Shown: one piece after another, positions 1-64,000 of the stretch
How the letters are laid out: each line of letters begins with the position of its first letter
Position numbering within the stretch: the stretch's first letter is position 1
DNA from: Nitrososphaerota archaeon
GTDB taxonomy: Archaea > Thermoproteota > Nitrososphaeria > Nitrososphaerales > Gagatemarchaeaceae
Assembly: GCA_029785825.1 (NCBI GenBank)
Contig: JAFLYY010000001.1
Coordinates: 1,023,374 to 1,087,373 of the forward strand
Direction: 5' to 3'
Length of the DNA: 64,000 bases
Program-made: the position numbers and the translations under genes
Notes under the pieces: generated by a model
What the model was told of the DNA's origin: nothing
Seen by the model: the letters and a program-made list of their open reading frames with translations, nothing else
The model's database searches: none

Positions 1-272
1 CTCTCGATGCCTATGGTCAGAGGCTCTTCGTCGACGACTTTCATCTCCCCTATGCCGTTGTCTTTCCAGAATGAAGAGAGGCCCGCTACCAGCAGTCTTG
101 ACTTGTGATTGCCGACCGCCGGACTCTGGGCGGAGCTCCTCGCAATCATCCATTTGGCAAACTCAGAGCCCATGACCTTGCCGACCCCCCTTATCGCAGC
201 CCTGTTCTTGGATGGGTCCAGCCCCCCGTACTGTTTCAGCGCCCGCATGGCGACCTTAAGCTCGGCGGCCAT
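1..272 (-). CDS. V4R-domain-like protein, 5' part only (runs off left edge)
   Basis: The N-terminal 90 or so residues of a minus-strand protein whose 3' end lies outside the window. Visible pieces are a short helix rich in K and A, a segment RAAIRGVGKVMGSEFAKWMI, and a later LSSFWKDNGIGEMKVVDEEP stretch. That order (Arg-Ala then Gly-x-x-x-Gly helix, then a helix ending in Gly-(I/L)-Gly followed by a beta strand) resembles V4R/hydrocarbon-binding domains found alone in archaea as putative ligand-binding regulators. The ATG at 272 was chosen; an in-frame TTG at 284 is the alternative, with GAGAGG just upstream. Family assignment is by pattern only and half the protein is missing. Confidence 0.45.
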   Translation of the reverse strand, partial: MAAELKVAMRALKQYGGLDPSKNRAAIRGVGKVMGSEFAKWMIARSSAQSPAVGNHKSRLLVAGLSSFWKDNGIGEMKVVDEEPLTIGIE

Positions 273-382
273 CTCAGAGCTCAATCCTCTCTTTCCAAGC
301 TGTGATTGCCCCGCTCCGTCAATAACCTGTCTACCCAAATGCCGACAGGTTTGCGTAACTGTACACAGGGCTGCTGCCGGGG

Positions 383-991
383 CTAGGGTGAAATCGCCCG
401 GGTCCTCTGGCTCTGCCACGCGCCGCGGCGGAAAGCGGTGAGTCTTATGATTCCGAGGCTCATCTCCTGCTTCATCACGCTGTACTGATACCCGTCCAAG
501 ACTCCTCTGATGAATTCAGCCATGCAGGCAGTGGCCTCCACTATCCTGCCTGCTCCGACCACCAGTACCTCGATGCTCTCGTCTGGCTTCTCCACAAGGC
601 TGAACTCCTTTACAGGCAAGATTGTGGCGAATTGCTTGGCTACGTCTGATAGGTCGTTCAGGTCTTCGGCCATGGTCTTGAGGAGCGGGACGATTCTGTT
701 GCCGAGATTCCTAAAGGCGTTCAGCAAGTAATCCTTGTCGTACTCCCAGATCTTGGAGACCAGACCGTCTACGAAGTCCCCTGGAAGGGTGATGACGTCC
801 ATCTCCTTCAAGATAGACGTTATCCTCCAGGTCGACTTCAGCTTGTCTGGAGTTGCTCCCTCAGCACTCGTCTGAGAGATCAGGGACAGGGCCTCGTTGG
901 CAAAGGAGAACAGGGTCTTGTTCTGCTTCGATGCTTGAAGCGCGAACTCTTCGTAGACAGCGTGGTCGATTGAAATGCTCTTTCTGCCCAT
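383..991 (-). CDS. Hypothetical protein with RHH-like N-terminus
   Basis: About 202 residues. The ATG at 991 gives MGRKSISIDHAVYEEFALQA, which has the short beta strand followed by two helices typical of ribbon-helix-helix DNA-binding modules (strand KSISID, then helices around residues 10-40). The rest (about residues 55-200) is helical with no motif I recognise. The start is chosen because a strong TATA-like box lies about 28 nt upstream (1015-1024), which fits a leaderless transcript; an open frame continues upstream to 1177 but would run through that box. It is divergent from the membrane protein at 1107. Possibly a regulator; function not assigned. Confidence 0.7.
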   Translation of the reverse strand: MGRKSISIDHAVYEEFALQASKQNKTLFSFANEALSLISQTSAEGATPDKLKSTWRITSILKEMDVITLPGDFVDGLVSKIWEYDKDYLLNAFRNLGNRIVPLLKTMAEDLNDLSDVAKQFATILPVKEFSLVEKPDESIEVLVVGAGRIVEATACMAEFIRGVLDGYQYSVMKQEMSLGIIRLTAFRRGAWQSQRTRAISP

Positions 992-1014
992 TCGGGTTAG
1001 ATTCAGGCCCTTCC

Positions 1015-1024
1015 GATATAAAAA
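1015..1024 (-). promoter_or_regulatory. Archaeal TATA box for the RHH-like gene
   Basis: On the minus strand the sequence reads TTTTTATATC, centred about 28 nt before the ATG at 991, the usual spacing for a leaderless archaeal transcript. It is one of the clearest boxes in the window. Confidence 0.65.
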
Positions 1025-1106
1025 CGTGCAAGTGCCCAGAACTGTCCAAACCTGCCGACAGTACGGCAGACGGGCTTTTCTCCAAAGCCCGCACAAGTCC
1101 TGGGTC

Positions 1107-1988
1107 ATGGGACTATCGAAAATGAAACTTGCGACAGCAACCCTAGCATCTATCGCAGTCCTTGCCGTATCGAGCATCCCGCCGACCTATGCGCTCTCAA
1201 CCACTGACATAGTCAGCGCCGGCTCCATCTGGCTCGAATCGACCATAGCCGTTGCCCTCGTCTTCGTCACGGCCATGGCGTTCTCCCTCCAGATTGCCAG
1301 AGGCTACTTTCTGAGGATACTGGACAAGTTCACCCTCAGACTGGGCGCGGACATCTGGTGGCTCTCGTATGTGCTGATCAGGGACGGGCTCATGTTCACA
1401 GCATTCATCATGAGCCTGATGGTCTTCTTCCCCGGTACCTTCCTCGACTATCCTCTGGCTGTGCCATTCTTTCCCCTCACCTCCGTTCTTTTCGCAACGG
1501 CCCTGGTGACCAAGCTCTACTTCGACGCTGACGACAACAGGAACGCCTTCCGCTTCGTCACAGTCGTGGTCTTCGCTGGAACGATATCCTGGATCTTCGG
1601 CACGGTCTTCATCACAGAGACACCCCTCACCCTGAGCACACTTCCCGCCGGCGTCAGCGCCACGAGTGGGTTCTGGGCCAGCGTGTACAACAGCTTCAGT
1701 TCCACCCAGAACCTGGGCTTGGCGATGGTGTCGTTCTACAGCTGCTTCGCTGCTCTGGGCTTGATCGCTGCAGTCGGTTTCGCCCACCCGCTCCTTCACT
1801 CGAGGATTCGTGCCAAGAAGTCCTTGGGCGCTCCTTCTCCATCCTCTTCGCCCGCGGTATCGGTGCCCGTGTCTTCGGGCAGGGTCTACTCCGACACAGA
1901 GCGTAGCAACAATCCCCAGCCAGTGCAAGGGACGAAGGCGCAAGTTCCCGCGCTCCTGCCAAGGGAGCGCGTAGACTACATAGCATAG
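1107..1988 (+). CDS. Polytopic membrane protein next to ferredoxins
   Basis: A protein of about 293 residues (ATG at 1107; an ATG at 1122 is equally possible and puts MKLATATLASIAVLAV at the very N-terminus as a signal-like segment). Five or six hydrophobic helices follow, with R/K/D-containing loops (KFTLRLGADIWW, YFDADDNRNAFR), and a hydrophilic, proline/serine-rich cytosolic tail of about 70 residues. No cofactor motif is visible. The gene ends 11 nt before a two-cluster ferredoxin, and a second ferredoxin lies just beyond in the opposite direction, so a membrane-bound electron-transfer role is a reasonable inference. I do not recognise the family. Confidence 0.75.
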   Translation: MGLSKMKLATATLASIAVLAVSSIPPTYALSTTDIVSAGSIWLESTIAVALVFVTAMAFSLQIARGYFLRILDKFTLRLGADIWWLSYVLIRDGLMFTAFIMSLMVFFPGTFLDYPLAVPFFPLTSVLFATALVTKLYFDADDNRNAFRFVTVVVFAGTISWIFGTVFITETPLTLSTLPAGVSATSGFWASVYNSFSSTQNLGLAMVSFYSCFAALGLIAAVGFAHPLLHSRIRAKKSLGAPSPSSSPAVSVPVSSGRVYSDTERSNNPQPVQGTKAQVPALLPRERVDYIA

Positions 1989-1999
1989 GGGGCGAGAAC

Positions 2000-2467
2000 A
2001 TGGTGCTCTACAGTCTCGTCGTCGACGAAAGCCGGTGCATGAACTGCGGAGCATGCATGGACCTCTGCCCCTCCACTTGTATTGAGTTCACGAAGCCGAA
2101 CGACGTGTCTTTCTACGGGCCCCTGATGGAAGGCTCGAGCCCCAAGCCCTGGATGATGGAGAAGCCCTACCTGATTGAACAAGAGAGGTGCACGGGGTGC
2201 ATGATCTGCGTGAGGGAGTGCCCGACCAACGCAGTCACCATAGAGCCGGACAGGTCCAAGCCCGCAACCATGAGACCGAAGCCTGTCATAATCAGGAGGG
2301 AACACTTGGTCGACGACGGGCGCTGGCATCCGCTCTCCGAGTACACCCGGGACTTCCTGAAGAGGCCCGTCAGGAGCCCGTGGTCAGCGATTTCGAACTG
2401 GAAGCCGACGATAAGGTCCACTCCCCCCAACGAGGTGTGGCGTACCATGGCCGAGGAAGAAGGATAG
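2000..2467 (+). CDS. Ferredoxin, 2x[4Fe-4S]
   Basis: A 155-residue iron-sulfur protein. Two classical CxxCxxCxxxC cluster motifs are visible: CMNCGACMDLCPSTC near residue 13 and CTGCMICVRECPTN near residue 65, as in bacterial-type ferredoxins and in NuoI-like subunits. The C-terminal 70 residues lack cysteine and carry a basic/tryptophan-rich stretch (RRE...RDFLKRPVRSPWSAISNW) that may dock to a partner. An insert of about 40 residues separates the clusters. It follows the membrane protein at 1107 by 11 nt with GGGGGCGAG upstream of the ATG, so the two are probably co-transcribed. Electron carrier function is secure; partner unknown. Confidence 0.9.
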   Translation: MVLYSLVVDESRCMNCGACMDLCPSTCIEFTKPNDVSFYGPLMEGSSPKPWMMEKPYLIEQERCTGCMICVRECPTNAVTIEPDRSKPATMRPKPVIIRREHLVDDGRWHPLSEYTRDFLKRPVRSPWSAISNWKPTIRSTPPNEVWRTMAEEEG

Positions 2468-2470
2468 GGC

Positions 2471-2776
2471 CTATCTCAGCAGTTCGTCCATATCCGTAAA
2501 CCTCGGCTCGCGCCTCGGGACTATGCGAACCCCTCCCTCGAGGCACTGTGCAACGCAGGCCATGCAGCCGTAACAGAGGAAATCATTGACTACCCTGCAT
2601 CGCCCTGTTTGGTCAGTCTCGAAGACCTTCACCGAGCAGGCCGCGGCGCAGTCGCCGTCGCCGCTGCACCTGTCCACCTGGACCGCGAAGGCGTCGAGGG
2701 GGGAGAGGGTCAACTCAGCCCTGGCTGAGAGCCCGGCGAGCAGGGACGAACCTATGGCGCCTCTTGATCGGTGCAA
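2471..2776 (-). CDS. Ferredoxin-like 2x[4Fe-4S] protein
   Basis: A second, smaller ferredoxin facing the first. Cluster motifs are CSGDGDCAAACSVKVF (a stretched C-x5-C-x3-C form) and CYGCMACVAQCLEG. The first is atypical: the usual CxxCxxC spacing is opened to C(x)5C(x)3C, as in some archaeal ferredoxin/oxidoreductase subunits where the cluster may be a 3Fe-4S or have a different ligand. The TTG at 2776 is chosen because a TTAA box (2801-2808) is centred about 28 nt upstream; the frame stays open to a TTG at 2818. Its stop codon lies 3 nt beyond that of the convergent ferredoxin gene. Confidence 0.8.
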   Translation of the reverse strand: MHRSRGAIGSSLLAGLSARAELTLSPLDAFAVQVDRCSGDGDCAAACSVKVFETDQTGRCRVVNDFLCYGCMACVAQCLEGGVRIVPRREPRFTDMDELLR

Positions 2777-3181
2777 CCACGGAGGCAGCCTGGCCGCCCT
2801 CTTAACGCCCGGCGTCAATTCTCAATGGTGAAAACGTCCACGGTCGCGGCAACCTGGCGGAAAATTTGCCTTGGCGGGCCTGGTGGGGTCCGTTACAGAA
2901 GTGCAACGAGTACCTCTCCCTTTTTGGGGCCCGCCTCTTGCAAGGGTCGAATGCCCCTCCCCTCCTTATCGGCTCCTGTTTCATCTGGTCCACTTTCGGG
3001 TCCTGCGAGTCCCGGCTTCGGGTGCTAGTCCCGAGAGTGAGAATTGCTATATCAGCGTAAAATGAGTCGGACTCCTGCTATCGCGGCGAGGGAGGCAAGT
3101 GCGTAGCCAGAGCGGAGGGCCGAAGCCTCCTTCGTGAGGGTGTGGTGGAGTTCTTGAGAAGGGTTGTCAGCAGCTAACCTG
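2777..3181. other. Intergenic stretch left of the IS607-type element
   Basis: About 400 nt without a gene I can support. The right part (from about 3060) includes the imperfect inverted segment GGAGGC ... GCCTCC (3089-3130) and probably the left end of the IS607-type element, whose family lacks terminal inverted repeats, so the exact boundary cannot be read from the sequence. Short open frames here lack codon character. Confidence 0.5.
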
Positions 3182-3201
3182 TAATGTGTATTAATGTGTA
3201 T
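3182..3201 (+). repeat. Tandem 10-bp repeat upstream of tnpA
   Basis: TAATGTGTAT occurs twice head to tail (3182-3191, 3192-3201), one helical turn apart. The second copy is centred 23 nt and its TTAA core about 26 nt before the TTG start of the recombinase, so the repeat overlaps the likely TATA box. It could be a binding site for the MerR-like domain of the recombinase or part of the transposon end. Confidence 0.6.
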
Positions 3202-3218
3202 TTATATGCCGAAACACA

Positions 3219-3818
3219 TTGGAACGGAGCTACAGCCCAAAGAAAGCTGGAGAGATTCTCGGGGTGACCACCCACACGATACAGGTCTGGGACAGGCAGG
3301 GGAAGATGAAGTGTCTCAGGCTCCCGACCGGGAGGAGAAGGGTACCAGAGTCGGAGATTAGGCGCCTGATGAACGTCGCCGAACAAAGAAGGGAGGCGGC
3401 CTACGCGAGGGTGTCTTCGCACGACCAAAAGTCGGACTTGGACAATCAAATCGCGGTGCTGAAGGGCAGAGCACCCGGAGCCGAGGTGTATTCGGATATC
3501 AGGTCTGGGCTGAATTTCGAGAGGAGGGATCTCCTGAGGCTGCTCGACGACGTCTTCAGCAAGAAGGTCTCGAGCATCTATGTGACGTACGAGGACAGGC
3601 TTGCTAGGTTCGGGTTTGACCTGCTTTCGTGGGTGTGCGCCAAGTACGGGACAGAGATAGTGGTCGTTAATAGCAAAACGGCCATTTCACCACAGGAGGA
3701 GCTGGTGCAGGACCTGATCGCCATAATCACGTCCTTCTCCGCCAAGCTCTATGGCCTGAGGAGCCACAAGACAAAGAAGCTTCTGCAGAGCGTCAAAGAG
3801 GTGACGTCGTCCCCCTGA
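3219..3818 (+). CDS. tnpA: IS607-family serine recombinase (TnpA)
   Basis: A 199-residue transposase that cuts and rejoins DNA through a phosphoserine link. Residues 1-55 are a MerR-type helix-turn-helix (SPKKAGEILGVTTHTIQVWD, then a wing RLPTGRRRVPESEI). The resolvase fold follows, with YARVSSHDQKSDLDNQI (catalytic Ser in ARVSS; the QxxDLxxQ helix) and later the YEDRLARFGFDLL segment with the conserved DRLxRxG arginines. This order, HTH first and catalytic domain second, is the IS607 hallmark. The start is TTG at 3219; no in-frame ATG exists upstream. It sits directly before tnpB, as in complete IS607 elements. Confidence 0.93.
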   Translation: MERSYSPKKAGEILGVTTHTIQVWDRQGKMKCLRLPTGRRRVPESEIRRLMNVAEQRREAAYARVSSHDQKSDLDNQIAVLKGRAPGAEVYSDIRSGLNFERRDLLRLLDDVFSKKVSSIYVTYEDRLARFGFDLLSWVCAKYGTEIVVVNSKTAISPQEELVQDLIAIITSFSAKLYGLRSHKTKKLLQSVKEVTSSP

Positions 3819-3856
3819 GTCATCCCTGGAAGTCGAATGGAGAGAAGAGGACCATC

Positions 3857-5089
3857 GTGTGGAACCAGGAGCAGTCAGAGGAAGTGGTGCGATACCTCAG
3901 GGACATGCAGGACGCGACGAGGTATGCGCTTCAGGTTGCATATGGGGACACAGTTAGGGATGAGAAGCGCAGGATTCCGTCTCCGATTGCCCTAAGGCGG
4001 GACATCAGGGAGTGGTTCTATTCGCGATACGACTACGGAAGACACCACATCAACCCCGTGTGCAGGACCGCTGTAGCGATGCTCCGGTCCTACAGGAAGA
4101 ACCACCACGGGGAGCTGAGGATACCCGAGGTGCGGAGGCTGGCCATGAGAATCGACGGGGAGCTCTTCAGGGTCGTGGACGGACGCGTCAGGATCACCCT
4201 CCAGCCCAACAGATACGTCTGGCTCCCCATCAACGCCTCGAACAAGCACTATCAGGAGTACTCGAAGGGGAGGGCGTCGGAACTTCTGATCACGGACACG
4301 AAGGTATGCCTGACGTTCGCCATCAGAGAGGAAGGGAAACCTCTCGGCAACAGGCTCGTGGCCCAGGACCTGAACTTCAAGAGCGTCGATTCGACTTCAG
4401 CAAGGATCGGGAGCCAACCGGCTCTAGAAGGCGTGGAGACGGAATCACTGAGGAAGGTAGTGCAAGTTCAGAATGACTTCTCGAGAAGGAGGAGGGCCTT
4501 GCAGAAGCACGTCGGGAACCCTCAGAAGAGGATGGGGAAGCTCAGGGAAACGAGGGGAAGGCAGAGGAACCGCATAAAGGACGCCCTTCACAAGTTGTCG
4601 ACGGAGACGGTGAAGGGGAACCCCAATACATCTTACATCTTCGAGAATCTGAGAGGAATCAGGACGACGAGCAGGGGGGCGAAAAAGAGCCGGAAGCTTC
4701 GTACGTATCTCAACAGGTGGCCATACCGCTTGTATCAGTCGATGGTCGAGTACAAGTCGCCGAACCGCACCGTCTATGTGAGCCCACGAGGGACCTCGTC
4801 GGAGTGTCCTGTCTGCGGTGGCAAGCCGGAGCACCCGGCGTGGGCGATGAGCAGGTGCGTCAAATGCGGCGTGGACTACGACAGGGACAGGCTCGCCAGT
4901 CTGGCGATTCTCTGTCGTGGTGTGCGCCTCTGCGGCCTGACGCCGTTTGCCGTGAGTGCGGACGCCTCCTGGCAGCAAATGAGGGATGAATACCTGTATC
5001 CTGTCGGCGCGCCTGGTGCCGTCAGAGCAGGTGGGACCGATGCTGCCAGCGCTCCGAATCTGGACGTGTACACGAAAATACACGTTTAG
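3857..5089 (+). CDS. tnpB: TnpB RNA-guided nuclease of the IS607-type element
   Basis: 410 residues, full length for the family. The RuvC-like catalytic residues all appear present: Asp in VAQDLNFKSV near residue 172 (RuvC-I), Glu in YIFENLRGI near 261 (RuvC-II), and Asp in DYDRDRLASLAI near 341 (RuvC-III). A zinc ribbon CPVCGG...CVKCG (about 317-337) interrupts RuvC-II and III as usual. A basic helix (SRRRRALQKH, RETRGRQRNRIKD) precedes RuvC-II. TnpB proteins are RNA-guided DNA endonucleases that use a reRNA/omegaRNA derived from the element's 3' end; no experimental evidence exists for this copy. The start at 3857 (GTG) lies 38 nt after tnpA. The C-terminal 50 residues beyond RuvC-III are longer than in many TnpBs. 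Confidence 0.92.
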   Translation: MWNQEQSEEVVRYLRDMQDATRYALQVAYGDTVRDEKRRIPSPIALRRDIREWFYSRYDYGRHHINPVCRTAVAMLRSYRKNHHGELRIPEVRRLAMRIDGELFRVVDGRVRITLQPNRYVWLPINASNKHYQEYSKGRASELLITDTKVCLTFAIREEGKPLGNRLVAQDLNFKSVDSTSARIGSQPALEGVETESLRKVVQVQNDFSRRRRALQKHVGNPQKRMGKLRETRGRQRNRIKDALHKLSTETVKGNPNTSYIFENLRGIRTTSRGAKKSRKLRTYLNRWPYRLYQSMVEYKSPNRTVYVSPRGTSSECPVCGGKPEHPAWAMSRCVKCGVDYDRDRLASLAILCRGVRLCGLTPFAVSADASWQQMRDEYLYPVGAPGAVRAGGTDAASAPNLDVYTKIHV

Positions 5090-5117
5090 AGAAACGGATG
5101 CCTCCCGTGTTAACCAT

Positions 5118-5151
5118 TTGGGCGTTGACGACGGCGAACCCGGACGCCCAA
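5118..5151 (+). other. Hairpin at the 3' end of the IS607-type element
   Basis: TTGGGCGT (5118-5125) and ACGCCCAA (5144-5151) form a perfect 8-bp stem with an 18-nt loop, 28 nt after the tnpB stop codon. Its location is where TnpB elements encode the 3' end of their guide-scaffold RNA and where the right transposon end lies. Calling it part of an omegaRNA is inference; it may instead be a terminator or transposon-end hairpin. Confidence 0.5.
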
Positions 5152-5170
5152 GGAAGGCAAACCGAGACAT

Positions 5171-5461
5171 GTGGGGGTGACCCTGGAGCAGCTCACCATC
5201 GGGATTTCCTCGGTGGAAGCCGCTCATGATCACGGGTTGAACCCGGACCTCGACGGTCGGCCTGTCGGAATCCTGCTCTGGACAGATGATGTAGACCGTG
5301 ACTACGCTCGGCCGACATCCGAAGGCGCGCCGTCACTCGGTCCGCCGCACGCCTTCCATGCCAACGATAACGAGCCCCACTCTGCGTGGGTGGCCGACCC
5401 CGACGGCAACCCGATAAACATCGGCCAGAGGCGCAAGCGCGACAGTGAGAGCCGTGCCTAA
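5171..5461 (+). pseudogene. VOC (glyoxalase-like) protein, 5'-truncated remnant
   Basis: The 96-residue frame matches only the second half of a VOC/glyoxalase-fold protein: a GISSVEAAHDHG helix, the strand GILLWTDDVDRDYARPTSEG, and the diagnostic C-terminal VADPDGNPINI strand with its metal-ligand region. The first beta-alpha-beta-beta module expected in a protein of about 120 residues is missing, and the coding similarity begins right at the right end of the IS607-type element. The likely cause is truncation during insertion or deletion next to the element. The GTG at 5171 is only where the frame opens; translation is doubtful. Confidence 0.6.
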
Positions 5462-5480
5462 GGTTCATTGCGCCTCCGCC
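5451..5480 (+). repeat. Dispersed repeat, copy 1
   Basis: First of four same-orientation copies of a short element with core GGTTCATTGCGCCTCC. This copy matches from the TGCC block to GCCTCCGCC and lacks the GGGAGTACCT tail. It overlaps the stop codon of the VOC remnant. Confidence 0.7.
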
Positions 5481-5535
5481 GACAAGTTGAAAGGAAGCTC
5501 CTCGAAGCAAGTGGACGGAGTAGACGCCATTGAAG

Positions 5536-5742
5536 ATGTCCGTTTCCGAAGTCATCGTCATAGCCAATAAGTTCCTGAAGGGTGAGGCTGGTTTCGACAG
5601 CGTCAGAATCTCCTCCGTCGTGGGCGTCGAAGCGGAGTCGAATTGGCGAGTTCTCGCGGACATAGGCCAGCCGACGACCAACAAGAAGGAGTTGATTGTG
5701 GACGACAGGGACGGGAAGATTGTCTCCTACAGGGAAGCCTAG
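5536..5742 (+). CDS. Small conserved-looking protein, 68 aa
   Basis: The ATG at 5536 gives a 68-residue acidic protein: a helix SVSEVIVIANKFLKG, then alternating strands (DSVRISSVVGVEAESNW, RVLADIGQPTT, KKELIVDDRDGKIVSYRE). The helix followed by three or four strands and the terminal DGKIVSYRE resemble PepSY-like or similar small alpha/beta folds, but this is a shape argument only. A TTG at 5530 is an alternative start. Codon use matches the chromosome. No neighbour gives a functional hint; it sits inside the repeat-rich island. Confidence 0.6.
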   Translation: MSVSEVIVIANKFLKGEAGFDSVRISSVVGVEAESNWRVLADIGQPTTNKKELIVDDRDGKIVSYREA

Positions 5743-5825
5743 CTATTCAGCGCTGGAGACCGCAGCTCAGTTCGGCCCAACGGTCAGACAAGGACGACCC
5801 ACGGAGCCGACGGGGTTGGCCTTTC

Positions 5826-5870
5826 TGCCCCGAATGGGTTCATTGCGCCTCCGCCGGGAGTACCTCGTCC
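5826..5870 (+). repeat. Dispersed repeat, copy 2
   Basis: Full-length copy of about 45 nt: TGCC, a variable hexamer, GGGTTCATTGCGCCTCCGCC, then GGGAGTACCT and C-rich tail. It lies in the gap between the 68-aa gene and the HicB-DinB gene. Confidence 0.7.
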
Positions 5871-5941
5871 GAGTCTGGGTCCAGGCGCCGGACTAGCGTT
5901 CCGCGTATTAGACGATAGTTCCGACCTGATGGGGACATGGC

Positions 5942-6643
5942 GTGAAGGTCCAGGTTTGCCTCGAGGTCGGTCCCAAAGCCTCCGGAGCCTTCGCTCCCGA
6001 CTTCCCCGGCTGCTGGGTGTTCGGCAGAGACCGGAAGAGCGCCCTGCATAAGGTGAAGACTGCCATTCGGGAGTGGCACGCATGGGTCAGGGTCCACGGC
6101 GAGGATATCGAGTCCCCTTCGGCGATCGCACCAGAACCTGAAGTCATGCGCGTCACATATGACCCTGCGGAAGCGGGCAAGCCAGAGCCGCTCTTCTGGT
6201 CGGAGGTCCGTCCGGTTTCGAGGGGTGACATCGACAGGACCCTCCGATTGCTGGATTATTCCCGCGGCGACCTTCTCAAGCTGTGCACCGGGCTTGGAAG
6301 AGATGCTCTAAGGTGGAAACCGAAAGGCGAACCCCGGACAGTCTACAACTGCCTGAGACATATAGCGGCGGTCGAATGGTGGTACATCACTCGGCTCGAC
6401 GTCGAGCTTCCAAGCGAGTTCCCCAAAGACGTCTTCGAGCTCCTCGAATACACACGTGGGTTGGCGGCAACCAGCCTGCGTAATCTATCGAAGCAACAAC
6501 GGTCAGAGATATTTCAGCCCAAGTATGACCCCAACCCCACCTGCAATCTCTGGACAGCGAGGAAGGTCCTTCGTCGATTCGTGGATCACGAGAGGCTCCA
6601 CACAAACTACCTCAGGAGGACACTCCGGAGCTACCAGGAGTGA
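5942..6643 (+). CDS. HicB-like / DinB-like fusion protein
   Basis: 233 residues from a GTG at 5942. The N-terminal 55-60 residues fold like HicB antitoxin domains: VQVCLEVGPKASGAFAPDFPG, the GCWVFGRDRKSALHKVKTAI helix, then REWHAW. From about residue 95 a DinB/YfiT-type four-helix bundle follows, with the three-histidine metal triad at NCLRHIAAVEWWY and the late DHERLHTNYL helix. HicB normally pairs with the HicA toxin, but no hicA is adjacent. DinB proteins are usually metal-dependent enzymes of unclear substrate, some thiol transferases. The combination of an antitoxin-like fold with DinB is uncommon and its role is unknown. Flanked by repeat copies 2 and 3. Confidence 0.75.
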   Translation: MKVQVCLEVGPKASGAFAPDFPGCWVFGRDRKSALHKVKTAIREWHAWVRVHGEDIESPSAIAPEPEVMRVTYDPAEAGKPEPLFWSEVRPVSRGDIDRTLRLLDYSRGDLLKLCTGLGRDALRWKPKGEPRTVYNCLRHIAAVEWWYITRLDVELPSEFPKDVFELLEYTRGLAATSLRNLSKQQRSEIFQPKYDPNPTCNLWTARKVLRRFVDHERLHTNYLRRTLRSYQE

Positions 6644-6653
6644 GAACGGCTCC

Positions 6654-6698
6654 TGCCATGCATAGGTTCATCGGGCCTCCGCCGGGAGTACCTAATCC
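6654..6698 (+). repeat. Dispersed repeat, copy 3
   Basis: Copy with TGCC, TAGGTTCATCGGGCCTCC core and the GCCGGGAGTACCT tail shared with copy 2. It lies between the stop of the HicB-DinB gene (6643) and the convergent 3' end of the broken methyltransferase. Confidence 0.7.
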
Positions 6699-6708
6699 AT
6701 GCGTTGCG

Positions 6709-7512
6709 CTATAGGTGCCAGATGAGCATCTGGTCTACCCTTTGGTAAGGAATCACCCTGTCGAGGTCGATGGTGACCCTCATTCGTTCGACTACACGAC
6801 TGAAGTCCTCCTCTGATACATCCGCGGTGAAACTGCAGCAGGAGGGTTCCATGAAGGACATGTATCCCTTCATGCTCTCGATAAGTTCCGCCTCTTGGAT
6901 AGTGATGCCTTCGTCCGGCGGGTTTCTCGCGAGGAAATCGTCCTACTTCGCATACCTGCCGCGCCAGGCGTAGTACCGCTCGCCGAAGGGGACTCCCAGC
7001 TCTTTCGTGGCGGCCCCGAATGCAAGGTAGAACTGCTCTCTCGCCTCATTCGCCCTGTCGTGATGTGCGTTAGGCTTCCTAAGGAAGACGTCGATCTCCT
7101 TCTTCGCGACCTCAGAGAGGCTCTGGAAGGTCCGGGTTGGGTTCTCAAGCAACTGAAGCACGTGAGCGAGGACTGCGGCGTCGAAACTCTTCCTCCTGAA
7201 CGGCGGGCTGGCCGCATCAGCCATAACCAGTCTGGCCATCCCCTTGGCTTTCGCTTTCGCGAGCATTCCCGCCGACAGGTCCAGCCCCGTCACTTCGAAG
7301 CGCCTTCTCTGCAACGGGAGGGCGATGCGCCCCGTTCCCACGCCGGCTTCCAGGATCGAAACTGCGCCGTCCCTACGAAGGAGCGTAGCCACCTTTTCGA
7401 CGGCTTCGTCCGTGAGCCGCTCCCTCGTCTCGTCATAACTAGATGCGATTCTGTCGAACCTGACTGCGACGTCGGAAGCGACTCCCATGGTGCTACGTTG
7501 GCGGGCCGACAT
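6709..7512 (-). pseudogene. SAM-dependent methyltransferase interrupted by one in-frame TAG
   Basis: The intact first part (189 codons, 7512 to 6943) is a class I methyltransferase: motif I LEAGVGTGRIALPL, motif II VTGLDLSAGML, then VMADAASPPF and FDAAVLAHVLQLLENP. At 6943-6945 a TAG stops the frame after AWRGRYAK, yet the same frame continues without shift for 77 more codons to a second TAG at 6709, with plausible protein (DDFLARNPPDEGITIQEAEL, then MSFMEPSCCSFTADVSEEDF). Methyltransferases of this type usually run to about 250-270 residues, so the continuation completes the expected length. Simplest reading: a recent nonsense mutation. Start ATG at 7512 or 7488. Confidence 0.75.
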
Positions 7513-7537
7513 CTAAGAAGATTCGGAGGAAGCCTTT

Positions 7538-7565
7538 TGCCGTGCTAGGGTTCACTGCGCCTCCT
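7538..7565 (+). repeat. Dispersed repeat, copy 4 (short)
   Basis: TGCCGTGCTAGGGTTCACTGCGCCTCC matches the first two thirds of the repeat and then diverges. It lies just upstream of the broken methyltransferase start. Confidence 0.6.
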
Positions 7566-7886
7566 AGGCGATGGTCCGAATGCCCAAGTGGGCGGTTTCG
7601 TCCTCGGTAGAACGCTCACGGGTTCTCTCTTGTCGCATCCCTGCCTTCGAAGACGTTCATCACGTCCGTGTGGGCAAGGACGGTCGAGTCGTGCTTCAGC
7701 CCCCTCGCCTTCACCTAGACCGTACTGTTCGTCTACCCGGTCGAGCCGAGGCTGATGTCGAAGCTCGTGAAGGACGACGCCTTCGGCCGGTTAGGGGCAG
7801 GGACGGTCAGCGTGTCAGGGTGGGTTTCCGGGAACCCCCTGGTCCCTGGTCCGTAGAGCCGTTCGGGTGCGCCCGGGACGGAGCGG
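7566..7886. other. Intergenic stretch with a decayed reading frame
   Basis: About 320 nt with no supported gene. A plus-strand segment from about 7725 to the TAG at 7854 has a protein-like frame (LFVYPVEPRLMSKLVKDDAF, then GTVSVSGWVSGNPLVPGP) that is closed upstream by a stop and lacks a start, so it is most easily read as a gene remnant. Low confidence. Confidence 0.35.
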
Positions 7887-8747
7887 TCAGACTATCCTGT
7901 CGAACGCTTTCGCCACGTTTGCAATCTCGTTTGCAACGTCCGACGCGGCGATGTGGAGCCCGAGCCGTTTCGCAGCCTCTACCCCGGCGGCCCCGTTGAT
8001 GTAGGCGGCCGCGCACGCCGCCTCGAACGGAGGGACGTTCCTGGCCAGGAGGCCCGCGGCGACCCCGGCGAGCACGTCCCCCGTACCCCCCACCGTCATC
8101 GCAGCCGAGTGGGTCTCGTTGAGCCCGACCCTCTCCCCGTCTGACACCACGTCCGTGGGCCCCTTCAGCAGCACCGTCACCCCGGCCTTCTTGGCATGGT
8201 CAGAGACCACCCCCACCCTCCCTTCGACGTCGTCGGGGAGCTTTTCCCCGAAGAGGCGCTCGAACTCCCCGGCGTGCGGGGTCACCACGGCCCCGGCGTC
8301 CCTGAGCGAGGGGAGGATCTGAGGCCGGAGGGCGTCGGCGTCCACCACCAGGCGCCTCCCGTCTCCTTTCATCTGGTTGAGCGCCTGGGCGACTGCCTCC
8401 CCTTTCTGGGGCCCGAGCCCCGGGCCCACGGCGAAGGCGTCCACTTCGGGGACCCAGGTGAGGAGCTTGGACACGTTCCCCCGGGTCAGCTTGGAGTCCG
8501 GGAGGGGGACGACGATGAAGTCCGGGGACAGGGACCGGACGGGGTTCGCGATGGGCGCCGGGACCGCGATGAATACGAGGTCCACCCCCACCCTCATGGC
8601 CCCGGTGGCGCAGAGGAACGGCGCGCCGTGGTAGAGCCTGCTCCCCCCTACCACGCAGACGGTCCCGTTCATCCTCTTGTGGGCGTCCTTCCGCCTCGGG
8701 GGGACGGCGTCGGTGACGAACCTGGCGTCGATGGTGAAGGGGGTCAA
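7887..8747 (-). CDS. nnrD: ADP-dependent NAD(P)H-hydrate dehydratase
   Basis: 286 residues, the ribokinase-fold C-terminal half of the bifunctional Nnr enzyme, here as a stand-alone protein. It repairs hydrated NAD(P)H by ADP-dependent dehydration. Visible motifs: HKRMNGTVCVVGGS near the N-terminus, DAFAVGPGLGPQKGEAVAQ, VVDADALRP, VVTPHAGEFERLFG, VLLKGPTDVVSDGE and the anion-hole/catalytic-base motif MTVGGTGDVLAGV. The epimerase half (NnrE) is not present in the window. The start is a TTG at 8747, 10 nt after the upstream gene's stop; no ATG/GTG gives a better N-terminus. It is likely co-transcribed with the GfcR-like gene. Confidence 0.92.
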   Translation of the reverse strand: MTPFTIDARFVTDAVPPRRKDAHKRMNGTVCVVGGSRLYHGAPFLCATGAMRVGVDLVFIAVPAPIANPVRSLSPDFIVVPLPDSKLTRGNVSKLLTWVPEVDAFAVGPGLGPQKGEAVAQALNQMKGDGRRLVVDADALRPQILPSLRDAGAVVTPHAGEFERLFGEKLPDDVEGRVGVVSDHAKKAGVTVLLKGPTDVVSDGERVGLNETHSAAMTVGGTGDVLAGVAAGLLARNVPPFEAACAAAYINGAAGVEAAKRLGLHIAASDVANEIANVAKAFDRIV

Positions 8748-8757
8748 CCTCGGATCA

Positions 8758-9498
8758 CTAGTACGTGTAGCGCCTCTGCTTCTGCTCCAGCGTCACGAGC
8801 GACTCGATGGGGCAGGTGAGGCCGAGCCTCCCCTTCAGCTTCGCCATTGACTGGTCCACGGAGGCGATGGCGAACACGCCCACGATCTTCGCCTTCGCCC
8901 TTTCGGCGATCCCGGCGAGCGCTTCGATTGTGGTCCCGGACCTCACCAGGCCGTCCACCACGAGCAGGTGCTCCCCCTTCCTGATGGAAGCCTTCGGCAG
9001 GTAGAGGTACTTCACCGACGACGGCGAATAGACGGCCTTCTGCTCCATGAACTCCTCGACCCCGAGCTCCCTCTCAGACCTCGCGACCGCCAGGTTGACG
9101 TTGAACTCCCCCGCCACCTCGGCGGCCAGCGGGACCCCGTCCACCTCCACGGTCACCACCCTGTCGACCTTGACGGCGCTGAACTCGCTGTAGACCACCT
9201 TCGCTATCTGCCTGAGGAGCCCCACGTTGTTGACTATCTCGCTGACGTCGTAAGAGCCGTCCTGGGTGACCTTCACAGAGTCAGTTATCATCTTCCTGAG
9301 GAGCCTCTCCCTGAACGTGGCGATGAACTTCTCCGAGCGGGCTGCGCTGGGGAGGACGTGCCCCCTGACGTACCTGCTGAGGATCGGGGCGGACAGCCCG
9401 AGTGACGACGAGAGCTCCCTGTAGCTGTAGCTCTTCTTCAGGGTCGCCAGGAGCTCCACCGAGGAGATGCGGGTCTTCACGTCCGCAACCCTGCTCAT
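8758..9498 (-). CDS. gfcR: GfcR-like transcription regulator (HTH + phosphoribosyltransferase fold)
   Basis: 246 residues. Residues about 10-60 form a helix-turn-helix (YSYRELSSSLGLSAPILSRY, then RGHVLPS). From about 85 onward the chain has a type I phosphoribosyltransferase fold with the PRPP-loop-like strand LLVVDGLVRSGTTIEAL and a preceding AVARSERELG segment. The PRPP motif usually begins with two acidic residues; here it reads V-D-G, so catalysis may be lost and the domain may only sense a nucleotide or sugar phosphate. Archaeal GfcR proteins with this architecture control sugar metabolism genes in haloarchaea; the role here is inferred from architecture. Confidence 0.82.
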   Translation of the reverse strand: MSRVADVKTRISSVELLATLKKSYSYRELSSSLGLSAPILSRYVRGHVLPSAARSEKFIATFRERLLRKMITDSVKVTQDGSYDVSEIVNNVGLLRQIAKVVYSEFSAVKVDRVVTVEVDGVPLAAEVAGEFNVNLAVARSERELGVEEFMEQKAVYSPSSVKYLYLPKASIRKGEHLLVVDGLVRSGTTIEALAGIAERAKAKIVGVFAIASVDQSMAKLKGRLGLTCPIESLVTLEQKQRRYTY

Positions 9499-9562
9499 GG
9501 TCGCCAGTTCACAGCCCCGTGTAGATTAGTCTATCCCCAGAGGGGAGACTTTTCGCAGAGAG

Positions 9563-9967
9563 CTACTTTCCCAGCCGGTCCGGCCATTCGTGGCGGGGGA
9601 GGAGGTCCCTGAGCTTCGAGGACTCGGTGCGGCCGAGGACCACTTCCGCCTCGAGGTTCCCTTCGTCTATCTGGCGCATGAACTCACGGCAGCGGCCGCA
9701 GGGCGGGAGGACGTAGAGCTCCCCGTCGTCGTGCCTCGAGACGGCGACCACCTCCTTGATCCTGTACTCACCCGCGGTCACCATGGCACCGATGGCAGCG
9801 GCCTCCGCGCAGAACCCCGTCCCCGAAGGGGTGTCTATGCAGAGCCCGGCATAGTGGTTCCCCTTCTCCGACACGACGACCGCCGCCACGTTGCCGAAGA
9901 GCCGGTCTTCGACCCGGTGGGGCTTGATGGCGCGGACGGCCTCTGCGATTATCTCCTCGTGACCCAC
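9563..9967 (-). CDS. cdd: Cytidine/blasticidin-S deaminase family protein
   Basis: 134 residues, the normal length for homotetrameric cytidine deaminases. Zinc-site motifs are FCAEAAAIGAM (Cys-Ala-Glu, with Glu as proton shuttle) and PCGRCREFMRQ (PCxxC). The N-terminal substrate pocket region reads NVAAVVVSEKGNHYAGLCID. The presence of CAEAAAI instead of the CAERTAI of classical Cdd leaves open a different base or nucleoside substrate. The start is GTG at 9967 and a CTTTTGCC box lies about 26 nt upstream. It stands alone between the regulator pair and a decayed transposase. Confidence 0.88.
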   Translation of the reverse strand: MGHEEIIAEAVRAIKPHRVEDRLFGNVAAVVVSEKGNHYAGLCIDTPSGTGFCAEAAAIGAMVTAGEYRIKEVVAVSRHDDGELYVLPPCGRCREFMRQIDEGNLEAEVVLGRTESSKLRDLLPRHEWPDRLGK

Positions 9968-10095
9968 GAGCCCTCCGGGCGAGGGGTCGGCAAAAGGGTT
10001 TCCGGGGGCGGGGCGCGTCTGGTGCCGAGCTCCTGCGGCCCGCGGCGACCGGGTTCTCTCGGAAGGTTCGCGAGGCAGTCAGGTGTGAAGCCGTT

Positions 10096-10277
10096 TATCG
10101 AGCCGGTCGCGGTATCGGAGTGCGAGTTCCGCCATCGCAAGAGCATGAAGAAGCGCGGAGTCAGAAGAAACAGGTCAGGAGACGCCAGTGCTTTGTCCGT
10201 GGGGAACACCACCTGACATTCGCGATGAACCTCGGCTTCGAGGGGATGAGGGCCATCCAGAAGCAATCACCACCGCG
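10096..10277 (+). pseudogene. IS6-like transposase remnant
   Basis: A fossil of the transposase that is intact at 23029-24204. Frame 1 gives AVSECEFRHRKSMKKRGVRR, matching VSECYFCHSRNLKKFGIRRN of the intact copy; after a frameshift near 10185 the match continues as FAMNLGFEGM, then KQSPPR against FSVNVGFERM and the ITTA segment. At the DNA level even the ATCACCACCGCG end of the block is shared. Zinc-ligand cysteines are lost. No terminal repeat is left. It shows that related IS elements have visited this neighbourhood before. Confidence 0.8.
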
Positions 10278-10484
10278 AAATGACGGGCGGTGAGGCCAGA
10301 GACCGCGAAAGGGTCATGCGCGGACTCACGGACGGACGCCCCAATCTCAAGAGCCGGGGTTTGCCACAGTTTCGTCGGGCCCCATGGAGGGCCCGGGACA
10401 CGCCAGTCAAAAGCGCAGGAAAGTCGAAGGGAAGAACAGAAGGTTGACTCTCCAAGACGCGGAGAGGACGAAGAGCCAATCGAA

Positions 10485-11072
10485 GTGAAGTTGGTCTCAG
10501 ACACCGAAGCACGACGGCGACTCAGAAGCAGGTTACTGAGAGTGGTCAGGAGTGATGACCGTCTCGACAAGTGGTTGTTCACTCGCCATGTCCTGATAGA
10601 CGACTCGACGGTCTCTCACTCGCGTCCCGTCCTGACTCTCGGCACCGGAGTAACGTCGAAGTCGTCCTCGGGTCTGCCCTCCGAGTTCCTGCACGAGCAG
10701 ATTCGCCGGCACCTAAGCATGCACCCGGCCGAGTCGAAGTTAGCTATGGAAGACCTCAGAAGGAAGTATCCTACTGCGAAGGTTGGCCGAGAACAGGGAG
10801 GGGCCCGAAATGAAGAATCAACCTACCTTCATCTGCTCGTCTGTTTCCTCGAACTGGAGTCTCTCTCTGAGCTTGTCGGCAAGAAGAAGGCATCGAGTCT
10901 GATCGCGACCAAGCCGTATTACACTTGGGTATGTGGAAAGGTAGCATCTGACGCTGGCACTCCCGCGGAGATGGTCAGCGACAGGCGGTTAGCCCTGCCT
11001 AAGACCAAGCCAGAAGACCGCCTTTTCAACCGTCGACCTGACAGAACCCGAGCGCCCCGCCAGAGCTTATAG
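10485..11072 (+). CDS. Conserved-looking hypothetical protein
   Basis: The frame is open from 10290 but only about residues 65-250 look like protein: RLLRVVRSDDRLDKWLFTRH, VLIDDSTVSHSRPVLTL, EFLHEQIRRHLSMHP, EESTYLHLLVCFLELESLSE and KKKASSLIATKPYYTWVCGK. The start is uncertain; a GTG at 10485 is used because upstream codons are repetitive and lie next to the transposase remnant. The segment has a His-rich helix and an aromatic motif but no motif I can tie to a family. The downstream tgtA promoter overlaps its stop. Function unknown. Confidence 0.6.
   Translation: MKLVSDTEARRRLRSRLLRVVRSDDRLDKWLFTRHVLIDDSTVSHSRPVLTLGTGVTSKSSSGLPSEFLHEQIRRHLSMHPAESKLAMEDLRRKYPTAKVGREQGGARNEESTYLHLLVCFLELESLSELVGKKKASSLIATKPYYTWVCGKVASDAGTPAEMVSDRRLALPKTKPEDRLFNRRPDRTRAPRQSL
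11066..11072 (+). promoter_or_regulatory. TATA box of tgtA
   Basis: CTTATAG is centred about 28 nt upstream of the TTG start at 11097, which fits a leaderless tgtA mRNA. It overlaps the 3' end of the preceding hypothetical gene. Confidence 0.55.
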
Positions 11073-11096
11073 CGCCCCGCATTCCTGCGCCCCGAG

Positions 11097-12578
11097 TTGA
11101 GGCTCGACTTCGAGGTAAAGGAGTCCGACCTGCTTGGAAGGATCGGCACCCTGAAGGTCGGGAGCAAGACCCTCGAGACGCCTTACATGTTCCCAGTCAT
11201 CCACCCCGTGGACCAGCTGATACCCACCTCTGAGCTGAGGTCGATGGGGTACGGGGGGCTCATGACGAACTCGTACATCCTCATGAAGAGGCGGAGGGAC
11301 GAGGTGCTCGAGAAGGGGATCCATCGGCTCCTCGACTTCGACGGGACGTTCATCACGGACTCGGGCGGGTACCAGGTGCTGGAGTACGGGGACCTCGACG
11401 TGGGGTACGGGGACGTGGCCAAGTTTGAGGCGGGGATCGGGACCGAGCTGGCCGTGACCCTGGACAGGCCGACCGGGTATCCCCAGAGCAGGAGGGTGGC
11501 CAAGGAGACCGTCGACTACAGCCTGAAGAACGCGTCCGCCACCCTGAGGGAGTTCGGGAAGGAGGAGACCGCGTGGGTCGGCCCCATCCAGGGGGGGCTC
11601 TACCCTGACCTGGTGAGGCGCTCGGCGAGGTCCCTGGTGAAGGCCGGGTTCGGGTTCCTCGCCCTGGGGAGCCCTGTGCAGGTCATGGAGAACTACATGT
11701 ACGCGGACCTGGTGGAGATGGTGTTCGCGGCGAAGAGGGCGATCCCCTACTCCGTCCCGCTCCACCTCTTCGGGGCGGGCCACCCGCTCACCATGGCCCT
11801 GGCCGTCGCCCTCGGGTGCGACACCTTCGACTCCGCCAGCTACGTCCTCTTCGCGAGGAGCGGCCGGTACATGTGGAAGAGCGGGGTCCTGGCGTTCGAC
11901 GTGATGAAGTACCTCCCGTGCAGCTGCCCCGTCTGCTCGAGGACGGGAGTCAGGGAGCTCCGCGAGCTTCCCGACCGGGAGAGGACGAAGGCGCTCTCGA
12001 CGCACAACCTCTACGTCCTGAGGGAGGAGCTCGAGGCGTGCAAGGAGGCGATCTCCGAGGGGAGGCTCTGGGACCTCGTCGAGGAGAGGTCCATGGCGCA
12101 CCCGAAGCTCAGGGAGGCGTTCGCCCGCCTGGCCGCGCACTCGAAGGAGCTCGCCGCCGGCACTCCAGCGCAGAAGGAGAAAGGGCTCTTCGTGAGGAGC
12201 GTCCTGGACCTCGCGAGGCCCGAGCTGGCGACGGCTGCCGAAAGGCTCGCCCGGATGTCCGTCAGGTCTTCTACGAAAGCGGTGGTCTCCGGCTCGGCGG
12301 AGGGGCGGATGAAGGGGGCGGACAGGTACCTCGTCCACCCCGTCCTCGGACCCTACCCCGCGGAGCTGCGGTTCGTCTACCCCTTCGGACAGACGGAAGC
12401 GGCCGAGGAGCAGCGGATCTGGGGGCCGGCGGAAGTCAGGAAGAAGCTGAAGAGCATGGGGTACTCGAAGGTCACCGTCGAGGGGGAGCGGACTGCAGGG
12501 CGGAAACGGCCTAAGAGTAGACCGAGCCGGCGGGGCGCTTCTCCTTCTCCTCCATCAGCTTCAGCTCGCTCTCGATGA
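11097..12578 (+). CDS. tgtA: Archaeosine tRNA-guanine transglycosylase
   Basis: 493 residues. It exchanges guanine-15 in the tRNA D-loop for preQ0, the first tRNA step of archaeosine synthesis. The TIM-barrel shows the catalytic/substrate motifs ITDSGGYQVLEYGD, LAVTLDRPTGYP, GPIQGGLYPDLV, FLALGSPVQVMENY, LFGAGHPL and CDTFDSASY, and the zinc site CSCPVC followed by STHNLYVL. A C-terminal domain (about residues 400-470; DRYLVHPVLGPYPAELRFVY) follows but no recognisable PUA domain. The start is a TTG supported by the TATA box. The last 22 codons are basic and low-complexity and overlap the convergent PAC2 gene by 68 nt. Confidence 0.95.
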   Translation: MRLDFEVKESDLLGRIGTLKVGSKTLETPYMFPVIHPVDQLIPTSELRSMGYGGLMTNSYILMKRRRDEVLEKGIHRLLDFDGTFITDSGGYQVLEYGDLDVGYGDVAKFEAGIGTELAVTLDRPTGYPQSRRVAKETVDYSLKNASATLREFGKEETAWVGPIQGGLYPDLVRRSARSLVKAGFGFLALGSPVQVMENYMYADLVEMVFAAKRAIPYSVPLHLFGAGHPLTMALAVALGCDTFDSASYVLFARSGRYMWKSGVLAFDVMKYLPCSCPVCSRTGVRELRELPDRERTKALSTHNLYVLREELEACKEAISEGRLWDLVEERSMAHPKLREAFARLAAHSKELAAGTPAQKEKGLFVRSVLDLARPELATAAERLARMSVRSSTKAVVSGSAEGRMKGADRYLVHPVLGPYPAELRFVYPFGQTEAAEEQRIWGPAEVRKKLKSMGYSKVTVEGERTAGRKRPKSRPSRRGASPSPPSASARSR

Positions 12579-13212
12579 CCTCGGCCCCCTTGATCAGGGG
12601 CTCCGTGTTGGCGGCGAAGCCGTACCTCCTGGAGAGGAACTCGACCGCGGAGGCGGCCGCCCTCGGGTCGACCCTCTCGGTGTTGGAGTAGGCCAGGACG
12701 GCGAACGCCGGGAAGGAGTTCATCTCGAAGGCGTTGAGGAGGGACGCCACCGGGCCGACTATCATCCTGTCTTCCTCGAAGACCGGCTCCCCCTGGAACC
12801 CGGCTGCCCCGGCCATCGCTCCCGTCATCGCTATCTTGTACCTGCTGTCGTCGGACCTGAGGCTTTCGTCGAGCCCTCCTACGAGGGCGACCTCCTTCAC
12901 ACCGGAGGTGACCACCCACTCCGCCAGCTGGTGATAGAACTCGTTCTCCTTCTCCCGCACCGGGGACACTTCGGCCTTCAAGAGCGAGAGCGCGCCTGCG
13001 GAGTAGATCTCGTACGGGGTGGCGATCCTCCCCTCGGCCTGCGACGCCACCGCGGGCGCGTGCTCGTAGTCGATGAAGCACTTCCTCTGCGCCTTCAGCT
13101 CGGTGATGAGGAACTTGACGGTCCAGTATCCTGTCGCGCCGATGCCGTGGAACCCGGCTATCAGCGAGGTACCGTCCAGCTTCGTCCCCTGGGGGACCAC
13201 CTTGAGGGCCAT
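12511..13212 (-). CDS. PAC2-family protein (proteasome assembly chaperone-like)
   Basis: 233 residues. PAC2 signatures: LIAGFHGIGATGYWTVKFLI (the G-F-x-G-I-G turn), an HAPAVASQAEGRIATPYEIY segment, HQLAEWVVTSGVKEVALVGG, GEPVFEED, and LLNAFEMNSFPAFAVLAYSN. Such ATP-grasp-like superfamily members occur in all archaea and are assumed to chaperone the 20S proteasome, though direct evidence is sparse. A start ATG is at 13212. The 3' end overlaps the convergent tgtA gene. Downstream on the same strand nothing else follows; upstream is the S53 peptidase, 28 nt away. Confidence 0.88.
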   Translation of the reverse strand: MALKVVPQGTKLDGTSLIAGFHGIGATGYWTVKFLITELKAQRKCFIDYEHAPAVASQAEGRIATPYEIYSAGALSLLKAEVSPVREKENEFYHQLAEWVVTSGVKEVALVGGLDESLRSDDSRYKIAMTGAMAGAAGFQGEPVFEEDRMIVGPVASLLNAFEMNSFPAFAVLAYSNTERVDPRAAASAVEFLSRRYGFAANTEPLIKGAEVIESELKLMEEKEKRPAGSVYS

Positions 13213-13240
13213 CTCTGAGACCCTCGCTTGCGGGGGCTCT

Positions 13241-16200
13241 TTAAGCAGGAGGCGGCCCGGGGGGCTCTGGCGCCTGGGCCCGGGGCGGGGACGTGCCCTC
13301 CCTCCCCTTCCTGAGCGATACCAGCGCCGCGACCAGGGCGACGACCGCCAGGGCCGCGACCGCGATGAGCCCGAGGACGAGCGGAGAAGAGGCCGCGAGC
13401 AGCCCTTCAGCGTGCGACGCGGAGGCGAATGAGACCGACTCGGAGGCGGCCATGCCGTCGCTCTGGGTGGCCACCACTGTGAGCTGGTGTATGCCGTCGG
13501 CCAGCGTCGACGAGTCCAGCGGCACCGAGTAGGAGCTCTGCCCTCCCGCCAGGGAGGCGATGGGGACCCCGTCGAGGGACACGATAAGAGAAGAGACCTG
13601 GGTCCCGTTGACGCTGACGGTGACCGAGCTCCCCGTGTACACCCCTGAGCTCGACGGCACCTGGACGGCTATGGACGGGAGCGCGGGGCTCAGCGCCGTG
13701 TAGGCGGAGCTCCGCAGGGACACGGTCGAGTTCTCGAGGGTGAGCGAGCCGAGGGAGGAGTCCTTCAGGGTTATCGTGCTCCCCACCGCAACCAGGTTCC
13801 CGCCCGTGACCCCCACCAGGGTGACGTTCGCGCCGGAGACGGTGAGGGTCCCCTGTATCTGTGAAGAAGACACCAGGACGCTGCCTCCGGAGATGGTGTC
13901 AGAGCCTGCGAAGACGTCCCCGGAGAGCGCGCTGGCCCCGGTGATGTTCGCCCCGCTGAACGCGACCCCCGAACCCTGGGACGGGAGGGTGTTGCCTGCG
14001 GCGAAGAGGTAGGGCTGTATCTGCACCCCCTGCTGGCCGGAGATGGCCGTGGAGGTAGGGACCCCGTCTGAGGTCAAGCCTGTGACGAAGACTTCGTAGC
14101 TCCCGGAGTAGGGGAGGATCCCGCCCGTCCCCGAAGCCGACCCGGCCGAATAGGGGGAGGGCATCGTCGCCTCTCCGGTCCACCTGTCGAGGGTGGCGTT
14201 GTAGGCGAGCTGGATGAGCTCTGAGCTCGCGTAGGCGGTGTGTATGGCCGTCGTGTACTCGCCCTGGAGGGAGGCAGGGTAGAGGGCAGCGGTGAACTCG
14301 CCGAACTTCGCCTCCGTCCCGTTCTGGTAGGCTATGTTGGCGACGACCGTCGCCTTCTCCCCCATGTACAGGGTCGAGGGCGAAAGCGACACAGAAGTCG
14401 TCAGCGGCGCCTGGGTGACCATGACCTGGCCGAAGAAGGACCCCGTCACGTTCCCGTTGGGGGTGTACGACGTGAAGCTAGAGCTCAGCTTGACGGTGTA
14501 CAGGCCGGGGGTCGCCGACGCCGGGATGGCGAGCTGGCCGTAGAGCGTGGGGGCGCCGCCGTTGCAGACCCGGAGCGCCTGGGCGCAGGCCTGGTAGTAG
14601 AGCGAGGCCGTGGACACGTCGGCCCCCGCGGGGCTGACGAGGGTCGCCGTCACGTCGGACCCGACCGCCACCGCGCTTCCGAAGAGCCCTCCGGTCTCAT
14701 AGGATGTCGAGAAGTACACGTTGACGGGGGCGATCGGGTCGGCGATTATGGTGAGCGCCTGGCCAGGGGAGGCCGAGCCCGGCTCGGCGGCGACCTCAGG
14801 GAAGATGTAGCTCGTCTGCAGGTAGACCCCGCTCGTTATGGGGGCGTATCCGTAGATGTCCCCTCCGAGGGCCAGCGTGGCCGGTCCGGCGGGGGCCGGG
14901 TTGCTGAGGAACCCCAAGAGGTTCCCCGGGGAGACGCTCGAGAGGGTCACCTGGTCGGAGACCCCGTAGGAGTTCCCGGAGATGGAGTACGACTCCACGA
15001 AGAGAGAAGCTGAAGTGTCAGGGGCGGCGACCCCGTTGAGGTCGGTCGCGTTGACCGCGACGGCGAGCGGCTGGGCCGGACTCCAGGACCAGGGGTCGGT
15101 GGGGAGGACGTAGCCGTAGTCAGGGGCCGAGAGCGAGCCGAGGTAGCCGGCGAAGATCTCCGCCATCGCCTGTCCGGACACCCCGCCGGAGGTCCCCTGG
15201 ACCTGCACGTACGCGAGCCCCGACTGGGAGCCCATTGTGATCGAGCCCGTCCAGTTGCCGATGCTCGGCTGATAGGTCAGCGAGACTGGCGCCGTCCCTC
15301 CCGAAAGGGCCTGCAGTGATGCCGTGACGCTCCCGGTCGTCACGATGGAGCCGCCGGAGGCCACGCGGACGGAGACCGTCAACGCCTCTCCCTGGGTGAA
15401 CTCGATCTGAGGGGCTCCCGCGCTGTTCAGGACCTCCCCCTGGATGTACAGCCCCGGAGAGGACGCTGTCGAGTTGAGCAGCGCGGCCAGCCCCCCCGCG
15501 TTGGGGGCGCCCCAGCCGGTGACGAGGTTGTACCCGTACCCCGCCTTCCATGGGATGTTGTACCCGAACGATATCGGATAGAACCCCTTTGCGTAGTCCG
15601 ACGCGGAGTTCCCTACCTGATAGAGGAACGGGTTGGCCAGCCCCAGCGCGCCATTCGCCGACTGGGCCACGACCGCGAGCAGCCCGGCGAGCAGCGGGGA
15701 CGACTCGGAGGTCCCACCTATCCCCACCACCTGCCCCGAGTCCACTATGAGAGAAGCCGGGTCGACCCCCGCCTGGAGCGCGACGTCCGGGACGAGCCTC
15801 CCGTCAGGGTAGGATGGGGGAGACGCCTGGGACGACTGGTACCACGGCCTCGGCTCGAGGATGCTGACCCCTCCTGTGCTCCCACCTGCGTTCGCCCCGT
15901 TGGGGACGTACGCCAAGTTGGACCAGGCGGTCTGGACCGAAGCGTTGGAGCCCGGCCCCGAGGCAGAGACGTAGGTCTGGGTGCCGCCCACGGATGTCAC
16001 GAACGGAGAGGACGCGGGATAGCCGACCGTCCCTTCGGGGCCGCTGCTGTATCCGCTCCCCCCTGCGTCGCCGGAGGAGGCGAGGAAGGAGATGCCTTCC
16101 AGGGACCCCAGGGCGTAGTACTGGTCCGGCAGGAGGGCATCGAGGGTGAAGAAGGCGGTCCCTCCGAGGAGGGACGAGATTGAGTAGTACCACTCAGGGG

Positions 16201-17191
16201 TGCTGAAGCTCTGGGAGAGGGTGACCACCTTGTCCTCCTGGACGATCTGGGCGAGAGGGACCACGAGCGGGAGGGCCCCGTTGGAGACGTAGAGGTCTAT
16301 CGCCGCCCCGGGCGCCATGGTGTGGGCCGACTCCACGTCGAGCGAGACCTCGGTGCTCCAACCAAGGGCGGCGCCGAGGTTGGGGTCGTAGGGGCCCACA
16401 GGGGTGACATTCAGCGTCGAGGCGGGGATGCCGAACTGGGCGTCGTACTGGGCCAGGTCAGAGGCTATGGTCGGCGAGCCGTAGTAGTCGAGGATCCCGA
16501 CCGTCTCGCCTGCCCCGGTGTGCCCCGCCGAATAGAGCGAGGTGAGGTTGTAGACCTGCTGGAGGCTCTTCATGGTCATCGTCGCCGCTGTGAAAGAGAC
16601 GTTCCCGCCGGGGGCGGAGGCCCCGCCGTAGGCCGGCCTGGTGAAGAGGAAGGTGGCGTTGGAGGAGTAGACATAGGCTCCCATGAAAGTCGGCCCTCCG
16701 GTGGTGGTGTAGTACGACGACGTCCCGTTGGAGTAGATGTCCACCCCGGTGTGGAAGGCGGAGGCGAGCTGGGACGGGGTCGCCTCGGCGACTATCACAG
16801 AGTCCAGCGCCGTCATGTCGATGGAGAACCCGTCGGACTGCAGGAAACTCAGGAGGCTGGAGTAGGCGGCGGTAGGGAGGAACTCCGACTTCACCTCGGA
16901 CGGGGTGAGGAAGTGCCTGTAGGAGGGGGAGGCGGGGTCGGACACCTGGGTCACGAGCGAGTCGAGGACCGCCACGTTGCGGAGAGGGATCGCGAACGTG
17001 ACCAGGATCGGAAGGTCGCCAGGCGCCGCCCCCTTCAGGGAGTACGAGGAGGCGAACGGAGGGCGTTGGACGGGAGGGGTGGCGGCACTGACAGACGGGG
17101 ACGCGGCGGCGTGGACGGCGAAGGCGGGGACCCCGGCGGAGGCGGCCAGCAAAAGCGCGACAAGCACCGGCGCCAGCCGGGAAAAGCTCAA
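13241..17191 (-). CDS. Giant S53 (sedolisin/kumamolisin-like) secreted peptidase with C-terminal membrane anchor
   Basis: About 1316 residues. The signal peptide begins right at the chosen TTG (SFSRLAPVLVALLLAASAG). A pro-kumamolisin activation domain covers about residues 30-180 (SYRHFLTPSEVKSEF, LDSVIVAEATPSQLASAFHT). The catalytic domain has the Glu/Asp pair in GWSTEVSLDVESAH (about 280), the oxyanion Asp in SSGDAGGSGY (about 375) and the nucleophile in GIGGTSESSPLLAG (about 495). About 700 residues of Ig-like beta domains follow, then a transmembrane helix and a short basic tail. Sedolisins are acid serine-carboxyl peptidases. The TTG at 17191 is preferred over a GTG at 17251 because a TATA box lies 26 nt upstream. 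Cell-surface protease for protein feeding is the inferred role. Confidence 0.9.
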   Translation of the reverse strand: MSFSRLAPVLVALLLAASAGVPAFAVHAAASPSVSAATPPVQRPPFASSYSLKGAAPGDLPILVTFAIPLRNVAVLDSLVTQVSDPASPSYRHFLTPSEVKSEFLPTAAYSSLLSFLQSDGFSIDMTALDSVIVAEATPSQLASAFHTGVDIYSNGTSSYYTTTGGPTFMGAYVYSSNATFLFTRPAYGGASAPGGNVSFTAATMTMKSLQQVYNLTSLYSAGHTGAGETVGILDYYGSPTIASDLAQYDAQFGIPASTLNVTPVGPYDPNLGAALGWSTEVSLDVESAHTMAPGAAIDLYVSNGALPLVVPLAQIVQEDKVVTLSQSFSTPEWYYSISSLLGGTAFFTLDALLPDQYYALGSLEGISFLASSGDAGGSGYSSGPEGTVGYPASSPFVTSVGGTQTYVSASGPGSNASVQTAWSNLAYVPNGANAGGSTGGVSILEPRPWYQSSQASPPSYPDGRLVPDVALQAGVDPASLIVDSGQVVGIGGTSESSPLLAGLLAVVAQSANGALGLANPFLYQVGNSASDYAKGFYPISFGYNIPWKAGYGYNLVTGWGAPNAGGLAALLNSTASSPGLYIQGEVLNSAGAPQIEFTQGEALTVSVRVASGGSIVTTGSVTASLQALSGGTAPVSLTYQPSIGNWTGSITMGSQSGLAYVQVQGTSGGVSGQAMAEIFAGYLGSLSAPDYGYVLPTDPWSWSPAQPLAVAVNATDLNGVAAPDTSASLFVESYSISGNSYGVSDQVTLSSVSPGNLLGFLSNPAPAGPATLALGGDIYGYAPITSGVYLQTSYIFPEVAAEPGSASPGQALTIIADPIAPVNVYFSTSYETGGLFGSAVAVGSDVTATLVSPAGADVSTASLYYQACAQALRVCNGGAPTLYGQLAIPASATPGLYTVKLSSSFTSYTPNGNVTGSFFGQVMVTQAPLTTSVSLSPSTLYMGEKATVVANIAYQNGTEAKFGEFTAALYPASLQGEYTTAIHTAYASSELIQLAYNATLDRWTGEATMPSPYSAGSASGTGGILPYSGSYEVFVTGLTSDGVPTSTAISGQQGVQIQPYLFAAGNTLPSQGSGVAFSGANITGASALSGDVFAGSDTISGGSVLVSSSQIQGTLTVSGANVTLVGVTGGNLVAVGSTITLKDSSLGSLTLENSTVSLRSSAYTALSPALPSIAVQVPSSSGVYTGSSVTVSVNGTQVSSLIVSLDGVPIASLAGGQSSYSVPLDSSTLADGIHQLTVVATQSDGMAASESVSFASASHAEGLLAASSPLVLGLIAVAALAVVALVAALVSLRKGREGTSPPRAQAPEPPGPPPA

Positions 17192-17213
17192 CGTGTCTGC
17201 CGGGCTCGGGCGG

Positions 17214-17221
17214 GATTTAAG
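17214..17221 (-). promoter_or_regulatory. TATA box of the S53 peptidase gene
   Basis: Minus strand CTTAAATC, centred 26-27 nt before the TTG at 17191. Its position decides the start: the GTG at 17251 would lie upstream of the box and add 20 residues ahead of an otherwise perfect signal peptide. Confidence 0.6.
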
Positions 17222-17309
17222 GGAATTTGCGCGCGGTTCTGGGGAGTTCACGGTCGCCGTCCATCAAGATGGGACAAGTGGCTACTGCACTGCCTCGATC
17301 CCGGAGCCT

Positions 17310-17405
17310 GTGACTGACCACCCTGGCAAGGGGAACGAGGTCGAGGCGGTTCCCTGCGAGATATGCGGAGCCAAGGTCGAAGTGAGAAACGAGGAGTCTT
17401 CATAA
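17310..17405 (+). CDS. Possible 31-aa CxxC protein
   Basis: From a GTG at 17310 the frame encodes a 31-residue peptide ending VEAVPCEICGAKVEVRNEES, with one CxxC knuckle typical of small archaeal zinc-binding proteins. The frame is open further upstream with CxxxxC-poor sequence. Only one half of a zinc site is visible, so it may be chance or a fragment. Listed as tentative. Confidence 0.25.
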   Translation: MTDHPGKGNEVEAVPCEICGAKVEVRNEESS

Positions 17406-17436
17406 GGGACAAGTGGGGTCAAGCCCTGAGTGGAAC

Positions 17437-18090
17437 ATGCGGCAGGCGATCATCGCTCTCCTAGCCATCCTAATGCTGACGCTTGGTCTGAGCGCCGGAT
17501 ACTTCGGTGGAGTAAGCAGTCGCCAAACCACCACCGTAACGGCAACCACGACAGACTTCACGACGATACGGGCTCCTTACTCCTTCCAGAGGTGCGACAT
17601 GAGCTACGACTCGCTCGATAACCGACCGACGACGATTGAGGGGACGAAGAGCAACACCTCCGTGATCCTGTTTTACCTCAATTCCACTGCTTCTGTCTGT
17701 GTGGATATCCGCTCGACAAACATCAACAGCACTGCCTATGGCAGAGCGCTGACCCCGCTCGTGTTGGTTGACCAGAAAGGTCAATGGGTGACCTCAACCG
17801 GCCTCAATGAGACGGTTTACCCACCACTCCAGTTCCCGGCGAACACTGACAGCTGGTTTGTCTTCAGGATAACAGTCGTGAACGCAACACCTGCCATCTA
17901 TCTGCTTGGCTTTCCAAACCAGTGCTGGAGTTTCCCCTTTGCGGTCACGGTCGCTGTGGGATATCCAGTACCGCAGTTACAGCAGACGGTATTCAATCTA
18001 CCTAACTACGTGAACCTTGGGTGCAGCCTTGGGGATGGATACAGCTATGTGGTAGGATACTCCAACCTTACGGCAACCTACACCAAATAG
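17437..18090 (+). CDS. Secreted or membrane-anchored protein of unknown function
   Basis: About 217 residues from the ATG at 17437, which starts directly with a hydrophobic signal anchor (MRQAIIALLAILMLTLGLSA). The exported part is Thr-rich at first (TTTVTATTTDFTT) and then a beta-rich domain with at least five N-glycosylation sequons (NTS, NST, NSTA, NETV, NLTA) and four cysteines (RCDMSY, VCVDIR, QCWSF, LGCSLG) that could form two disulfides. Codon use is less GC-rich than its neighbours. An in-frame GTG at 17413 is the alternative start. No domain recognised. Confidence 0.75.
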   Translation: MRQAIIALLAILMLTLGLSAGYFGGVSSRQTTTVTATTTDFTTIRAPYSFQRCDMSYDSLDNRPTTIEGTKSNTSVILFYLNSTASVCVDIRSTNINSTAYGRALTPLVLVDQKGQWVTSTGLNETVYPPLQFPANTDSWFVFRITVVNATPAIYLLGFPNQCWSFPFAVTVAVGYPVPQLQQTVFNLPNYVNLGCSLGDGYSYVVGYSNLTATYTK

Positions 18091-18194
18091 CTCCAACCAC
18101 GAGTCAACGCCGAGAACGAGCAAAGTCACCGGAATCCCGCGGAGAAAGGCTTAACTAGATTGGAAAATCGCGCTTTTCAAGAGTTCACGAACAG

Positions 18195-19451
18195 ATGGAA
18201 GTGAAGGTACTGGGAGCCGCCAGGCAGGTCGGCCGCTCCGCGTTTCTCGTATCGCACAAGGACACAAAGATCCTGCTCGACTACGGGGCCATGACCACGA
18301 AGGTCCCGGGGTTCCCGATGCACGTCCCCCCGAAGGGGATCAAGGGGATAGTCCTTTCCCACGCCCACCTGGACCATTCGGGCGCGGCGCCTCTGCACTT
18401 CCTCGGGGGCGACATGAAGCTCCACGCGACCCCTGTGACGTCAGAGCTTTCGAACCTCCTGATCCAGGACTTCATCAAAATATCAGGGCAGTACCTGCCG
18501 TTCGAGTTCCTCGACCTGATGGCGATGAACTCCAACACGGTCAACCATGGCTACCTTGAGCCGTTCCAGGTCGGAGACTTCAACGTCCAGTTCTACGACG
18601 CCGGGCACATCCCGGGGTCGGCGGTCGTCGCGGTGGAGGCGGGGAACAAGCGCCTCATCTACACGGGGGACATCAACGGAGAGGAGACGAACCTCCTCGC
18701 GGGGTCCTGGAAGAACCTCGGCGAGGCCGACATGGTGATAACCGAGAGCACCTACGCCACCGCCGACCACCCCGGCAGGAAGAAGGCTGAGGCAGAGTTC
18801 GTCGACTTCGCCAACGCGGTGGTCGAGAGGGGAGGGATACTGCTCGTCCCGGCGTTCTCCGTTGGGAGGGCGCAGGAGGTGGCCATGACCCTGGTCAGGT
18901 CCGGGTTCAAGCACCCCATAGCCATGGACGGGATGGCCCTCAAGGTGAACGGGATACTGCTGAGATACCAAGAGTTCCTCCGTGACCCTGCGGCGCTCCG
19001 GAAGACGCTCGAGACGATACAGGAGGCGACCAGCTGGAGCCAGAGGCGGGGGCTTGTCAGGAGGCCCGGGGTCATCGTGTCGCCTGCGGGGATGCTTGTC
19101 GGGGGAGCTTCGATCTTCTACAACGAGCACCTTTCGATGGACGAGAAGAACGCCATCGCGATCGTGAGCTTCCAGGTGCCCGGGACACCGGGGAGGACGC
19201 TCATCGAGAAGGGGCTGACGATATACAGAGGGAAGCCGACCAAGGTGAAGGCAGAGGTGAGGCGCTTCGACTTCTCTTCGCACTCGGGGAGGTCGAGCCT
19301 GCTGAGCGACCTGAAGGGGGTCGGTGGGTCGCCGAAGTTCCTGACGGTGCACGGGGAGGAGGAGTCGTGCCTCGCCCTCGCCAAGGAGCTCCACGACGGG
19401 TTCGGAGCGGAAGCCACGGCGGCCATGCCCGGCCAAGAGTTCACAGTCTAG
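18195..19451 (+). CDS. Beta-CASP metallo-nuclease, aCPSF2-like
   Basis: 418 residues. A metallo-beta-lactamase fold with the zinc motif SHAHLDHSGAAPL (HxHxDH), later DAGHIPGSAVV, YTGDINGEET, and the beta-CASP motifs PAFSVGRAQEV, VSPAGML and SSHSGRSSL, ending with the VHGEEESCLALAKEL His motif. No N-terminal KH domains are present, which separates it from aCPSF1/FttA and places it with aCPSF2-type RNases, implicated in RNA 3'-end processing and 5'-3' decay. The N-terminal VLGAARQVGRSAFLV is typical. A TTAACTA-like box near 18150 would give a short 5' leader. Confidence 0.92.
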   Translation: MEVKVLGAARQVGRSAFLVSHKDTKILLDYGAMTTKVPGFPMHVPPKGIKGIVLSHAHLDHSGAAPLHFLGGDMKLHATPVTSELSNLLIQDFIKISGQYLPFEFLDLMAMNSNTVNHGYLEPFQVGDFNVQFYDAGHIPGSAVVAVEAGNKRLIYTGDINGEETNLLAGSWKNLGEADMVITESTYATADHPGRKKAEAEFVDFANAVVERGGILLVPAFSVGRAQEVAMTLVRSGFKHPIAMDGMALKVNGILLRYQEFLRDPAALRKTLETIQEATSWSQRRGLVRRPGVIVSPAGMLVGGASIFYNEHLSMDEKNAIAIVSFQVPGTPGRTLIEKGLTIYRGKPTKVKAEVRRFDFSSHSGRSSLLSDLKGVGGSPKFLTVHGEEESCLALAKELHDGFGAEATAAMPGQEFTV

Positions 19452-19542
19452 CGCGACGCGAATCTTTCTGCAACCGCAGGCTCACGGGGTGCATCCCCTC
19501 GGGCTCGGCAGCTGTGTCCAGACGCCACCGCGCGCGGTGAGA

Positions 19543-19550
19543 CTAAATAC
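19543..19550 (+). promoter_or_regulatory. TATA box of the presenilin-like gene
   Basis: CTAAATAC centred about 28 nt before the TTG start at 19575, consistent with a leaderless transcript. Confidence 0.55.
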
Positions 19551-19574
19551 GCTGGGCGGCGCCCCGCCGTCAGA

Positions 19575-20459
19575 TTGAGCGACCCCCAGGCCACCCTCCC
19601 AGAGAAGCGCGTCACCCCGCTGAACCTCCTCGTCGCCGCCGCCGTCGTCGTCGTGACACAGCTGGTGGCCCTCCTCATCACCAGCCAGAACCTCCCGGAC
19701 TACCAGGCGATAGTGGCGACCTCAGGCCCTAGCTACGCTCCGGCGGGGACGTCAGTCGGCGGCTCGGTCATCAACGCCGTCCTCTTGGTGGGGTTCGCCT
19801 TCGCGCTGACCGTCGGCCTCGTCTGGCTCCTCAGGAGGAAGATGGTCAAGTCGTTCAAGATCCTGATCTTCGGGTCGGTCGCGCTCTCCTCATTCCTCCT
19901 CACGCTCATCACGGCGGGGCAGTTCGCAATCGACTATCTCCCCGCGTGGTCCGTCCTCCCCGTGGAGTACGGCGTCCCCGCGCTCCTGGTGGCGCTTGTG
20001 GCGTACACGATCTTCGTCAAGAACGTCAACTGGCTGTCGACGGTGATACTCGCCTTCGTCGGGGCCGAGGTCGGGAGCTTCTTCGCCGAGACCCTCTCCC
20101 CGTGGACCGCCCTCGCCCTCCCGATCGCCTTCTCGGTCTACGACATCTACGCGGTCTTCAAGGGACCGCTCAAGGCGCTCATCGGGACGGCCCCCGGGAT
20201 AGCGCTCGTGGGGATGTCGATCAAGGCGGGGGAGTTCACCCTCGGGCTCGGGGACGTCGTCTTCTACACCCTCCTCCCGTCGCTCGCGCTCTTCCAGTTC
20301 TATCAGGCGTTCGGGGCCGTCCCTGCGGCCCTCACGATAGTCGCCATCGACGTAGGGATGGTGATCACCCTCTTCCTGCTTTCGAAGAGGAGGATCCTTC
20401 CTGGGCTCCCGATCCCCATGCTGCTCGGGGTCCTCGTCATCGTAAGGTATCTGATCTAG
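19575..20459 (+). CDS. Presenilin/signal-peptide-peptidase-like intramembrane aspartyl protease
   Basis: 294 residues with about nine transmembrane helices. The two catalytic aspartates of family A22 are both visible: Tyr-Asp in FSVYDIYAVFKGP (about residue 190) and Gly-Leu-Gly-Asp in LGLGDVVFYTLLP (about 225). The third motif, normally Pro-Ala-Leu, appears as GLPIPM near the C-terminus, in the right place. Archaeal homologues such as the Methanoculleus PSH cleave within membrane helices. The TTG start is backed by a TATA box. The stop codon is interlocked with that of the convergent eL38 gene (shared CTAG, 20456-20459). Natural substrates are unknown. Confidence 0.9.
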   Translation: MSDPQATLPEKRVTPLNLLVAAAVVVVTQLVALLITSQNLPDYQAIVATSGPSYAPAGTSVGGSVINAVLLVGFAFALTVGLVWLLRRKMVKSFKILIFGSVALSSFLLTLITAGQFAIDYLPAWSVLPVEYGVPALLVALVAYTIFVKNVNWLSTVILAFVGAEVGSFFAETLSPWTALALPIAFSVYDIYAVFKGPLKALIGTAPGIALVGMSIKAGEFTLGLGDVVFYTLLPSLALFQFYQAFGAVPAALTIVAIDVGMVITLFLLSKRRILPGLPIPMLLGVLVIVRYLI

Positions 20460-20650
20460 AACTCTGCCACGGGGGTCTTTACCCCCTTCACCAGGGCGTC
20501 GGCCTCCTCCGAGGTCGTCTTGAAGGTGTAGAGCACGTCCCTGGTCCTCAGCTTCACCTTGGCCTCGTCGCCGTGGCGGGAGATCCTGATCTCCGTGGCC
20601 TGTTCGAGCAGCTTCTCGAACTGGTCTTTGGCTGTGATTTCCTTGGGCAC
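20456..20650 (-). CDS. rpl38e: Large ribosomal subunit protein eL38
   Basis: 64 residues starting VPKEITAKDQFEKLLEQA (GTG start), then EIRISRHGDEAKVKLRTRDV, LYTFKTTSEEADAL. The opening P-K-E-I and the pattern of alternating basic strands match eukaryotic/archaeal L38e, a small protein present in only part of the archaea. The GTG at 20650 is preferred over the longer open frame from 20767 because a CTTATGAA box (20673-20680; TTCATAAG on the coding strand) is centred 26 nt upstream. Stop overlaps that of the convergent protease gene. Confidence 0.88.
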   Translation of the reverse strand: MPKEITAKDQFEKLLEQATEIRISRHGDEAKVKLRTRDVLYTFKTTSEEADALVKGVKTPVAEF

Positions 20651-20727
20651 GACCGGACCCCTCGGCGAGGCGCTTATGAACCCTAGCGGCGGCCGGCATA
20701 GGACAGGAGAGGGAGCGGAGCCCTCCA

Positions 20728-21132
20728 CTACCAAGCGAACCTCTTCACGACGTAGATTCCCGCGCACATAAGGCTCGTTGCGCTGCCCGTGTCGATTATC
20801 ACCCTGTTAAGGTCGGTAGATATGGACGCGAAGAACGTCGCAAGACCAAGAGTGATGAGCAGCCCTCCCAATATCATGAGGAGCGACTTGTGGAAGTCCT
20901 CCCTGACCCACCTGCCCCGCCACGTGGCTTCGTAGTGGTCGAGCTCGTAGTCGATGAACAGGATGAACGTCACGAGAACGGGGACGAGTGGCGTCATGAC
21001 AAATGCCTCCCGGACCTGCAGGATTCTAAGAGCATACGCTGCGGCTTCCACCCCCGCAATGGCCAAGGCCGCGGCCGCCAGGGACCCCTCCAGCAGCCGC
21101 GCCCTGCGCTTCAGAACGATGGGGCTCTCCAC
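20728..21132 (-). CDS. Small membrane protein, 134 aa
   Basis: GTG start at 21132. Four predicted membrane helices: SLAAAALAIAGVEAAAYAL, FVMTPLVPVLVTFILFI, SLLMILGGLLITLGLATF and SATSLMCAGIYVV, separated by a charged DYELDHYEATWRGRWVREDF loop. The topology suggests a small integral membrane protein of the archaeal inner membrane; no family recognised. It follows the gene at 21139-21492 by 6 nt, so both were probably one operon before the IS6-like insertion upstream. Confidence 0.65.
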   Translation of the reverse strand: MESPIVLKRRARLLEGSLAAAALAIAGVEAAAYALRILQVREAFVMTPLVPVLVTFILFIDYELDHYEATWRGRWVREDFHKSLLMILGGLLITLGLATFFASISTDLNRVIIDTGSATSLMCAGIYVVKRFAW

Positions 21133-21138
21133 GCCGGC

Positions 21139-21492
21139 TCACTCCCCGACGCGGATAAGCGGCTCGGCCGGCTTCGTTGAGATCGGCTCCCCGGCCCCTT
21201 CGTCCACCGCCGTGAACGCCGTTCTGTCATCGCAGTCTACGGCGGAACGCTCCCCTCCACCATAGCAGATCAAGCCAACGCTGCCTAACTGCATCCACGA
21301 GTCCTTGCTGGCTGCGACACACACTCGTCTTGCAGCGTCGGGGAACTCCTTCGGCGGGATGCCTTCGGCGTCGAAACCGTCGACCACGTAACATCTCGAC
21401 CGCATGACGAGCGCTCCCCCGGCGACCGCGTCGTCTGCGACGCGAGCCGTGACTCCGATCCCCGAGACAAGGTCTGGAGGAGAAACTGTCAA
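21139..21492 (-). CDS. Hypothetical protein whose promoter was displaced by an IS6-like element
   Basis: About 117 residues from the TTG at 21492 (TVSPPDLVSGIGVTARVADD ... CYVVDGFDAEGIPPKEFPDA ... LICYGGGERSAVDCDDRTAF). No motif recognised. In the reconstructed uninterrupted sequence a TTATTAAG box (now at 24238-24245) would lie about 29 nt upstream of this TTG, the standard leaderless spacing in this genome. The 2.7-kb transposon sits exactly between the two, 12 nt before the start. An open frame extends into the element to 21612, so a longer chimeric product is possible. Confidence 0.6.
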   Translation of the reverse strand: MTVSPPDLVSGIGVTARVADDAVAGGALVMRSRCYVVDGFDAEGIPPKEFPDAARRVCVAASKDSWMQLGSVGLICYGGGERSAVDCDDRTAFTAVDEGAGEPISTKPAEPLIRVGE

Positions 21493-21504
21493 GTTGACAC
21501 GAAC

Positions 21505-21512
21505 TGGATTAG
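21505..21512. repeat. Target-site duplication, left copy
   Basis: TGGATTAG flanks the left inverted repeat; the identical octamer flanks the right end at 24225-24232. An 8-bp duplication is the IS6 family hallmark. Confidence 0.9.
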
Positions 21513-21533
21513 GGTTCTGGGAAGTCCTCGGTT
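21513..21533 (+). repeat. Left terminal inverted repeat
   Basis: 21 bp, perfect inverted match to 24204-24224; starts GGTTCTGGG. Confidence 0.93.
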
Positions 21534-21600
21534 GTTGACGAAAAATCGGGGCCTTGGGAACTTTCGGTTGATGGGGCATGGCTAAATCAGACGAATTGGA

Positions 21601-22707
21601 ATGGTCAAGCAAGGGAACTTGGAAACGGCAAGAAAGCTAGAGACCAGACTGAAGCAAGAGAATTACAATCTTCGCCTTTGGATACTCACGCTCATGGGGG
21701 CAGTTCTGGAAAGTCTGATTCTTCTACCCGCCATTCCCGAAGTGCCGTCTTTCATTCAAGCGATTTTGCAGAACACAGGAATCACTCCTCCGCCATCACA
21801 ATGGGTCTACCTGATGCTTTACTACGCGATTCCAATCATATACAGTATTCCTGCATCTCTAGCATTCACACCGAAGCGTGTAGTGTCTCCGCTGAACATT
21901 CTCATGGGTGCAAGTTCGCTGTATTCGATATACCTCGCATCAAGCCTCGTTCAATCGTATCCCTACTTCTTAGTTTTCGAATATGGGGCGATAATTTGGC
22001 TACTATTCTTCGCCGTTGCTCTCATCGTGGGGATTCCGGAGGCTTGGCTGGTTAGATTGTTAGTAGGACTGAACGGAGACATGGATAGTCTGTCTATGGG
22101 AAGCAACCCTGCTCGTAAGACATACATTGTGCCCGTTCCCTTCCAGAAAGTAGTCGAGATAATCTTCAATCCGACAAATCTCGACGTTTGGGATATGCCT
22201 AAACCAAGGAGAAAGAAAAATGAAGTCATCCTGCAATCCTATTCAAGTTATGAGCATCAGAAATTGTTTATCGTTAGGCCCCATGACTCCGACAACACCA
22301 TTATTGCATCTGTAGCATTCGAGAAACGGTTCTATTCCATTTATCAGTCTGAAGTTGCTTCGAGGCGAAGGGATAGGTTAGTTCAGGACATCTACGACCA
22401 GTTGCACCTTCCGATGGAAGGGGTCGTCGGAACTGAAGACTCGGTATCTCTGAAGGCAGTTGAGAAGGTGCTATCTCCTACGCATTCGGTTTTCGCACCG
22501 ATAAGCGAGGCCTCCAAGTTCTTGCTGGGCATAGTCATTCTCACGGCCGTTCTCTTGGCCATCTCATCAGCCGAGTTCTTTATCCATCCGAACAATGGAT
22601 TCTGGGCCAGCTCGATACTCCTAATCGTGATTGCATTTGTCGTGGAACTCGCTCCATCCGTTAAGGAGTATCTCGAATCGAGGGCTGCCGAATCAGAAGA
22701 GGAGTAG
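21601..22707 (+). CDS. Membrane protein passenger of the IS6-like element
   Basis: 368 residues from ATG 21601. Helices at about 25-45 (LRLWILTLMGAVLESLILL), 70-90, 95-120 and 125-150 form an N-terminal membrane domain; a soluble region of about 150 residues follows (KTYIVPVPFQKVVEIIFNP, VILQSYSSYEHQKLFIVRPH, FEKRFYSIYQSEVASRRRDR), then two more helices (FLLGIVILTAVLLAISSAEF and SSILLIVIAFVVELAPSV) and an acidic tail. The soluble middle looks like an alpha/beta domain but no family is recognised. Its base composition is clearly lower in GC than the chromosome, so it travelled with the transposon. The stop (22707) lies 2 nt before the stop of the convergent RHH gene. Confidence 0.8.
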   Translation: MVKQGNLETARKLETRLKQENYNLRLWILTLMGAVLESLILLPAIPEVPSFIQAILQNTGITPPPSQWVYLMLYYAIPIIYSIPASLAFTPKRVVSPLNILMGASSLYSIYLASSLVQSYPYFLVFEYGAIIWLLFFAVALIVGIPEAWLVRLLVGLNGDMDSLSMGSNPARKTYIVPVPFQKVVEIIFNPTNLDVWDMPKPRRKKNEVILQSYSSYEHQKLFIVRPHDSDNTIIASVAFEKRFYSIYQSEVASRRRDRLVQDIYDQLHLPMEGVVGTEDSVSLKAVEKVLSPTHSVFAPISEASKFLLGIVILTAVLLAISSAEFFIHPNNGFWASSILLIVIAFVVELAPSVKEYLESRAAESEEE

Positions 22708-22709
22708 TC

Positions 22710-22850
22710 CTATTTGTTCTCTCTGACTTTGAAGTATTCCCCTAGCACAGACCTTATTGCCTCTGGGACTGTCTCCAACTTCCGCGCCTTTCGCTCTGTT
22801 TCGAGTGCCTTTAGCATTTCGTCAGAGACCGAGACCATGACTTTGTTCAT
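22710..22850 (-). CDS. 46-aa ribbon-helix-helix (CopG/Arc-type) protein inside the IS6-like element
   Basis: A small gene on the strand opposite the transposase: MNKVMVSVSDEMLKALETER, then KARKLETVPEAIRSVLGEYF and KVRENK. The beta strand NKVMVSVS, followed by the helix DEMLKALETERKARK and a second helix TVPEAIRSVLGEYFKV, is textbook RHH. Its start faces the transposase promoter region, where three GATACCAA boxes occur, so autoregulation and repression of the transposase genes is a straightforward inference. In length and layout it also resembles antitoxins. Convergent with the passenger gene (stops 2 nt apart). Confidence 0.8.
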   Translation of the reverse strand: MNKVMVSVSDEMLKALETERKARKLETVPEAIRSVLGEYFKVRENK

Positions 22851-22881
22851 TGCCAACCGAACTCACCCCCCATTACCATTA

Positions 22882-22933
22882 GATACCAATAGCAACCTTA
22901 ATATATCTTCCGTTGGATACCAATGGATACCAA
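22882..22933. promoter_or_regulatory. Putative RHH operator and transposase promoter
   Basis: GATACCAA occurs at 22882-22889, 22916-22923 and 22926-22933; the last two are exactly 10 bp apart and preceded by G. The block TTGGATACCAA is nearly palindromic. Between the first and second box is CTTAATATATC (about 22898-22908), a good TATA box about 30 nt before the ATG of the micro-ORF at 22934. Repeats flanking a TATA box between two divergent genes, one encoding an RHH protein, are the expected layout of an autoregulated operator. Confidence 0.6.
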
Positions 22934-23029
22934 ATGACTTCCGAACAAGCGCGGATGGAAATGGACGCCGACCAATACGCCGAGTTCGTTGCGTATCAGG
23001 AGTCCAGACGAGAGATGGAGTGGGACTGA
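22934..23029 (+). CDS. 31-aa micro-ORF coupled to the transposase
   Basis: ATG at 22934 encodes MTSEQARMEMDADQYAEFVA, YQESRREMEWD: a short acidic, helix-prone peptide. Its TGA stop overlaps the transposase ATG (TGATG at 23027-23031), so translation of the two is probably coupled. It lies directly downstream of the TATA box and the GATACCAA boxes. It could be a leader peptide or a small accessory protein. No homologue is recognised. Confidence 0.5.
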   Translation: MTSEQARMEMDADQYAEFVAYQESRREMEWD

Positions 23030-24204
23030 TGGACGTCCGCTCCAACCCCGACATCGAGTCAAGAAGGACGAGGGGGTTAGCGATAGCGAAGGCGGATGGT
23101 CAGGTAAGGCGGGTCTGGGACGGTCTCTATTTCATCCGTTCTCAGGCTCAGGATTCCGAAAGCGAGTATCAGGTTTCAAAGAACAGGTATGGTGAGTGGG
23201 CTTGCACCTGTCCAGACTACACCCACCGGAACCACCTGAAGTGCAAGCATGTGTGGGCCGTTGAGATTAGCATCCGAATCAGGCACACGGTGGACGGGAG
23301 CCGAGTGATTGCCGAGGTCTCGGTCTCCGAGTGCTACTTCTGCCACTCAAGGAATCTCAAGAAGTTCGGCATACGGAGGAACAAGTGCGGGGACATCCAG
23401 AGGTTCGTCTGCTCGGATTGCCACCGGACGTTCTCGGTGAACGTGGGGTTCGAGAGGATGAAGCACAACCCGAAGGCCATCACCACCGCGCTCCAACTCT
23501 ACTTTAGCGGGGAGTCGCTCCGCAACACCCAGAAGGCCCTACGCCTGTTGGGGGTCGAGATTAGCCACAAGACCGTCCTCAACTGGATTCGGAAGTATGT
23601 CGGGCTGATGGAGAAGTATCTCGACCAAATCACCCCCGACCTTGGAGAGACTTGGAGGGCGGACGAAGTCTTTGTCCGCGTGAAGGGGGACATGAAATAC
23701 CTGTTCGCCATGATGGACGACGACACCCGCTTCTGGATTGCACAGCAGATAGCGAACACGAAGTTCACGGCGGATGTAAGGCCCCTGTTCGCCCAAGCCA
23801 AAGAGCGGACGGGGAAGGTTCCCATGACCCTCATCACGGATGGGGGAAAGCACTTCATCAAGCCCTTCCGAAAGGAGTTCTGGGACAGGACGCTCTACAC
23901 CCACCATGTCAGGGACATCAGGATTGATGGGACTGTCCACAACAACAAGATGGAGCGCATGAACGGGGAGATACGCGACCGAGAGAAGACCTTCAGGAGT
24001 CTGAAGCGGATGGATACGCCCATCCTGAAGGGCCTTCAGATTTACCACAACTTCGTAAGGCCCCATGAGGCCCTGAAGGGCGAGACTCCGGCGGACAGGG
24101 CGGGAATCAAAGTCGAGGGGTCGGATAAGTGGCTGACGCTGATTCAGAACGCGAGCAAGGCCCCATCAACCGAGATTACACACGGAGAGGAAAAACTTGG
24201 ATAA
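23029..24204 (+). CDS. IS6-like DDE transposase with SWIM zinc finger
   Basis: 391 residues. The N-terminus carries a SWIM-type CxC...CxH motif (WACTCPDYTHRNHLKCKHVW, about residues 57-80), then a zinc ribbon CYFCHSRNLKKFG ... FVCSDCHRTFS. Next is the HTH/N-terminal transposase region (LYFSGESLRNTQKALRLLGV) and the RNase H-fold DDE core: Asp in WRADEVFVRVKGDMKYL (about 211), Asp in LITDGGKHFIKPF (about 269), Glu in NNKMERMNGEIRDREKTFR (about 309). The SWIM module in front of an IS6-like core is unusual. The ATG at 23029 overlaps the micro-ORF stop; the frame is open upstream but that part is antisense to the RHH gene. The TAA ends on the first base of the right inverted repeat. Confidence 0.92.
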   Translation: MDVRSNPDIESRRTRGLAIAKADGQVRRVWDGLYFIRSQAQDSESEYQVSKNRYGEWACTCPDYTHRNHLKCKHVWAVEISIRIRHTVDGSRVIAEVSVSECYFCHSRNLKKFGIRRNKCGDIQRFVCSDCHRTFSVNVGFERMKHNPKAITTALQLYFSGESLRNTQKALRLLGVEISHKTVLNWIRKYVGLMEKYLDQITPDLGETWRADEVFVRVKGDMKYLFAMMDDDTRFWIAQQIANTKFTADVRPLFAQAKERTGKVPMTLITDGGKHFIKPFRKEFWDRTLYTHHVRDIRIDGTVHNNKMERMNGEIRDREKTFRSLKRMDTPILKGLQIYHNFVRPHEALKGETPADRAGIKVEGSDKWLTLIQNASKAPSTEITHGEEKLG

Positions 24205-24224
24205 ACCGAGGACTTCCCAGAACC
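24204..24224 (-). repeat. Right terminal inverted repeat
   Basis: 21 bp, perfect inverted match to 21513-21533; ends CCCAGAACC. It begins at the last base of the transposase stop codon. Confidence 0.93.
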
Positions 24225-24232
24225 TGGATTAG
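24225..24232. repeat. Target-site duplication, right copy
   Basis: TGGATTAG, identical to 21505-21512. Confidence 0.9.
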
Positions 24233-24237
24233 TCAAG

Positions 24238-24245
24238 CTTAATAA
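24238..24245. promoter_or_regulatory. TATA box, possibly shared by divergent genes before the insertion
   Basis: CTTAATAA reads TTATTAAG on the other strand, so it can serve either direction. To the right it predicts a start of transcription near 24268, upstream of the TRAM gene's AGGATGTGA site. To the left, in the sequence without the transposon, it lies about 29 nt from the TTG at 21492. Confidence 0.5.
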
Positions 24246-24298
24246 CTCGAAACAGGGGGCTTTTTTTCAGCGGTACCGACCTGCTAGGATGTGAAAAG

Positions 24299-24613
24299 AC
24301 GAGTTTCGGACGAGGAGGCTTCGGGCGAAGCAGCGGCGGAAGCGGCGGCTTCAGGTCCTTTAAGCCCAAGCCTGTTGAAGTAGGAAAGGAGTACGACGTG
24401 ACTATTTCCGAGATCAGCAGACGCGGTGACGGCATTGCGAAGATCGACGGTTTCGTTATCTTCGTGGCTGGCGCCAAGCAGGGCTGGCAGGGCAAGGTCA
24501 AGGTGTCCCAGGTAGCCAACAGGTTCGCCACGGCATCGGTCGTGGGCGGTTCTGAGGGCATGTCTGGTTCTGACAGCCAAGCCTCAAGCGACAGCGAAGA
24601 GCAAGGAGCGTAG
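24299..24613 (+). CDS. TRAM-domain RNA-binding protein (apparent ACG start)
   Basis: About 104 residues. After a Gly/Arg/Phe-rich N-terminus (SFGRGGFGRSSGGSGGFRSF) comes a TRAM domain: KPVEVGKEYDVTISEISRRG, DGIAKIDGFVIFVAGAKQGW, QGKVKVSQVANRFATASVV, then a Ser/Glu tail. Archaeal single-TRAM proteins are cold-shock-like RNA chaperones. The codon where related proteins start (M-S-F-G-R-G) is ACG at 24299; no ATG, GTG or TTG exists in frame between the upstream stop (24231) and GTG 24398, which would remove the first TRAM strands. AGGATGTGA sits 4-5 nt upstream of the ACG. Either a rare ACG start or a T-to-C change/assembly error. Confidence 0.75.
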   Translation, partial: TSFGRGGFGRSSGGSGGFRSFKPKPVEVGKEYDVTISEISRRGDGIAKIDGFVIFVAGAKQGWQGKVKVSQVANRFATASVVGGSEGMSGSDSQASSDSEEQGA

Positions 24614-24674
24614 GTCCGTAAGGGCCTTCTTCTGGACAGGCGGCTCGTCTTTTGAGGGCCGCTCCGCTTTGATT

Positions 24675-26063
24675 TTATGAGACCCCAGCGTTTGCTCCGG
24701 CTTCCCTCATCCTGGCCAGCTCGACCCAGACTATAGGGGCGACGACCCCCAGCGCGGCGACCATGGCCAGAGCGAACGGGAGCGAGTCGCCTATGACCCT
24801 GGACCACAGGGTGGCGAAGTCCGCCGCCGCCAGGTTCGGGATCGTGTACGCGACGAAGGGGGACACGTCGAAGGGCGTGGGAGGGGCGATGGCCGAGGCT
24901 TGGGCGGCGAGCCCGTTCACCTCCGCCCCGACGGCGAAGGCCGCGTAGAGCAGCCAGATCTTCTTCCCTTTGACTTCGTCCACTATCACCCCCGCCGGGA
25001 GGAGCAGGAGCGGGACGGCGGCCACGAGGAACCTTGGGCCGAAGGCCAGGCCTCCGGTGGGCCCGTACCACATAGAGTACGGGACGACGATGCCGACGAA
25101 CATGGACAGGAGAAGCAGCATCTCGGGCCTCTTCTCCCCTCTCCTGAAGGCGTCGAACAGGCCCAGCACCCCGACGACGAGCAGAGGCGCGAAAGCGAAA
25201 AGGCCCCTGGAGAGGCTGACGAAGTCCAGCGCCAACCCTGCGTATACGGGGGTGCTGAAGGCCCCGAAGAGCGAGCCGCCGAGGTACCCCTGCTCTGTGA
25301 AGACCGTCGGGGTTCCGAAGATGGAGTAGTTGTACAGGCCTATGGCGAGCACCCCGGGGGACGCCCCGAGGAGGTACCCCCCGATGCCCGCCCAGGGGGG
25401 CCGCCTGGAGCGCGCGAGGGAGGCCGCCAGGTAGACGAAGAGGATGGGGATTATCACGGCGTCGACGTAGTCCACGGTGAACGCGGCCCCGGCAGCGAGG
25501 CCGCAGGCCAGAGCACGCCGCCCGGGGGTGGCGGACCTGCCAGCGGTGACCCCGGCGTAGGCGGCGAGGACGACGAACATGGCGGAGACGTCGCTCTGGA
25601 AGAAGTAGGTGGCCAGGGGCCAGCTGTTGGTGGACAGGGCGAACGCCAGGCCCAGGAAGACGGAAGTCGACCGTCTGAAGAAGAGGGCGGCGGTCTTGTA
25701 GACCAGGAAGGCCGCCAGGGCACCGGTCAGCGCGACGAATGTCTCGGAGAGGACCATGGGGTAGCCGTAGGCCGTGTACCCTCCGGACAGGGCGAACGCC
25801 ATCCCCATGAACGGGAGGGCGAAGAAGGAGGCGCCAGGAGCGACGGCCGAGTAGATCTGGCCCGTCAGGCGGAAGTCGTCGACGGACCCGGGCGGGGTGC
25901 CGCCGGCGGCTCCCAGGGCGGGAGAGTGATACTGCCAGAACGCGTAGGCGAGCTGGACCATGGACGTCGAGTGGTCCGTGGCCCAGACCGTGTTGATGCT
26001 CAGCTCGAAGGCGACGAAGGATAGGGCGAAGACCATCAGCCCCCCGGTCAGGACCCGGCGCAT
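24675..26063 (-). CDS. Polytopic membrane protein, PMT/GT39-like
   Basis: 462 residues with 10-12 hydrophobic helices. The first lumenal loop follows helix 1 (FALSFVAFELSINTVWATDH) and holds acidic/aromatic residues (TDHSTSMVQLAYAFWQYHSP, DDFRLTGQIYSAVAPG), the layout of GT-C glycosyltransferases where an Asp in this loop is catalytic. Later features are FFQSDVSAMFVVLAAYAG, FTVDYVDAVIIPILF, and GGLAFGPRFLVAAVPLLLL, resembling membrane mannosyltransferase-like proteins of archaea. The ATG at 26063 is supported by a CTTTAAT box 27 nt upstream. Probable role: lipid-linked sugar transfer to surface proteins; family membership is moderate. Confidence 0.65.
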   Translation of the reverse strand: MRRVLTGGLMVFALSFVAFELSINTVWATDHSTSMVQLAYAFWQYHSPALGAAGGTPPGSVDDFRLTGQIYSAVAPGASFFALPFMGMAFALSGGYTAYGYPMVLSETFVALTGALAAFLVYKTAALFFRRSTSVFLGLAFALSTNSWPLATYFFQSDVSAMFVVLAAYAGVTAGRSATPGRRALACGLAAGAAFTVDYVDAVIIPILFVYLAASLARSRRPPWAGIGGYLLGASPGVLAIGLYNYSIFGTPTVFTEQGYLGGSLFGAFSTPVYAGLALDFVSLSRGLFAFAPLLVVGVLGLFDAFRRGEKRPEMLLLLSMFVGIVVPYSMWYGPTGGLAFGPRFLVAAVPLLLLPAGVIVDEVKGKKIWLLYAAFAVGAEVNGLAAQASAIAPPTPFDVSPFVAYTIPNLAAADFATLWSRVIGDSLPFALAMVAALGVVAPIVWVELARMREAGANAGVS

Positions 26064-26207
26064 CCGGACGCGAGGCGCCTCCGCCGCTTTAATGGTTCCA
26101 GGGCCGCCCCTGGCCCGGACAGGGCCTTTCCTGATAGAGTTTCGGACCGGGGCCGGGCAGAGACAAGACCGGAAAGGCTTAATCGAGCCGCTCCCGAGTT
26201 GACGCTC

Positions 26208-26636
26208 GTGGTCCTCTACGCCCGGGACATAGTGGAGAAGGAGTTCCTCTCCCTTTCCGCGGACACCACCGTGAGGGAAGGGGCGAAGGCCATGAGGGAC
26301 AGGAAGCGAGGGTTCGCCATCGTCGGCACCCCGGCCCTCCCGAGCGGAATAGTGACGGAGTGGGACATCCTGTCGAAGGTGGTCGCCGAGGGGAGGGACC
26401 CCGCGCGCACCTCGATGGGCGACATAATGTCCACCGACCTGCTCAGCATAGACGCCGGGGCAGGGCTGTCTGCCGTCTCCGAGACGATGACCGTGCACGG
26501 GGTCAGGAGGCTGCTGGTGAAGGACGGGGGAGAGGTCGTGGGTTTCATCACCTCGAGGACGATGCTCGCCCGGATGAACGAATACGTCGACAAGGTGTCC
26601 GCCCAGATCAGCAGGCTGCAGGCGCCCTGGTTCTGA
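26208..26636 (+). CDS. CBS-domain pair protein
   Basis: 142 residues containing two CBS motifs: ARDIVEKEFLSLSADTTVREGAKAM ... FAIVGTP...GIVTEWDIL, and MSTDLLSIDAGAGLSAVSETM ... RRLLVKDGGEVVGFITSRTM. Such stand-alone pairs bind adenine nucleotides and regulate partner proteins. The TDW/TEWDI and TSRTML segments are the usual ribose-contact positions. The GTG at 26208 is chosen because a CTTAATCG box (26178-26185) lies about 27 nt upstream; a TTG at 26199 is the alternative. RNase HI follows after 10 nt and is probably co-transcribed. Confidence 0.85.
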   Translation: MVLYARDIVEKEFLSLSADTTVREGAKAMRDRKRGFAIVGTPALPSGIVTEWDILSKVVAEGRDPARTSMGDIMSTDLLSIDAGAGLSAVSETMTVHGVRRLLVKDGGEVVGFITSRTMLARMNEYVDKVSAQISRLQAPWF

Positions 26637-26646
26637 AGGAGCGCGC

Positions 26647-27066
26647 TTGACGGTAACGGTGTACATCGACGGGCTCTCGGAGCCGCAAAACCCCGGCACC
26701 GGCACCTACGGGTACCTCGTCTACCAAGATGGGAAGAAGGTGGCCGAGGGGTCCGGGCTGGCCGGGCGCGGGGTCACGAGCAACTTCGCCGAGTACTCAG
26801 CCCTCGCTGAAGCGCTGAAGAGGCTCCTGGCCCTGGGGATAGGCGGGGACGTGCTGGTGAAGTCCGACTCGAAGCTCCTCGTCGGCCAGATGGGGGGAGG
26901 GTGGAAGGTCAAGGGGGGGATGTACCTGGAGAAGCTGAAGGAGGCCAGGGAGCTCGTCAGGGAGTTCGGCTCGGTCAGGTTCGAATGGATACCGAGGGAG
27001 CAGAACCAGGAGGCCGACCTCCTCACGAGGGTGGCGTATCAGCGGTACGGAGCCAGCGGAGGGTAG
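26647..27066 (+). CDS. rnhA: Ribonuclease HI
   Basis: 139 residues. RNase H fold with the catalytic acids Asp in VYIDGLSEPQNPG, Glu in SNFAEYSALAEALKRL, Asp in LVKSDSKLLVGQM and the last Asp in QNQEADLLTRVAYQ. It hydrolyses the RNA strand of RNA-DNA hybrids. Archaeal type 1 enzymes lacking the basic protrusion have this size. TTG start, 10 nt after the CBS gene. Confidence 0.92.
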   Translation: MTVTVYIDGLSEPQNPGTGTYGYLVYQDGKKVAEGSGLAGRGVTSNFAEYSALAEALKRLLALGIGGDVLVKSDSKLLVGQMGGGWKVKGGMYLEKLKEARELVREFGSVRFEWIPREQNQEADLLTRVAYQRYGASGG

Positions 27067-27108
27067 TCGCCCCTGCAGGTAAGCACCGCGTCGCCGGCCG
27101 AGCGGGTC

Positions 27109-29190
27109 GTGGCTCACCGCCCCTTGGCCGTCTTCCTGGCCGTCATCCTGTTCTCCCTTTCAGCGAGCGGGTGGTCCGGGGCCGTCGGTGCGCCCCCGGC
27201 CGGGCACGCCGTGCGAGGCCAGCCTCTAGCCGCTTCCCTTCTCGTCCCCGCGCCAGCGGGAGCCCCGAGGCTGCAGACATCGAGCGGCCCGACCTATGAC
27301 GAGCAGCTCGGGACGTCGTTCACCCAGAACTTCCGGTCGCTCGAGTACAACGTCACGGCCGTGGCGCAGACCGACCCCGTGTCTGGGGACGGCCCCGCGT
27401 ATCTCCTCAACGGGCTTACAGGGGCCGGATACTGGTACCAGGTGGGGCTGGCTTGGAACTGGTACCCCGGGAACACCCCTGGGACGGGATTCGACATGGT
27501 CTACGAGGTCTTCGACTCCAGCGGAGCTTCCATCCTCCCCGCCGGAGGAGGGGGCGGGCTCCAGGCCTTCACAGGCGCCGTCGAGGCGGGAGACACGGTC
27601 GTCCTCCGCCTCTACTTCGAACTTGGCCAGGTAGTGATGTACGCTCAGGACGCGAACACCGGGGCGGTGGCCTCGGCGAGCTTCAGCGCCCAGGGGGCGA
27701 CGGAGTTCACCGGCCAGTCTTCCTACCTGCCGTTCAGCCCGACCGACGCCAACGGGTTCTTCACGGGGCTGATGACAGAGTGGTATCATCCGAGCCCCTA
27801 CTACTCCGACGAGGCCAAGGTGACGTACGAGGCTCCGAGCCCGATATCCAGCGCCTGGATGTGGATGGACGAGTTCCAGTGCTCCGACTCCAACTGCACG
27901 ACGAGGACGTCGCTCTTCTACTCGTCGACAAGCGGCCCGATAACATACAGCAGCTCCGACCGGCTCGTCCCGTTCTCTTCGAACGGCGCCACGGAGTTCA
28001 GCGACCCTTACGCCTTCGTGACCGGCTCACTTTCCCTCCAGAAGTACGCCCTCGCGGTCGTCTACTCGGTCCAGGAGGCGGGCATCCACCCGTCCCCGGT
28101 GCTGAGCTACTACTCGAACGGGATCATCGTCGACGTGTCGCTCCCCGGCTCAGGGGGGACGTTCCTCGTCGACCAGGGGAGCCGCTGGAACATCACCGCG
28201 CTCCTCCCCGGCTCCGGGGGGACCGAAAGGTGGATCACCCTCGGGGTGACGAGCGGGGTCGCGTCGTCCAACTCCACCGTCAGCCTGACCTACTTCCACC
28301 AGTACCGGGTGACTTTCGGTACCGAGGAGGTCGGAGGGGGGTCCGGGTTCTCCCAGCCCGCGGTGTCATACGTCGAGTTCGGGGCGCGGGAGATCGCCGC
28401 GACCGGGGCGGGGGTCTGGGCTGACGCGGGGACCAACGGGACGTTCCCGTCGGTCGTCCAAGGGGGGACGGGAGAGAGGTGGGTCGCAGCAGCGCCCCAG
28501 GTCGCGGTGAGCGCCCCGGGGCAGCTAACGGCTGTCTACAGTCACCAGTACTTCGTGACCGCAGCCCCTGCCCCAGGGGTCGGAGGGGTCGCGTCGCCGA
28601 CGGGGTGGTACGCCGCCGGCGACGAGGTGTCGGTCGCCGCAGCGGCGTCGCCAGGGTGGATGTTCGAGGGGTGGTCGGGGAGCGGCGCCGGGAGCTACTC
28701 TGGCAACTCTTCGACGGGGACCGTCACCCTGGGCGGGCCTGTGAACGAGACGGCGGCGTTCTACCCCGCGTTCACGATCACGGTCTCGGGCGAGGGCTCG
28801 GTCGCCTACGCCTACGGAGGGGTCTCCGGGACGGTCGCCTCGGGCTCGCGGACCCTCTACCTCCCTCCCGGCACGCCCGTTGAGCTCACCGCGACCCCCT
28901 CGTCGTTCTACTCGGCCTTCCAGAAGTGGCAGGGGGCCCTGAACGGGTCGCAGCGCTCCGGGTCTGTTACGGTGGCAGGCCCCTCTCAGGTGGGCGCGAG
29001 GTTCGCCACCGACCTCCTGTCGCTGGCGGCCTCCGTCGCTGCGGTCGGAGCGGCGGCCCTGGGCATCGCCTATGGGCTCCGGAAGAGGAAGCACGCCGCG
29101 GCCGCGCCGGCGGCGCCCGGGAGAAGCGAAGCGGAGGTACGAAGCGGCGGGAGCTGGTGGGCCCGCCCGGACTCGGACCGGGGATTCTAG
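27109..29190 (+). CDS. Large secreted, membrane-anchored surface protein with thermopsin-like and InlB-type repeat regions
   Basis: 693 residues. Signal peptide RPLAVFLAVILFSLSASG. Residues about 65-250 (YNVTAVAQTDPVSGDGPAYL, GAGYWYQVGLAWNWYPG, GFDMVYEVFDSSG) match the N-terminal region often seen in archaeal thermopsin-like surface proteins, though no catalytic Asp motif of the peptidase is evident. From about 390 there are repeated strand-turn units with YFHQYRVTFGTEEVGGGSG, YSHQYFVTAAPAPGVGGVAS, GWYAAGDEVSVAAAASPGW, FEGWSGSGAGSYSG and FQKWQGALNGSQ, like bacterial InlB-type repeats. A C-terminal membrane helix (SLAASVAAVGAAALGIAYGL) and basic stop-transfer follow. The last 12 codons are antisense to tRNA-Val, so the true C-terminus overlaps a tRNA gene. 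GTG start. Confidence 0.75.
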   Translation: MAHRPLAVFLAVILFSLSASGWSGAVGAPPAGHAVRGQPLAASLLVPAPAGAPRLQTSSGPTYDEQLGTSFTQNFRSLEYNVTAVAQTDPVSGDGPAYLLNGLTGAGYWYQVGLAWNWYPGNTPGTGFDMVYEVFDSSGASILPAGGGGGLQAFTGAVEAGDTVVLRLYFELGQVVMYAQDANTGAVASASFSAQGATEFTGQSSYLPFSPTDANGFFTGLMTEWYHPSPYYSDEAKVTYEAPSPISSAWMWMDEFQCSDSNCTTRTSLFYSSTSGPITYSSSDRLVPFSSNGATEFSDPYAFVTGSLSLQKYALAVVYSVQEAGIHPSPVLSYYSNGIIVDVSLPGSGGTFLVDQGSRWNITALLPGSGGTERWITLGVTSGVASSNSTVSLTYFHQYRVTFGTEEVGGGSGFSQPAVSYVEFGAREIAATGAGVWADAGTNGTFPSVVQGGTGERWVAAAPQVAVSAPGQLTAVYSHQYFVTAAPAPGVGGVASPTGWYAAGDEVSVAAAASPGWMFEGWSGSGAGSYSGNSSTGTVTLGGPVNETAAFYPAFTITVSGEGSVAYAYGGVSGTVASGSRTLYLPPGTPVELTATPSSFYSAFQKWQGALNGSQRSGSVTVAGPSQVGARFATDLLSLAASVAAVGAAALGIAYGLRKRKHAAAAPAAPGRSEAEVRSGGSWWARPDSDRGF

Positions 29191-29256
29191 CGCGGGGGTC
29201 CTGACCCCGTTTCGCCGTGTGAGAGCGACGTCATAGCCAGACTAGACCACGGGCCC
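29155..29256 (-). tRNA. tRNA-Val (anticodon CAC) with a putative intron in the variable region, CCA encoded
   Basis: 5' acceptor GGGCCCG pairs perfectly with 3' CGGGCCC, followed by A73 and CCA (29155-29157). D-stem GTC/GAC encloses a loop with GG. The anticodon arm TCGCT-CTCACAC-GGCGA gives anticodon CAC (29219-29221). The T-arm CCCGG-TCCGAGT-CCGGG is perfect. Between the anticodon stem and T-stem there are 29 nt instead of about 5, containing an internal CGGGG/CCCCG hairpin, so about 24 nt should be removed as a non-canonical intron. Exact splice sites cannot be fixed by eye. Position 55 is C instead of U. The 3' end overlaps the antisense CDS at 27109-29190. Confidence 0.8.
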
Positions 29257-29372
29257 TAGCCTGCCGTCGGGACACCCGATATTTGCTTTTTTACATTCGC
29301 GGCTTCGGCCAGACCCCGGTGCCCTGCCCAAGGCCGAGGACGGCGTAGGAGAGTGCCCCGGTGCTGCCCCGC

Positions 29373-29540
29373 TTACTTCTTCAACCCGACGGACCTGTTC
29401 TTCAACCGCAGGTCCGCCGACTTGCACTTCCTGCACCTTTCGGCGTTGATCGGGTTCCTGGCCCCGCACCTGAGGCAGACCTGAAGGAAGAGGCGCCGCT
29501 TCTGTGCGATCTGCTTCTTCGACGCGTCTGCTATTGGCAA
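29373..29540 (-). CDS. rpl40e: Large ribosomal subunit protein eL40
   Basis: 55 residues: MPIADASKKQIAQKRRLFLQ, VCLRCGARNPINAERCRKCK, SADLRLKNRSVGLKK. The four-cysteine zinc ribbon C-x2-C ... C-x2-C and the PIADxxKKxxAxKR opening are those of L40e, which in eukaryotes is made as a ubiquitin fusion and in archaea stands alone. It starts at TTG 29540, with a CTATAAG box upstream (29574-29580). The gene is short and has no ATG, so it is easily missed. Confidence 0.9.
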   Translation of the reverse strand: MPIADASKKQIAQKRRLFLQVCLRCGARNPINAERCRKCKSADLRLKNRSVGLKK

Positions 29541-29733
29541 AGGGGCTACTTTCGTCCGCCTGACGAGTCCCGACTATAAGTTTTCGGTGGACGGTCAGCC
29601 CTGAAACGGTCCGGGGACGGAAGGTGCTGCCGAGGACGGTCGACCTGTGCGTCGCGGAACCCCCCGAAGCGCGACCGAAGCTCAGAAGAGCGCGGAAGGC
29701 GGTCAGGGGCAGTTGCCGGACCGGGCGAAGCGG

Positions 29734-30603
29734 TCAGAGGCTCTGCCTGACGAGGGACGGGACCTCCATGGGGGTCCTCGCGACCTTCACCCCCGCGTCT
29801 GTGAGGGCCCGTATCTTCGAGTCCGCCGTCCCGAAGTCCCCGTAGATGATCGCGCCTGCGTGCCCCATCTTCTTCTCCTTGGGGGCGTGCCTCCCAGCCA
29901 CGTAGGACACTATGGGCTTGCTGTAGCCCGACTTCTTGATGTGCCTCGCGAGGCGCTCCTCGGCGTCCCCACCGATCTCCCCGACCGCCACCACGACCTC
30001 GGTCCCCGGGTCCTTCTGGAGGAAGTCCATCCACTCTGTGGGGGTGGAGCCGTTGATGGGGTCCCCCCCGATCCCCACGGCCACCGACTGCCCGTACCCC
30101 GCGGCCGTAAGCTGCCCGGCTATCTCGTAGGTGAGGGTCCCGCTGCGAGAGAAGAGCGCCACCTTTCCAGGCGAGAACGAAGGCGCCGGCATTATCCCCA
30201 TCTTCACCTTCTGCGACGGGACTATGATCCCGGGGCAGTTCGGCCCTATTATCGTCGCGCCCTTGGTCTGGGCGAGCTGCACGAGCCTGAGCTCGTCGCG
30301 GACGGGGACGTGCTCCGTGATGAGGACGAGGAGCGCCACCCCCGCCTCCAGCGCCTCCTTGCCAGCCGAGTAGGTGTACTCTGCTGGGACGAAACAGACC
30401 GAAGCCCTGGCCCCCGTCTTCGCCATGGCCTCCGACACGGTGCCGTACACGGGGACCCCTTCGACGGTCTGCCCCCCCTTCCCGGGGGTGACCCCTGCCA
30501 CGATGTTGGTGCCGTACTGGAGCATCAGCTTCGTGTGGAGCCTGCCGTAGGTCCCCGTCATCCCCTGCACCAGCACCGGCTCCCCCTTGCCCGGTATGAT
30601 CAC
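29734..30603 (-). CDS. sucD: Succinyl-CoA synthetase, alpha subunit
   Basis: 289 residues. CoA-binding Rossmann domain [20 protein letters not shown] and [14 protein letters not shown], then [20 protein letters not shown], the ligase motif [35 protein letters not shown] and the phosphohistidine motif [10 protein letters not shown]. It interconverts succinyl-CoA and succinate with nucleotide phosphorylation in the TCA cycle, together with SucC. GTG start overlaps the sucC stop in GTGA (30600-30603), a translational coupling. Confidence 0.96.
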
Positions 30604-31694
30604 TGCCCCTTCACCACCGCCTCGACGGCCTCGGGGGCCGTCCTGAAGAGCTTGGCCCGCGTCCCAACGAGGAGCTTCCTCGCCTCCTCTTCGTCTGCCC
30701 CGCTGACCCTCGCGTAGAGGGGTTTCCCCCCCTCGGCCAGGACCGCCCTTATCCCGGCCGCGACGTCGGTGCTCCGGGTTATCCCGCCGTAGATGTTGAC
30801 CAGGATGCGGCTGACCCCCGGGAGCCTGTTCACCAGCCTGAGGGCAGCCTCGACCCTGTCCTGCTGCGCGCCGCCGCCCAGGTCCAGGAAGCAGGCGGGG
30901 GTCCCTCCCGCGTCTCCCACCAGGTCGAGGGTCGAAAGGACGAGACCGGCGCCGTTCCCGACGACAGCTATGTCTCCCCCGAGCCTTACGAAGGCGAACC
31001 CCTGTCGGGACGCCTCCCCCTCGAGCTCGTCCTCCGGGTGGAGCTTGGCGAACTCCGGGTGGCGGAAAAGCGCGTTGTCGTCTACGATGACCTTGGCGTC
31101 CAGGGGCATCAGGGTCCCGTCCTTCCCCACCGCCAGAGGGTTGATCTCCGCGAGCTCGCACTCCTTCTCCCGGGCGAGGCGCTCGAGCGAGAGGAGGATA
31201 CGGGCGTGCTGCTCCGCCTGGCGGGGCGGGAGGTTCAACTCTTCGGCCACCGCGGCCGCGAACCCTTCGTCGATGCCGTCCAGGGGGATCTTGCGTATCA
31301 CCTTGCCGGAGAGCGACTCGACCTCGACGCCCCCCGCCTTCGCTGCGATGACGACGAACGACCTGTCCCCCCGGTCGAGGGTCACCGAGAGGTACATCTC
31401 TGAATCGTGGGGGTATGCCTCCTCGAGGAGGAGGACCCCGGGCTTCTCCCCGCCTATGGACAGGCCGAAGATCCGCTCGGCCTCCGACCTGGCCTTCGCC
31501 GCGTCGCTGACTATCGCTATCCCCCCCGCCTTCCCCCGCCCTCCGGCGAGGACCTGCGACTTTATGGCCACGGGCGGGGTGAGCTTCCTGAACGCCTCGA
31601 CCGCGTCGTCTGCCGTGTCCGCCCTGATAGACTTCGGGACGGCCAGGCCATACTCCTTGAAGAGCTCCTTGGCCTGATATTCGAAGAGACGCAC
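30600..31694 (-). CDS. sucC: Succinyl-CoA synthetase, beta subunit
   Basis: 364 residues. ATP-grasp N-terminal domain: MRLFEYQAKELFKEYGLAVP, IKSQVLAGGRGKAGGI, LLLEEAYPHDSEMYLSVTLD, then CELAEINPLAV and DAKVIVDDNALFRHPEFAKL with the metal-binding acids. The C-terminal ligase-CoA domain has VGNGAGLVLSTLDLVGDAGG, FLDLGGGAQQDRV and ILVNIYGGITRSTDVAAGI. GTG start; GTTAAAC box about 29 nt upstream (31720-31726). Operon sucC-sucD. Confidence 0.96.
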   Translation of the reverse strand: MRLFEYQAKELFKEYGLAVPKSIRADTADDAVEAFRKLTPPVAIKSQVLAGGRGKAGGIAIVSDAAKARSEAERIFGLSIGGEKPGVLLLEEAYPHDSEMYLSVTLDRGDRSFVVIAAKAGGVEVESLSGKVIRKIPLDGIDEGFAAAVAEELNLPPRQAEQHARILLSLERLAREKECELAEINPLAVGKDGTLMPLDAKVIVDDNALFRHPEFAKLHPEDELEGEASRQGFAFVRLGGDIAVVGNGAGLVLSTLDLVGDAGGTPACFLDLGGGAQQDRVEAALRLVNRLPGVSRILVNIYGGITRSTDVAAGIRAVLAEGGKPLYARVSGADEEEARKLLVGTRAKLFRTAPEAVEAVVKGQ

Positions 31695-31842
31695 GACAGG
31701 CGCGCCCCGACCATCGGGGTTAAACTTACCGCCCCGGGCCGTCGGGGTCAGTAACCGGTGTCAGAGGGACCCTGTCCCACCCGTGGGCGCGGCCCTCAGG
31801 CGCACCGCACGCGCAGGCGGATGTGACGCCTGACTGCATAGC

Positions 31843-31853
31843 GGATAAATAGG
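31843..31853 (+). promoter_or_regulatory. TATA box of alba
   Basis: GGATAAATAGG, centred 27 nt before the ATG at 31875: a strong promoter with leaderless spacing, as expected for an abundant chromatin protein. Confidence 0.65.
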
Positions 31854-31874
31854 CCGCGGCGGGCGGAGAGTCCA

Positions 31875-32183
31875 ATGGCCAACCAACCAGAACACGAAGA
31901 AGTGCAACCACGCGAACCAAACACGATCTATGTCGGGAAGAAGCCGACCATGAACTACGTTCTGGCGGTCCTGACACAGATCAACAATGGGTCCAACCCG
32001 GTCACCGTGAAGGCTCGAGGACGAGCCATCTCGCGGGCGGTCGATGTTGCCCAGGTGCTGACGAAGCGGTTCGCCACAGACGTCCGGGTGCAGGGCATCT
32101 CCATCAACACGGAGCAGGTCAAGAGCACCATCACCGGCGGCATGAGCAACGTCTCTTCCATAGAGATCAAACTCGGGAAGTAG
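31875..32183 (+). CDS. albA: Alba chromatin protein
   Basis: 102 residues: an acidic N-terminal extension (ANQPEHEEVQPREPN), then TIYVGKKPTMNYVLAVLTQI, VTVKARGRAISRAVDVAQVL, DVRVQGISINTEQVKST and SSIEIKLGK. The lysine pair in VGKKP (DNA contact, and acetylation site in Sulfolobus Alba) and the ARGRAISRAVD helix are conserved. It binds DNA and RNA as a dimer and coats archaeal chromatin. Single-gene unit with its own strong TATA box. Confidence 0.96.
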   Translation: MANQPEHEEVQPREPNTIYVGKKPTMNYVLAVLTQINNGSNPVTVKARGRAISRAVDVAQVLTKRFATDVRVQGISINTEQVKSTITGGMSNVSSIEIKLGK

Positions 32184-32248
32184 CACCCCGAGAGACGGCT
32201 CAGATGGCGGCGCAGGAGCGCTATACCAGCGTAAGCTGAGGGCAAGAG

Positions 32249-32297
32249 GCGGCTCAAAAGCCGCGCCCCACAGGGTCGGCGGTCCGTCCTGCCGCCG
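32249..32297 (+). terminator. Two hairpins after alba
   Basis: GCGGCT-CAAA-AGCCGC (32249-32264) and CGGCGG ... CCGCCG (32277-32297) are stable stems in the gap between alba and the next gene, the second followed closely by a T-run (32302-32308) that is also the next promoter. They could end the alba transcript; archaeal termination depends mainly on U-runs, so this is tentative. Confidence 0.3.
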
Positions 32298-32334
32298 AAC
32301 ATTTTTTATGCGTGTGCAGGGATGCTTTTCTTCG

Positions 32335-32871
32335 ATGCAGCCGAAGCTCCCCATCTGCTTCTTCGACGCGAAGACGGGGATGCTCTGCGGCAACTGCGAG
32401 ACGAGGCTCGCACGCGGCGAGGTCACCCACGCCGACGTGGAGGCTTCGAGGGCCGTGGCCCAGCTCTCCGACCGGGTCGTGGAGCTGCAGAGGGCCACCC
32501 TGAAGAAGGCGTCCGAGGTGAACGGGAGCTACGTGCTCGAGTTCGAGCCGTCCGACATGCCCGCTCTGCGAAGCAATCCTCTCCTGCTGGAGGAGCTCGA
32601 GAACGCGCTGAAGGGGAGGGTCTGGGTGGTCGGCGCCGGCGGGAGCGAAAGAAGGTTCCTCGAGGACGTGTTCTTCCCCGCGAAGGTCCTGACGGTCAAC
32701 ACGGTCTACCTCCCTGACGGGGAGAAGAAGACCAAGGTCATCGTACCGGCGAGGAGGAGCGAACGGAGGATAGGGGACTTCGACAAGCTGAGGGCGGCGG
32801 TCAAGGGCGCCAGGGGGATAGACCTCCTGATGGAGACGGAGCGGGAAGTGGCCGCGAGCCTCTACTCCTAG
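32335..32871 (+). CDS. NusA-like KH-domain protein
   Basis: 178 residues. It opens QPKLPICFFDAKTGMLCGNC with CxxC and ETRLARGEVTHADVEASRAV, then a KH-like region (ALRSNPLLLEELENALKGRV, VVGAGGSERRFLEDVFFPAK, VIVPARRSERRIGD). The N-terminal P-I-C-x-F-D-x-K-T-G-x-L-C motif is typical of archaeal proteins annotated as NusA-like or KH-domain transcription elongation factors; the mechanism in archaea is not established. The ATG at 32335 is chosen because the TTTTTTAT box (32302-32309) lies 29 nt upstream; the frame also has an ATG at 32308 inside that box. Confidence 0.8.
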   Translation: MQPKLPICFFDAKTGMLCGNCETRLARGEVTHADVEASRAVAQLSDRVVELQRATLKKASEVNGSYVLEFEPSDMPALRSNPLLLEELENALKGRVWVVGAGGSERRFLEDVFFPAKVLTVNTVYLPDGEKKTKVIVPARRSERRIGDFDKLRAAVKGARGIDLLMETEREVAASLYS

Positions 32872-32904
32872 AGCCGGACCGAAAGTACGGAGCGCGCCGG
32901 GCCT

Positions 32905-34218
32905 TTACGGCTGCAGCCTTTCCGGGTCCCGGGGGAAAAGGACGGCCTCCTTGACGTTCTCCATCCCCAGGAGCCGCGCGGTGAACCTCTCTATGCCGAA
33001 GGAGAACCCGCCGTGGGGCGGGACGCCGTAGCGGAAGGGCTCCGTGAACCAGGCGAGCGACTTCGCGTCCATCCCCTTCTCCTTGATCTGGGCCATGATC
33101 TTCTCGTGCCTGTGCTCGCGCTGCCCCCCCGAAGACAGCTCGAGGCTCCCGAAGAAGAAGTCGGTCGACCTGGCATATTCAGGCTCGTCGTCGTATCTCA
33201 TGATGTAGAAGGGCTTGGGCTTCGACGGGAACCGGCTCACGAAGAAGAAGTCGGTCCCGAACTTCTCCCTGGCGTATGCGGCGAGGAGGTCCTTCGACTC
33301 CTCGTCGAGGTCCTCGCCCCTGGGGAGCTCCTTCCCCTTCGACTCCAGTATGCCGTACACCTCCGGGAAGTCGATCTCCGGGAACGGCGTCTTTGGCAAC
33401 GGGAGCTCGCGCTTGAGCACCGCCAGCTCGTTCGGGCAACGCTTCGTCGCCTTCTCTATCCCATGGACCACCATCTCCTCTTCGACGCGCATCACGTCTC
33501 TCTCGTCGGCGATGAAGCCGATCTCCGGGGCTATGGTCCTGTGCTCGCTGAGGTGGCGCGGGGTGTGGGAGAGCTCGGCCCGCCAGTTGGTGCCCAGGTC
33601 GTAGATCCGGTCGAACCCCCCGGCGATGGTCAGCTGCCGGTGTAGCTGGGGGTCCTGCCTGAGGAAGGCATCCCGCCCATAGTAGTCGATCTTGAAGACC
33701 TCCGACCCGCCCTCCGACACCCCGCCGATTATGCTGGGCGTGAAAGCCCTGATGAACCCCGACCCCTGGAGGTACTCCTCGAACCCCTGGACGAGGGCGT
33801 TCTCGATGTTGAACACAGCCGTGGTCTCCGGGCGCCGGAGCTCCAGCGACCTCCACTCGAGTCGCGTGTCCAGGGCAGCCGGGGTCACCCCCCTCGGGTC
33901 CAGGGGGAGCGGGGCCGCGGACCTGGCGATCACCTCCACCGACCTGGGGACGACCTCGAACCCCTGGCGGGCGGCCTTGCTCTCCTTGACCTCTCCCACG
34001 CATGATATCACGTCCTCCTGGTGGAGCCCCGACACCGCGGCGTAGACCTCGGGGGTGACCGTCTTCTTCGGGACCGCTAGCTGCACGATCCCCCTCGGGT
34101 TCCTGAGGAGGACGAAGCTGATCCCGCCGAGGGCTCTGACGTCGTGGACCCACCCTTCGAGGCGGACTTCGCGGCCCACCCTTTTCCCCAGGTCGGCCGG
34201 CGTAAGAGGCTCCTGCAT
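32905..34218 (-). CDS. aspS: Aspartyl-tRNA synthetase (archaeal type)
   Basis: 437 residues, the compact archaeal/eukaryal class IIb form. OB-fold anticodon-binding domain at residues 10-110 (VRLEGWVHDVRALGGISFVL, IVQLAVPKK). Catalytic motifs: motif 1 around FNIENALVQGFEEYL..GFIRAFTPSI, GGSEVFKIDYYGRDAFLRQD, motif 2 NWRAELSHTPRHLSEH, and motif 3 GVPPHGGFSFGIERFTARLL. The usual flipping-loop residues differ (RDAFLRQDPQLHRQL). Whether it also charges tRNA-Asn cannot be read from the sequence. ATG start. Confidence 0.95.
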   Translation of the reverse strand: MQEPLTPADLGKRVGREVRLEGWVHDVRALGGISFVLLRNPRGIVQLAVPKKTVTPEVYAAVSGLHQEDVISCVGEVKESKAARQGFEVVPRSVEVIARSAAPLPLDPRGVTPAALDTRLEWRSLELRRPETTAVFNIENALVQGFEEYLQGSGFIRAFTPSIIGGVSEGGSEVFKIDYYGRDAFLRQDPQLHRQLTIAGGFDRIYDLGTNWRAELSHTPRHLSEHRTIAPEIGFIADERDVMRVEEEMVVHGIEKATKRCPNELAVLKRELPLPKTPFPEIDFPEVYGILESKGKELPRGEDLDEESKDLLAAYAREKFGTDFFFVSRFPSKPKPFYIMRYDDEPEYARSTDFFFGSLELSSGGQREHRHEKIMAQIKEKGMDAKSLAWFTEPFRYGVPPHGGFSFGIERFTARLLGMENVKEAVLFPRDPERLQP

Positions 34219-34261
34219 CAGCAGGGGGGTCGGAAGAGCGAGGATAAGAGCTTGGGGAGCT

Positions 34262-34621
34262 TCAGTCGAAGGTGCGCCTGGGCGCCGCCCTCTCGAGGGC
34301 GAAGAACGTCTCGGCTGCCTCGGGGGTCAGCAGGTGCATGTTGTATGACAGCGCCAGCTGCTTGGCCTCCTTCGTGACCGTCCCGGGCGGCGAGACGATG
34401 CTCACCTGGCACCCTGCGTCGAACTTCTTGGCGTACGACACGACCACCTGCACGTCGGTGACGGAGTCGTAGAAGTCGAAGGCGTAGTTGCGGGTCCCGT
34501 CCGAAAAGAGAAGGTCGAACCTGTGCTCGACCCCTGAGCTCCCCTGGAGGACGTGGGGCGTCACGGGGTTCAGGCCTGCCTTCAGAGCGCTCACTTCGAG
34601 GGCGAGCTTCTCAAACTCCAT
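34262..34621 (-). CDS. Restriction-endonuclease-fold-like small protein
   Basis: 119 residues from the ATG at 34621. A helix MEFEKLALEVSALKAGLNPV is followed by EHRFDLLFSDGTRNYAFDFY, VVVSYAKKFDAGCQVSIVSP, and TVTKEAKQLALSYNMHLLTP. The order helix, then two antiparallel strands with acidic residues (FD, FDFY), then alpha/beta with YAKKFDAG resembles Mrr/PD-(D/E)xK nuclease folds, though the canonical ExK lysine is not evident; it may be an inactive or minimal member. An open frame continues upstream to 34687. It lies downstream of nothing on its strand, and precedes aspS in the same direction. Confidence 0.55.
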   Translation of the reverse strand: MEFEKLALEVSALKAGLNPVTPHVLQGSSGVEHRFDLLFSDGTRNYAFDFYDSVTDVQVVVSYAKKFDAGCQVSIVSPPGTVTKEAKQLALSYNMHLLTPEAAETFFALERAAPRRTFD

Positions 34622-34865
34622 ACTCTGACCGCCCTGCGCGTTCCAGGTTTGCATATAAGGGATGTGTACGCCTTTCGCGCGATACACGAGCGCATATATC
34701 GGGACCGGGGCCGTTACAGGGCCCTCCTCCCAAGGTCGCCGAGACCCCCAGGCCTGACAGGGAGGCCCTGGCTCTCATCGGCGCGCTCGGAGGCTTCTGG
34801 CCGGTGGCGGGGTTCAGCGCCGAAGGCTTCTGGGCGGCGCTCTTGTCGTGGTCGAAGCCGGGTCC

Positions 34866-36113
34866 TCAGAGCGCGCTGAAGCTGTTGCTCCAGTCCGTGT
34901 AGGCGCGCACGGCTTGCGGCGAGACCGAAGGCTTCCTGGCCCTCATGATCTCCTTGAAGTCCGTGATCGTGATCGGCCGGGTCGTCGAGTCCTTGTCCAG
35001 CGCGTTGCCTGACTTGAACAGCTCCCTTACGACGCGCAGCTGGACGCCCTGGCAGATGTCCTTGATGTCGCTGCCAGAATAGCCCTCGCTGAGCCTGGCC
35101 AACGTGGCGGGTTCGACGTCGTCGGCGAGGGTGAGCGGCGCGGTGTACATCTTGAACTGGGACATGCGGGCTTCGGTTTCTGGGAGCGGGACAAGGATCC
35201 TCTTGGGGAACCTGCGTATGAAAGGCTGGTCAAGGCTCCACGGCTTGTTCGTCGCGCCTATCACGTACATGTGGAGGTTCTTCCCCTTGTCGTTGATGCC
35301 GTCCGTCTCCTTGAGGAACTGGTCCCTGACCCTCACCTCCCCTCCGACCTCCTGTCCCCTGGTCCCGAGGAGCGAGTCGATCTCGTCCACGAACACGATG
35401 ACCGGCTTGTTGTCAGCGAGCATCTTCCTGGCGTTGCTGAAAAGCTTGGCGACGTTCTTCTCCCCCTCGCCCAGCCACTTGCTCATTATCGACGCGGCGT
35501 CTACCGATATGAAGTAACCGTCTATCTCCGCGGCCGTCGCAGCCGCGATCATGGTCTTCCCGCACCCGGGGGGGCCGTAGAGGAGGATGCCCCTGGGCCA
35601 GCCGAGCTTGAAGAGGTCCGGGCGGAGGTAGGGGAAGACGATCGACTCGCGTATCGCCATCTTGCAGTCCTCCAGGCCTATCACGTCGTCCCACTTGACG
35701 TCAGGCTTCTCCGTGACGACGAGCTCGCTGAAGGACGCCTTCAGCTGCTGCACGACCTGGGGGCCCTTGGGGGAGTTCTGGCTGGCGTTCGTCGCACCCG
35801 AGGTCCCGGCCATGCCGCCGTTCCCCTGTGTGGGCTGCGGGGACCAGTCTGACTCCGTGGCCTGGTCCTGGGGGAGGAGGCCGTGGGCGGCCTGTATCGC
35901 CTTCACCCTCTCCTGATATGCCATGGCGCGCTCGGTGTACTGCTTGTTCAGGCGGTAGTCAGGGTAGAGGTGGACTAGCTTGACCAGGGTGGAGATCGCC
36001 TTCTGGTACATCTGGATGGCCATCCCGTGGGCCCCCTGGGAGTCTAGCCTGATGGCCTCGGAGGCATACTTCTTCGCGTCGTCCTCCAGCTCCTTGGCCG
36101 CTACGACGCTCAA
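34866..36113 (-). CDS. cdvC: CdvC/Vps4 AAA ATPase
   Basis: 415 residues. N-terminal MIT domain (about 5-80: AKKYASEAIRLDSQGAHGMA, YQKAISTLVKLVHLYPDYRL), a flexible Gln/Asn/Ser/Pro linker, then an AAA+ module: Walker A LYGPPGCGKTMIAA, pore-loop region SKWLGEGEKN, Walker B VIVFVDEIDSLLGTRG, second region of homology IRRFPKRI. The MIT domain binds CdvB tails and the ATPase remodels ESCRT-III filaments in cell division. The start TTG overlaps the cdvB stop (TTGA, 36110-36113), so cdvB-cdvC is one operon; the C-terminus SVSPQAVRAYTDWSNSF fits the Vps4 C-terminal helix. Confidence 0.96.
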   Translation of the reverse strand: MSVVAAKELEDDAKKYASEAIRLDSQGAHGMAIQMYQKAISTLVKLVHLYPDYRLNKQYTERAMAYQERVKAIQAAHGLLPQDQATESDWSPQPTQGNGGMAGTSGATNASQNSPKGPQVVQQLKASFSELVVTEKPDVKWDDVIGLEDCKMAIRESIVFPYLRPDLFKLGWPRGILLYGPPGCGKTMIAAATAAEIDGYFISVDAASIMSKWLGEGEKNVAKLFSNARKMLADNKPVIVFVDEIDSLLGTRGQEVGGEVRVRDQFLKETDGINDKGKNLHMYVIGATNKPWSLDQPFIRRFPKRILVPLPETEARMSQFKMYTAPLTLADDVEPATLARLSEGYSGSDIKDICQGVQLRVVRELFKSGNALDKDSTTRPITITDFKEIMRARKPSVSPQAVRAYTDWSNSFSAL

Positions 36114-36973
36114 CTGCCAGCCCCTCCTGACTCCCCTACCTTTACCTTGCCCTGGGCCATGAGGGTGAGCATCGCCTGCTCCACCTCGTCAGAGGGCATG
36201 TTGAGGACCGTGGAGGCGTCGGTTATGTCTACGCTCCCGTTGTGGATCGCGGCGTACTGGAGGACCTGCTCCTCGGTCTCCGCCGCGGGCCTCGGTTCGT
36301 ACACCGTCCCCAGGATCTGTGACTCCTCGTCCTCGTCCCCTCCCGCGGCCAGCAGGGGGATCCTCTGCTGGATCTCGGGGGCCTCCCTCTGTATGAGCCT
36401 GGGTGACACCCTGAGGGTCCGCTTCATCTCCTCGGCGCGCTCCTCGGCAAGCTTCCTCGCCTGCTCCACCAGCTCCTCGCCGCTGTCGGTCCTGATGTTC
36501 AGGTGTATGTCGGGGGAGATGGTCCCCATTCCGACCATCGTCTCGTTGAGAGCGTCGCTGATCTGGGTCGAGGCCTGGTCGAGCGAGGGGGCCAGCCCCT
36601 GGACGGTCTTGTTGATCTTGCTCAGCACCTTGAACGCCATGCTCATGTGGGCCATCACGTCGCCCACGTCGACGATGCTCTCCAGGCGGAGGACGACCTG
36701 GACGAGCGCGAGCTCGCTGGCGTAGACGACCTTCCCCACCTTCCTCAGCTCTGCCCACTCGTTGGCGTAGATGGTCGCCTTCGTCTGGTCTTTGCTCAGC
36801 ATCGCCCTGACGGTGGTGTCGAAGAGGGCCTTCCGCCTCTGTTCCAGCCTCCCCCTGAGGTTCTCCAGCTCCTTGCGGTGGTACTCTATCTCCTTGATCG
36901 TCGACGCCAGCTTCGGCTTTATACTGTCCTCTCGGTGAAGGCCAAAAGCACGCAGAGGTGCGCCAGACGGCAA
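36110..36973 (-). CDS. cdvB: CdvB, ESCRT-III-like protein with C-terminal winged helix
   Basis: 287 residues. ESCRT-III core of helices alpha1-alpha5 (about 15-200), beginning DSIKPKLASTIKEIEYHRKE and including ALVQVVLRLESIVDVGDVMA and the conserved LNETMVGMGTISPDIH segment. It is followed by a linker with a proline-rich piece (TVYEPRPAAETEEQ, a possible MIT-interacting motif) and a winged-helix-like domain (VLQYAAIHNGSVDITDASTV, LNMPSDEVEQAMLTLMAQGK) that in Sulfolobales binds CdvA. The start is taken as TTG 36973. CdvA itself is not in the window. Confidence 0.93.
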   Translation of the reverse strand: MPSGAPLRAFGLHREDSIKPKLASTIKEIEYHRKELENLRGRLEQRRKALFDTTVRAMLSKDQTKATIYANEWAELRKVGKVVYASELALVQVVLRLESIVDVGDVMAHMSMAFKVLSKINKTVQGLAPSLDQASTQISDALNETMVGMGTISPDIHLNIRTDSGEELVEQARKLAEERAEEMKRTLRVSPRLIQREAPEIQQRIPLLAAGGDEDEESQILGTVYEPRPAAETEEQVLQYAAIHNGSVDITDASTVLNMPSDEVEQAMLTLMAQGKVKVGESGGAGS

Positions 36974-37102
36974 GGACGGCGCTTAAAGGCCACCCCCCTG
37001 ATAATCACGGGGTTGGTCAAGACTATCAAGACTAACAGGTGAATTTACAGTAGTGATTCCTTCCCTCCGCCAGTCCTCCGCTTCCCGGGGCGCAGGCAGG
37101 TA

Positions 37103-37729
37103 ATGGCGTTCCCCAATGCATACGTCAGCACCGACGAGCCGCCCCGGAGGTCGGCGGCAGCAAGGGCGCTCTGCGCTGCAGCCGTAGGCGGAATCGGGTA
37201 CCTTGGCCTCGTGATCCTGGCCCTGAGCCTGGCGACGCGCGGTTACAGCCCCGTGACCCAGATGGCCAGCGACTACGGAGTCGGACCCTATGCGTTCTGG
37301 ATGGACTCGGGGTTCTTCGCAGCGGGGCTGGGGTTCGCCTCCCTGGGCGCCGTCCTCGCAGTCTCTCACAGGGAGAGGGCGCAGAGAGCGGGAGGGGCGC
37401 TCCTCGTGCTTGCCGGCGCGATGCTTATCGTGAACGCCTTCAACGCCACGGACGTCGAAGGCGCGGCGGCGACGTTCCATGGGACGGTCCACAACATGGC
37501 AGGGGCGACCTTCTTCCTAACCGCTCCAATCGGGCTCGTCCTTGCGGGGAGGGGGTTCGGGCCGTCGTGGTTCGCCTTCGTGCTTGCCGCCTTCGCCGCC
37601 GCGGCCCTCTCTCTGGCCGTCGACTCCGCCATGGGGCTCGGCGCGGCAGGGCTCGTGGAGCGTTTAGTGATACTGGTGACATTCGGCTCCGCCGTCCTCA
37701 CGGCTGCGAAGGTGTACAGGGAGTCTTAG
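37103..37729 (+). CDS. DUF998-like integral membrane protein
   Basis: 208 residues, six transmembrane helices: GGIGYLGLVILALSLATRGY, WMDSGFFAAGLGFASLGAVL, AGGALLVLAGAMLIVNAF, NMAGATFFLTAPIGLVLAG, SWFAFVLAAFAAAALSLAVD, LVERLVILVTFGSAVLTA. The SPVTQMASDYGVG segment after helix 1 (with Q-M-A/S-D) and the FHGTVHNMAG histidines before helix 4 are typical of DUF998. Function unknown. It sits between the cdvBC operon and a second ESCRT-III gene; linkage to division is only positional. Confidence 0.8.
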   Translation: MAFPNAYVSTDEPPRRSAAARALCAAAVGGIGYLGLVILALSLATRGYSPVTQMASDYGVGPYAFWMDSGFFAAGLGFASLGAVLAVSHRERAQRAGGALLVLAGAMLIVNAFNATDVEGAAATFHGTVHNMAGATFFLTAPIGLVLAGRGFGPSWFAFVLAAFAAAALSLAVDSAMGLGAAGLVERLVILVTFGSAVLTAAKVYRES

Positions 37730-37773
37730 CTTCCGCTGGGAGCGACTAAAACAGAGGGGTGAGGGTTCCCCGC

Positions 37774-38427
37774 TTAGTACGAGGTCCCCTCAGTAGAGGT
37801 AGCTTCGGCAGACGGGAGGGATGCCGGTATCTCTGGGAACTTCTCGCGCATGCGGGTCTCTGCCACAGCAGAGGCCTCTGCGAGTATCTTCTCAGCGTCC
37901 TCGTTGGCCGCCTCGAAGTTCAGCGAGTACCCACCGACCGTCCCTGCGTCTACCAGGATGCTACTCAGCAAGCCAGAGATCTCTCCGATCTCGCTCTCCG
38001 CCTCAGGCAGGACGCCCACCAAGCCTTGCTTGACGTTGCGTATCACTGCCATCGCCGGGGTCAGGGTGACTACGATGTCACCTAGCTCTGTGATTGTGTT
38101 GAGTCTGAGCACTATCTGTTCGAGCGCGAGCTTGGCCTGTGTGACCATCTTGTTCATCTTCCTGATCTCGGCCAGCTCGTTTGCGAAGACAGACGCGTGC
38201 TGTGTGTCGTGTTTCTGTAGAGAGCTCACGACCTTTGCGAAGATCGAGTTGTCCCTCTCTCTGAGTTTGGTGGATGTGGAGTCGAGTTTGGCGACTTGGA
38301 CTTGGATTTGTCTGACAGCGAGGTCGAGTCTTGGCTTCAGGGGCCCTGGATTCCTTACGGAGTCCTTGACCCGAGTGCCGAAACTCTGGCTGTTTTGCTT
38401 TTCCCACTTACCCGCGAAGGTAGACAT
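37774..38427 (-). CDS. ESCRT-III paralogue (CdvB-like, no winged helix)
   Basis: 217 residues. The ESCRT-III core is clear: GPLKPRLDLAVRQIQVQVAK, VVSSLQKHDTQHASVFANEL, AEIRKMNKMVTQAKLALEQI, VLRLNTITELGDIVVTLTPA, then the helix NEDAEKILAEASAVAETRMR and an acidic tail. There is no winged helix at the C-terminus, as in CdvB1/B2-type paralogues that form later constriction filaments in Sulfolobus and have thaumarchaeal counterparts. Codon use is less GC-rich than the rest of the region. The ATG at 38427 is the start; the promoter is not obvious. Confidence 0.9.
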   Translation of the reverse strand: MSTFAGKWEKQNSQSFGTRVKDSVRNPGPLKPRLDLAVRQIQVQVAKLDSTSTKLRERDNSIFAKVVSSLQKHDTQHASVFANELAEIRKMNKMVTQAKLALEQIVLRLNTITELGDIVVTLTPAMAVIRNVKQGLVGVLPEAESEIGEISGLLSSILVDAGTVGGYSLNFEAANEDAEKILAEASAVAETRMREKFPEIPASLPSAEATSTEGTSY

Positions 38428-38614
38428 AGGTAGCTTCGAATATCACGGGCCCTCACAGTCCCTAAGTGGCAGGTAGTGAAATCGTCTTCACCAATGCATT
38501 AAGAATTGTTCTTTGGACCGGGAAGCTGATGCCGACGGGGCTCCTTCGCGCCCGCGCGACCGGCCGCACGGGGGTGTGTCGTGTAAATACGCCTCGGCGG
38601 AGGCGGACTCCCGT

Positions 38615-39304
38615 TTGAAGAGCATCGCGGTGATCTCCGACGTGCACGCGAACATGGAGGCGCTGGACGCGGTGCTCGCCGAGGTGGAGGGGATGGACGT
38701 CGTCTGCCTGGGGGACCTCGTCGACTACGGGGCCGAGCCGAACGAGGTCATAGCGTCGCTCAGGGGCCGCGGGGCCAGGTGCATCGCAGGGAACCACGAC
38801 GCCATCGCCCTGACGGGAGACGCGTCCATGCTCAACCCGAAGGCGGCCATGTCGTCCATCTGGACGAGGAGGACGCTGTCCAAGGCGAGCCGAGCGTACC
38901 TGGAGGGGCTCCCGGAGGAGACACGGCTGCGGGTCGAAGGGGTCGACCTCTACTTCGTCCACGGCAGCCCCGAGGACCACCTATGGGAGTACGTCGACCC
39001 TGCGAGGGAAGCCGACCTCTTCGGATTCTTCCTGGACAGGGCGAAAGCGCAGTGCGTCGGGCTCGGGCACACGCACATCCCGTACGTCTGGAAGGAGGCC
39101 GGGAGGGTGGTGTTCAACCCGGGGTCTGTGGGGCAGCCCAGGGACGGCGACAGCAGGGCCGCCTACGCCGTGGTGGACGTGGACGGAGGGCGGGTCGACG
39201 TGCTGCTGCGCAGGGTGCGGTATGACGTCGGGAGGGCCGCGTCGAAGATCCGGGAAGCGGGGCTCCCCGCGTCTCACGCCGACAGGCTGGCGACAGGAAC
39301 CTAA
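38615..39304 (+). CDS. Calcineurin-like metallophosphoesterase
   Basis: 229 residues. All metal-site blocks are visible: ISDVHANMEALDAVL (D-x-H), VVCLGDLVDYGAEPNEVI (G-D-x-x-D), IAGNHDAI (G-N-H-D), LYFVHGSPEDHLWEY (H-G), and LGHTHIPYVWKEAGRVVFNP (G-H-T-H). The closing NPGSVGQPRDGDSRAAYAVV is typical of YfcE/MJ0936-type phosphodiesterases. The TTG at 38615 is chosen because GTAAATAC (38583-38590) lies about 28 nt upstream and the sequence KSIAVISDVH starts immediately. Substrate unknown. Confidence 0.92.
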   Translation: MKSIAVISDVHANMEALDAVLAEVEGMDVVCLGDLVDYGAEPNEVIASLRGRGARCIAGNHDAIALTGDASMLNPKAAMSSIWTRRTLSKASRAYLEGLPEETRLRVEGVDLYFVHGSPEDHLWEYVDPAREADLFGFFLDRAKAQCVGLGHTHIPYVWKEAGRVVFNPGSVGQPRDGDSRAAYAVVDVDGGRVDVLLRRVRYDVGRAASKIREAGLPASHADRLATGT

Positions 39305-39337
39305 AATACCACCCTGGCGGACGGACTGGTGGCTTGA

Positions 39338-42300
39338 GTGGTCGTAAAATTAGCCCGCCGTCCTAGAAGAAAGCGCGTCCTCAGCCAAGACTACGACTGG
39401 AAGAAGATCGAAGACAAAGTGAGGCGGTTCTATGATTCTCCGGCGGTGAGGCGGGAGATCGCCGGGGCGGTGTCGGGGAAGAAGCCCACGGGGTACGTGG
39501 AAGGCCCTCCCACGCTGAACAACCAGCCCCACGTCGGCCATGTCAGAGGGAGGATGATGAAGGACCTGTGGTACAGGTTCCGGACCCTCGAAGGGGACAA
39601 CATAGTGTTCAGGGGCGGGTGGGACACCCAGGGGCTCCCGGTCGAGCTGCAGGCGGAGAAGGAGCTCGGGCTCTCCGGGAACAAGTGGAAGGACCTCGAG
39701 AAGGTGGGGGTCGACAAGCTGGTGGCGGAGTGCAAGAGGCTCATAGGAAAATACAGGCGCGACTGGGAAGAGGCGGACAGGCTGCTGGGGCTGATGCTCG
39801 ACCACAAAGCGGCCTACATGACCTACAGGGACGAATACATAGAGCGGGAATGGTCTTATCTGGAGAAGGCCTGGAAGAAGGGGCTGCTGGGAGAAGGGTA
39901 CAAGGTCGTCCCCTACTGCCCCGAGTGCCAGACCGCCCTGAGCGCGGGGGAGGTGTCGCTCGGCGGGTACGACAAGCTGGAGGACCCCAGCCTCTACTAC
40001 AAGGTGAGGGCCGAGGACGGGGCCTACCTGATCCTGTGGACCACCATGCCGTTCACCGTGGTGACGGACGAGCTGGTAGGGGCAAAGCCGGACTCGGAGT
40101 ACGAGTACGTGGCCGTCGGGGACGAAGTGTGGGTGGTCAACTCGGGGAGGAAGGAGGCTCTGGGGAAGGAGCTGGGGGTCCAGTTCGGCGAGACGAGGAA
40201 GACGGTGCTGGGGAAGGAGCTGGAGGGGCTGAAGTACGAGCACCCGCTCCTAGACCAGATACCCGGCCTGCAGAAGCCCGAGCTCAGGGGGAAGGTCCAC
40301 CGGGTCGTGGCGGAGGAGTATGTGGACGTGTCAACCGGGACGGGGCTCGTGCACATGTCCCCTGCCAACGGCGAGGAGGACTTCGGGGTCGCCCAGAGGA
40401 GAGGGGTCCCTGTGTTCGCCCCCTTCGACGACAGGGTGATCTTCACGGCCGAGGCGGGGAGGTTCTCCGGGCTCTTCGCCAGGGACGCGGACCCGGCCGT
40501 CACCGAGGCCCTGAAGGAGAGAGGGGCGCTCGTCAGCGTGGGGAAGCTGGTGCACGACTACCCGATCTGCTGGAGGTCGGACGACAGGCTGGTCTGGCTG
40601 GCCCGCAGGGAGTACTTCTACTGGGTGGACAGGATACGCCCCGACGTGGTGCGCGCGGCCGAGAAGGTGGAGTACTACTTCGACAGCCCCAAGAACAGGT
40701 TCCTGGCCGGCCTCGCCGAGTCACCCCCCTGGTGCGTGACGAGGGAGAGGGTGTGGGGGACGCCGCTCCCCATCTGGGTCTGCGAGAAGTGCGGGGAGAA
40801 GACAGGGGCGTTTTCGAGGGAGGAGATAGTCAGGCAGGCGGTCGAGCTCCCGGACGGTGAGAAGTTCGAGCTGCACAGGCCCTGGATGGACAGGGTGGTC
40901 CTCAGGTGCCCGAAGTGCGGCGGGAGGTCCGTCAGGGAGCCCTTCGTCCTCGACACCTGGCACAACAGCGGGTCCGCGCCATACTCGTCGTTCACCGACA
41001 GGGAGTTCGAGGAGCTCGTCCCGGTCGAGTTCCTCACCGAGGCCATCGACCAGACCAGGGGGTGGGCGTACACGCTGCTCCTGCTCAGCGTGATCCGCAC
41101 GGGGAAGCCGGTCGCCCCTTACAGGGCGTTCCTCTTCCAGGGGCACGTCCTTGACCCGAACGGCCAGAAGATGAGCAAGCGCCTCGGGAACGTGGTGCAG
41201 GGGCTCGACCTCCTGAGGAACAACTCCGCGGACGTCGCGAGGTTCTACCTGCTTTCGAAGGCGTCCCCCGAGGACTCAGTAAACTTCGACCCGAAGGAGA
41301 TGTCAGGGAGGCCGTACCAGGTCCTCAACACCCTCTACCATCTCCACCTCTACCTGCAGCAGAACGGGGACGTGGACGGGTACGACCCGAACAAGCACAC
41401 ACTCGCCTGGGCGTCGAAGAGGGGAGGCCTGACCCTGGTGGAAAGGTGGCTCCTGCAGAAGGTCGCCGAGGCCGAGGGCCAGGTGAGGTCGGCATACTCA
41501 GCGGGGAGGTACAACGAGGCAGCTAAGGCGCTCGACGAGCTGGCGATAGCGCACCTCAGCCAGACCTACGTGAGGCTCGTGAGGGGAGAGCTGTGGAGCG
41601 ACGACCCCAGCGGGAAGGGGAGGCGCCTTGCGATCTACGCGGTCCTGGGATACGCCCTGGACAAGGTCGACGAGCTATTGCACCCGGTCGCCCCATTCGC
41701 CACCGAGTTCCTCCGCCAGGAGGTGTTCGCCAGGGGCGAGTGGGCCAGGCCCCTAATCGCAGGCGGGTCGTCCCCCCGGACCAGGCTCGGCTCTCCTTCA
41801 GCCGAGGCGGCGGTCGACTTCGCCCTGAAGGTGGAGGAGGCTGCCAACGCCGCTAGGGCGAAGGCGAAGCTGAAGCGCCGCTGGCCCCTGAAGGAGGCGG
41901 TGGTCCTCACCGCCCCGTCGACGGCGGGGGTGGCGAAGAGGGCGAAGGGGACGGCCGCCCTCCTCTGCAACGTCAAGGGGGTGTCCGTGGTGACCGACGC
42001 AGACAGGTTCCCGGCAGCCCTGGCGCTGAGGGTGAACCGGTCCCGGGTGGGAGCGCTCTTCAAGGAGAGGACGAGGGAGGTCTTGGCCCAACTGAGGGCC
42101 CCGGAAGGGGCGGCCGCCCTCCGCGCCTACCTCTCAGGGAGAGGGGTCAGGGCCGGGGAGTTCGAAGTCCCTCTGTCGTGCTTCGAGCTCTCCGTGACCC
42201 CGAGCGAGGGGTCCGAGGTGGCGGAGAAGGGCGGGGTTTTCGTCGCCGTCCCGAAGGAGAGGGACAGGAAGCTCGTGGCCGAGGGGCTCGTGAGGGACCT

Positions 42301-42535
42301 CGCCAGGAGGCTGCAGACGCTCAGGAAGGAGAAGGGGTTCACCCCCACCGCCATGCTCGCCTCCGCCTCCGTCGCCGGGCTGGAGGAGGAGGACCTGGAC
42401 CTGGTCAGGCCCCTCGCCGGCCAGATGGCGCACCTGGTGAGAGCCAGGGCGGTTCGCCTCCTCTCGGCGAAGTCCGGAGGCGGGTGGTCAGAGGCGGAGC
42501 TTGACGGCAGGCCCGTCTACCTGAAAGTGGGGTAG
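39338..42535 (+). CDS. ileS: Isoleucyl-tRNA synthetase
   Basis: 1065 residues, a class Ia synthetase. HIGH-like motif PPTLNNQPHVGHVRGRMM near residue 58; editing (CP1) domain with LWTTMPFTVVTDELVG and STGTGLVHMSPANGEED; WDTQGLPVELQAEKELG; zinc knuckles WVCEKCGE and LRCPKCGG; KMSKS motif NGQKMSKRLGNVVQG; and a C-terminal anticodon-binding helical domain (FTPTAMLASASVA near the end). The editing motif HMSPANGEEDF supports IleRS over ValRS. GTG start. It is followed within 2 nt by the convergent GtrA-like gene's stop. Confidence 0.96.
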   Translation: MVVKLARRPRRKRVLSQDYDWKKIEDKVRRFYDSPAVRREIAGAVSGKKPTGYVEGPPTLNNQPHVGHVRGRMMKDLWYRFRTLEGDNIVFRGGWDTQGLPVELQAEKELGLSGNKWKDLEKVGVDKLVAECKRLIGKYRRDWEEADRLLGLMLDHKAAYMTYRDEYIEREWSYLEKAWKKGLLGEGYKVVPYCPECQTALSAGEVSLGGYDKLEDPSLYYKVRAEDGAYLILWTTMPFTVVTDELVGAKPDSEYEYVAVGDEVWVVNSGRKEALGKELGVQFGETRKTVLGKELEGLKYEHPLLDQIPGLQKPELRGKVHRVVAEEYVDVSTGTGLVHMSPANGEEDFGVAQRRGVPVFAPFDDRVIFTAEAGRFSGLFARDADPAVTEALKERGALVSVGKLVHDYPICWRSDDRLVWLARREYFYWVDRIRPDVVRAAEKVEYYFDSPKNRFLAGLAESPPWCVTRERVWGTPLPIWVCEKCGEKTGAFSREEIVRQAVELPDGEKFELHRPWMDRVVLRCPKCGGRSVREPFVLDTWHNSGSAPYSSFTDREFEELVPVEFLTEAIDQTRGWAYTLLLLSVIRTGKPVAPYRAFLFQGHVLDPNGQKMSKRLGNVVQGLDLLRNNSADVARFYLLSKASPEDSVNFDPKEMSGRPYQVLNTLYHLHLYLQQNGDVDGYDPNKHTLAWASKRGGLTLVERWLLQKVAEAEGQVRSAYSAGRYNEAAKALDELAIAHLSQTYVRLVRGELWSDDPSGKGRRLAIYAVLGYALDKVDELLHPVAPFATEFLRQEVFARGEWARPLIAGGSSPRTRLGSPSAEAAVDFALKVEEAANAARAKAKLKRRWPLKEAVVLTAPSTAGVAKRAKGTAALLCNVKGVSVVTDADRFPAALALRVNRSRVGALFKERTREVLAQLRAPEGAAALRAYLSGRGVRAGEFEVPLSCFELSVTPSEGSEVAEKGGVFVAVPKERDRKLVAEGLVRDLARRLQTLRKEKGFTPTAMLASASVAGLEEEDLDLVRPLAGQMAHLVRARAVRLLSAKSGGGWSEAELDGRPVYLKVG

Positions 42536-42537
42536 CC

Positions 42538-42990
42538 TCAGGCCGGAGCCCCGGCGGAGAGGGCAGGGACGACCGACTCCTCTTCCTTCTTCATCCAGAC
42601 GAACCTTACGCTCATCCAGTACCTTAGGAGGAAGGCGGCCCCTATCCCCGCCAGGTTCGACACCCCGGACACGACGCCGAAGTACTCGGTGAGACCGTAG
42701 AGGATGGCCAGGTTCACCGCCAGCCCGACGAGCATCAGGCCGTTGAACTTCAGGAGCCTGGCCACCATGTGGCCGTGCCTCCTGTCCCTGAACGTCCAGA
42801 ACTCGTTGAGGAGGTAGTTGGAGAGGATGGAGACCTCGATGGCCAGGGCGTCGGCGTACAGGTAGTACGCCCCCTCGAAGAGCAGGAGGAGGAACAACCC
42901 CTCGTTGACGAAGACCCCGATGATCCCGACCACGTCGAACTTGATGAAGTTCAGCCAGTAGTCGAGGGTGAGGATGCGGCGCAGGTCCAT
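42538..42990 (-). CDS. GtrA-like membrane protein
   Basis: 150 residues, four transmembrane helices. The GtrA pattern is visible: an amphipathic start then FIKFDVVGIIGVFVNEGLFL, LAIEVSILSNYLLNEFWTFR (Asn in helix 2 and the N-x-x-W-T-F motif), LLKFNGLMLVGLAVNLAILY, and AGIGAAFLLRYWMSVRFVWM. GtrA proteins are thought to flip or help flip polyprenyl-linked sugars. Acidic C-terminal tail KKEEESV. Convergent with ileS. Confidence 0.88.
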   Translation of the reverse strand: MDLRRILTLDYWLNFIKFDVVGIIGVFVNEGLFLLLLFEGAYYLYADALAIEVSILSNYLLNEFWTFRDRRHGHMVARLLKFNGLMLVGLAVNLAILYGLTEYFGVVSGVSNLAGIGAAFLLRYWMSVRFVWMKKEEESVVPALSAGAPA

Positions 42991-43044
42991 CCGCCCGTCA
43001 CCCGACGCTCCAGTTGCTCAAGTTGCGCCCGCCGCCGAAGTGGA

Positions 43045-44058
43045 TTATTTAACCGGCCGCTGCGCGCCGGGAAAGTCCGAGAGCGACGACTGGTAGGCGG
43101 CCAGGGGGCGGGCTGAGTACCCCATCTTCTTCAGGTCCCGGGCGAACTCGGCGGCGAACCCGTGGACGGTGTACACCATCTCGGGGGAGACCGCCTGGAC
43201 CAGACTGATCAGCTCCGCGTAGTCGCAGTGGTCGCTGAGCGGGAAGGAGTAGTCGGCCCCCATGGTGTACTTGTACCCTCCCCCCAGGGCCCATCCGCTG
43301 AACGCCACCAGGATGGCGCCGTACTCCTTCTTCAGGTGCGCCATCAGCCTGCTCCTGCCGCTCGCCATCGGGCTGATCATGACCCAGGGCCCCCGCGGGA
43401 GCCTGTCCCCGTCCTTTTGGGGGTCGAAGGTCTTCCCTGCCTTCAGCGGGACCCCGTGGTCGACATGGACCTTGTTCATGGCCGCCACCTTCTCGTGGTA
43501 TATGATCGGCTCCCAGCTGGAGAAGAAGTACGAGAGGAGCTGAGCCTTGCCGAGAGGGTACCCCATCAGCACCACCGGGTTCCCCCTGTCGTAGGCGGAG
43601 GCGATCAGCGAGTTCACGTCATTCACCAGCTTCGCGGTGGGAGGAAAGACGTACTCGGGGCTCCCGTAGGTGGTCTCCATCACAAGTATCCTAGCCCTCC
43701 GGGTCTTGCATCTCCCGAGGAACGCCCTGTTCCTCCCCGACGCGTCCCCGGTGTAGTAGACCTCGTCCGCTATCCTGATCGCCCTGGAGCCCAGTATGTG
43801 CCCCGAGTCCAGCAGCTCCACCCCTTCGACCTCTTCGGTGGTGGCTCCGAGGTCGTACCCCCTCACCTTCGCGAGCTCGCGGGTCGCGGCCGAGGCGATG
43901 ATCTTCTCGCCCTTGGAGGGGGAGTGCATGTGGTCGATGTGCGCGTGGGAGACGAAGGTGTAGTCCGCCCGGACGTGGCTGTGCGGGTCGAGGACGTAGC
44001 GGGTGGCTCCGAGGTCGACCTGTATCCCTCCGTTGGAAGTGACCGAGGCGCCCCCCAA
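43045..44058 (-). CDS. MBL-fold exonuclease, Artemis/SNM1-like
   Basis: 337 residues. Metallo-beta-lactamase fold with YTFVSHAHIDHMHSP (HxHxDH), LLDSGHILGSRAIRIADEVY, YYTGDASGRNRAFLG, ILVMETTYGSPEYVFP, then beta-CASP-type blocks VVLMGYPLGKAQLLS, WVMISPMASGRSRLM, FSGWALGGGYKYTMGADYS and the closing SDHCDYAELISLVQAVSPEM, VYTVHGFAAEFARDL. These match archaeal 'mRNA 3'-end processing factor'/SNM1-like exonucleases that may act in DNA repair. The TTG at 44058 lies 29 nt from an AATTTAAG box (44084-44091); an open frame reaches 44130. Confidence 0.88.
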   Translation of the reverse strand: MGGASVTSNGGIQVDLGATRYVLDPHSHVRADYTFVSHAHIDHMHSPSKGEKIIASAATRELAKVRGYDLGATTEEVEGVELLDSGHILGSRAIRIADEVYYTGDASGRNRAFLGRCKTRRARILVMETTYGSPEYVFPPTAKLVNDVNSLIASAYDRGNPVVLMGYPLGKAQLLSYFFSSWEPIIYHEKVAAMNKVHVDHGVPLKAGKTFDPQKDGDRLPRGPWVMISPMASGRSRLMAHLKKEYGAILVAFSGWALGGGYKYTMGADYSFPLSDHCDYAELISLVQAVSPEMVYTVHGFAAEFARDLKKMGYSARPLAAYQSSLSDFPGAQRPVK

Positions 44059-44086
44059 GACATGTCTCCGGGCGCCGGAGTGGAAT

Positions 44087-46396
44087 TTAAGGAGTCGAGA
44101 CCCTGTAGGCCTTCCACCCGCCGGCCTCAAGAGACGCTTCGAAGCTCATCGAGGCGGACACGCGGAGGCTCCCTAGCCTGTTCCACGTCCCCTTCACCGG
44201 GTCGTACGCCTCGAGGGGGGTGCTCAGCCGCCGCGCGAGCTCGGCGGCCCGGGGAGAGAAGGAGACGGTGAACTTCGTCGGGGCCGGGACCGAGCTCCCC
44301 AGGCATATCACCTGCCCCGGGGTATGGAAGGAGAGCGCCGAGACCCCGCCGTGAAGGACGTCGACGCGTTCGGACTTTCCGAACCCGGTCCCTCCTTTGC
44401 ACTCCAGCTTCGCTCCGCTGTAGAAGACGCGCGGTCCGCCGGCCCCCCGTCCGACGAACGCCGTAGACCTGTCGCCTGCCCAGAAGCCGGACACGGCCAG
44501 CCAGCCGAGGGAGGAGGCGTGCGGCGGGTCCAGCGACGCCTTCTCGGCTCCCTCTGGGAGCCCGAGCTCGCCCGCCATCAGCGCCTCCAAGAACCTCGCC
44601 GCGGCCACCGGGTCGGACCCGGCCCCTCCAACGGTCTTCCCGTCGGCGTCTATCCAGTACGGGAAGGACCCCGGCGCGCCTCCGAGCTTCTGATAGCCGT
44701 CGTCGACCAGGCGCGCGACCTTCGAGACCTGCGACCCCCCCAGCCCGCCGAGCCCCACCCTGTAGCAGAGGACGGCGTGGGCAAGGGCGGCACGGGTCCA
44801 TACCCCTCCCAGCTCCCCTTCCCCGTAGGAGCCGTTGAAGTAGACTGAGTTAGACGTGGGGACGGTCCGCGGGCCGTAGGGGGTGTCGAAGTCCTTCTCG
44901 AAGAGCCTGTGGGCGGCTGCCTGCTCGGCGGGCGCCATGAACGGATGGCGGAAGGCCGCCACCGCCATGTCGATGGTCTCGTCGGTCCGGAGCCGCCCCG
45001 ACGCGTCCCTGCACAGGGAGAGGGACCCCCTTTCGTCGAGGAGGGTGGCCCTCACCCTCTCTGCGACCATCCTGGACCTCTCCAGGAACTTCCCGGCGTC
45101 TCCCGGCTTCCCGACCAGGCGGGAGACCTTTGACGCGGCCTCGAGCGCCCCCGACAGGGCAAGTGACAGCTCGGGGATTTCGCCCGTCGGATACCCTCGC
45201 CCCAGGCGCCTACGCCACCCCTGGGGGAGGTCCGGGTCGGTCTCCACCGTGGCCCCCTCGGAGCGGCCCATGAGGGCGCCTGCGAGCTTCTTCACCGTCG
45301 GATAGTGGGCCCTCGCCAGCTTCTTGTCCTGCGACAGCGCCAGGTAGGCGGCCGTCGCCCTGAGCAGCAGGGCCGACTCCAGGAGCCCGGGCTTCGAGCG
45401 GTCGAGGGAGTGCGGGAGCGCCCCGTCTCGGCGCACCAGGGACTTCACGCCTGCGATCGCTTCTGCCGCCAGATCAGGGGAGAACCAGGTCAGCGCGGGG
45501 AGGACTTCGGCCCGGTCGAGGAGGTCCTCAGAGTAGGCGCCTGCCTGCGCCTGCGTAAGGGCCCATGACGCGGCTTGTGCGACCGCCTGGTCGGAGCATG
45601 ACATCCAGGGGACGTCTGCCCTGGCTCCGCTTTCCCCGGAGCGGTTGCGCGCGAAGTCCGCCAGGGCGTCCTCCAGCTTCCCGGCGCTGTAGACCGAGGT
45701 GAACGCGAGGTCCCTCGACTCTCCGGGCCCCAGCTCGAGCTCGTGACATGACAAGACGAGCGTCTGCCCCGACATCCCCGCCGTCCCTTCAGGGAGCTCC
45801 CCCGACGAAAGGACGTCCTGCGCACGCGCCCTGCTCGACGTCATGTAGAACCTCGAAGGGGCAGGGGAGGCGCCCACCACCCTGGCTGAAGCGGGGTCGG
45901 AGACCTCGTCCATGGCGACGTGGCTCCCGCGGTTGAATGCGTTTACCCCCATCGCGCCCCAGCGGTCCGGGGGGCCGAAGTGGGCCGCCGTCGGGTCGGC
46001 GAGCTCCAGGACGCGGAGCCGCAGGGGACCCCGAGAAGCGTTCCTGAACGAGGCTGTCCTCACGAACCCGCAGGACGCGCCGCGGAAGAACTCGACCGTC
46101 TGCTGGACTTCGGCGCCGAAAGCCTCGCCTGCGGCCATCACCCTCCCCGGTTCGGCCCTGAACGTCCACTCGACCCTCTGGGCCGGGACGACGATACCCG
46201 CCTGGACCTTGTAGAGCCAGAGCTGCTCCAGTCCGAACAGGGCCCGCCTCTCCTTGAGCGAGTAGAATGAGCTGACCGAGCCGTCGGGGTCCACGGTCAG
46301 CCTGGTCCCGCGCGAATGGAGGGACACCCCCCGCCGGAGGGGTGACCCTCGGACCCCCGGGGCCCTCGCAGGAGCCGGCTCGGCTGTGGCCGCCAT
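44087..46396 (-). CDS. Six-hairpin-glycosidase-like protein
   Basis: 769 residues. The N-terminal third is beta-rich (RLTVDPDGSVSSFYSLKERR ... VEWTFRAEPGRVMAAGEAFG ... FVRTASFRNASRGPLRLRVL). From about 260 helical hairpins dominate: VAQAASWALTQAQAGAYSED, WFSPDLAAEAIAGVKSL, DGALPHSLDRSKPGLLESAL, TDPDLPQGWRRRLGRGYPTG, ETIDMAVAAFRHPFMAPA, WTRAALAHAVLCYRVGL, a pattern of (alpha/alpha)6 toroids. Possible catalytic acids are the glutamates of TGEIPELSLAL and the DETID segment. Families GH15/GH65/GH116-like are candidates; exact family and substrate are not known. ATG at 46396 with a GGATAAATCC box 28 nt upstream. Confidence 0.55.
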   Translation of the reverse strand: MAATAEPAPARAPGVRGSPLRRGVSLHSRGTRLTVDPDGSVSSFYSLKERRALFGLEQLWLYKVQAGIVVPAQRVEWTFRAEPGRVMAAGEAFGAEVQQTVEFFRGASCGFVRTASFRNASRGPLRLRVLELADPTAAHFGPPDRWGAMGVNAFNRGSHVAMDEVSDPASARVVGASPAPSRFYMTSSRARAQDVLSSGELPEGTAGMSGQTLVLSCHELELGPGESRDLAFTSVYSAGKLEDALADFARNRSGESGARADVPWMSCSDQAVAQAASWALTQAQAGAYSEDLLDRAEVLPALTWFSPDLAAEAIAGVKSLVRRDGALPHSLDRSKPGLLESALLLRATAAYLALSQDKKLARAHYPTVKKLAGALMGRSEGATVETDPDLPQGWRRRLGRGYPTGEIPELSLALSGALEAASKVSRLVGKPGDAGKFLERSRMVAERVRATLLDERGSLSLCRDASGRLRTDETIDMAVAAFRHPFMAPAEQAAAHRLFEKDFDTPYGPRTVPTSNSVYFNGSYGEGELGGVWTRAALAHAVLCYRVGLGGLGGSQVSKVARLVDDGYQKLGGAPGSFPYWIDADGKTVGGAGSDPVAAARFLEALMAGELGLPEGAEKASLDPPHASSLGWLAVSGFWAGDRSTAFVGRGAGGPRVFYSGAKLECKGGTGFGKSERVDVLHGGVSALSFHTPGQVICLGSSVPAPTKFTVSFSPRAAELARRLSTPLEAYDPVKGTWNRLGSLRVSASMSFEASLEAGGWKAYRVSTP

Positions 46397-46466
46397 GGCT
46401 CTGTGACAGCCGCCGGCCGGATTTATCCAGGGGATTTACCGGATTTGAGCTGCTGGAGTCGGAGAG

Positions 46467-47870
46467 TTAACCTCGGCCCGCCCGCTTCCAGCGCGTCCCG
46501 CCTGGAGCGTCCTCGACGACCACCCCCGCGGCAAGGAGCTCCTTCCTCAGCCTGTCGGACTCGGCGAAGTCTTTTCTCTTCCGCGCCTCGTCGCGCCTCG
46601 TGAGCAGGTCCCGGAGCTCGGGCTCCAGGGCGTCTTCGCCGAAGTCGATGACCCCCAGGACAGAGTTTGCCCTCTCCAGGGCGCCGAGGACGGACGCACC
46701 CCCCTCGGCGCCTAGCCGTCCGGAGTCAGCGAGCGCGTTGGACTCCCTTACGAATGCGAGGAGCGCGGAGATCGCCTTCGGGGTGTTGAGGTCGTCGTCC
46801 ATGGCCGACTCGAAGTCCCGGAGGAAAGCGTCCGGAGCCCCCGACCCCTTTCCGGCCCCGCTGGCGGGCGCCCTGAGCCTGGAGACGAGCTCCTGCACCC
46901 TCGCCCTCTGGGAGCGCGCCTGCTCGAGGGCCTTGGCGGTCAGGTCGATGGGGTCCCTGTACCTCGCGGACATGAGGAAGAGCCTGATCGTCAGGGGGTC
47001 CCACCCGTCCTTTCTGAGCTCCCTGAAGGTGACGAAGTTCCCGGCCGACTTGTGCATCTCCGCCCCGCCTATGCCGAGGAACTCGGCGTGGAGCCAGTAG
47101 TTGACGAACTTCTTCCCTGTGGCAGACTCTGACTGCGCTATCTCGTTCTCGTGGTGCGGGAACCTGAGGTCGATCCCCCCGGTGTGGATGTCGAACGTAT
47201 CCCCGAGGTACTTCATGGACATGGCCGAGCACTCGAGGCTCCACCCGGGCCTCCCTTTCCCGAACTCGGTCTCCCAGAAGACCCCCCCGTCGTCTGGGAC
47301 CCAGGCCTTCCAGACCGCGAAGTCCGCGGCCCCCTTCTTCGCTTCGTAGTGGTCGGCCGAGACCCTCCCCGCTGACCTCTGGGAGCCGAGCTTCACCCCC
47401 GAAAGGGCGCCGTACGCCTTGAACTTGGACACCGCGAAGTACCAGGACCCGTCGGCAGACCTGTACGCGAGCCCTCTGTCGCGCAGCGTCCGTATCAGGG
47501 CGAGCATGGCATCCATGTGCTCTGTCGCCCGGGCGAGCCGCTCCGGCCTCTCGATCCTGAGCGCGTCGAGGTCCTCGATGAAGGCCGAGGTGTAGAAGTC
47601 GGTCAGCTCCCTCAGAGACTTCCCGGTCTCCCTGATCCCTTTGATTATCTTGTCCTCGACGTCTGTGATGTTCATCACCTGCGTCACCTTGTACCCCTTG
47701 AACTCGAGGTGTCGCCTGAGGACGTCCTGGAAGACGAAGGTCCTGAAGTTGCCGATGTGGGCATAGTTCCACACGGTGGGGCCGCAGGTGTACATCCGGA
47801 CCTCGCCGGCGTTGATGGGGACGAACGCCTGCAGCTCTCTGCCGAGGCTGTTGAACAGCTTGAGGACCAA
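46467..47870 (-). CDS. cysS: Cysteinyl-tRNA synthetase
   Basis: 467 residues. Class Ia motifs: YTCGPTVWNYAHIGNFRTFV (with the zinc Cys and HIGN), VMNITDVEDKIIKGI, WSLECSAMSMKYLGDTFDIH, GGIDLRFPHHENEIAQSESA (zinc-binding HHE), HAEFLGIGGAEMHKSAGNFV where KMSKS appears as HKSAGN. The C-terminal DALR-like/anticodon region ends LLAAGVVVEDAPGGTRWKRA. Start is TTG 47870. Note the KMSKS loop is degenerate (M-H-K-S), which is seen in other CysRS. Confidence 0.94.
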   Translation of the reverse strand: MVLKLFNSLGRELQAFVPINAGEVRMYTCGPTVWNYAHIGNFRTFVFQDVLRRHLEFKGYKVTQVMNITDVEDKIIKGIRETGKSLRELTDFYTSAFIEDLDALRIERPERLARATEHMDAMLALIRTLRDRGLAYRSADGSWYFAVSKFKAYGALSGVKLGSQRSAGRVSADHYEAKKGAADFAVWKAWVPDDGGVFWETEFGKGRPGWSLECSAMSMKYLGDTFDIHTGGIDLRFPHHENEIAQSESATGKKFVNYWLHAEFLGIGGAEMHKSAGNFVTFRELRKDGWDPLTIRLFLMSARYRDPIDLTAKALEQARSQRARVQELVSRLRAPASGAGKGSGAPDAFLRDFESAMDDDLNTPKAISALLAFVRESNALADSGRLGAEGGASVLGALERANSVLGVIDFGEDALEPELRDLLTRRDEARKRKDFAESDRLRKELLAAGVVVEDAPGGTRWKRAGRG

Positions 47871-47927
47871 TCAGATTCGCGGCTGTGCCCGGGAGCTCTT
47901 CATAAAAAAGGAACGGGAGAACAGAAT

Positions 47928-48077
47928 CTACTTCAGCTTGCCAATCCTGAAGATCGGCTTGCCGCACGAGGCGCAGGTGCCCTTCACGGCGGGGCGGCCG
48001 TTCTTCAGTTTGATTTGCTTGGGATTCTTGATCTCCCTGTTCTTCTTCTTCTCGTAGACGCAGTATCCTGTTACCAC
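47928..48077 (-). CDS. DUF5679-like small zinc-binding protein
   Basis: 49 residues: VTGYCVYEKKKNREIKNPKQ, IKLKNGRPAVKGTCASCGKP, IFRIGKLK. The single visible knuckle CASCGKP, the IKNPKxIKLKNGRPAVKG core and terminal FRIGK are those of DUF5679-type archaeal proteins; the other two metal ligands are reduced to one Cys (GYC), so metal binding may be partial. The start is GTG 48077, preceded by GAGG 8 nt upstream and by a strong TATA box (48112-48121). An open frame extends to 48131 but overlaps that box. Confidence 0.8.
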   Translation of the reverse strand: MVTGYCVYEKKKNREIKNPKQIKLKNGRPAVKGTCASCGKPIFRIGKLK

Positions 48078-48111
48078 TGCGAGTTGCCTCGGCGTCAATC
48101 GGAGGTAGTTT

Positions 48112-48121
48112 GCTATATAAA
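48112..48121. promoter_or_regulatory. Strong TATA box, usable in either direction
   Basis: Minus strand TTTATATAGC drives the DUF5679-like gene; on the plus strand GCTATATAAA has the right form to drive a transcript beginning near 48143 into the unexplained 48122-48407 region. Confidence 0.6.
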
Positions 48122-48407
48122 CCTGAGCCAACGGGGCTCAAAACGGGGTTTTTTCCGTCCGGACGCTGTCTAGGGGCCTTTTTGCGGTTCCAACGCCTCA
48201 GGGGCCAAGCAGAGCGACGCCAGAAGCTCCAGGTTTCGGGAGTTAGGGAACGCCTTTACCGTCTGCGGTGCCCGATTTGGCGAATCGAAGGAAGCGCTGT
48301 TCGTGGCCGGAGATAGGCTCGACCTCAGGGCCTTCCTGTTTTGCGACAAAAGGCCCAGAATATCGACGGCAGGCGCGGAAAGCGTGAGAATCGGCTCGCC
48401 CCGATTG
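48122..48407. other. Unexplained 286-nt intergenic stretch
   Basis: No gene with a usable start is visible. It follows a plus-strand TATA box and begins with an A/T-run-containing segment (CAAAACGGGGTTTTTTCC). Inverted segments are present, for example GGGCC near 48173-48205 and AGGGCCTT/AAAAGGCCC near 48328-48358. A plus-strand frame (for instance AFLFCDKRPRISTAGAESV) looks protein-like but has no start codon. I searched by eye for RNase P and SRP RNA core motifs and saw none. Confidence 0.35.
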
Positions 48408-48439
48408 GATTATAGAACCAACGCCCCGGCCCTCGGTGG

Positions 48440-49612
48440 TTGCTCAGCTCATTCAGGAACCCGCGGGCCGCGGGCTCCCTGATAGTCTCCAGGGTCGTGT
48501 ACGCCGTGAACTGGGTGAACTTCGGGGCCATATTCTACCTGATGGAGCCGGAGCTCCATGCGGGAGTATCTGACCTCGGCGTCCTCACTTCGACGTTCTA
48601 TCTGGGGCTCGGCCTCATGCAGATCCCCGGAGGCATCCTGGCCGCCAGGTGGGGGACCAAGAAGGTGGTGGTCACGGGGATCTTCCTCTACTCCCTCTCC
48701 GCCCTCGGGACTTCGGTCGCCACGAGCACGGCCGAGGTCGCGGCCCTCCGGTTCCTCGTCGGATGGGGGATGGCCTTCGTCTTCGCGCCTGCCGTGATAA
48801 TCATCGCGGGCCTGATCCGGGGGGAGAAGTCAGGGCTCGGCGTCGGACTGCTGAACTCTGCCTTCGACGTCGGCGGGATACTCGGCCTGACCGGATGGGT
48901 GGCAATCGCGACCGTCGCCGGGTGGAGGCAGAGCCTCGCCCTTTCAGGCGGACTTGGCGTCCTGACCGCTGTCCTCGTCGCCGCCCTGGTCCCGGGGGAC
49001 GCAGCCAGGAGCGCTCCCCCCGTGCTGAAGGAGCCGCTCCTCAAGGTCTTGCTCGACAGGCAGCTCGTCTACCTCGGTCTCGGGACCGTCGGCTTGGGGA
49101 TCGCGAACATAGACATCACTGGGTTCATGACCCTGTACGGGGTGAAGTCGCTGGGGCTGTCAGGGGTCCTGGCAGCCCTCCTGACGTCCCTCGTCACGAT
49201 AGTCCCGATATTCGCCGCCCTCCTGAGCGGCAGGGCCTTCGACCTGATTTCGAGGCACAAGTGGATAATGCTGGCTTCGCTTCTGGGGAGCGCCGCCGCC
49301 CTGGCGTTGGGGTCATATCCTTCGGTGTATGCGGCCGCAGCCTGCTCCGCGCTGGGCGGGGTGGTGGCGGGGGTCGGCTACACCTTCGCCTTCGCCGGGG
49401 CCAGGGAGATGAACCGGGCGGGGAAGGAGTACGAGAGCCTCGCAGTGGCCTGGGTCAACAGCATATCGCTGACAGGCTCTTTCGCCCCTCCGCTGCTGTT
49501 CTCCTTTCTGGCCGGGACTTACGGATACCAGTCCGCCTGGCTCTGGAGCGGGGTCATCACCCTCGCCTTCGCCGCCCCGGTGCTGCTCACCGTGGAGAGC
49601 TGGAGGCGCTAG
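48440..49612 (+). CDS. MFS transporter
   Basis: 390 residues with about 12 transmembrane helices. The MFS loop 2-3 motif is visible: GILAARWGTKKVVVTGIFLY (G-x3-R-x-G-x-K/R-x3). Further helices include MAFVFAPAVIIIAGLIRGEK and VGLLNSAFDVGGILGLTGWV, and the second half loop AGAREMNRAGKEYESLAVAW. It likely exchanges a small solute; substrate not predictable. TTG start 29 nt after a GATTATAG box (48408-48415). The stop codon is interlocked with that of the convergent diiron gene (CTAG, 49609-49612). Confidence 0.9.
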   Translation: MLSSFRNPRAAGSLIVSRVVYAVNWVNFGAIFYLMEPELHAGVSDLGVLTSTFYLGLGLMQIPGGILAARWGTKKVVVTGIFLYSLSALGTSVATSTAEVAALRFLVGWGMAFVFAPAVIIIAGLIRGEKSGLGVGLLNSAFDVGGILGLTGWVAIATVAGWRQSLALSGGLGVLTAVLVAALVPGDAARSAPPVLKEPLLKVLLDRQLVYLGLGTVGLGIANIDITGFMTLYGVKSLGLSGVLAALLTSLVTIVPIFAALLSGRAFDLISRHKWIMLASLLGSAAALALGSYPSVYAAAACSALGGVVAGVGYTFAFAGAREMNRAGKEYESLAVAWVNSISLTGSFAPPLLFSFLAGTYGYQSAWLWSGVITLAFAAPVLLTVESWRR

Positions 49613-50616
49613 AGCGGGGTGGCGATGATCTCGTCGCCTTTCTTCACGTCGACCTCGAGCCCCGCCAAGCCTATCTCCCTGATCTCCGGGACCGGTATGC
49701 CGAGCTCCTCGATCTTGGACCTGTGCCTGCTGATCGCCTTCAGCCATGCGTCCGACCTGTCCTCGACCTTCGGGACCCCGAGCCCGGACTTCGCCGCGAG
49801 CTCCTCGAGCTTCTGGTCGTACTCGAAGAAGTCGTCGGGGAGCTTCCAGAAGTCCCTCATCGGCTTGAAGAGCAGCGGGGAGAGGTAGATGAAGCCGTGC
49901 TTGAGCTGCCGGGAGATCTTGGACTTGTCCTCCTTCGACATCCTCTCGGCCAGGCGCTCGAGCATGGCCAGGGTCCCGGTCAGGTGCCTGGACTCGTCCC
50001 TGGTGATGTTGCGGAAGGCCCCGGCGTAGACTTTGTTGGTGGAGCGCTCCCCCACCTCCTTGAAGATGAGCTGGGCGCCTATCTCGGCGAAGAAGAAGCT
50101 CGAGAATATGAGCTCAAGGGGGTACTTTCCCCAGGCCTGGTTGAACGCGCTCCAGTAGCGGGCCCCGTTGTCGTATAGGGCCATTATGTTCCTGTGGGCC
50201 TTCTCCTCGAGCTCCGACTTCGGCTTGAACCTGTAGGGGAAGTTGGGGCAGACCCGGGCGCACGCCCTCCTGCAGACCTCGTCGTGCCTGCACTCGTCGA
50301 AGGCCACCGCGGTGAGGAACTTCTTGGTCGGGTCCTCGAACTGGTGGGTGGCCGCCTGGACCGCGGCCGCGCCGAACGCGCCTATCCCAGACTTCTCGAA
50401 GAGCGCGAGCTTCGACAGCCAGTAAGCCTGGGCGACCGCCTCTTCTGACGAGAAGTTCTTCGCGTCGCACTCCTCCCAGGGGAGGTCCACGGGGCTCCAG
50501 TTCTGCGGGAACCAGAGCTCGTAGGTCCTGATCAGGGCGTCTGAGACAACGTCCCAGTTCCCCGGGAAGACGTTCCCTTCGTCTTTCTCAGACAATCGGC
50601 GCGCCTTCGGGTTCAT
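49609..50616 (-). CDS. R2-like ferritin-fold diiron protein
   Basis: 335 residues. A ferritin-like four-helix bundle with Glu in SEEAVAQAYWLSKLALFEKS, the E-x-x-H pair FDECRHDEVC (about residue 105), a second carboxylate helix LIFSSFFFAEIGAQLIF, and E-x-x-H in ITRDESRHLTGTLAML. This spacing matches ribonucleotide reductase R2/R2lox-type and AurF-like oxygenases. The usual R2 Tyr cannot be assigned with certainty. No R1 gene is adjacent, so an oxidase role is more likely than ribonucleotide reduction. ATG start. Confidence 0.75.
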   Translation of the reverse strand: MNPKARRLSEKDEGNVFPGNWDVVSDALIRTYELWFPQNWSPVDLPWEECDAKNFSSEEAVAQAYWLSKLALFEKSGIGAFGAAAVQAATHQFEDPTKKFLTAVAFDECRHDEVCRRACARVCPNFPYRFKPKSELEEKAHRNIMALYDNGARYWSAFNQAWGKYPLELIFSSFFFAEIGAQLIFKEVGERSTNKVYAGAFRNITRDESRHLTGTLAMLERLAERMSKEDKSKISRQLKHGFIYLSPLLFKPMRDFWKLPDDFFEYDQKLEELAAKSGLGVPKVEDRSDAWLKAISRHRSKIEELGIPVPEIREIGLAGLEVDVKKGDEIIATPL

Positions 50617-50662
50617 GGTGCTCCGCCGCTAATAAAGCGCTCGCAGGGCCCGGACGCCACAT

Positions 50663-51172
50663 CTAGGCACCTGAGCCGGGGGCGGCCTTGACCACCACCA
50701 CCCCTTCCATCCAGAGGTGGTAGGAGCAGTGGTAGACGTAGACCCCGGGGGTCGTGAACGTGTACTGGTAGGTGGTCGCGGACGCGGGGGAGCACTTTAC
50801 GGTGGTGCTGCTGATGCACCCGCTGTCGAAAGCCAGCGTGTTCGAAGTCACCGTGTGGAAGGTGACGTCGCCGTTCGACCAGACCACCGTGTTGTTCGTC
50901 CCTATGACGACCGTGATGTTCCCTGGCGAGTAACCGTAGAGCTGGGTGGGGGCCCCGGAGTACCCCGTGTACGGAGTGGAGGCCCCGTCGACTATCGTGA
51001 CGCACGCGTCCCCTGCCGGACAGACGAAAGTCCCCGGCGGATGGTACGTCGGCTGGAGCTTGAAGGCGAAGACCCCGGCCAGGGTCCCTGCCACGATGAT
51101 CATCAGAAGGCCCAGCCCGATGAGCACCCCCCGGGGGACACGCTGCGAATGTTCTGTCTCCAACCTTGTCAC
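50663..51172 (-). CDS. Blue-copper (plastocyanin/auracyanin-like) protein
   Basis: 169 residues: a membrane anchor (GVLIGLGLLMIIVAGTLAGV) and a cupredoxin domain with copper ligands His in DVTFHTVTSN and Cys/His/Met in VYVYHCSYHLWMEGVVVV (C-x2-H-x3-M region). Extra cysteines (FVCPAGDACV; SGCISSTTVKC) may make disulfides. It overlaps the coxIV stop by four bases (GTGA, 51169-51172) at the end of the oxidase operon, so it is most likely the electron donor to CuA or the link from a quinol-oxidising complex. GTG start. Confidence 0.9.
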   Translation of the reverse strand: MTRLETEHSQRVPRGVLIGLGLLMIIVAGTLAGVFAFKLQPTYHPPGTFVCPAGDACVTIVDGASTPYTGYSGAPTQLYGYSPGNITVVIGTNNTVVWSNGDVTFHTVTSNTLAFDSGCISSTTVKCSPASATTYQYTFTTPGVYVYHCSYHLWMEGVVVVKAAPGSGA

Positions 51173-51426
51173 CCTAGCGAGGCGAGCTCCGCTACCAGCA
51201 GCGCCGACAGGAACATGATGGGTATGATGGCGAAGAGCTTCACCGAGGCGGGCTCGTCCTTCATCTGCATGTAGAACAGGACTATGGCCACCCCCTGGCT
51301 GGTGGCGAGGATGGAGACCGCCGAGACCAGGACCGGGTAGACCAGGTGCTGGTAGTAGATGATGACCTCGGTGAGCACGGCCAGGACCATGTAGACCCAG
51401 ACCCCCGCCCCGACTACTGTTCTCAT
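51169..51426 (-). CDS. Cytochrome c oxidase subunit IV-like membrane protein
   Basis: 85 residues, three transmembrane helices: VVGAGVWVYMVLAVLTEVII, YPVLVSAVSILATSQGVAIV, KLFAIIPIMFLSALLVAELA. The VYMVLAVLTEVxxxY and VAIVLFYMQMKDE pieces match prokaryotic subunit IV/CyoD-like small subunits. It lies between coxI-III and the cupredoxin gene, ATG at 51426, 11 nt after coxI-III. Confidence 0.85.
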   Translation of the reverse strand: MRTVVGAGVWVYMVLAVLTEVIIYYQHLVYPVLVSAVSILATSQGVAIVLFYMQMKDEPASVKLFAIIPIMFLSALLVAELASLG

Positions 51427-51437
51427 CGCTATGTCAC

Positions 51438-53828
51438 CTAGAGAAGGTAGAAGAGCGGGAAGACGAAGCACCACACGATGTCCACGAACGCCCAGTAGAG
51501 CCCGAAGTTCTCTATGGCCTCGTGGTTCTCCTTCGTGTAGAACCCGCTCGATGTTTTCTTCATCAGATAGATCATGAAAATCAGCCCCGCGGTCACGTGG
51601 GCCCCGTGCAGGCCGACTATGATGTAGTAGGCGCTTGCTGCGAGGGAGTAGGTGGGGTTGGTGAGGACGAAGTGGTTCGTCCCCAGGGTGATCCACTCGG
51701 ACACCTTGATCCCCATGAAGACCGCTCCGAGGGCGAACGTGGTGCCCAGCCACCCGAGCAGCCTCCTCTGGTCCCCTTGCCGTATCGCCTGTATGGCCAG
51801 GAACATGGTGAACCCGCTCGTCACCAGGACCAGGGTGTTGACCGTCCCCAGGGGTATGTCGTGTATGCTCCCCGCAGGGGGCCAGTTGGGGGAGGCGGCG
51901 CGGATGAATATCAGCGCGCCCAGGAAGCTCCCGAACAGGACCACTTCGGACGAGAGGAACACCCACATCCCCAGCTTGAGCTTGGGGACCCCCGCGAAGG
52001 GCCACCTGTCCCCGTCCACCTCGGCCGGGATGGTGAACCTGCCGTGCAGGTCGTCCTTGGCCCACTCCCAGAAGGCGTAGATCACGACGAGCCCTCCCAC
52101 GACCAGGAGCCCCAGGGCCGTAACCCCCGGCCAGGTCGCCGCGCCCGCGAGGAATAACATGATCCCGACGCTGAGCTGCAGGGGCCTGGAGCTCAGGTGT
52201 GCGTGCTCTCCGGCGTCATGGGGTGCCGCCCCAGTGGACGCGGCGGCGACGGCAGGGCCGCTGGAAAGCTGGCCGATCCATCCTCCGGCGGGGGCCGGTG
52301 GCGGCGTGTGGGCCGCCGGCGACATCCCTTCGGCCTGCGAAGCCCACTCGAGGTCGGGGGACCCCCACGGGTTGGCTGGAGCCTGCGGGCCCCTGAACCA
52401 CGTGTGGAGGACGTTCCAGGCCAGGAGTATCTGGGCGCCTGCGAAGATGAACGCGCCTATCGAGGCCACCCCGTTGAGCATGGCCCAGTTCCCCACGTTC
52501 TGGTAGGTGAATATCCTCCTGGGCATGTCGTACAGGAGGTTCATGGGGAAGTAGAGTATGTTGAACCCGATGAACGAGATGACGAAGTGCAGCTGGCCGA
52601 GCTTCTCGTTGTACATGTGCCCCGTCATCCTCGGCAGCCAGTAGTAGACGCCGGCGATGATCCCGAAGATGGCGGCCCCGACCATCACGTAGTGGAAGTG
52701 GGAGACAACGAAGTACGAGCCCCGGAAGACCCTGTCGAGGACCGGAGACGAGAGGAACACCCCGGTGATCCCTCCGATTATGAAGAGGATGACACCCCCG
52801 AGGGAGAAGAGCATCGGGGTGGCGAACTTCACCCTCCCGCGTATGAGCGACTCCACGAAGGAGAGGGTGATGACGTCGAACGGGATGGAGATCGCTATCG
52901 TGGCTATGCTGAAGGCCCCCTGCAGGGCGACCGGTATGCCGGTGAGGAACATGTGGTGCATCCAGACCCCGAAGCTGAGCGGGATGACGACGAGGGCCGT
53001 GGCCACGAGTATCGCGTTCCTGGCGGCCAGCGGGCGGCCGGTGAACTGCGGGATGACGTTGGCTATGATGCCGAAGGCGGGGAGGAGGACGATGTAGACC
53101 TCAGGGTGCCCGAAGAACCAGAAGAGGTTGTCCCAGAGGATGGACGGCTGGATCGCCTGAGTGGTGAAGAAGACGGTGCCGAGGATCCTGTCCGTCGAAG
53201 CGAGGACGAAGGCGGCGATGATGGTGGGGAAGGCATAGAGCATGGCTATGATGGTGAACAGGAAGAACCAGGTGAACATCGGTATCTTGGACATGGTGAC
53301 CCCCGGGCCGCGCAGCCAGATGATGGTGGTCAGGAAGTTGACGCTGCCGAGGGTGACGGAGACGGCCAGGAGGACGAGCCCCAGGTAGGTGAGGGTCGGG
53401 CCCGACCCCGCCGTCAGGACCGCCAGCGGCTGATATGTGGTCCACCCGGCGCTGGCCGAGCCGCCGGGGACGAAGAAGCTCGCCACCGCCAGCACCCCTC
53501 CTGCGAGGTACAGCCAGTAGCTGAGCGCGTTGAGGCGGGGGAAGGCCAGGTCCTCGGCCCCTATCTGCAGGGGGACGAAATAGTTGGCCAGGCCGATGGC
53601 TATGGGAGAGAGGAACCAGAATATCATTATGAGGCCGTGCATGGTGACCGCCTGGTCGTAGTAGAAGGCGTTGAGGAAGTTGTTGTTGGGGACGGACAGC
53701 TGGACCCTCATCAGCAGGGCGAGGACGGCCCCGACGATCCCGAAGTAGCACGAAGTGAAGAAGTAGAGGAGCCCGACGTCCTTGTGGTTGGTGGTGTACA
53801 GCCATCGGGTCAGCCACGCTGGCGCCAT
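51438..53828 (-). CDS. coxAC: Cytochrome c oxidase subunits I and III fused
   Basis: 796 residues. Subunit I (about 1-500): haem ligand His in TMHGLIMIFWFL, CuB/Tyr-Glu helix FFGHPEVYIVLLPAFG, the paired His FGVWMHHMFLTG, and haem a3/a ligands in FVVSHFHYVMVGAAIFG. GHPEVY carries the helix-VI Glu of A-type (A1) oxidases. A linker rich in Ala/Pro/His (about 500-570) leads into subunit III helices: QLSVGIMLFLAGAATWPGV, KLKLGMWVFLSSEVVLFGSF, YYIIVGLHGAHVTAGLIFMI and FGLYWAFVDIVWCFVFPLFY. Such I-III fusions occur in several archaea and bacteria. The ATG overlaps the coxII stop by one base (53828). Confidence 0.96.
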   Translation of the reverse strand: MAPAWLTRWLYTTNHKDVGLLYFFTSCYFGIVGAVLALLMRVQLSVPNNNFLNAFYYDQAVTMHGLIMIFWFLSPIAIGLANYFVPLQIGAEDLAFPRLNALSYWLYLAGGVLAVASFFVPGGSASAGWTTYQPLAVLTAGSGPTLTYLGLVLLAVSVTLGSVNFLTTIIWLRGPGVTMSKIPMFTWFFLFTIIAMLYAFPTIIAAFVLASTDRILGTVFFTTQAIQPSILWDNLFWFFGHPEVYIVLLPAFGIIANVIPQFTGRPLAARNAILVATALVVIPLSFGVWMHHMFLTGIPVALQGAFSIATIAISIPFDVITLSFVESLIRGRVKFATPMLFSLGGVILFIIGGITGVFLSSPVLDRVFRGSYFVVSHFHYVMVGAAIFGIIAGVYYWLPRMTGHMYNEKLGQLHFVISFIGFNILYFPMNLLYDMPRRIFTYQNVGNWAMLNGVASIGAFIFAGAQILLAWNVLHTWFRGPQAPANPWGSPDLEWASQAEGMSPAAHTPPPAPAGGWIGQLSSGPAVAAASTGAAPHDAGEHAHLSSRPLQLSVGIMLFLAGAATWPGVTALGLLVVGGLVVIYAFWEWAKDDLHGRFTIPAEVDGDRWPFAGVPKLKLGMWVFLSSEVVLFGSFLGALIFIRAASPNWPPAGSIHDIPLGTVNTLVLVTSGFTMFLAIQAIRQGDQRRLLGWLGTTFALGAVFMGIKVSEWITLGTNHFVLTNPTYSLAASAYYIIVGLHGAHVTAGLIFMIYLMKKTSSGFYTKENHEAIENFGLYWAFVDIVWCFVFPLFYLL

Positions 53829-54583
53829 CAGGCGGACTGGCCTCCCGTCCAGGCGTTCCAGGACGACTGCGTGACGACGGTCAGGTTGGCGAACATGGTC
53901 GCATGGCCGACCCCGCAGAGCTCAAAGCACCTGATGGCGTCGACGTATGTGCAGGCAGTCAGCCCTGGGTTGCACGTCACCTTCAGGACGTCGGGGGACG
54001 CGGCGACCTGCACCGACGGGACCTCGAACCACATCTGGTTCACCCTGCCTGGGATGGCGTCCTCCTTCTCGTCGAGCATCGTGATCCCCATCGAGTGGAA
54101 GACGTCGGTGGAAGTCAGGTTCAGCACGACGTCCCTACCGGCCGGGATGGTGAGGTTCCCGGGGGCCCCGGAGTAGAGCCCGTGGCTGTAAGACTCGGCG
54201 CAAGTCATCCCGTTGACAGGATAGGTGTAGTTCCACCCCCACTGGAAGGCCTGGACGCAGACCTGGACGCAAGGGGACCCAGTCTGCTGCACGCAGAGCG
54301 CGTTGTTGGGGATCTCGATGTTCCCGAAGGCCGCGAACGTCTGGTACTCTGCGGCGGAGAGTATGGTCACGCTGATCAGGACGGTGACGAGGACGATCTT
54401 CCACCCCTCTGTCTTGTGCTTTGGCATCGGTGTCTTCTCCCCCCTGTCCCTGTACCTGATCATGAAGACCGCGAGCATGCTGATCACGACTACCGCGGCC
54501 CCGACGCCGAAGAACAGATACCAGTCGAGCAGGTAAGAGTAAGTGGCAACCGTCGGCGGCGCGGCGAGCAGTCCCGAATACAT
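53828..54583 (-). CDS. coxB: Cytochrome c oxidase subunit II with CuA
   Basis: 251 residues. Two N-terminal helices (YLLDWYLFFGVGAAVVVISM, IVLVTVLISVTILSAAEY) and an exposed cupredoxin domain with the CuA motif RCFELCGVGHATMFANL (C-x3-C-x3-H-x2-M), the His of DVFHSMGITM, and the aromatic QWGWNYTYP patch. It accepts electrons from the cupredoxin and passes them to haem a. ATG at 54583; the GGTTATAAGG box (54617-54626) is about 38 nt upstream, leaving a short leader. First gene of the operon coxB-coxAC-coxIV-cupredoxin. Confidence 0.95.
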   Translation of the reverse strand: MYSGLLAAPPTVATYSYLLDWYLFFGVGAAVVVISMLAVFMIRYRDRGEKTPMPKHKTEGWKIVLVTVLISVTILSAAEYQTFAAFGNIEIPNNALCVQQTGSPCVQVCVQAFQWGWNYTYPVNGMTCAESYSHGLYSGAPGNLTIPAGRDVVLNLTSTDVFHSMGITMLDEKEDAIPGRVNQMWFEVPSVQVAASPDVLKVTCNPGLTACTYVDAIRCFELCGVGHATMFANLTVVTQSSWNAWTGGQSA

Positions 54584-54721
54584 TAGGTCGTGCGCTGTGT
54601 TGCTGCCCTAACATCGGTTATAAGGTTGACTCGCCGCGCGGGCGTTTTGGGGAACCTCGGGTCGGGTTCCTCCGCCGCTCCGTATAACGCATAATTATCG
54701 TCATGAACGAGCCCGTTTCGC

Positions 54722-54830
54722 GGTGGGGTGGCGGAGCGGTTACGCGTGCGCCTGCAGTGGCCAGCCGTCAGTGAGCGCATTCACATGGGTCCGAACGTGG
54801 CAGCCGCCACCGGACGTCCCATCCCCACCT
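54722..54830 (+). tRNA. tRNA-Cys (anticodon GCA) with two putative introns
   Basis: Acceptor GGTGGGG (54722-54728) pairs perfectly with CCCCACC (54823-54829), followed by U73, the tRNA-Cys discriminator. D-stem GCG/CGC. Anticodon stem TGCGC (54747-54751) pairs with GCGCA (54775-54779); the loop CTGCAG gives anticodon GCA (54754-54756) and is interrupted after position 37 by 16 nt (54758-54773), the canonical intron site. T-stem ATGGG (54785-54789) pairs with CCCAT (54818-54822), but the T-loop TCCGAAC is followed by 21 extra nt (about 54797-54817) holding a GTGGC/GCCAC hairpin: a second intron in the T-loop. Position 55 is C. No CCA is encoded; a T-run follows. Confidence 0.85.
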
Positions 54831-54838
54831 CTTTTTCC
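54831..54838 (+). terminator. T-run after tRNA-Cys
   Basis: TCTTTTTCC immediately follows the discriminator base; runs of U after a structured RNA are the usual archaeal terminator. Confidence 0.4.
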
Positions 54839-54843
54839 GGGTT

Positions 54844-57036
54844 CTAGATGAAGAGGGCGTAGAGGACGATGGCCGAGATGAACACTATGGATATCGTGTT
54901 GACGACCTTGATCAGAGAGTTGATCGCTGGCCCCGCCGTGTCCTTGAACGGGTCTCCCACCGTGTCGCCCATCACGGCGGCCTTGTGGGCGTCGGACCCT
55001 TTCCCGCCCAGCTGACCGGTCTCGATGTACTTCTTCGCGTTGTCCCAGGCGGCGCCTCCGTTGGTCATGGTGAACGCGAGGAAGACGCCCGACACCACCG
55101 TCCCTATCAAGAGCCCTCCCAGCGCCAGGGGGCCAAGGACGAACCCCACAACGAGCGGGGTGACGATGGCCAGGGCTCCCGGCATCACGAGCTCCCGGAT
55201 GGCGGCGTTTGTGCTGATCCCGACCGCCTTGGCGTAGTCCGGCTTCGCGGTCCCTTCCATGATCCCCGGGATCTCCTTGAACTGCCGCCTGACCTCGTTG
55301 ACTATGGTGTAGGCAGCCCGCCCGACCGCCTTGATCAGGAAGCTCGAGAAGTAGAACGGCATGAGGCCGCCTATCAGAAGACCAATGACCACGTATGGGT
55401 TGGAGAGGCTGAACTCCAGCTGGCCGTTGACCATCGAAGACGCGTACCTGCTGGCGACCGACCCCCCGGCGTTGAGGATTATCCTGGAAGCCTCGTGCTG
55501 GAAGGCCTCGAATATCGCGACCGCCGCGAGGGCGGCCGAGGTGACGGCGAACGCCTTCGTGGTGGCCTTCGTCGTGTTCCCCAGGGCGTCGAGCTCGTCG
55601 GTGACGTCCCTGACCCCCTTCTCGAGCCCGGCCATCTCGACGATCCCGTTGGCGTTGTCTGTGATCGGGCCGAAGGAGTCTATCGACATTATGATACCTG
55701 TGAGCGACAGCATTGACATCGTCGCCACGGCGGTGCTGTAGATCCCCGTGAGGACGTCCCCTCCAGACCCGTAATACCCGAGCGAGTAGGACGCGATTAT
55801 CGCCACCACGAGCACCACGGCCGAAGGGGCCGCGCTCTCGAGGCCGGTGGAGAACCCTGAAAGGAAGTTCGTGGCCGCTCCCGTCAGACTGGAGCGGGCG
55901 ATCTCTCTGACCGGCCCGTAGGAGTAGGAGGTGAAGTAGTTGGCGACGTTCTCGATCACTATAACGACGACCACTCCGACTATGGCGCTCGCGAAGAGGT
56001 AGTACCCGAGCGTGGACCCGCCGAAGAGGAACTGGCCGAAGACGAAGTCGAGGACCACGGCCACCACGGCGGCGATGACCAGCGTGATGTTCAGCGCACG
56101 GAGCGGGTTGGACTTTATCGACTTCCTGATGTAGAGGCTCCCCACCATGGCGCCGACGATCCCAGAGGCACCGAGCAGGAGCGGATAGACCAGGAGCCCC
56201 TCCCCCACGCCTGCGGGGATCAGAGCCCCCAGTATCATCACGGCTATCGTCGTCACGACGTAGGACTCGTAGACGTCGGCCCCCATCCCGGCGCAGTCGC
56301 CGACGTTGTCGCCGACGTTGTCCGCTATCACCGCAGGGTTCCTCGGGTCGTCCTCGGGGATGCCGGCCTCCACTTTCCCGACAAGGTCGGCCCCGACGTC
56401 CGCCGCCTTGGTGTAGATCCCCCCGGAGACCCTCATGAACATGGCGATGAGCGAAGCGCCGAACCCGAGCCCCGCAAGAGTCGCAGGGGAGGAGGCTATG
56501 GTGTTCGAGTAGAACAGGTAGAAGGCGGACAGCCCGAGAAGGTCGAGCCCGACCACGGTCATCCCCATCACGCCCCCGCCCCGGAAGGCCATGGTGAGGG
56601 CGCTCCCCAGCCCCGACTTCGCCGCCTCGGCGGTCCGGGAGCTTGTCCTGACGGTGACAGCCATCCCCACGTACCCCGCGAGGGCTGAGAGGAAGGCCCC
56701 CACCCCGAACCCGACCGCGGTCGCCCCGCCGGTCGCGTTAGGGTAGTCGATCAGGCCAAAGATCAGCAGTATGATCACGACAGCCACGGGGGCGATGATG
56801 CGGTACTCCCTCGCGAGGAAGGCACCGGCCCCCTGTTTGACGGCGTCTGAGATCTCGACCATCTTCGGGTTCCCGCGGCTCTGGCGCCTCAGGTACCCCC
56901 ACAGGGCGGCCCCATAGAGGAGGGCCAGGATAGCGAGCCCCAGGGCGAGATACGCGCTCGTCCCGTTGGGCACGAGACCGGATGAAACAGATAAGGTCGG
57001 AAGGGGGGTCTGCAGGGTCCCGAGGCCCGGTAGCAA
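54844..57036 (-). CDS. hppA: Proton-pumping membrane pyrophosphatase, K+-independent type
   Basis: 730 residues, about 16 transmembrane helices. Hallmarks are GADLVGKVEAGIPEDDPRNP and VIADNVGDNVGDCAGMGAD (PPi and Mg sites), ITDNANGIVEMAG, and the C-terminal GDTVGDPFKDTAGPAIN. In the segment GNTTKATTKAFAVTSAAL the Lys after GNTT (where K+-dependent enzymes have Ala) marks the potassium-independent proton pump class. It couples hydrolysis of pyrophosphate to proton export. TTG start 30 nt from a GTTTAAAA box (57062-57069). Confidence 0.95.
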   Translation of the reverse strand: MLPGLGTLQTPLPTLSVSSGLVPNGTSAYLALGLAILALLYGAALWGYLRRQSRGNPKMVEISDAVKQGAGAFLAREYRIIAPVAVVIILLIFGLIDYPNATGGATAVGFGVGAFLSALAGYVGMAVTVRTSSRTAEAAKSGLGSALTMAFRGGGVMGMTVVGLDLLGLSAFYLFYSNTIASSPATLAGLGFGASLIAMFMRVSGGIYTKAADVGADLVGKVEAGIPEDDPRNPAVIADNVGDNVGDCAGMGADVYESYVVTTIAVMILGALIPAGVGEGLLVYPLLLGASGIVGAMVGSLYIRKSIKSNPLRALNITLVIAAVVAVVLDFVFGQFLFGGSTLGYYLFASAIVGVVVVIVIENVANYFTSYSYGPVREIARSSLTGAATNFLSGFSTGLESAAPSAVVLVVAIIASYSLGYYGSGGDVLTGIYSTAVATMSMLSLTGIIMSIDSFGPITDNANGIVEMAGLEKGVRDVTDELDALGNTTKATTKAFAVTSAALAAVAIFEAFQHEASRIILNAGGSVASRYASSMVNGQLEFSLSNPYVVIGLLIGGLMPFYFSSFLIKAVGRAAYTIVNEVRRQFKEIPGIMEGTAKPDYAKAVGISTNAAIRELVMPGALAIVTPLVVGFVLGPLALGGLLIGTVVSGVFLAFTMTNGGAAWDNAKKYIETGQLGGKGSDAHKAAVMGDTVGDPFKDTAGPAINSLIKVVNTISIVFISAIVLYALFI

Positions 57037-57235
57037 GCGACGCCTGACGCCCTCAGCTTCAGTTTAAAAGAATTGGGGAGGGACCGCGTCAGGTTCGTTT
57101 CGAGGGCGCGAGAGGCGGGGGGAAGGGAGCAGGGGACTCCCTGCCGGGCGCGTATCGGAGCCGAAGGGGATCAGCTGCCAAATGGAGCGAGGCACAGCGT
57201 CACGTGATTCGGCGTCCGGCATGCGCCCCGCGAGG

Positions 57236-58150
57236 CTACTTCACCAAGGAAGAGTAGAGGAGGGGCAAGAGCACTGTGGCGTCCCCGTCGACGGTCACCT
57301 GCTTCGCGCCTGGCTTGACCTTCCCCCAGGAGATCGCCTCCTTCATCCTCGCTCCGGACAGGCTCCCGTCGAACTCCTGGGCCGTCGTGATGTACACGGC
57401 GTAGTCCAGCCCGCCCTTGAAGGCGTTCCACCAGATAACGTGGTGCTTGGAGATCCCACCCCCGAGGATCAGGGCGCCGGACCTTTTCGACTCGAAGACC
57501 AGGTCGCTCAGCATCTGCTCGTCCTTGAGCAGGTTCAGGTGGAACTTGTGGTTCTGGGAATACTGCCAGATCTGATATCCGACGGCTCCGTCCGTTATCC
57601 CCGGCACCACCACAGGGATGCCGTTCTTAGACGCCCAGTAGAGGATTGAGTCGTCCTTCAGCCTCTTCCCTATCTCGGCGCAAAGGCCGGCCGTGGAGAT
57701 CTCCGTCCCCGCCTTGGACACGATGGAGTCGAGCCACCCGGCCATCTTCCTTTCGATGAGGGCGCCGTAGTTCGCCTGGGGGATGAACACGTTCCCGAGA
57801 CGGTGGACCCCCTTCTTCCGCAACAGGCTGTCGTCGGCCTCGAAGCTCCCTTCGTAATACCCGCCGAAGCTCCGGGCTATGTCGTGGTCGAGCGTCCCGC
57901 AGGTGGTAATCAGCACGTCGAACCACTTTTCCTTCACCATGTCCCTGATGACGCCCCGGGTGCCCGTCGCTATCAGGTCTGCCGGGAAAGACAGGAAGTT
58001 CAGCGAGTCGCCGTCTTCGAGCATCTCCTTTACGATGTCGACGGACTGGCCGATCTTCCTCGCGGTGAAGCCCCCGGACTCCTTCAACTGCCTCAGCAGG
58101 TCCCTGGACGAGTCGCTGGTCAGGCGGATGTCCTTCACTCTGGCGGGCAT
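57236..58150 (-). CDS. dhs: Deoxyhypusine synthase
   Basis: 304 residues. It moves the aminobutyl group of spermidine onto a lysine of aIF5A using NAD. Visible: LLRQLKESGGFTARKIGQSV, LSFPADLIATGTRGVIRDMV, VLITTCGTLDHDIARSFGGY, GVHRLGNVFIPQANYGALIE, VVVPGITDGAVGYQIW, LGGGISKHHVIWWNAFKGGL and the reactive-lysine motif EAISWGKVKPGA. ATG at 58150. Single gene, with the H+-PPase 200 nt downstream on the same strand. Confidence 0.95.
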   Translation of the reverse strand: MPARVKDIRLTSDSSRDLLRQLKESGGFTARKIGQSVDIVKEMLEDGDSLNFLSFPADLIATGTRGVIRDMVKEKWFDVLITTCGTLDHDIARSFGGYYEGSFEADDSLLRKKGVHRLGNVFIPQANYGALIERKMAGWLDSIVSKAGTEISTAGLCAEIGKRLKDDSILYWASKNGIPVVVPGITDGAVGYQIWQYSQNHKFHLNLLKDEQMLSDLVFESKRSGALILGGGISKHHVIWWNAFKGGLDYAVYITTAQEFDGSLSGARMKEAISWGKVKPGAKQVTVDGDATVLLPLLYSSLVK

Positions 58151-58311
58151 GGCCACCCCGTTCCGGGAACTCGACTTGAAGGTTTCTGGCGGGGCGCCCG
58201 GCGGTCGTCCCGCCCTGCACTTTCGAGGGACGGGCGCCTCTCTTCTGCCTTCCGCTCCGCATGGGGCGGGCACCGGTCCACCCGGGCGGACGCCGCGTAC
58301 CCGTCGAGGTG

Positions 58312-59301
58312 ATGTGCGCCGGCGCCCAGGTCGGCGGCATGCAGAACGTCGAAGCCGACTGCTGTGCCCACTGCTCGGTCCCTCTCTCCGACACAGGAGA
58401 CGAGCTGGTGTGCCCTAGCTGCGGCGAGGTCCGGGAAAAGACGGTGGTGGAAGTAGGGCTCTCGCCCAGACCTTCGGTGTTCGGGCGGCCGCACCTGGGG
58501 AGCTACATGGGGTCGAAGTGGGCGACGATGAAGGAGAGGTCCTCAGTGGGGGTCTCCGGGTCGCAGACCGGGTACCTGCACATGAAGGCCGTCTCGGACT
58601 TCGCGGGAAGGGACGACGGCCCCGAAGTGGAGTGCGCGAAGATGATCGAGCGGGTCGCCGAAAAGCTCGGCATCCCCAGGTTCGTGACCCTTCAGGCGGC
58701 GGCCATAGCGAGGAAGGTCGTCGCCAATCCGCCCCCGAGGCGGAGGCTCAACGTCGCGGAAGTGTCCGCCTATTCCCTGGTCGCTGCCAGCAGGGTGGAG
58801 GGGGTGCTGTCTGCGAGCGTCAGGGAGATCCTGAGAGCCCACGCCATGCTGGGGCGGAGGGTCACGACTTCGGCCATCATCCAGCTCTCCCTCGAGTCAC
58901 CCGTGAAGACATACGCGAGGGGACCGGAGGACTACGTCACCCGGGTCGTGGGGCGACTGTCCCTGAACCAGGGGCTCTCCAGGCGGCTCCGCCAGGAAGG
59001 GGTCCCCCAGACCGCGTACTTCGTCGACCTCCGGACCCTGGCGCTGGAGCTGCTCCGAGCGACGGACAGGGTGTCCATGGAGGGGAAGAGACCCTGCGCG
59101 CTGGCGGCGGCCGCCGTCTACTCGGCCGAGGTCTGCCTGTCGCTTCTCGAGCGAAGGAAGCGACGCGTGACGCAGAAGGAGCTCGCGGACTGCGGGGACA
59201 CTTCTGAGTACACCATCAGAGAGCAGTGCGCCTCGCTCTTCGCTCATCCCTTGGCTAAGATAAGGGGGTCAGCGAAGCTTGTCCTGACTCCTCGAAGCTG
59301 A
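58312..59301 (+). CDS. tfb: Divergent transcription initiation factor B (TFB)
   Basis: About 329 residues from the ATG at 58312 (alternatives 58261 and 58339). A zinc ribbon CCAHCSVPLSDTGDELVCPS-CG (C-x2-C ... C-x2-C) is followed by a linker with RPSVFGRPHLGSYMGSKWAT, then two cyclin-like repeats: FVTLQAAAIARKVVANPPPR, SAYSLVAASRVEGVLSASVR, and the second repeat ELLRATDRVSMEGKRPCALA, AAAVYSAEVCLSLLERRKRR. Sequence is diverged from housekeeping TFBs, suggesting an accessory factor for a subset of promoters. It overlaps the convergent pilin-like gene by 47 nt and lies at the edge of the pilus locus. Confidence 0.85.
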   Translation: MCAGAQVGGMQNVEADCCAHCSVPLSDTGDELVCPSCGEVREKTVVEVGLSPRPSVFGRPHLGSYMGSKWATMKERSSVGVSGSQTGYLHMKAVSDFAGRDDGPEVECAKMIERVAEKLGIPRFVTLQAAAIARKVVANPPPRRRLNVAEVSAYSLVAASRVEGVLSASVREILRAHAMLGRRVTTSAIIQLSLESPVKTYARGPEDYVTRVVGRLSLNQGLSRRLRQEGVPQTAYFVDLRTLALELLRATDRVSMEGKRPCALAAAAVYSAEVCLSLLERRKRRVTQKELADCGDTSEYTIREQCASLFAHPLAKIRGSAKLVLTPRS

Positions 59302-60052
59302 CGCCGAACTCTCCCCCTAGCCCTTCGACCCCCGCCTGCGAAAGTTGGACCGAGTAGGCTACGGAGCACCCGGAGGCGTCTGTGACGCTGTAGGACACCC
59401 CGAAAGAGAAGCCGTCAGCCCGCGCCCTGGCTCCCGGGGACCCGGCCGCGGCGTCGACTATCCCCTCCACGGAGCTGTACGAGCAGTCGACCGGCCCTGA
59501 CCCGTCGAGGGCCTCCGACACCGCCCGGAAGGCGGCCCCGCAGTCGGAGACCGCGGCAGGGAGGCGGACCCCCAGATGGACCACGTGCACCTCGGTCCTG
59601 TTGAAGGAGACATCAGGTGAAGCGCCCCCGGTCGCTGAGACATGGAGCGCGATGTTGACGTCGCCCGCCACCCCTCCGTCCAAGGGAGCCAGGGCTGTGA
59701 GGTTGTCGCCCTCTCCAGAGCTGCCGGCTGGCCGCGCCTGGACCACGACAGTCATGTTCCCGGCCCGTTGGCGATAGGATGCCGAAGCGATCGCGGCGGA
59801 CGCCGTCTGGTTGGCCGTCGGGCACGCGAGCGGAGAGGCAGACAGTGCCTCCTGGACCATGTACAGGACGTTCGCGGCTCCCGTCAGCTCCATGACCCTG
59901 AAGCCGTCCGCCGCGGAGTCCTCGGCGTTCGCCTGGGCGTAGAGGCTCGCCCTCCCCTGCGAGGAGGCGTAGACTGCAAGGCTCGAAAGCAGAAGGAGCG
60001 AGAAGACCACGGCGGACGCCGCCGAGGCCGCTATGCCTGAGCGCCTGACCAA
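59255..60052 (-). CDS. Pilin-like secreted protein of the Tad-like locus
   Basis: 265 residues from the TTG at 60052. N-terminus VRRSGIAASAASAVVFSLLL, LSSLAVYASSQG is a single hydrophobic helix after two arginines, as in pilin/TadE-G-like proteins. The exported part is Ala/Ser/Gly-rich with cysteines (PLACPTANQ, SDCGAAF, DCSYSS, ASGCSVAY) that could form two disulfides, and several N-x-T sequons. No functional motif is recognised. It overlaps the upstream pilin-like gene by 22 nt and ends inside the 3' end of the TFB gene. Confidence 0.7.
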   Translation of the reverse strand: MVRRSGIAASAASAVVFSLLLLSSLAVYASSQGRASLYAQANAEDSAADGFRVMELTGAANVLYMVQEALSASPLACPTANQTASAAIASASYRQRAGNMTVVVQARPAGSSGEGDNLTALAPLDGGVAGDVNIALHVSATGGASPDVSFNRTEVHVVHLGVRLPAAVSDCGAAFRAVSEALDGSGPVDCSYSSVEGIVDAAAGSPGARARADGFSFGVSYSVTDASGCSVAYSVQLSQAGVEGLGGEFGVSFEESGQASLTPLS

Positions 60053-60387
60053 CCTAAGAGCGTCACCTCGAGCGGGATCAGATCCAGGTCCAGCGAGACA
60101 GACGTGGCCCCGGGCGGAGGTCCGCCGCAGGAGAAGGAGCCGATGGTGGCGGAGAGGGCGTAGGTCGCGTTGGAGGCCGAGGCCAGCTGGGAGCAGATGG
60201 CCGCAGGGGGCGTCTCGAGGAACCACTCGACCCCCTCGGATTCCGCGAAGGAGACAAGCATGTCCCTGAGCGTCGTCTTGACCCGCAGGCGAAGGGCCGC
60301 GGCGTCCCCGGCCGCGGGGCTCATGAGCAGGATACCGGTGATTGCCGAGGTCCCTATCAGGACCGCGACTGCGACGTCCACGAACAT
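60031..60387 (-). CDS. Pilin-like small protein
   Basis: 118 residues from the ATG at 60387 (a TTG sits one codon upstream). N-terminal helix FVDVAVAVLIGTSAITGILL, MSPAAGDAAALR, then a mixed domain with EWFLETPPAAICSQLASA and a C-terminal GATSVSLDLDLIPLEVTLLG. The layout, a hydrophobic N-terminal helix starting near the initiator Met and a small exported domain, fits a minor pilin of the Tad/type IV class. Its ATG overlaps the stop of the tiny ORF upstream (TGATG). Confidence 0.7.
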   Translation of the reverse strand: MFVDVAVAVLIGTSAITGILLMSPAAGDAAALRLRVKTTLRDMLVSFAESEGVEWFLETPPAAICSQLASASNATYALSATIGSFSCGGPPPGATSVSLDLDLIPLEVTLLGWSGAQA

Positions 60388-60494
60388 CAACGCGGGAACA
60401 GCCCCGGGAGGATCAACGCGAGAGCGAGCAGCGCGAGGGAGATCAGCACCGCGTACATCACGGCGACGTCGACGTAGGTCTCTGCCTCAGCCAG
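60387..60494 (-). CDS. Tiny pilin-operon ORF (23-35 aa), start uncertain
   Basis: In the gap between two pilin-like genes, one frame encodes LAEAETYVDVAVMYAVLISL, ALLALALILPGLFPR and stops in TGATG overlapping the next start (60387-60389). The peptide is a single hydrophobic helix with a Glu near its beginning, resembling a pilin N-terminus without a globular domain. Start candidates: CTG 60494, GTG 60461 or ATG 60458 (23 aa). Tight packing of the operon supports it being real. Confidence 0.4.
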   Translation of the reverse strand: MAEAETYVDVAVMYAVLISLALLALALILPGLFPR

Positions 60495-60864
60495 CCGGTA
60501 CCACCTCTATCACCCCTCCCACGAAGAGCGCGAGATAACGCTCCGCCGGGTCGAGCGTGGCGTTCGCCAGCTCCCATCTAGTCCGGAACGAGAAGCTCCC
60601 GGACCCGTAGGAGACCGCGACAGTCCTGCCTCCGAGCGTTATGGCGTCCGACCCCTGCGGCGCGCCGAAGGAGAACCGGACCCTCATCCCGGGCTGCAGC
60701 GAGTCCAGCACCGCGCGGACCCCGTCCGCGCTCCTCCAGTCGGCGGCGGCGCGGGCGCCGCTGGCCGTGGACATCAGGGCGGGAGAGAGGACGAGAAGGA
60801 GGGCTGCGGCGGCAGCGATGTAGAGGGCCCATGAGCCCATGGCGCCGACCGAAGATGCGGGCAT
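60487..60864 (-). CDS. Pilin-like small protein
   Basis: 125 residues, ATG 60864. GAMGSWALYIAAAAALLLVL, SPALMSTASGARAAADWRSA gives a hydrophobic N-terminal helix followed by an exported beta-rich part (MRVRFSFGAPQGSDAITLGG, SGSFSFRTRWELANATL, YLALFVGGVIEVVPAG). It matches no family I can name but belongs to the same architecture class as its neighbours. 1 nt separates it from the upstream gene. Confidence 0.7.
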   Translation of the reverse strand: MPASSVGAMGSWALYIAAAAALLLVLSPALMSTASGARAAADWRSADGVRAVLDSLQPGMRVRFSFGAPQGSDAITLGGRTVAVSYGSGSFSFRTRWELANATLDPAERYLALFVGGVIEVVPAG

Positions 60865-60865
60865 G

Positions 60866-61225
60866 CTAGCCCACCGAGACGGTCAGGGCAGACCGCTCCG
60901 CGTCAAAGGCCACCACGTGGACCCCTTGAGAGACGCTCACGACGAAGTCGCACGGGAGGGAGACAGGCTCCGCGGCGGAGAAGACGCCTGCCGTGAACAG
61001 GAGCGTCTCCCCTGAGCAAGATATCTGCGAAGCGGGGAGGGACAGCTCCGCCTCCGACCTCCCTTCCGCCACGGCCTGCGCGGCGAGGCCCTCTACAGCA
61101 GACGACGACGCCCCGAACTGCACCCTCGCCTCGAAGTTGAGGAAGGAGCCGTATGTCGCAGCCGACCCCGCCACGAAGAGGGCAGACACCATGACCACGA
61201 GGCAGTACTCTACGAGCTCGGCCAT
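60866..61225 (-). CDS. Pilin-like small protein, first gene of the pilin operon
   Basis: 119 residues, ATG 61225. MAELVEYCLVVMVSALFVAG is a class III-like pilin N-terminus (Glu at position 6 within the hydrophobic helix). The exported domain has paired cysteines (ISCSGETLLF, SLPCDFVV). The GAATATAAC box (61246-61254; GTTATATTC on this strand) lies 25 nt upstream, giving a leaderless mRNA. It starts the four- or five-gene pilin operon. Confidence 0.75.
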   Translation of the reverse strand: MAELVEYCLVVMVSALFVAGSAATYGSFLNFEARVQFGASSSAVEGLAAQAVAEGRSEAELSLPASQISCSGETLLFTAGVFSAAEPVSLPCDFVVSVSQGVHVVAFDAERSALTVSVG

Positions 61226-61245
61226 CGCGATACAGGGCGCCCGCA

Positions 61246-61276
61246 GAATATAACGCCCCACCCTGCCCCTTTTATC
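61246..61276. promoter_or_regulatory. Back-to-back promoters of the pilus locus
   Basis: Two TATA boxes about 23 bp apart: GTTATATTC on the minus strand (61246-61254), 25 nt before ATG 61225, and CTTTTATC on the plus strand (61269-61276), 26 nt before GTG 61299. Both predict leaderless transcripts, so pilin and motor genes start from one short divergent control region. Confidence 0.6.
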
Positions 61277-61298
61277 GACTCGCCGCTTCTGAGAGGGA

Positions 61299-62747
61299 GT
61301 GCCGTTGGGGTTCCGCCTGGCCGGGGAGTTCCTGAAGGCGGTCCGCAGGAGGGACCGCGAGCCGGACCCGGCGCCGCTCCTGGTGGAGCTGCTCGCCGCC
61401 CCCGAAGGGCCGGGGTGGCGCTCGGAGCATTTCCCCTTCTGCTACAGGGTGGCTTCGGAAGGCCCAGCCCCCTACTATGAAGTCGCCTGCGCGCTCCCCC
61501 AGCCGGTGATCGGTTCGATGAGGAAGGTCGTAAGGGACGCCTCCGAAGAGCTGGACCCGGAGGAGGTCGTCCCGCTGACCTTCGCCCGGCTCGTGGAGGT
61601 CATGACCCGGCTGACGGCTGAAGGGCTCGCCTCGTCCGGCGTCATGCAGAGGATCAGGGAGCTCTCCGAGCTTGCGGCCTTCGAAGCGCTCGGGCTCTCC
61701 AGGGTGCTGGCTCTGGCCAAGGACCCGCAGGTGACGGAGTTCTTCGTCGACTCGGAGGACTCCCCCATTTACCTGGACCACGTGTCAGCGGGGAGGTGCG
61801 AAACATCGATCGTCTTCACGCGGACAGAGACGGATGCGATCAAGACCCACCTGGACACTTTCAGCGGATACACCCTGGACTACCAGACCCCCTCCCTGAA
61901 GAACGACCTGACCGTCGGCGGGGCGGTCCTCAGGGTCTCCCTGGACCTGGACCCCGTCGCAGTGAACAGGTTCGCCCTCGACGTCAGGCGGCTGAACGTG
62001 TCGACCCTCACGATGCCGCGGCTCGTCAAGATGGGAGTCATCTCCGAGGAAGCGGCAGGTTTCCTGGTCGGATGGCTCGAAGCCGGAGGGAACGTCACAA
62101 TCGTGGGGGAGACAGGGACGGGAAAGACGACCCTCCTGAACGCGCTCGACGCGAAGGTCGGGCGGAGGCTCCGGCGCCTCTACATCGAAGACGCGGTGGA
62201 GACTCGGGACATGCTGGCCGAGGGGTACCACCAGATGAAAGTCAAGGTCGACCCTTTCGAGCGCGGGGCCGGGGCTGGGAGGACAAAGGAGTCCGAGATA
62301 GTCAAGGCCCTCCACAGGTCCCCCGACATCGTCATACTGAGCGAGATCCAGTCGGAAGAGCACAGCAGGGCGTTCTTCCAGGCGCTGGCGTCAGGGGCAA
62401 GAGGGATCCAGACGTTCCACGCTTCCACCGTGGAACAGGCGGTCAGGAGGTGGGTCAACCTGCACCACATCGCGGAACAGAGCCTCCTCGACCTCGGCGT
62501 CCTGGTGCAGATGGCTAGACCAGACAGGCTCAGGCAGGAGAGGTACGTCAAGCGCGTCTGCGCCGTCGCGCCCGAGGGCGAGACGCCCAGGATCGTGGAG
62601 GTGTTCGCCAGAGACCGAGAGGACAGGCTGAGGCGCATGGCCGGACCTTCCTGGCCGGTCCTCCCTCAGGGGGTCGAAGGGGAGGCGCTCCGGGAGCGCG
62701 TCGAGGCAGCGCTCCGGGACATCGGGTCCGAACCAAGGATGCCATGA
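61299..62747 (+). CDS. tadA: TadA/GspE-type secretion ATPase
   Basis: 482 residues. Walker A NVTIVGETGTGKTTLLNAL, Asp box RLYIEDAVETRDM, Walker B SPDIVILSEIQ, and the His box GARGIQTFHASTVEQAVRR, with an N-terminal domain LAKDPQVTEFFVDSEDSPIY as in archaeal type IV pilus/archaellum motors. It powers pilin assembly (and retraction in some systems). GTG start 26 nt from the TATA box. The stop overlaps the next ATG (ATGA, 62744-62747). Confidence 0.92.
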   Translation: MPLGFRLAGEFLKAVRRRDREPDPAPLLVELLAAPEGPGWRSEHFPFCYRVASEGPAPYYEVACALPQPVIGSMRKVVRDASEELDPEEVVPLTFARLVEVMTRLTAEGLASSGVMQRIRELSELAAFEALGLSRVLALAKDPQVTEFFVDSEDSPIYLDHVSAGRCETSIVFTRTETDAIKTHLDTFSGYTLDYQTPSLKNDLTVGGAVLRVSLDLDPVAVNRFALDVRRLNVSTLTMPRLVKMGVISEEAAGFLVGWLEAGGNVTIVGETGTGKTTLLNALDAKVGRRLRRLYIEDAVETRDMLAEGYHQMKVKVDPFERGAGAGRTKESEIVKALHRSPDIVILSEIQSEEHSRAFFQALASGARGIQTFHASTVEQAVRRWVNLHHIAEQSLLDLGVLVQMARPDRLRQERYVKRVCAVAPEGETPRIVEVFARDREDRLRRMAGPSWPVLPQGVEGEALRERVEAALRDIGSEPRMP

Positions 62748-63442
62748 GGTTCGCGTCTCTCGAGCACTACGGCCTCTCCGCCTGGAGGGTGGCAGCGTGC
62801 GGGGTCGCCCTGGCCTCGGCGGCCTGGCTCGCAACGGGGTTCGCGGTGGGAAGCGTCCTCGGAGGGGCGAAGTCCCCGCTCCTCTACGCCGTCGCCGCGC
62901 TCGTGTTCTACGCTGTCGTGTCGGCTCCCAGGAGGATGATGGACAGAGAGAGGGCGAGCCAGGCGAGGGAGGCGGTCCCGCTCTCCTGCGCGATAGGGGC
63001 GCTCCTCGAGGTCACGCGGTCGAGCGCCAAGACCCTCGTCATGCTGACCCCCGGGGAAGAGACGATCGCCGCGCACGTCAGGGGTGCGGCGAGGGCGACC
63101 CTGCTCGGAGAGGACGTGGGGGCGTCGGTGGAACGCGCGGCGAGAGCCCTCGCCGCCTACTCCGCGGCAGGCGCCCTCAGGATGATCGGGGGGAACCGTG
63201 CGGGGTCGGCGAACCAGGACGATGAAGAGGTCAGGGGGCTGGAGCTCTCCTCGGAGCTAGGGAAGGAGACCAAGCTCCCTATGCTCATGACGGCGTGCTT
63301 TTTCTCCCCGATACTGCTCGTCCTCTATGCCGTCTTCGCTCACCTTTACAGCTGGGGGAGCCTGGCCGAGCTCACCGCGCTGGAGTTCGTCGTCCTCGAC
63401 GTGGCGTTCTATTTCACTGCCATAGGCGGAGACGGAAGGTGA
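62744..63442 (+). CDS. tadB: Tad/GspF-type platform membrane protein 1
   Basis: 232 residues. Two N-terminal helices (VAACGVALASAAWLATGFAV, LLYAVAALVFYAVVSA), a soluble middle (RERASQAREAVPLSCAIGAL, LTPGEETIAAHVRGAARATL, GASVERAARALAAYSAAGAL), then two C-terminal helices (MLMTACFFSPILLVLYAVFA, LEFVVLDVAFYFTAIGG). This matches one half of a TadB/TadC (GspF) inner-membrane platform. Overlaps both neighbours by 4 nt. Confidence 0.78.
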   Translation: MRFASLEHYGLSAWRVAACGVALASAAWLATGFAVGSVLGGAKSPLLYAVAALVFYAVVSAPRRMMDRERASQAREAVPLSCAIGALLEVTRSSAKTLVMLTPGEETIAAHVRGAARATLLGEDVGASVERAARALAAYSAAGALRMIGGNRAGSANQDDEEVRGLELSSELGKETKLPMLMTACFFSPILLVLYAVFAHLYSWGSLAELTALEFVVLDVAFYFTAIGGDGR

Positions 63443-64000
63443 AGTCCGACCTCCCGGCGCTCCTGGCCCTCCGGAGGGTGCTCCAGTCCGCGGCCGACGG
63501 CGAGGGGATCGCGAGGTCCGTCGTCGAGGAGATGCGCGACCTCTCCCCGGCAGGAGCCTTGGCCGCCAGGAAGGTGCTGCTGGGGAACCCCCCGCCCGTC
63601 GCCCTCGGTCCGCTGCGAGACGAGTCTGGGGAAGAGGTGGCGACGCTCGCGTCGCTCATAGCCTCCGCCGCCAGGAGCAGCGTCCCAGCGGTAGGGAAGA
63701 GCGGAGGCGCCTTGGCGGCGACCCTTGAGCGCTGGGTGAAAGCGCGAGAGAGCAGGGTGCTCGAGCAGAAGGTGATGAGGTTCCGGAGCCTCATGACGTC
63801 GGCGATCCTCGGAGCCGTGACCGGCTTGCTGGCGGCCCTGGGCCCCGTGGTAGGGAGCATCCAGTTCTCAGCCCCTCCGATAGGCCACGGGGGGCTGGTC
63901 TATGGCGCGGCTGCCATGACCGCCGTGAGCTCCGGGATGCTGGGGGCGTACATGTCAGGGAGGGGATTCTACGTGAACGTCGCCCTTTCCCTCTGCGCCT
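63439..64000 (+). CDS. tadC: Tad/GspF-type platform membrane protein 2 (runs off right edge)
   Basis: At least 187 residues from GTG 63439: KSDLPALLALRRVLQSAADG, EGIARSVVEEMRDLSPAGAL, AARKVLLGNPPPVALG, then SLIASAARSSVPAVGKSGGA, LAATLERWVKARESRVLEQK, and a helix LMTSAILGAVTGLLAALGPV, followed by another (LVYGAAAMTAVSSGMLGAYM). The cytoplasmic helical bundle followed by membrane helices is the GspF/TadC pattern. The GTG overlaps the stop of the previous gene (GTGA). 3' end missing. Confidence 0.78.
   Translation, partial: MKSDLPALLALRRVLQSAADGEGIARSVVEEMRDLSPAGALAARKVLLGNPPPVALGPLRDESGEEVATLASLIASAARSSVPAVGKSGGALAATLERWVKARESRVLEQKVMRFRSLMTSAILGAVTGLLAALGPVVGSIQFSAPPIGHGGLVYGAAAMTAVSSGMLGAYMSGRGFYVNVALSLCA

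Follow-up and report, generated by a model that had tools for sequence, protein, structure and literature searches.

A cargo-bearing archaeal transposon with an IS6-like transposase and its probable insertion directly upstream of promoters

The mobile element and its genes

An element of 2712 bp lies at positions 21513-24224 of the window, which is the whole stretch of 64,000 nucleotides analysed, and its borders were confirmed at these two positions. Its genes, its ends and the neighbouring host features are listed in Table 1. Perfect 21-bp inverted ends with a GGTTCTG tip and an 8-bp duplication had been described in an earlier note made from the sequence alone, and both descriptions proved exact. 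The subterminal repeat is part of ends of about 50 bp, which a comparison of elements showed to be conserved between relatives. The genome contains one copy of the element, with its duplication intact. We found the uninterrupted site, CTGGATTAGTCAAGC, in a genome of the same genus (G025), where the 8 bp are present once and the match spans the junction with 82% identity. Chance pairing of ends and duplication was excluded, as no pair reached the score threshold in 119 loci with shuffled flanks. It is thus confirmed that this is a real mobile element with intact borders, absent from the corresponding site of a relative.

Table 1. Features of the element and of its insertion site, with positions in the window
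Feature	Position	Strand	Evidence and remarks
Target duplication TGGATTAG, left copy	21505..21512	.	Sequence; single copy in the G025 empty site
Left terminal inverted repeat, GGTTCTG tip	21513..21533	+	100% complementary to 24204-24224
Imperfect subterminal repeat	21552..21583	+	78% complementary to 24154-24185
Orphan passenger, 368 aa	21601..22707	+	Segment scan: about five hydrophobic segments and a soluble middle
RHH regulator, 46 aa, divergent from micro-ORF and transposase	22710..22850	-	RHH_1, E = 0.002
Operator-like repeat GATACCAA	22882..22889	+	Between the regulator gene and the TATA box
TATA box TTAATATA of the micro-ORF/transposase promoter	22898..22905	+	Sequence; layout conserved in RHH_A relatives
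Tandem operator-like repeats GATACCAA	22916..22933	+	At 22916 and 22926, 10 bp apart, between TATA box and micro-ORF start
Micro-ORF, 31 aa, acidic	22934..23029	+	ATG start at 22934; stop overlaps transposase start as TGATG
Transposase, 391 aa	23029..24204	+	SWIM, E = 2e-5; DDE_Tnp_IS240, E = 1e-11
Transposase SWIM ligands	C59, C61, C72, H74		Invariant in 10 relatives
Transposase zinc finger ligands	C102, C105, C128, C131		Invariant in 10 relatives
Transposase catalytic residues	D212, D271, E309		Invariant in 10 relatives
Right terminal inverted repeat	24204..24224	-	Pairs perfectly with 21513-21533 (21 bp)
Target duplication TGGATTAG, right copy	24225..24232	.	Sequence; exact 8-bp match to the left copy
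TATA box CTTAATAA before the host TRAM-domain gene	24238..24245	+	5 nt beyond the duplication; promoter targeted here
Host TRAM-domain gene	24398..24613	+	TRAM, E = 6e-8; start uncertain (ORF from GTG, may begin upstream)

The transposase is an intact DDE enzyme fused to a SWIM zinc finger, as had been claimed; both the domain matches and the invariance of its catalytic and zinc ligands agree with this. Its score was above the cutoff of the Pfam model DDE_Tnp_IS240 (45.5 bits, cutoff 27) and below that of the NCBIfam model transpos_IS6 (103.3 bits, cutoff 125). The IS256 model gave only 15 bits, compared with the 103 bits of the IS6 model, and the identity to IS257 was about 25%. PDB sequence searches returned no useful match, and a structure model built from a 10-sequence alignment was fair in the SWIM region and poor in the catalytic part, with a mean pLDDT of 59. 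The element had been called a regulated, cargo-bearing archaeal IS6 derivative. An archaeal, cargo-bearing and apparently regulated element with an IS6-like DDE domain is what we also found; strict membership of the IS6 family was rejected, because the NCBIfam score is below the cutoff and the length and gene content do not fit.

The passenger is indeed an AT-rich membrane protein gene. Together with the RHH gene it has a GC content of 47%, compared with 64% in the window. It matched no Pfam, NCBIfam or PADLOC family, and in 200 genomes of the order it had short weak matches only and no full-length homologue. AlphaFold without an alignment gave a pLDDT of 43.

The RHH gene is convergent with the passenger. 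Its RHH_1 match is just under the Pfam cutoff, and homologues at the equivalent place in other elements support the assignment, so that the antisense 46-aa RHH gene of the earlier note is retained. Three copies of GATACCAA surround the TATA box between this gene and the micro-ORF and transposase; the TATA box possibly serves both directions. Only a single site in the 1.97-Mb genome matches the composite operator, GGATACCAATGGATACCAA, at a tolerance of three mismatches. This layout makes the RHH protein the leading candidate for a repressor of the transposase. The earlier proposal that it throttles transposition is kept in this candidate form, as operator-like repeats do lie at the transposase promoter.

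Relatives, cargo and exchanged regulators

Relatives of the transposase were found in Thaumarchaeota, Bathyarchaeia and other archaea. Within the order, 122 of 201 genomes matched it at E <= 0.001, many of them by partial or distant matches, and 96 of 400 matched the family alignment at E <= 1e-80. A scan of viral contigs with the single transposase protein gave no match, while the alignment revealed four loci; plasmid and phage records contained only distant IS6-type matches. We delimited elements by GG-tipped repeats and an 8-bp duplication, in a search that allowed bare insertion sequences. This gave 71 elements including that of the window, 68 with an exact duplication and three kept with mismatches. 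Another 24 came from 42 new transposases that had been held out.

The 71 elements were 1855-6770 bp long (median 3200), with at least 763 bp beyond the transposase gene, and all 24 held-out elements were 2338-6803 bp long. No bare insertion sequence was present among the 71 and 24 delimited elements, and cargo is therefore the rule. Two of the smallest elements (L155 and L162) had no ORF of at least 70 aa outside the transposase gene. The cargo varies from element to element and includes DNA methylases, type I restriction-modification genes, the restriction enzymes ThaI and Tsp45I, proteasome-like hydrolases, aspartyl proteases, PIN, NYN and NurA proteins, membrane proteins and many orphans. 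The element belongs to a widespread, apparently undescribed group of archaeal transposons with a transposase composed of SWIM, zinc finger and IS6-like DDE domains.

The passenger of the window was absent from all the relatives examined. We regard it as a cargo gene, and the restriction-modification and hydrolase cargo of relatives hints that it may have a role in defence or competition. It has also been supposed that the four genes form a fixed archaeal IS6 derivative with the membrane protein as a functional part. All four genes do lie between intact ends; however, the nearest elements (L068 and L071) keep the RHH gene, the micro-ORF and the transposase with different cargo, and the passenger recurs in no relative, which makes such a fixed design highly improbable. 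The same ends with the same four genes had been predicted to recur in other archaeal genomes. The ends and the transposase did recur and the four-gene set did not, as relatives swap not only passengers but also regulator types. The opposite view, in which the cargo is a one-off insertion, is right for this particular passenger but not for the group, since none of the delimited relatives is bare; an insertion of cargo into a bare insertion sequence was rejected on the same ground.

A micro-ORF of about 31 aa was recovered by HMM in 13 of 71 elements, with alignments starting at the same methionine, and two more elements (L069 and L081) seem, from their sequences, to have a divergent form. The earlier observation of a 31-aa ORF overlapping the transposase start is thus extended to relatives. 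In most of them the micro-ORF stop overlaps the transposase start or is separated from it by 0-5 nt (TGATG, TAATG, TGAATG or TGANATG). In elements without the micro-ORF, the transposase start occupies its start position. Translational coupling to the transposase is the likely role of the micro-ORF. The spacing between TATA box and start site is established in archaea. As the ATG of the micro-ORF lies about 36 bp downstream of the TATA box, its mRNA is probably near-leaderless.

A small regulator gene is divergent from the transposase and adjacent to it in 64 of 71 elements and in 22 of 24 held-out elements. According to HMMs, these genes of 45-75 aa comprise nine types: three RHH, four AbrB-like, a Zn-ribbon and one 70-aa protein without assignment. 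The intergenic DNA contains a TATA box flanked by repeats, and the repeat sequence tracks the regulator type. The clearest case was TTAGGTACCTAA, which was present in six of six AbrB3 elements and none of 65 others. TATCTACGTAGATA, RGATACCAATRG and a TACGTA-centred palindrome were enriched with their regulator types, the latter two less exclusively; RGATACCAATRG (up to two mismatches) occurred in 8 of 16 RHH_A elements and also in 9 of 55 others. These motifs were first spotted by eye in the same data that were used for the counts. The evidence is therefore the comparison across types, not the discovery of the motifs.

Regulator types are swapped quickly: they changed 35 times on the transposase tree, a count based on typing by regular expressions in which a few elements are mis-typed. 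In two examples of close pairs, each pair within one genome (L092/L094 and L142/L143), nothing was common beyond the transposase gene and some 50 bp at either end. Such comparisons of sequences show a modular interior, in which cargo and repressor-operator cassettes have been exchanged while transposase and ends persisted. We also considered a rule that elements in one genome always differ in regulator, and rejected it, as one genome (G010) has three RHH_A elements.

Alternatively, the small RHH and AbrB genes might be antitoxins of toxin-antitoxin cargo rather than regulators of transposition. Both folds are typical of antitoxins (MazE_antitoxin matches were obtained), in many elements the regulator opens a gene pair whose ends overlap, and toxin-antitoxin pairs occur in Tn3 transposons (PMC7157771). 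However, it is the position beside the transposase promoter that is constant, whereas the partner gene is not conserved, and the type-specific repeats flank the TATA box of the transposase. In the window, the neighbour is a convergent passenger that matches no toxin or PADLOC model, and toxin-antitoxin function as the sole role of the RHH gene was rejected, as the adjacent gene gave no toxin match. We consider the antitoxin explanation improbable; it is possible that such proteins are regulators and antitoxins at once.

Insertion in front of TATA boxes

The most unusual property of these elements, absent from the earlier reading of the sequence, was a fixed distance to TATA boxes. An outward TATA box started at +6 after the duplication (5 nt beyond it) in 24 of 136 flanks, representing 16 distinct sites, compared with a background of 0.21 per position; left and right ends were equal in this respect. 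The rule was found after looking at the data and was confirmed in the held-out set, in which 4 of 45 flanks had a TATA box at +6 (two of the four being the same site) compared with 0.057. Both comparisons reject a spacing produced by chance. A TATA box within 2 nt of the expected position was present in 39 of 92 elements (control mean 1.2, maximum 6). Of the 92 elements, 27 adjoin the end of a second element at the duplication, a pattern that reuse of one site by newcomers, with growth of tandem arrays, would produce. A TATA box or a neighbouring element was found for 53 of 92 elements and neither for 39, several of which have looser TATA-like sequences at that place.

The sites with a strict octamer were in front of genes in 12 of 16 cases, compared with 117 of 750 background octamers (P = 2e-7). 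When radA was counted once, the figure was six of nine sites (P = 8e-4). The genes are largely housekeeping ones, genes for ribosomal proteins included: thermosome, TBP, TFB, RadA, RNA polymerase B, L3, P1, S15, SufB, an aCPSF-like RNase, Gar1 and topoisomerase IB. Some promoters were hit repeatedly. In another species (genome G109), an element (L099) lies at the same distance from the orthologous TRAM promoter, with a transposase 52% identical to that of the window, other cargo and another duplication. Two elements (L142 and L146) are at the same thermosome promoter, and insertions at the radA promoter occur in several species. Judged from the sequences, these repeated insertions are independent events. 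As the duplication lies upstream of BRE and TATA box, 13 native bp upstream of the TATA box are kept, which should leave the promoter functional.

A spacing fixed at 5 nt suggests a transposase that reads either promoter DNA or the TBP/TFB complex on it, and we infer guidance by the promoter complex from the flanking sequences. A rival explanation is that the transposase merely prefers an AT-rich motif, so that the link to promoters is a by-product, combined with selection against insertions into genes. The AT-richness of the target profile extends to the 3 nt before the TATA box; by the criterion used, 633 of the 750 background TATA octamers do not precede genes, and the surviving insertions have been filtered by selection. 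Against this, the share of octamer insertion sites in front of genes was far above the 16% of the background, and housekeeping genes predominate among the targets, with repeated hits on some of them across species. Selection against harmful insertions could favour sites upstream of promoters, but it hardly explains a fixed spacing. A mere motif preference is thus unlikely as the whole explanation. Sequence preference and guidance by the promoter complex can act together, and they are only partly separable here.

Proposed mechanism and comparison with known systems

Our main interpretation, to which we give a probability of roughly 0.7, is that these elements are a group of self-regulated archaeal cargo transposons with an IS6-like transposase, which insert directly upstream of promoters. 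The SWIM-zinc-DDE transposase would recognise the ends of about 50 bp and join them to a target directly upstream of BRE and TATA box, which would produce the 8-bp duplication. In the element of the window, the RHH protein would bind the GATACCAA repeats around the TATA box and repress both its own gene and the micro-ORF/transposase operon, as the covariation of operators with regulator type suggests. As the second cistron, the transposase would be translated by coupling to the short leading ORF, and its level would probably be kept low. Cargo and repressor-operator cassettes swap between elements, as the comparison shows, while transposase and ends stay.

A further step is more tentative, and we rate its chance somewhat below even. 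The transposase may dock on promoters bound by TBP/TFB and insert upstream of BRE, so that the promoter is left working. The repressor-operator cassettes may undergo a diversification like that of phage immunity regions, which would allow different elements to coexist in one host or, as tandem arrays, even at one promoter. If this is right, an archaeal transposon group has solved the problem of a gene-dense genome by a fixed landing place before TATA boxes, and the steering of a DDE transposase by TBP/TFB becomes directly testable. The elements also bring to light a pool of mobile genes in Thaumarchaeota and Bathyarchaeia, which comprises restriction-modification genes, proteasome-like hydrolases and orphan membrane proteins. 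The freely exchanged repressor-operator units lend themselves to work on the evolution of promoter specificity, and a promoter-upstream inserter could serve as a genetic tool in archaea.

In the IS6 family, which also includes archaeal groups, members such as IS26 and IS257 share with these elements the 8-bp duplication, short and generally perfect inverted repeats with a GG tip and a G at position 7, a related DDE catalytic domain and, in the long clade h, a zinc finger. They differ in that here a SWIM domain lies ahead of the zinc finger and the ends are about 50 bp. Most IS6 elements are about 0.7-0.9 kb and have only a transposase, whereas the present element is 2712 bp and its relatives, with cargo and regulator, are 1855-6803 bp. 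Replicative transposition through cointegrates is a further IS6 trait; the element of the window is seen as a single copy with its duplication intact. In a review of IS6, ISDsp3 is the one member named as bearing a passenger, and zinc fingers are described for one bacterial clade (PMC7986276). Harmer and Hall disputed the unity of the family and argued that archaeal and long members should be split off (PMC6807381). Thaumarchaeal insertion sequences have been described as generally having one or two genes (PMC6563490). The combination of one transposase, IS-type ends and unrelated passengers resembles tIS; the difference is a dedicated regulator-operator cassette, which is exchanged between elements.

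In temperate phages, the immunity region, a repressor with its cognate operators, is exchanged as a unit between close relatives. The exchange of repressor-operator units between these elements is similar, although they are transposons without lysogeny, and an immunity like that against superinfection is an analogy only. Ty3 and similar retrotransposons integrate at pol III initiation sites. They belong to an unrelated class of elements, but share integration at a fixed distance beside a TBP-containing initiation complex, in so far as TBP/TFB takes the part here that the spacing suggests. Such targeting has been noted as an analogy for bacterial elements as well (PMC3942029).

In a literature coverage that was incomplete, we found no archaeal counterpart with the TATA spacing. 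The bacterial precedent for insertion upstream of promoters is that of TnGBS and ISKra4: TnGBS, ISLre2 and ISKra4 insert 15-17 bp upstream of sigma-A promoters, and some of them have cargo (PMC3942029). Insertion at a fixed distance upstream of host promoters is thus common to both groups. However, their transposases are of the Mutator/IS256 type and not IS6-like, and in the archaeal elements it is a TATA box that lies 13 bp from the element end, with either end facing it.

Target sites used repeatedly

Some target sites had received more than one element of this transposon group. Two neighbouring elements at the radA promoter of genome G562 (loci L221 and L259; G562:C1, about 1779600-1789000) had an identical 8-bp duplication, TGTTTCGA, as if successive arrivals had inserted at the same base and built an array. 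Five others (L091, L173, L160, L237 and L229) shared the target ATATACATAAATA, which lay upstream of genes for predicted secreted proteins in ammonia oxidisers. Group elements were also inserted at the promoter of the orthologue of the window's RNase gene at L079 and L103.

Feature of the window
Feature	Position
Beta-CASP/aCPSF-like RNase gene	18195-19451

Cargo and a possible substitute regulator

Proteasome-like Ntn-hydrolase genes were repeated cargo: their ORFs formed a cluster spanning five elements (L082, L092, L104, L150 and L156), and six proteins among the cargo ORFs matched Pfam Proteasome. Retropepsin-like aspartyl protease genes were carried by L047, L200 and L147. DNA methylase or restriction-modification genes were found in L074, L075, L079, L104b (a 4.6-kb element with HsdM and HsdS among its cargo), L146, L167, L169, L177 and L178. 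L074 and L097 lacked the small regulator; a protein of about 310-400 aa with a predicted winged-helix segment occupied its place and may substitute for it.

Transposases on viral contigs

The group's transposase was also present on IMG/VR viral contigs (loci L138, L139, L140 and L141). Therefore, viruses or plasmids may transfer these elements between hosts.
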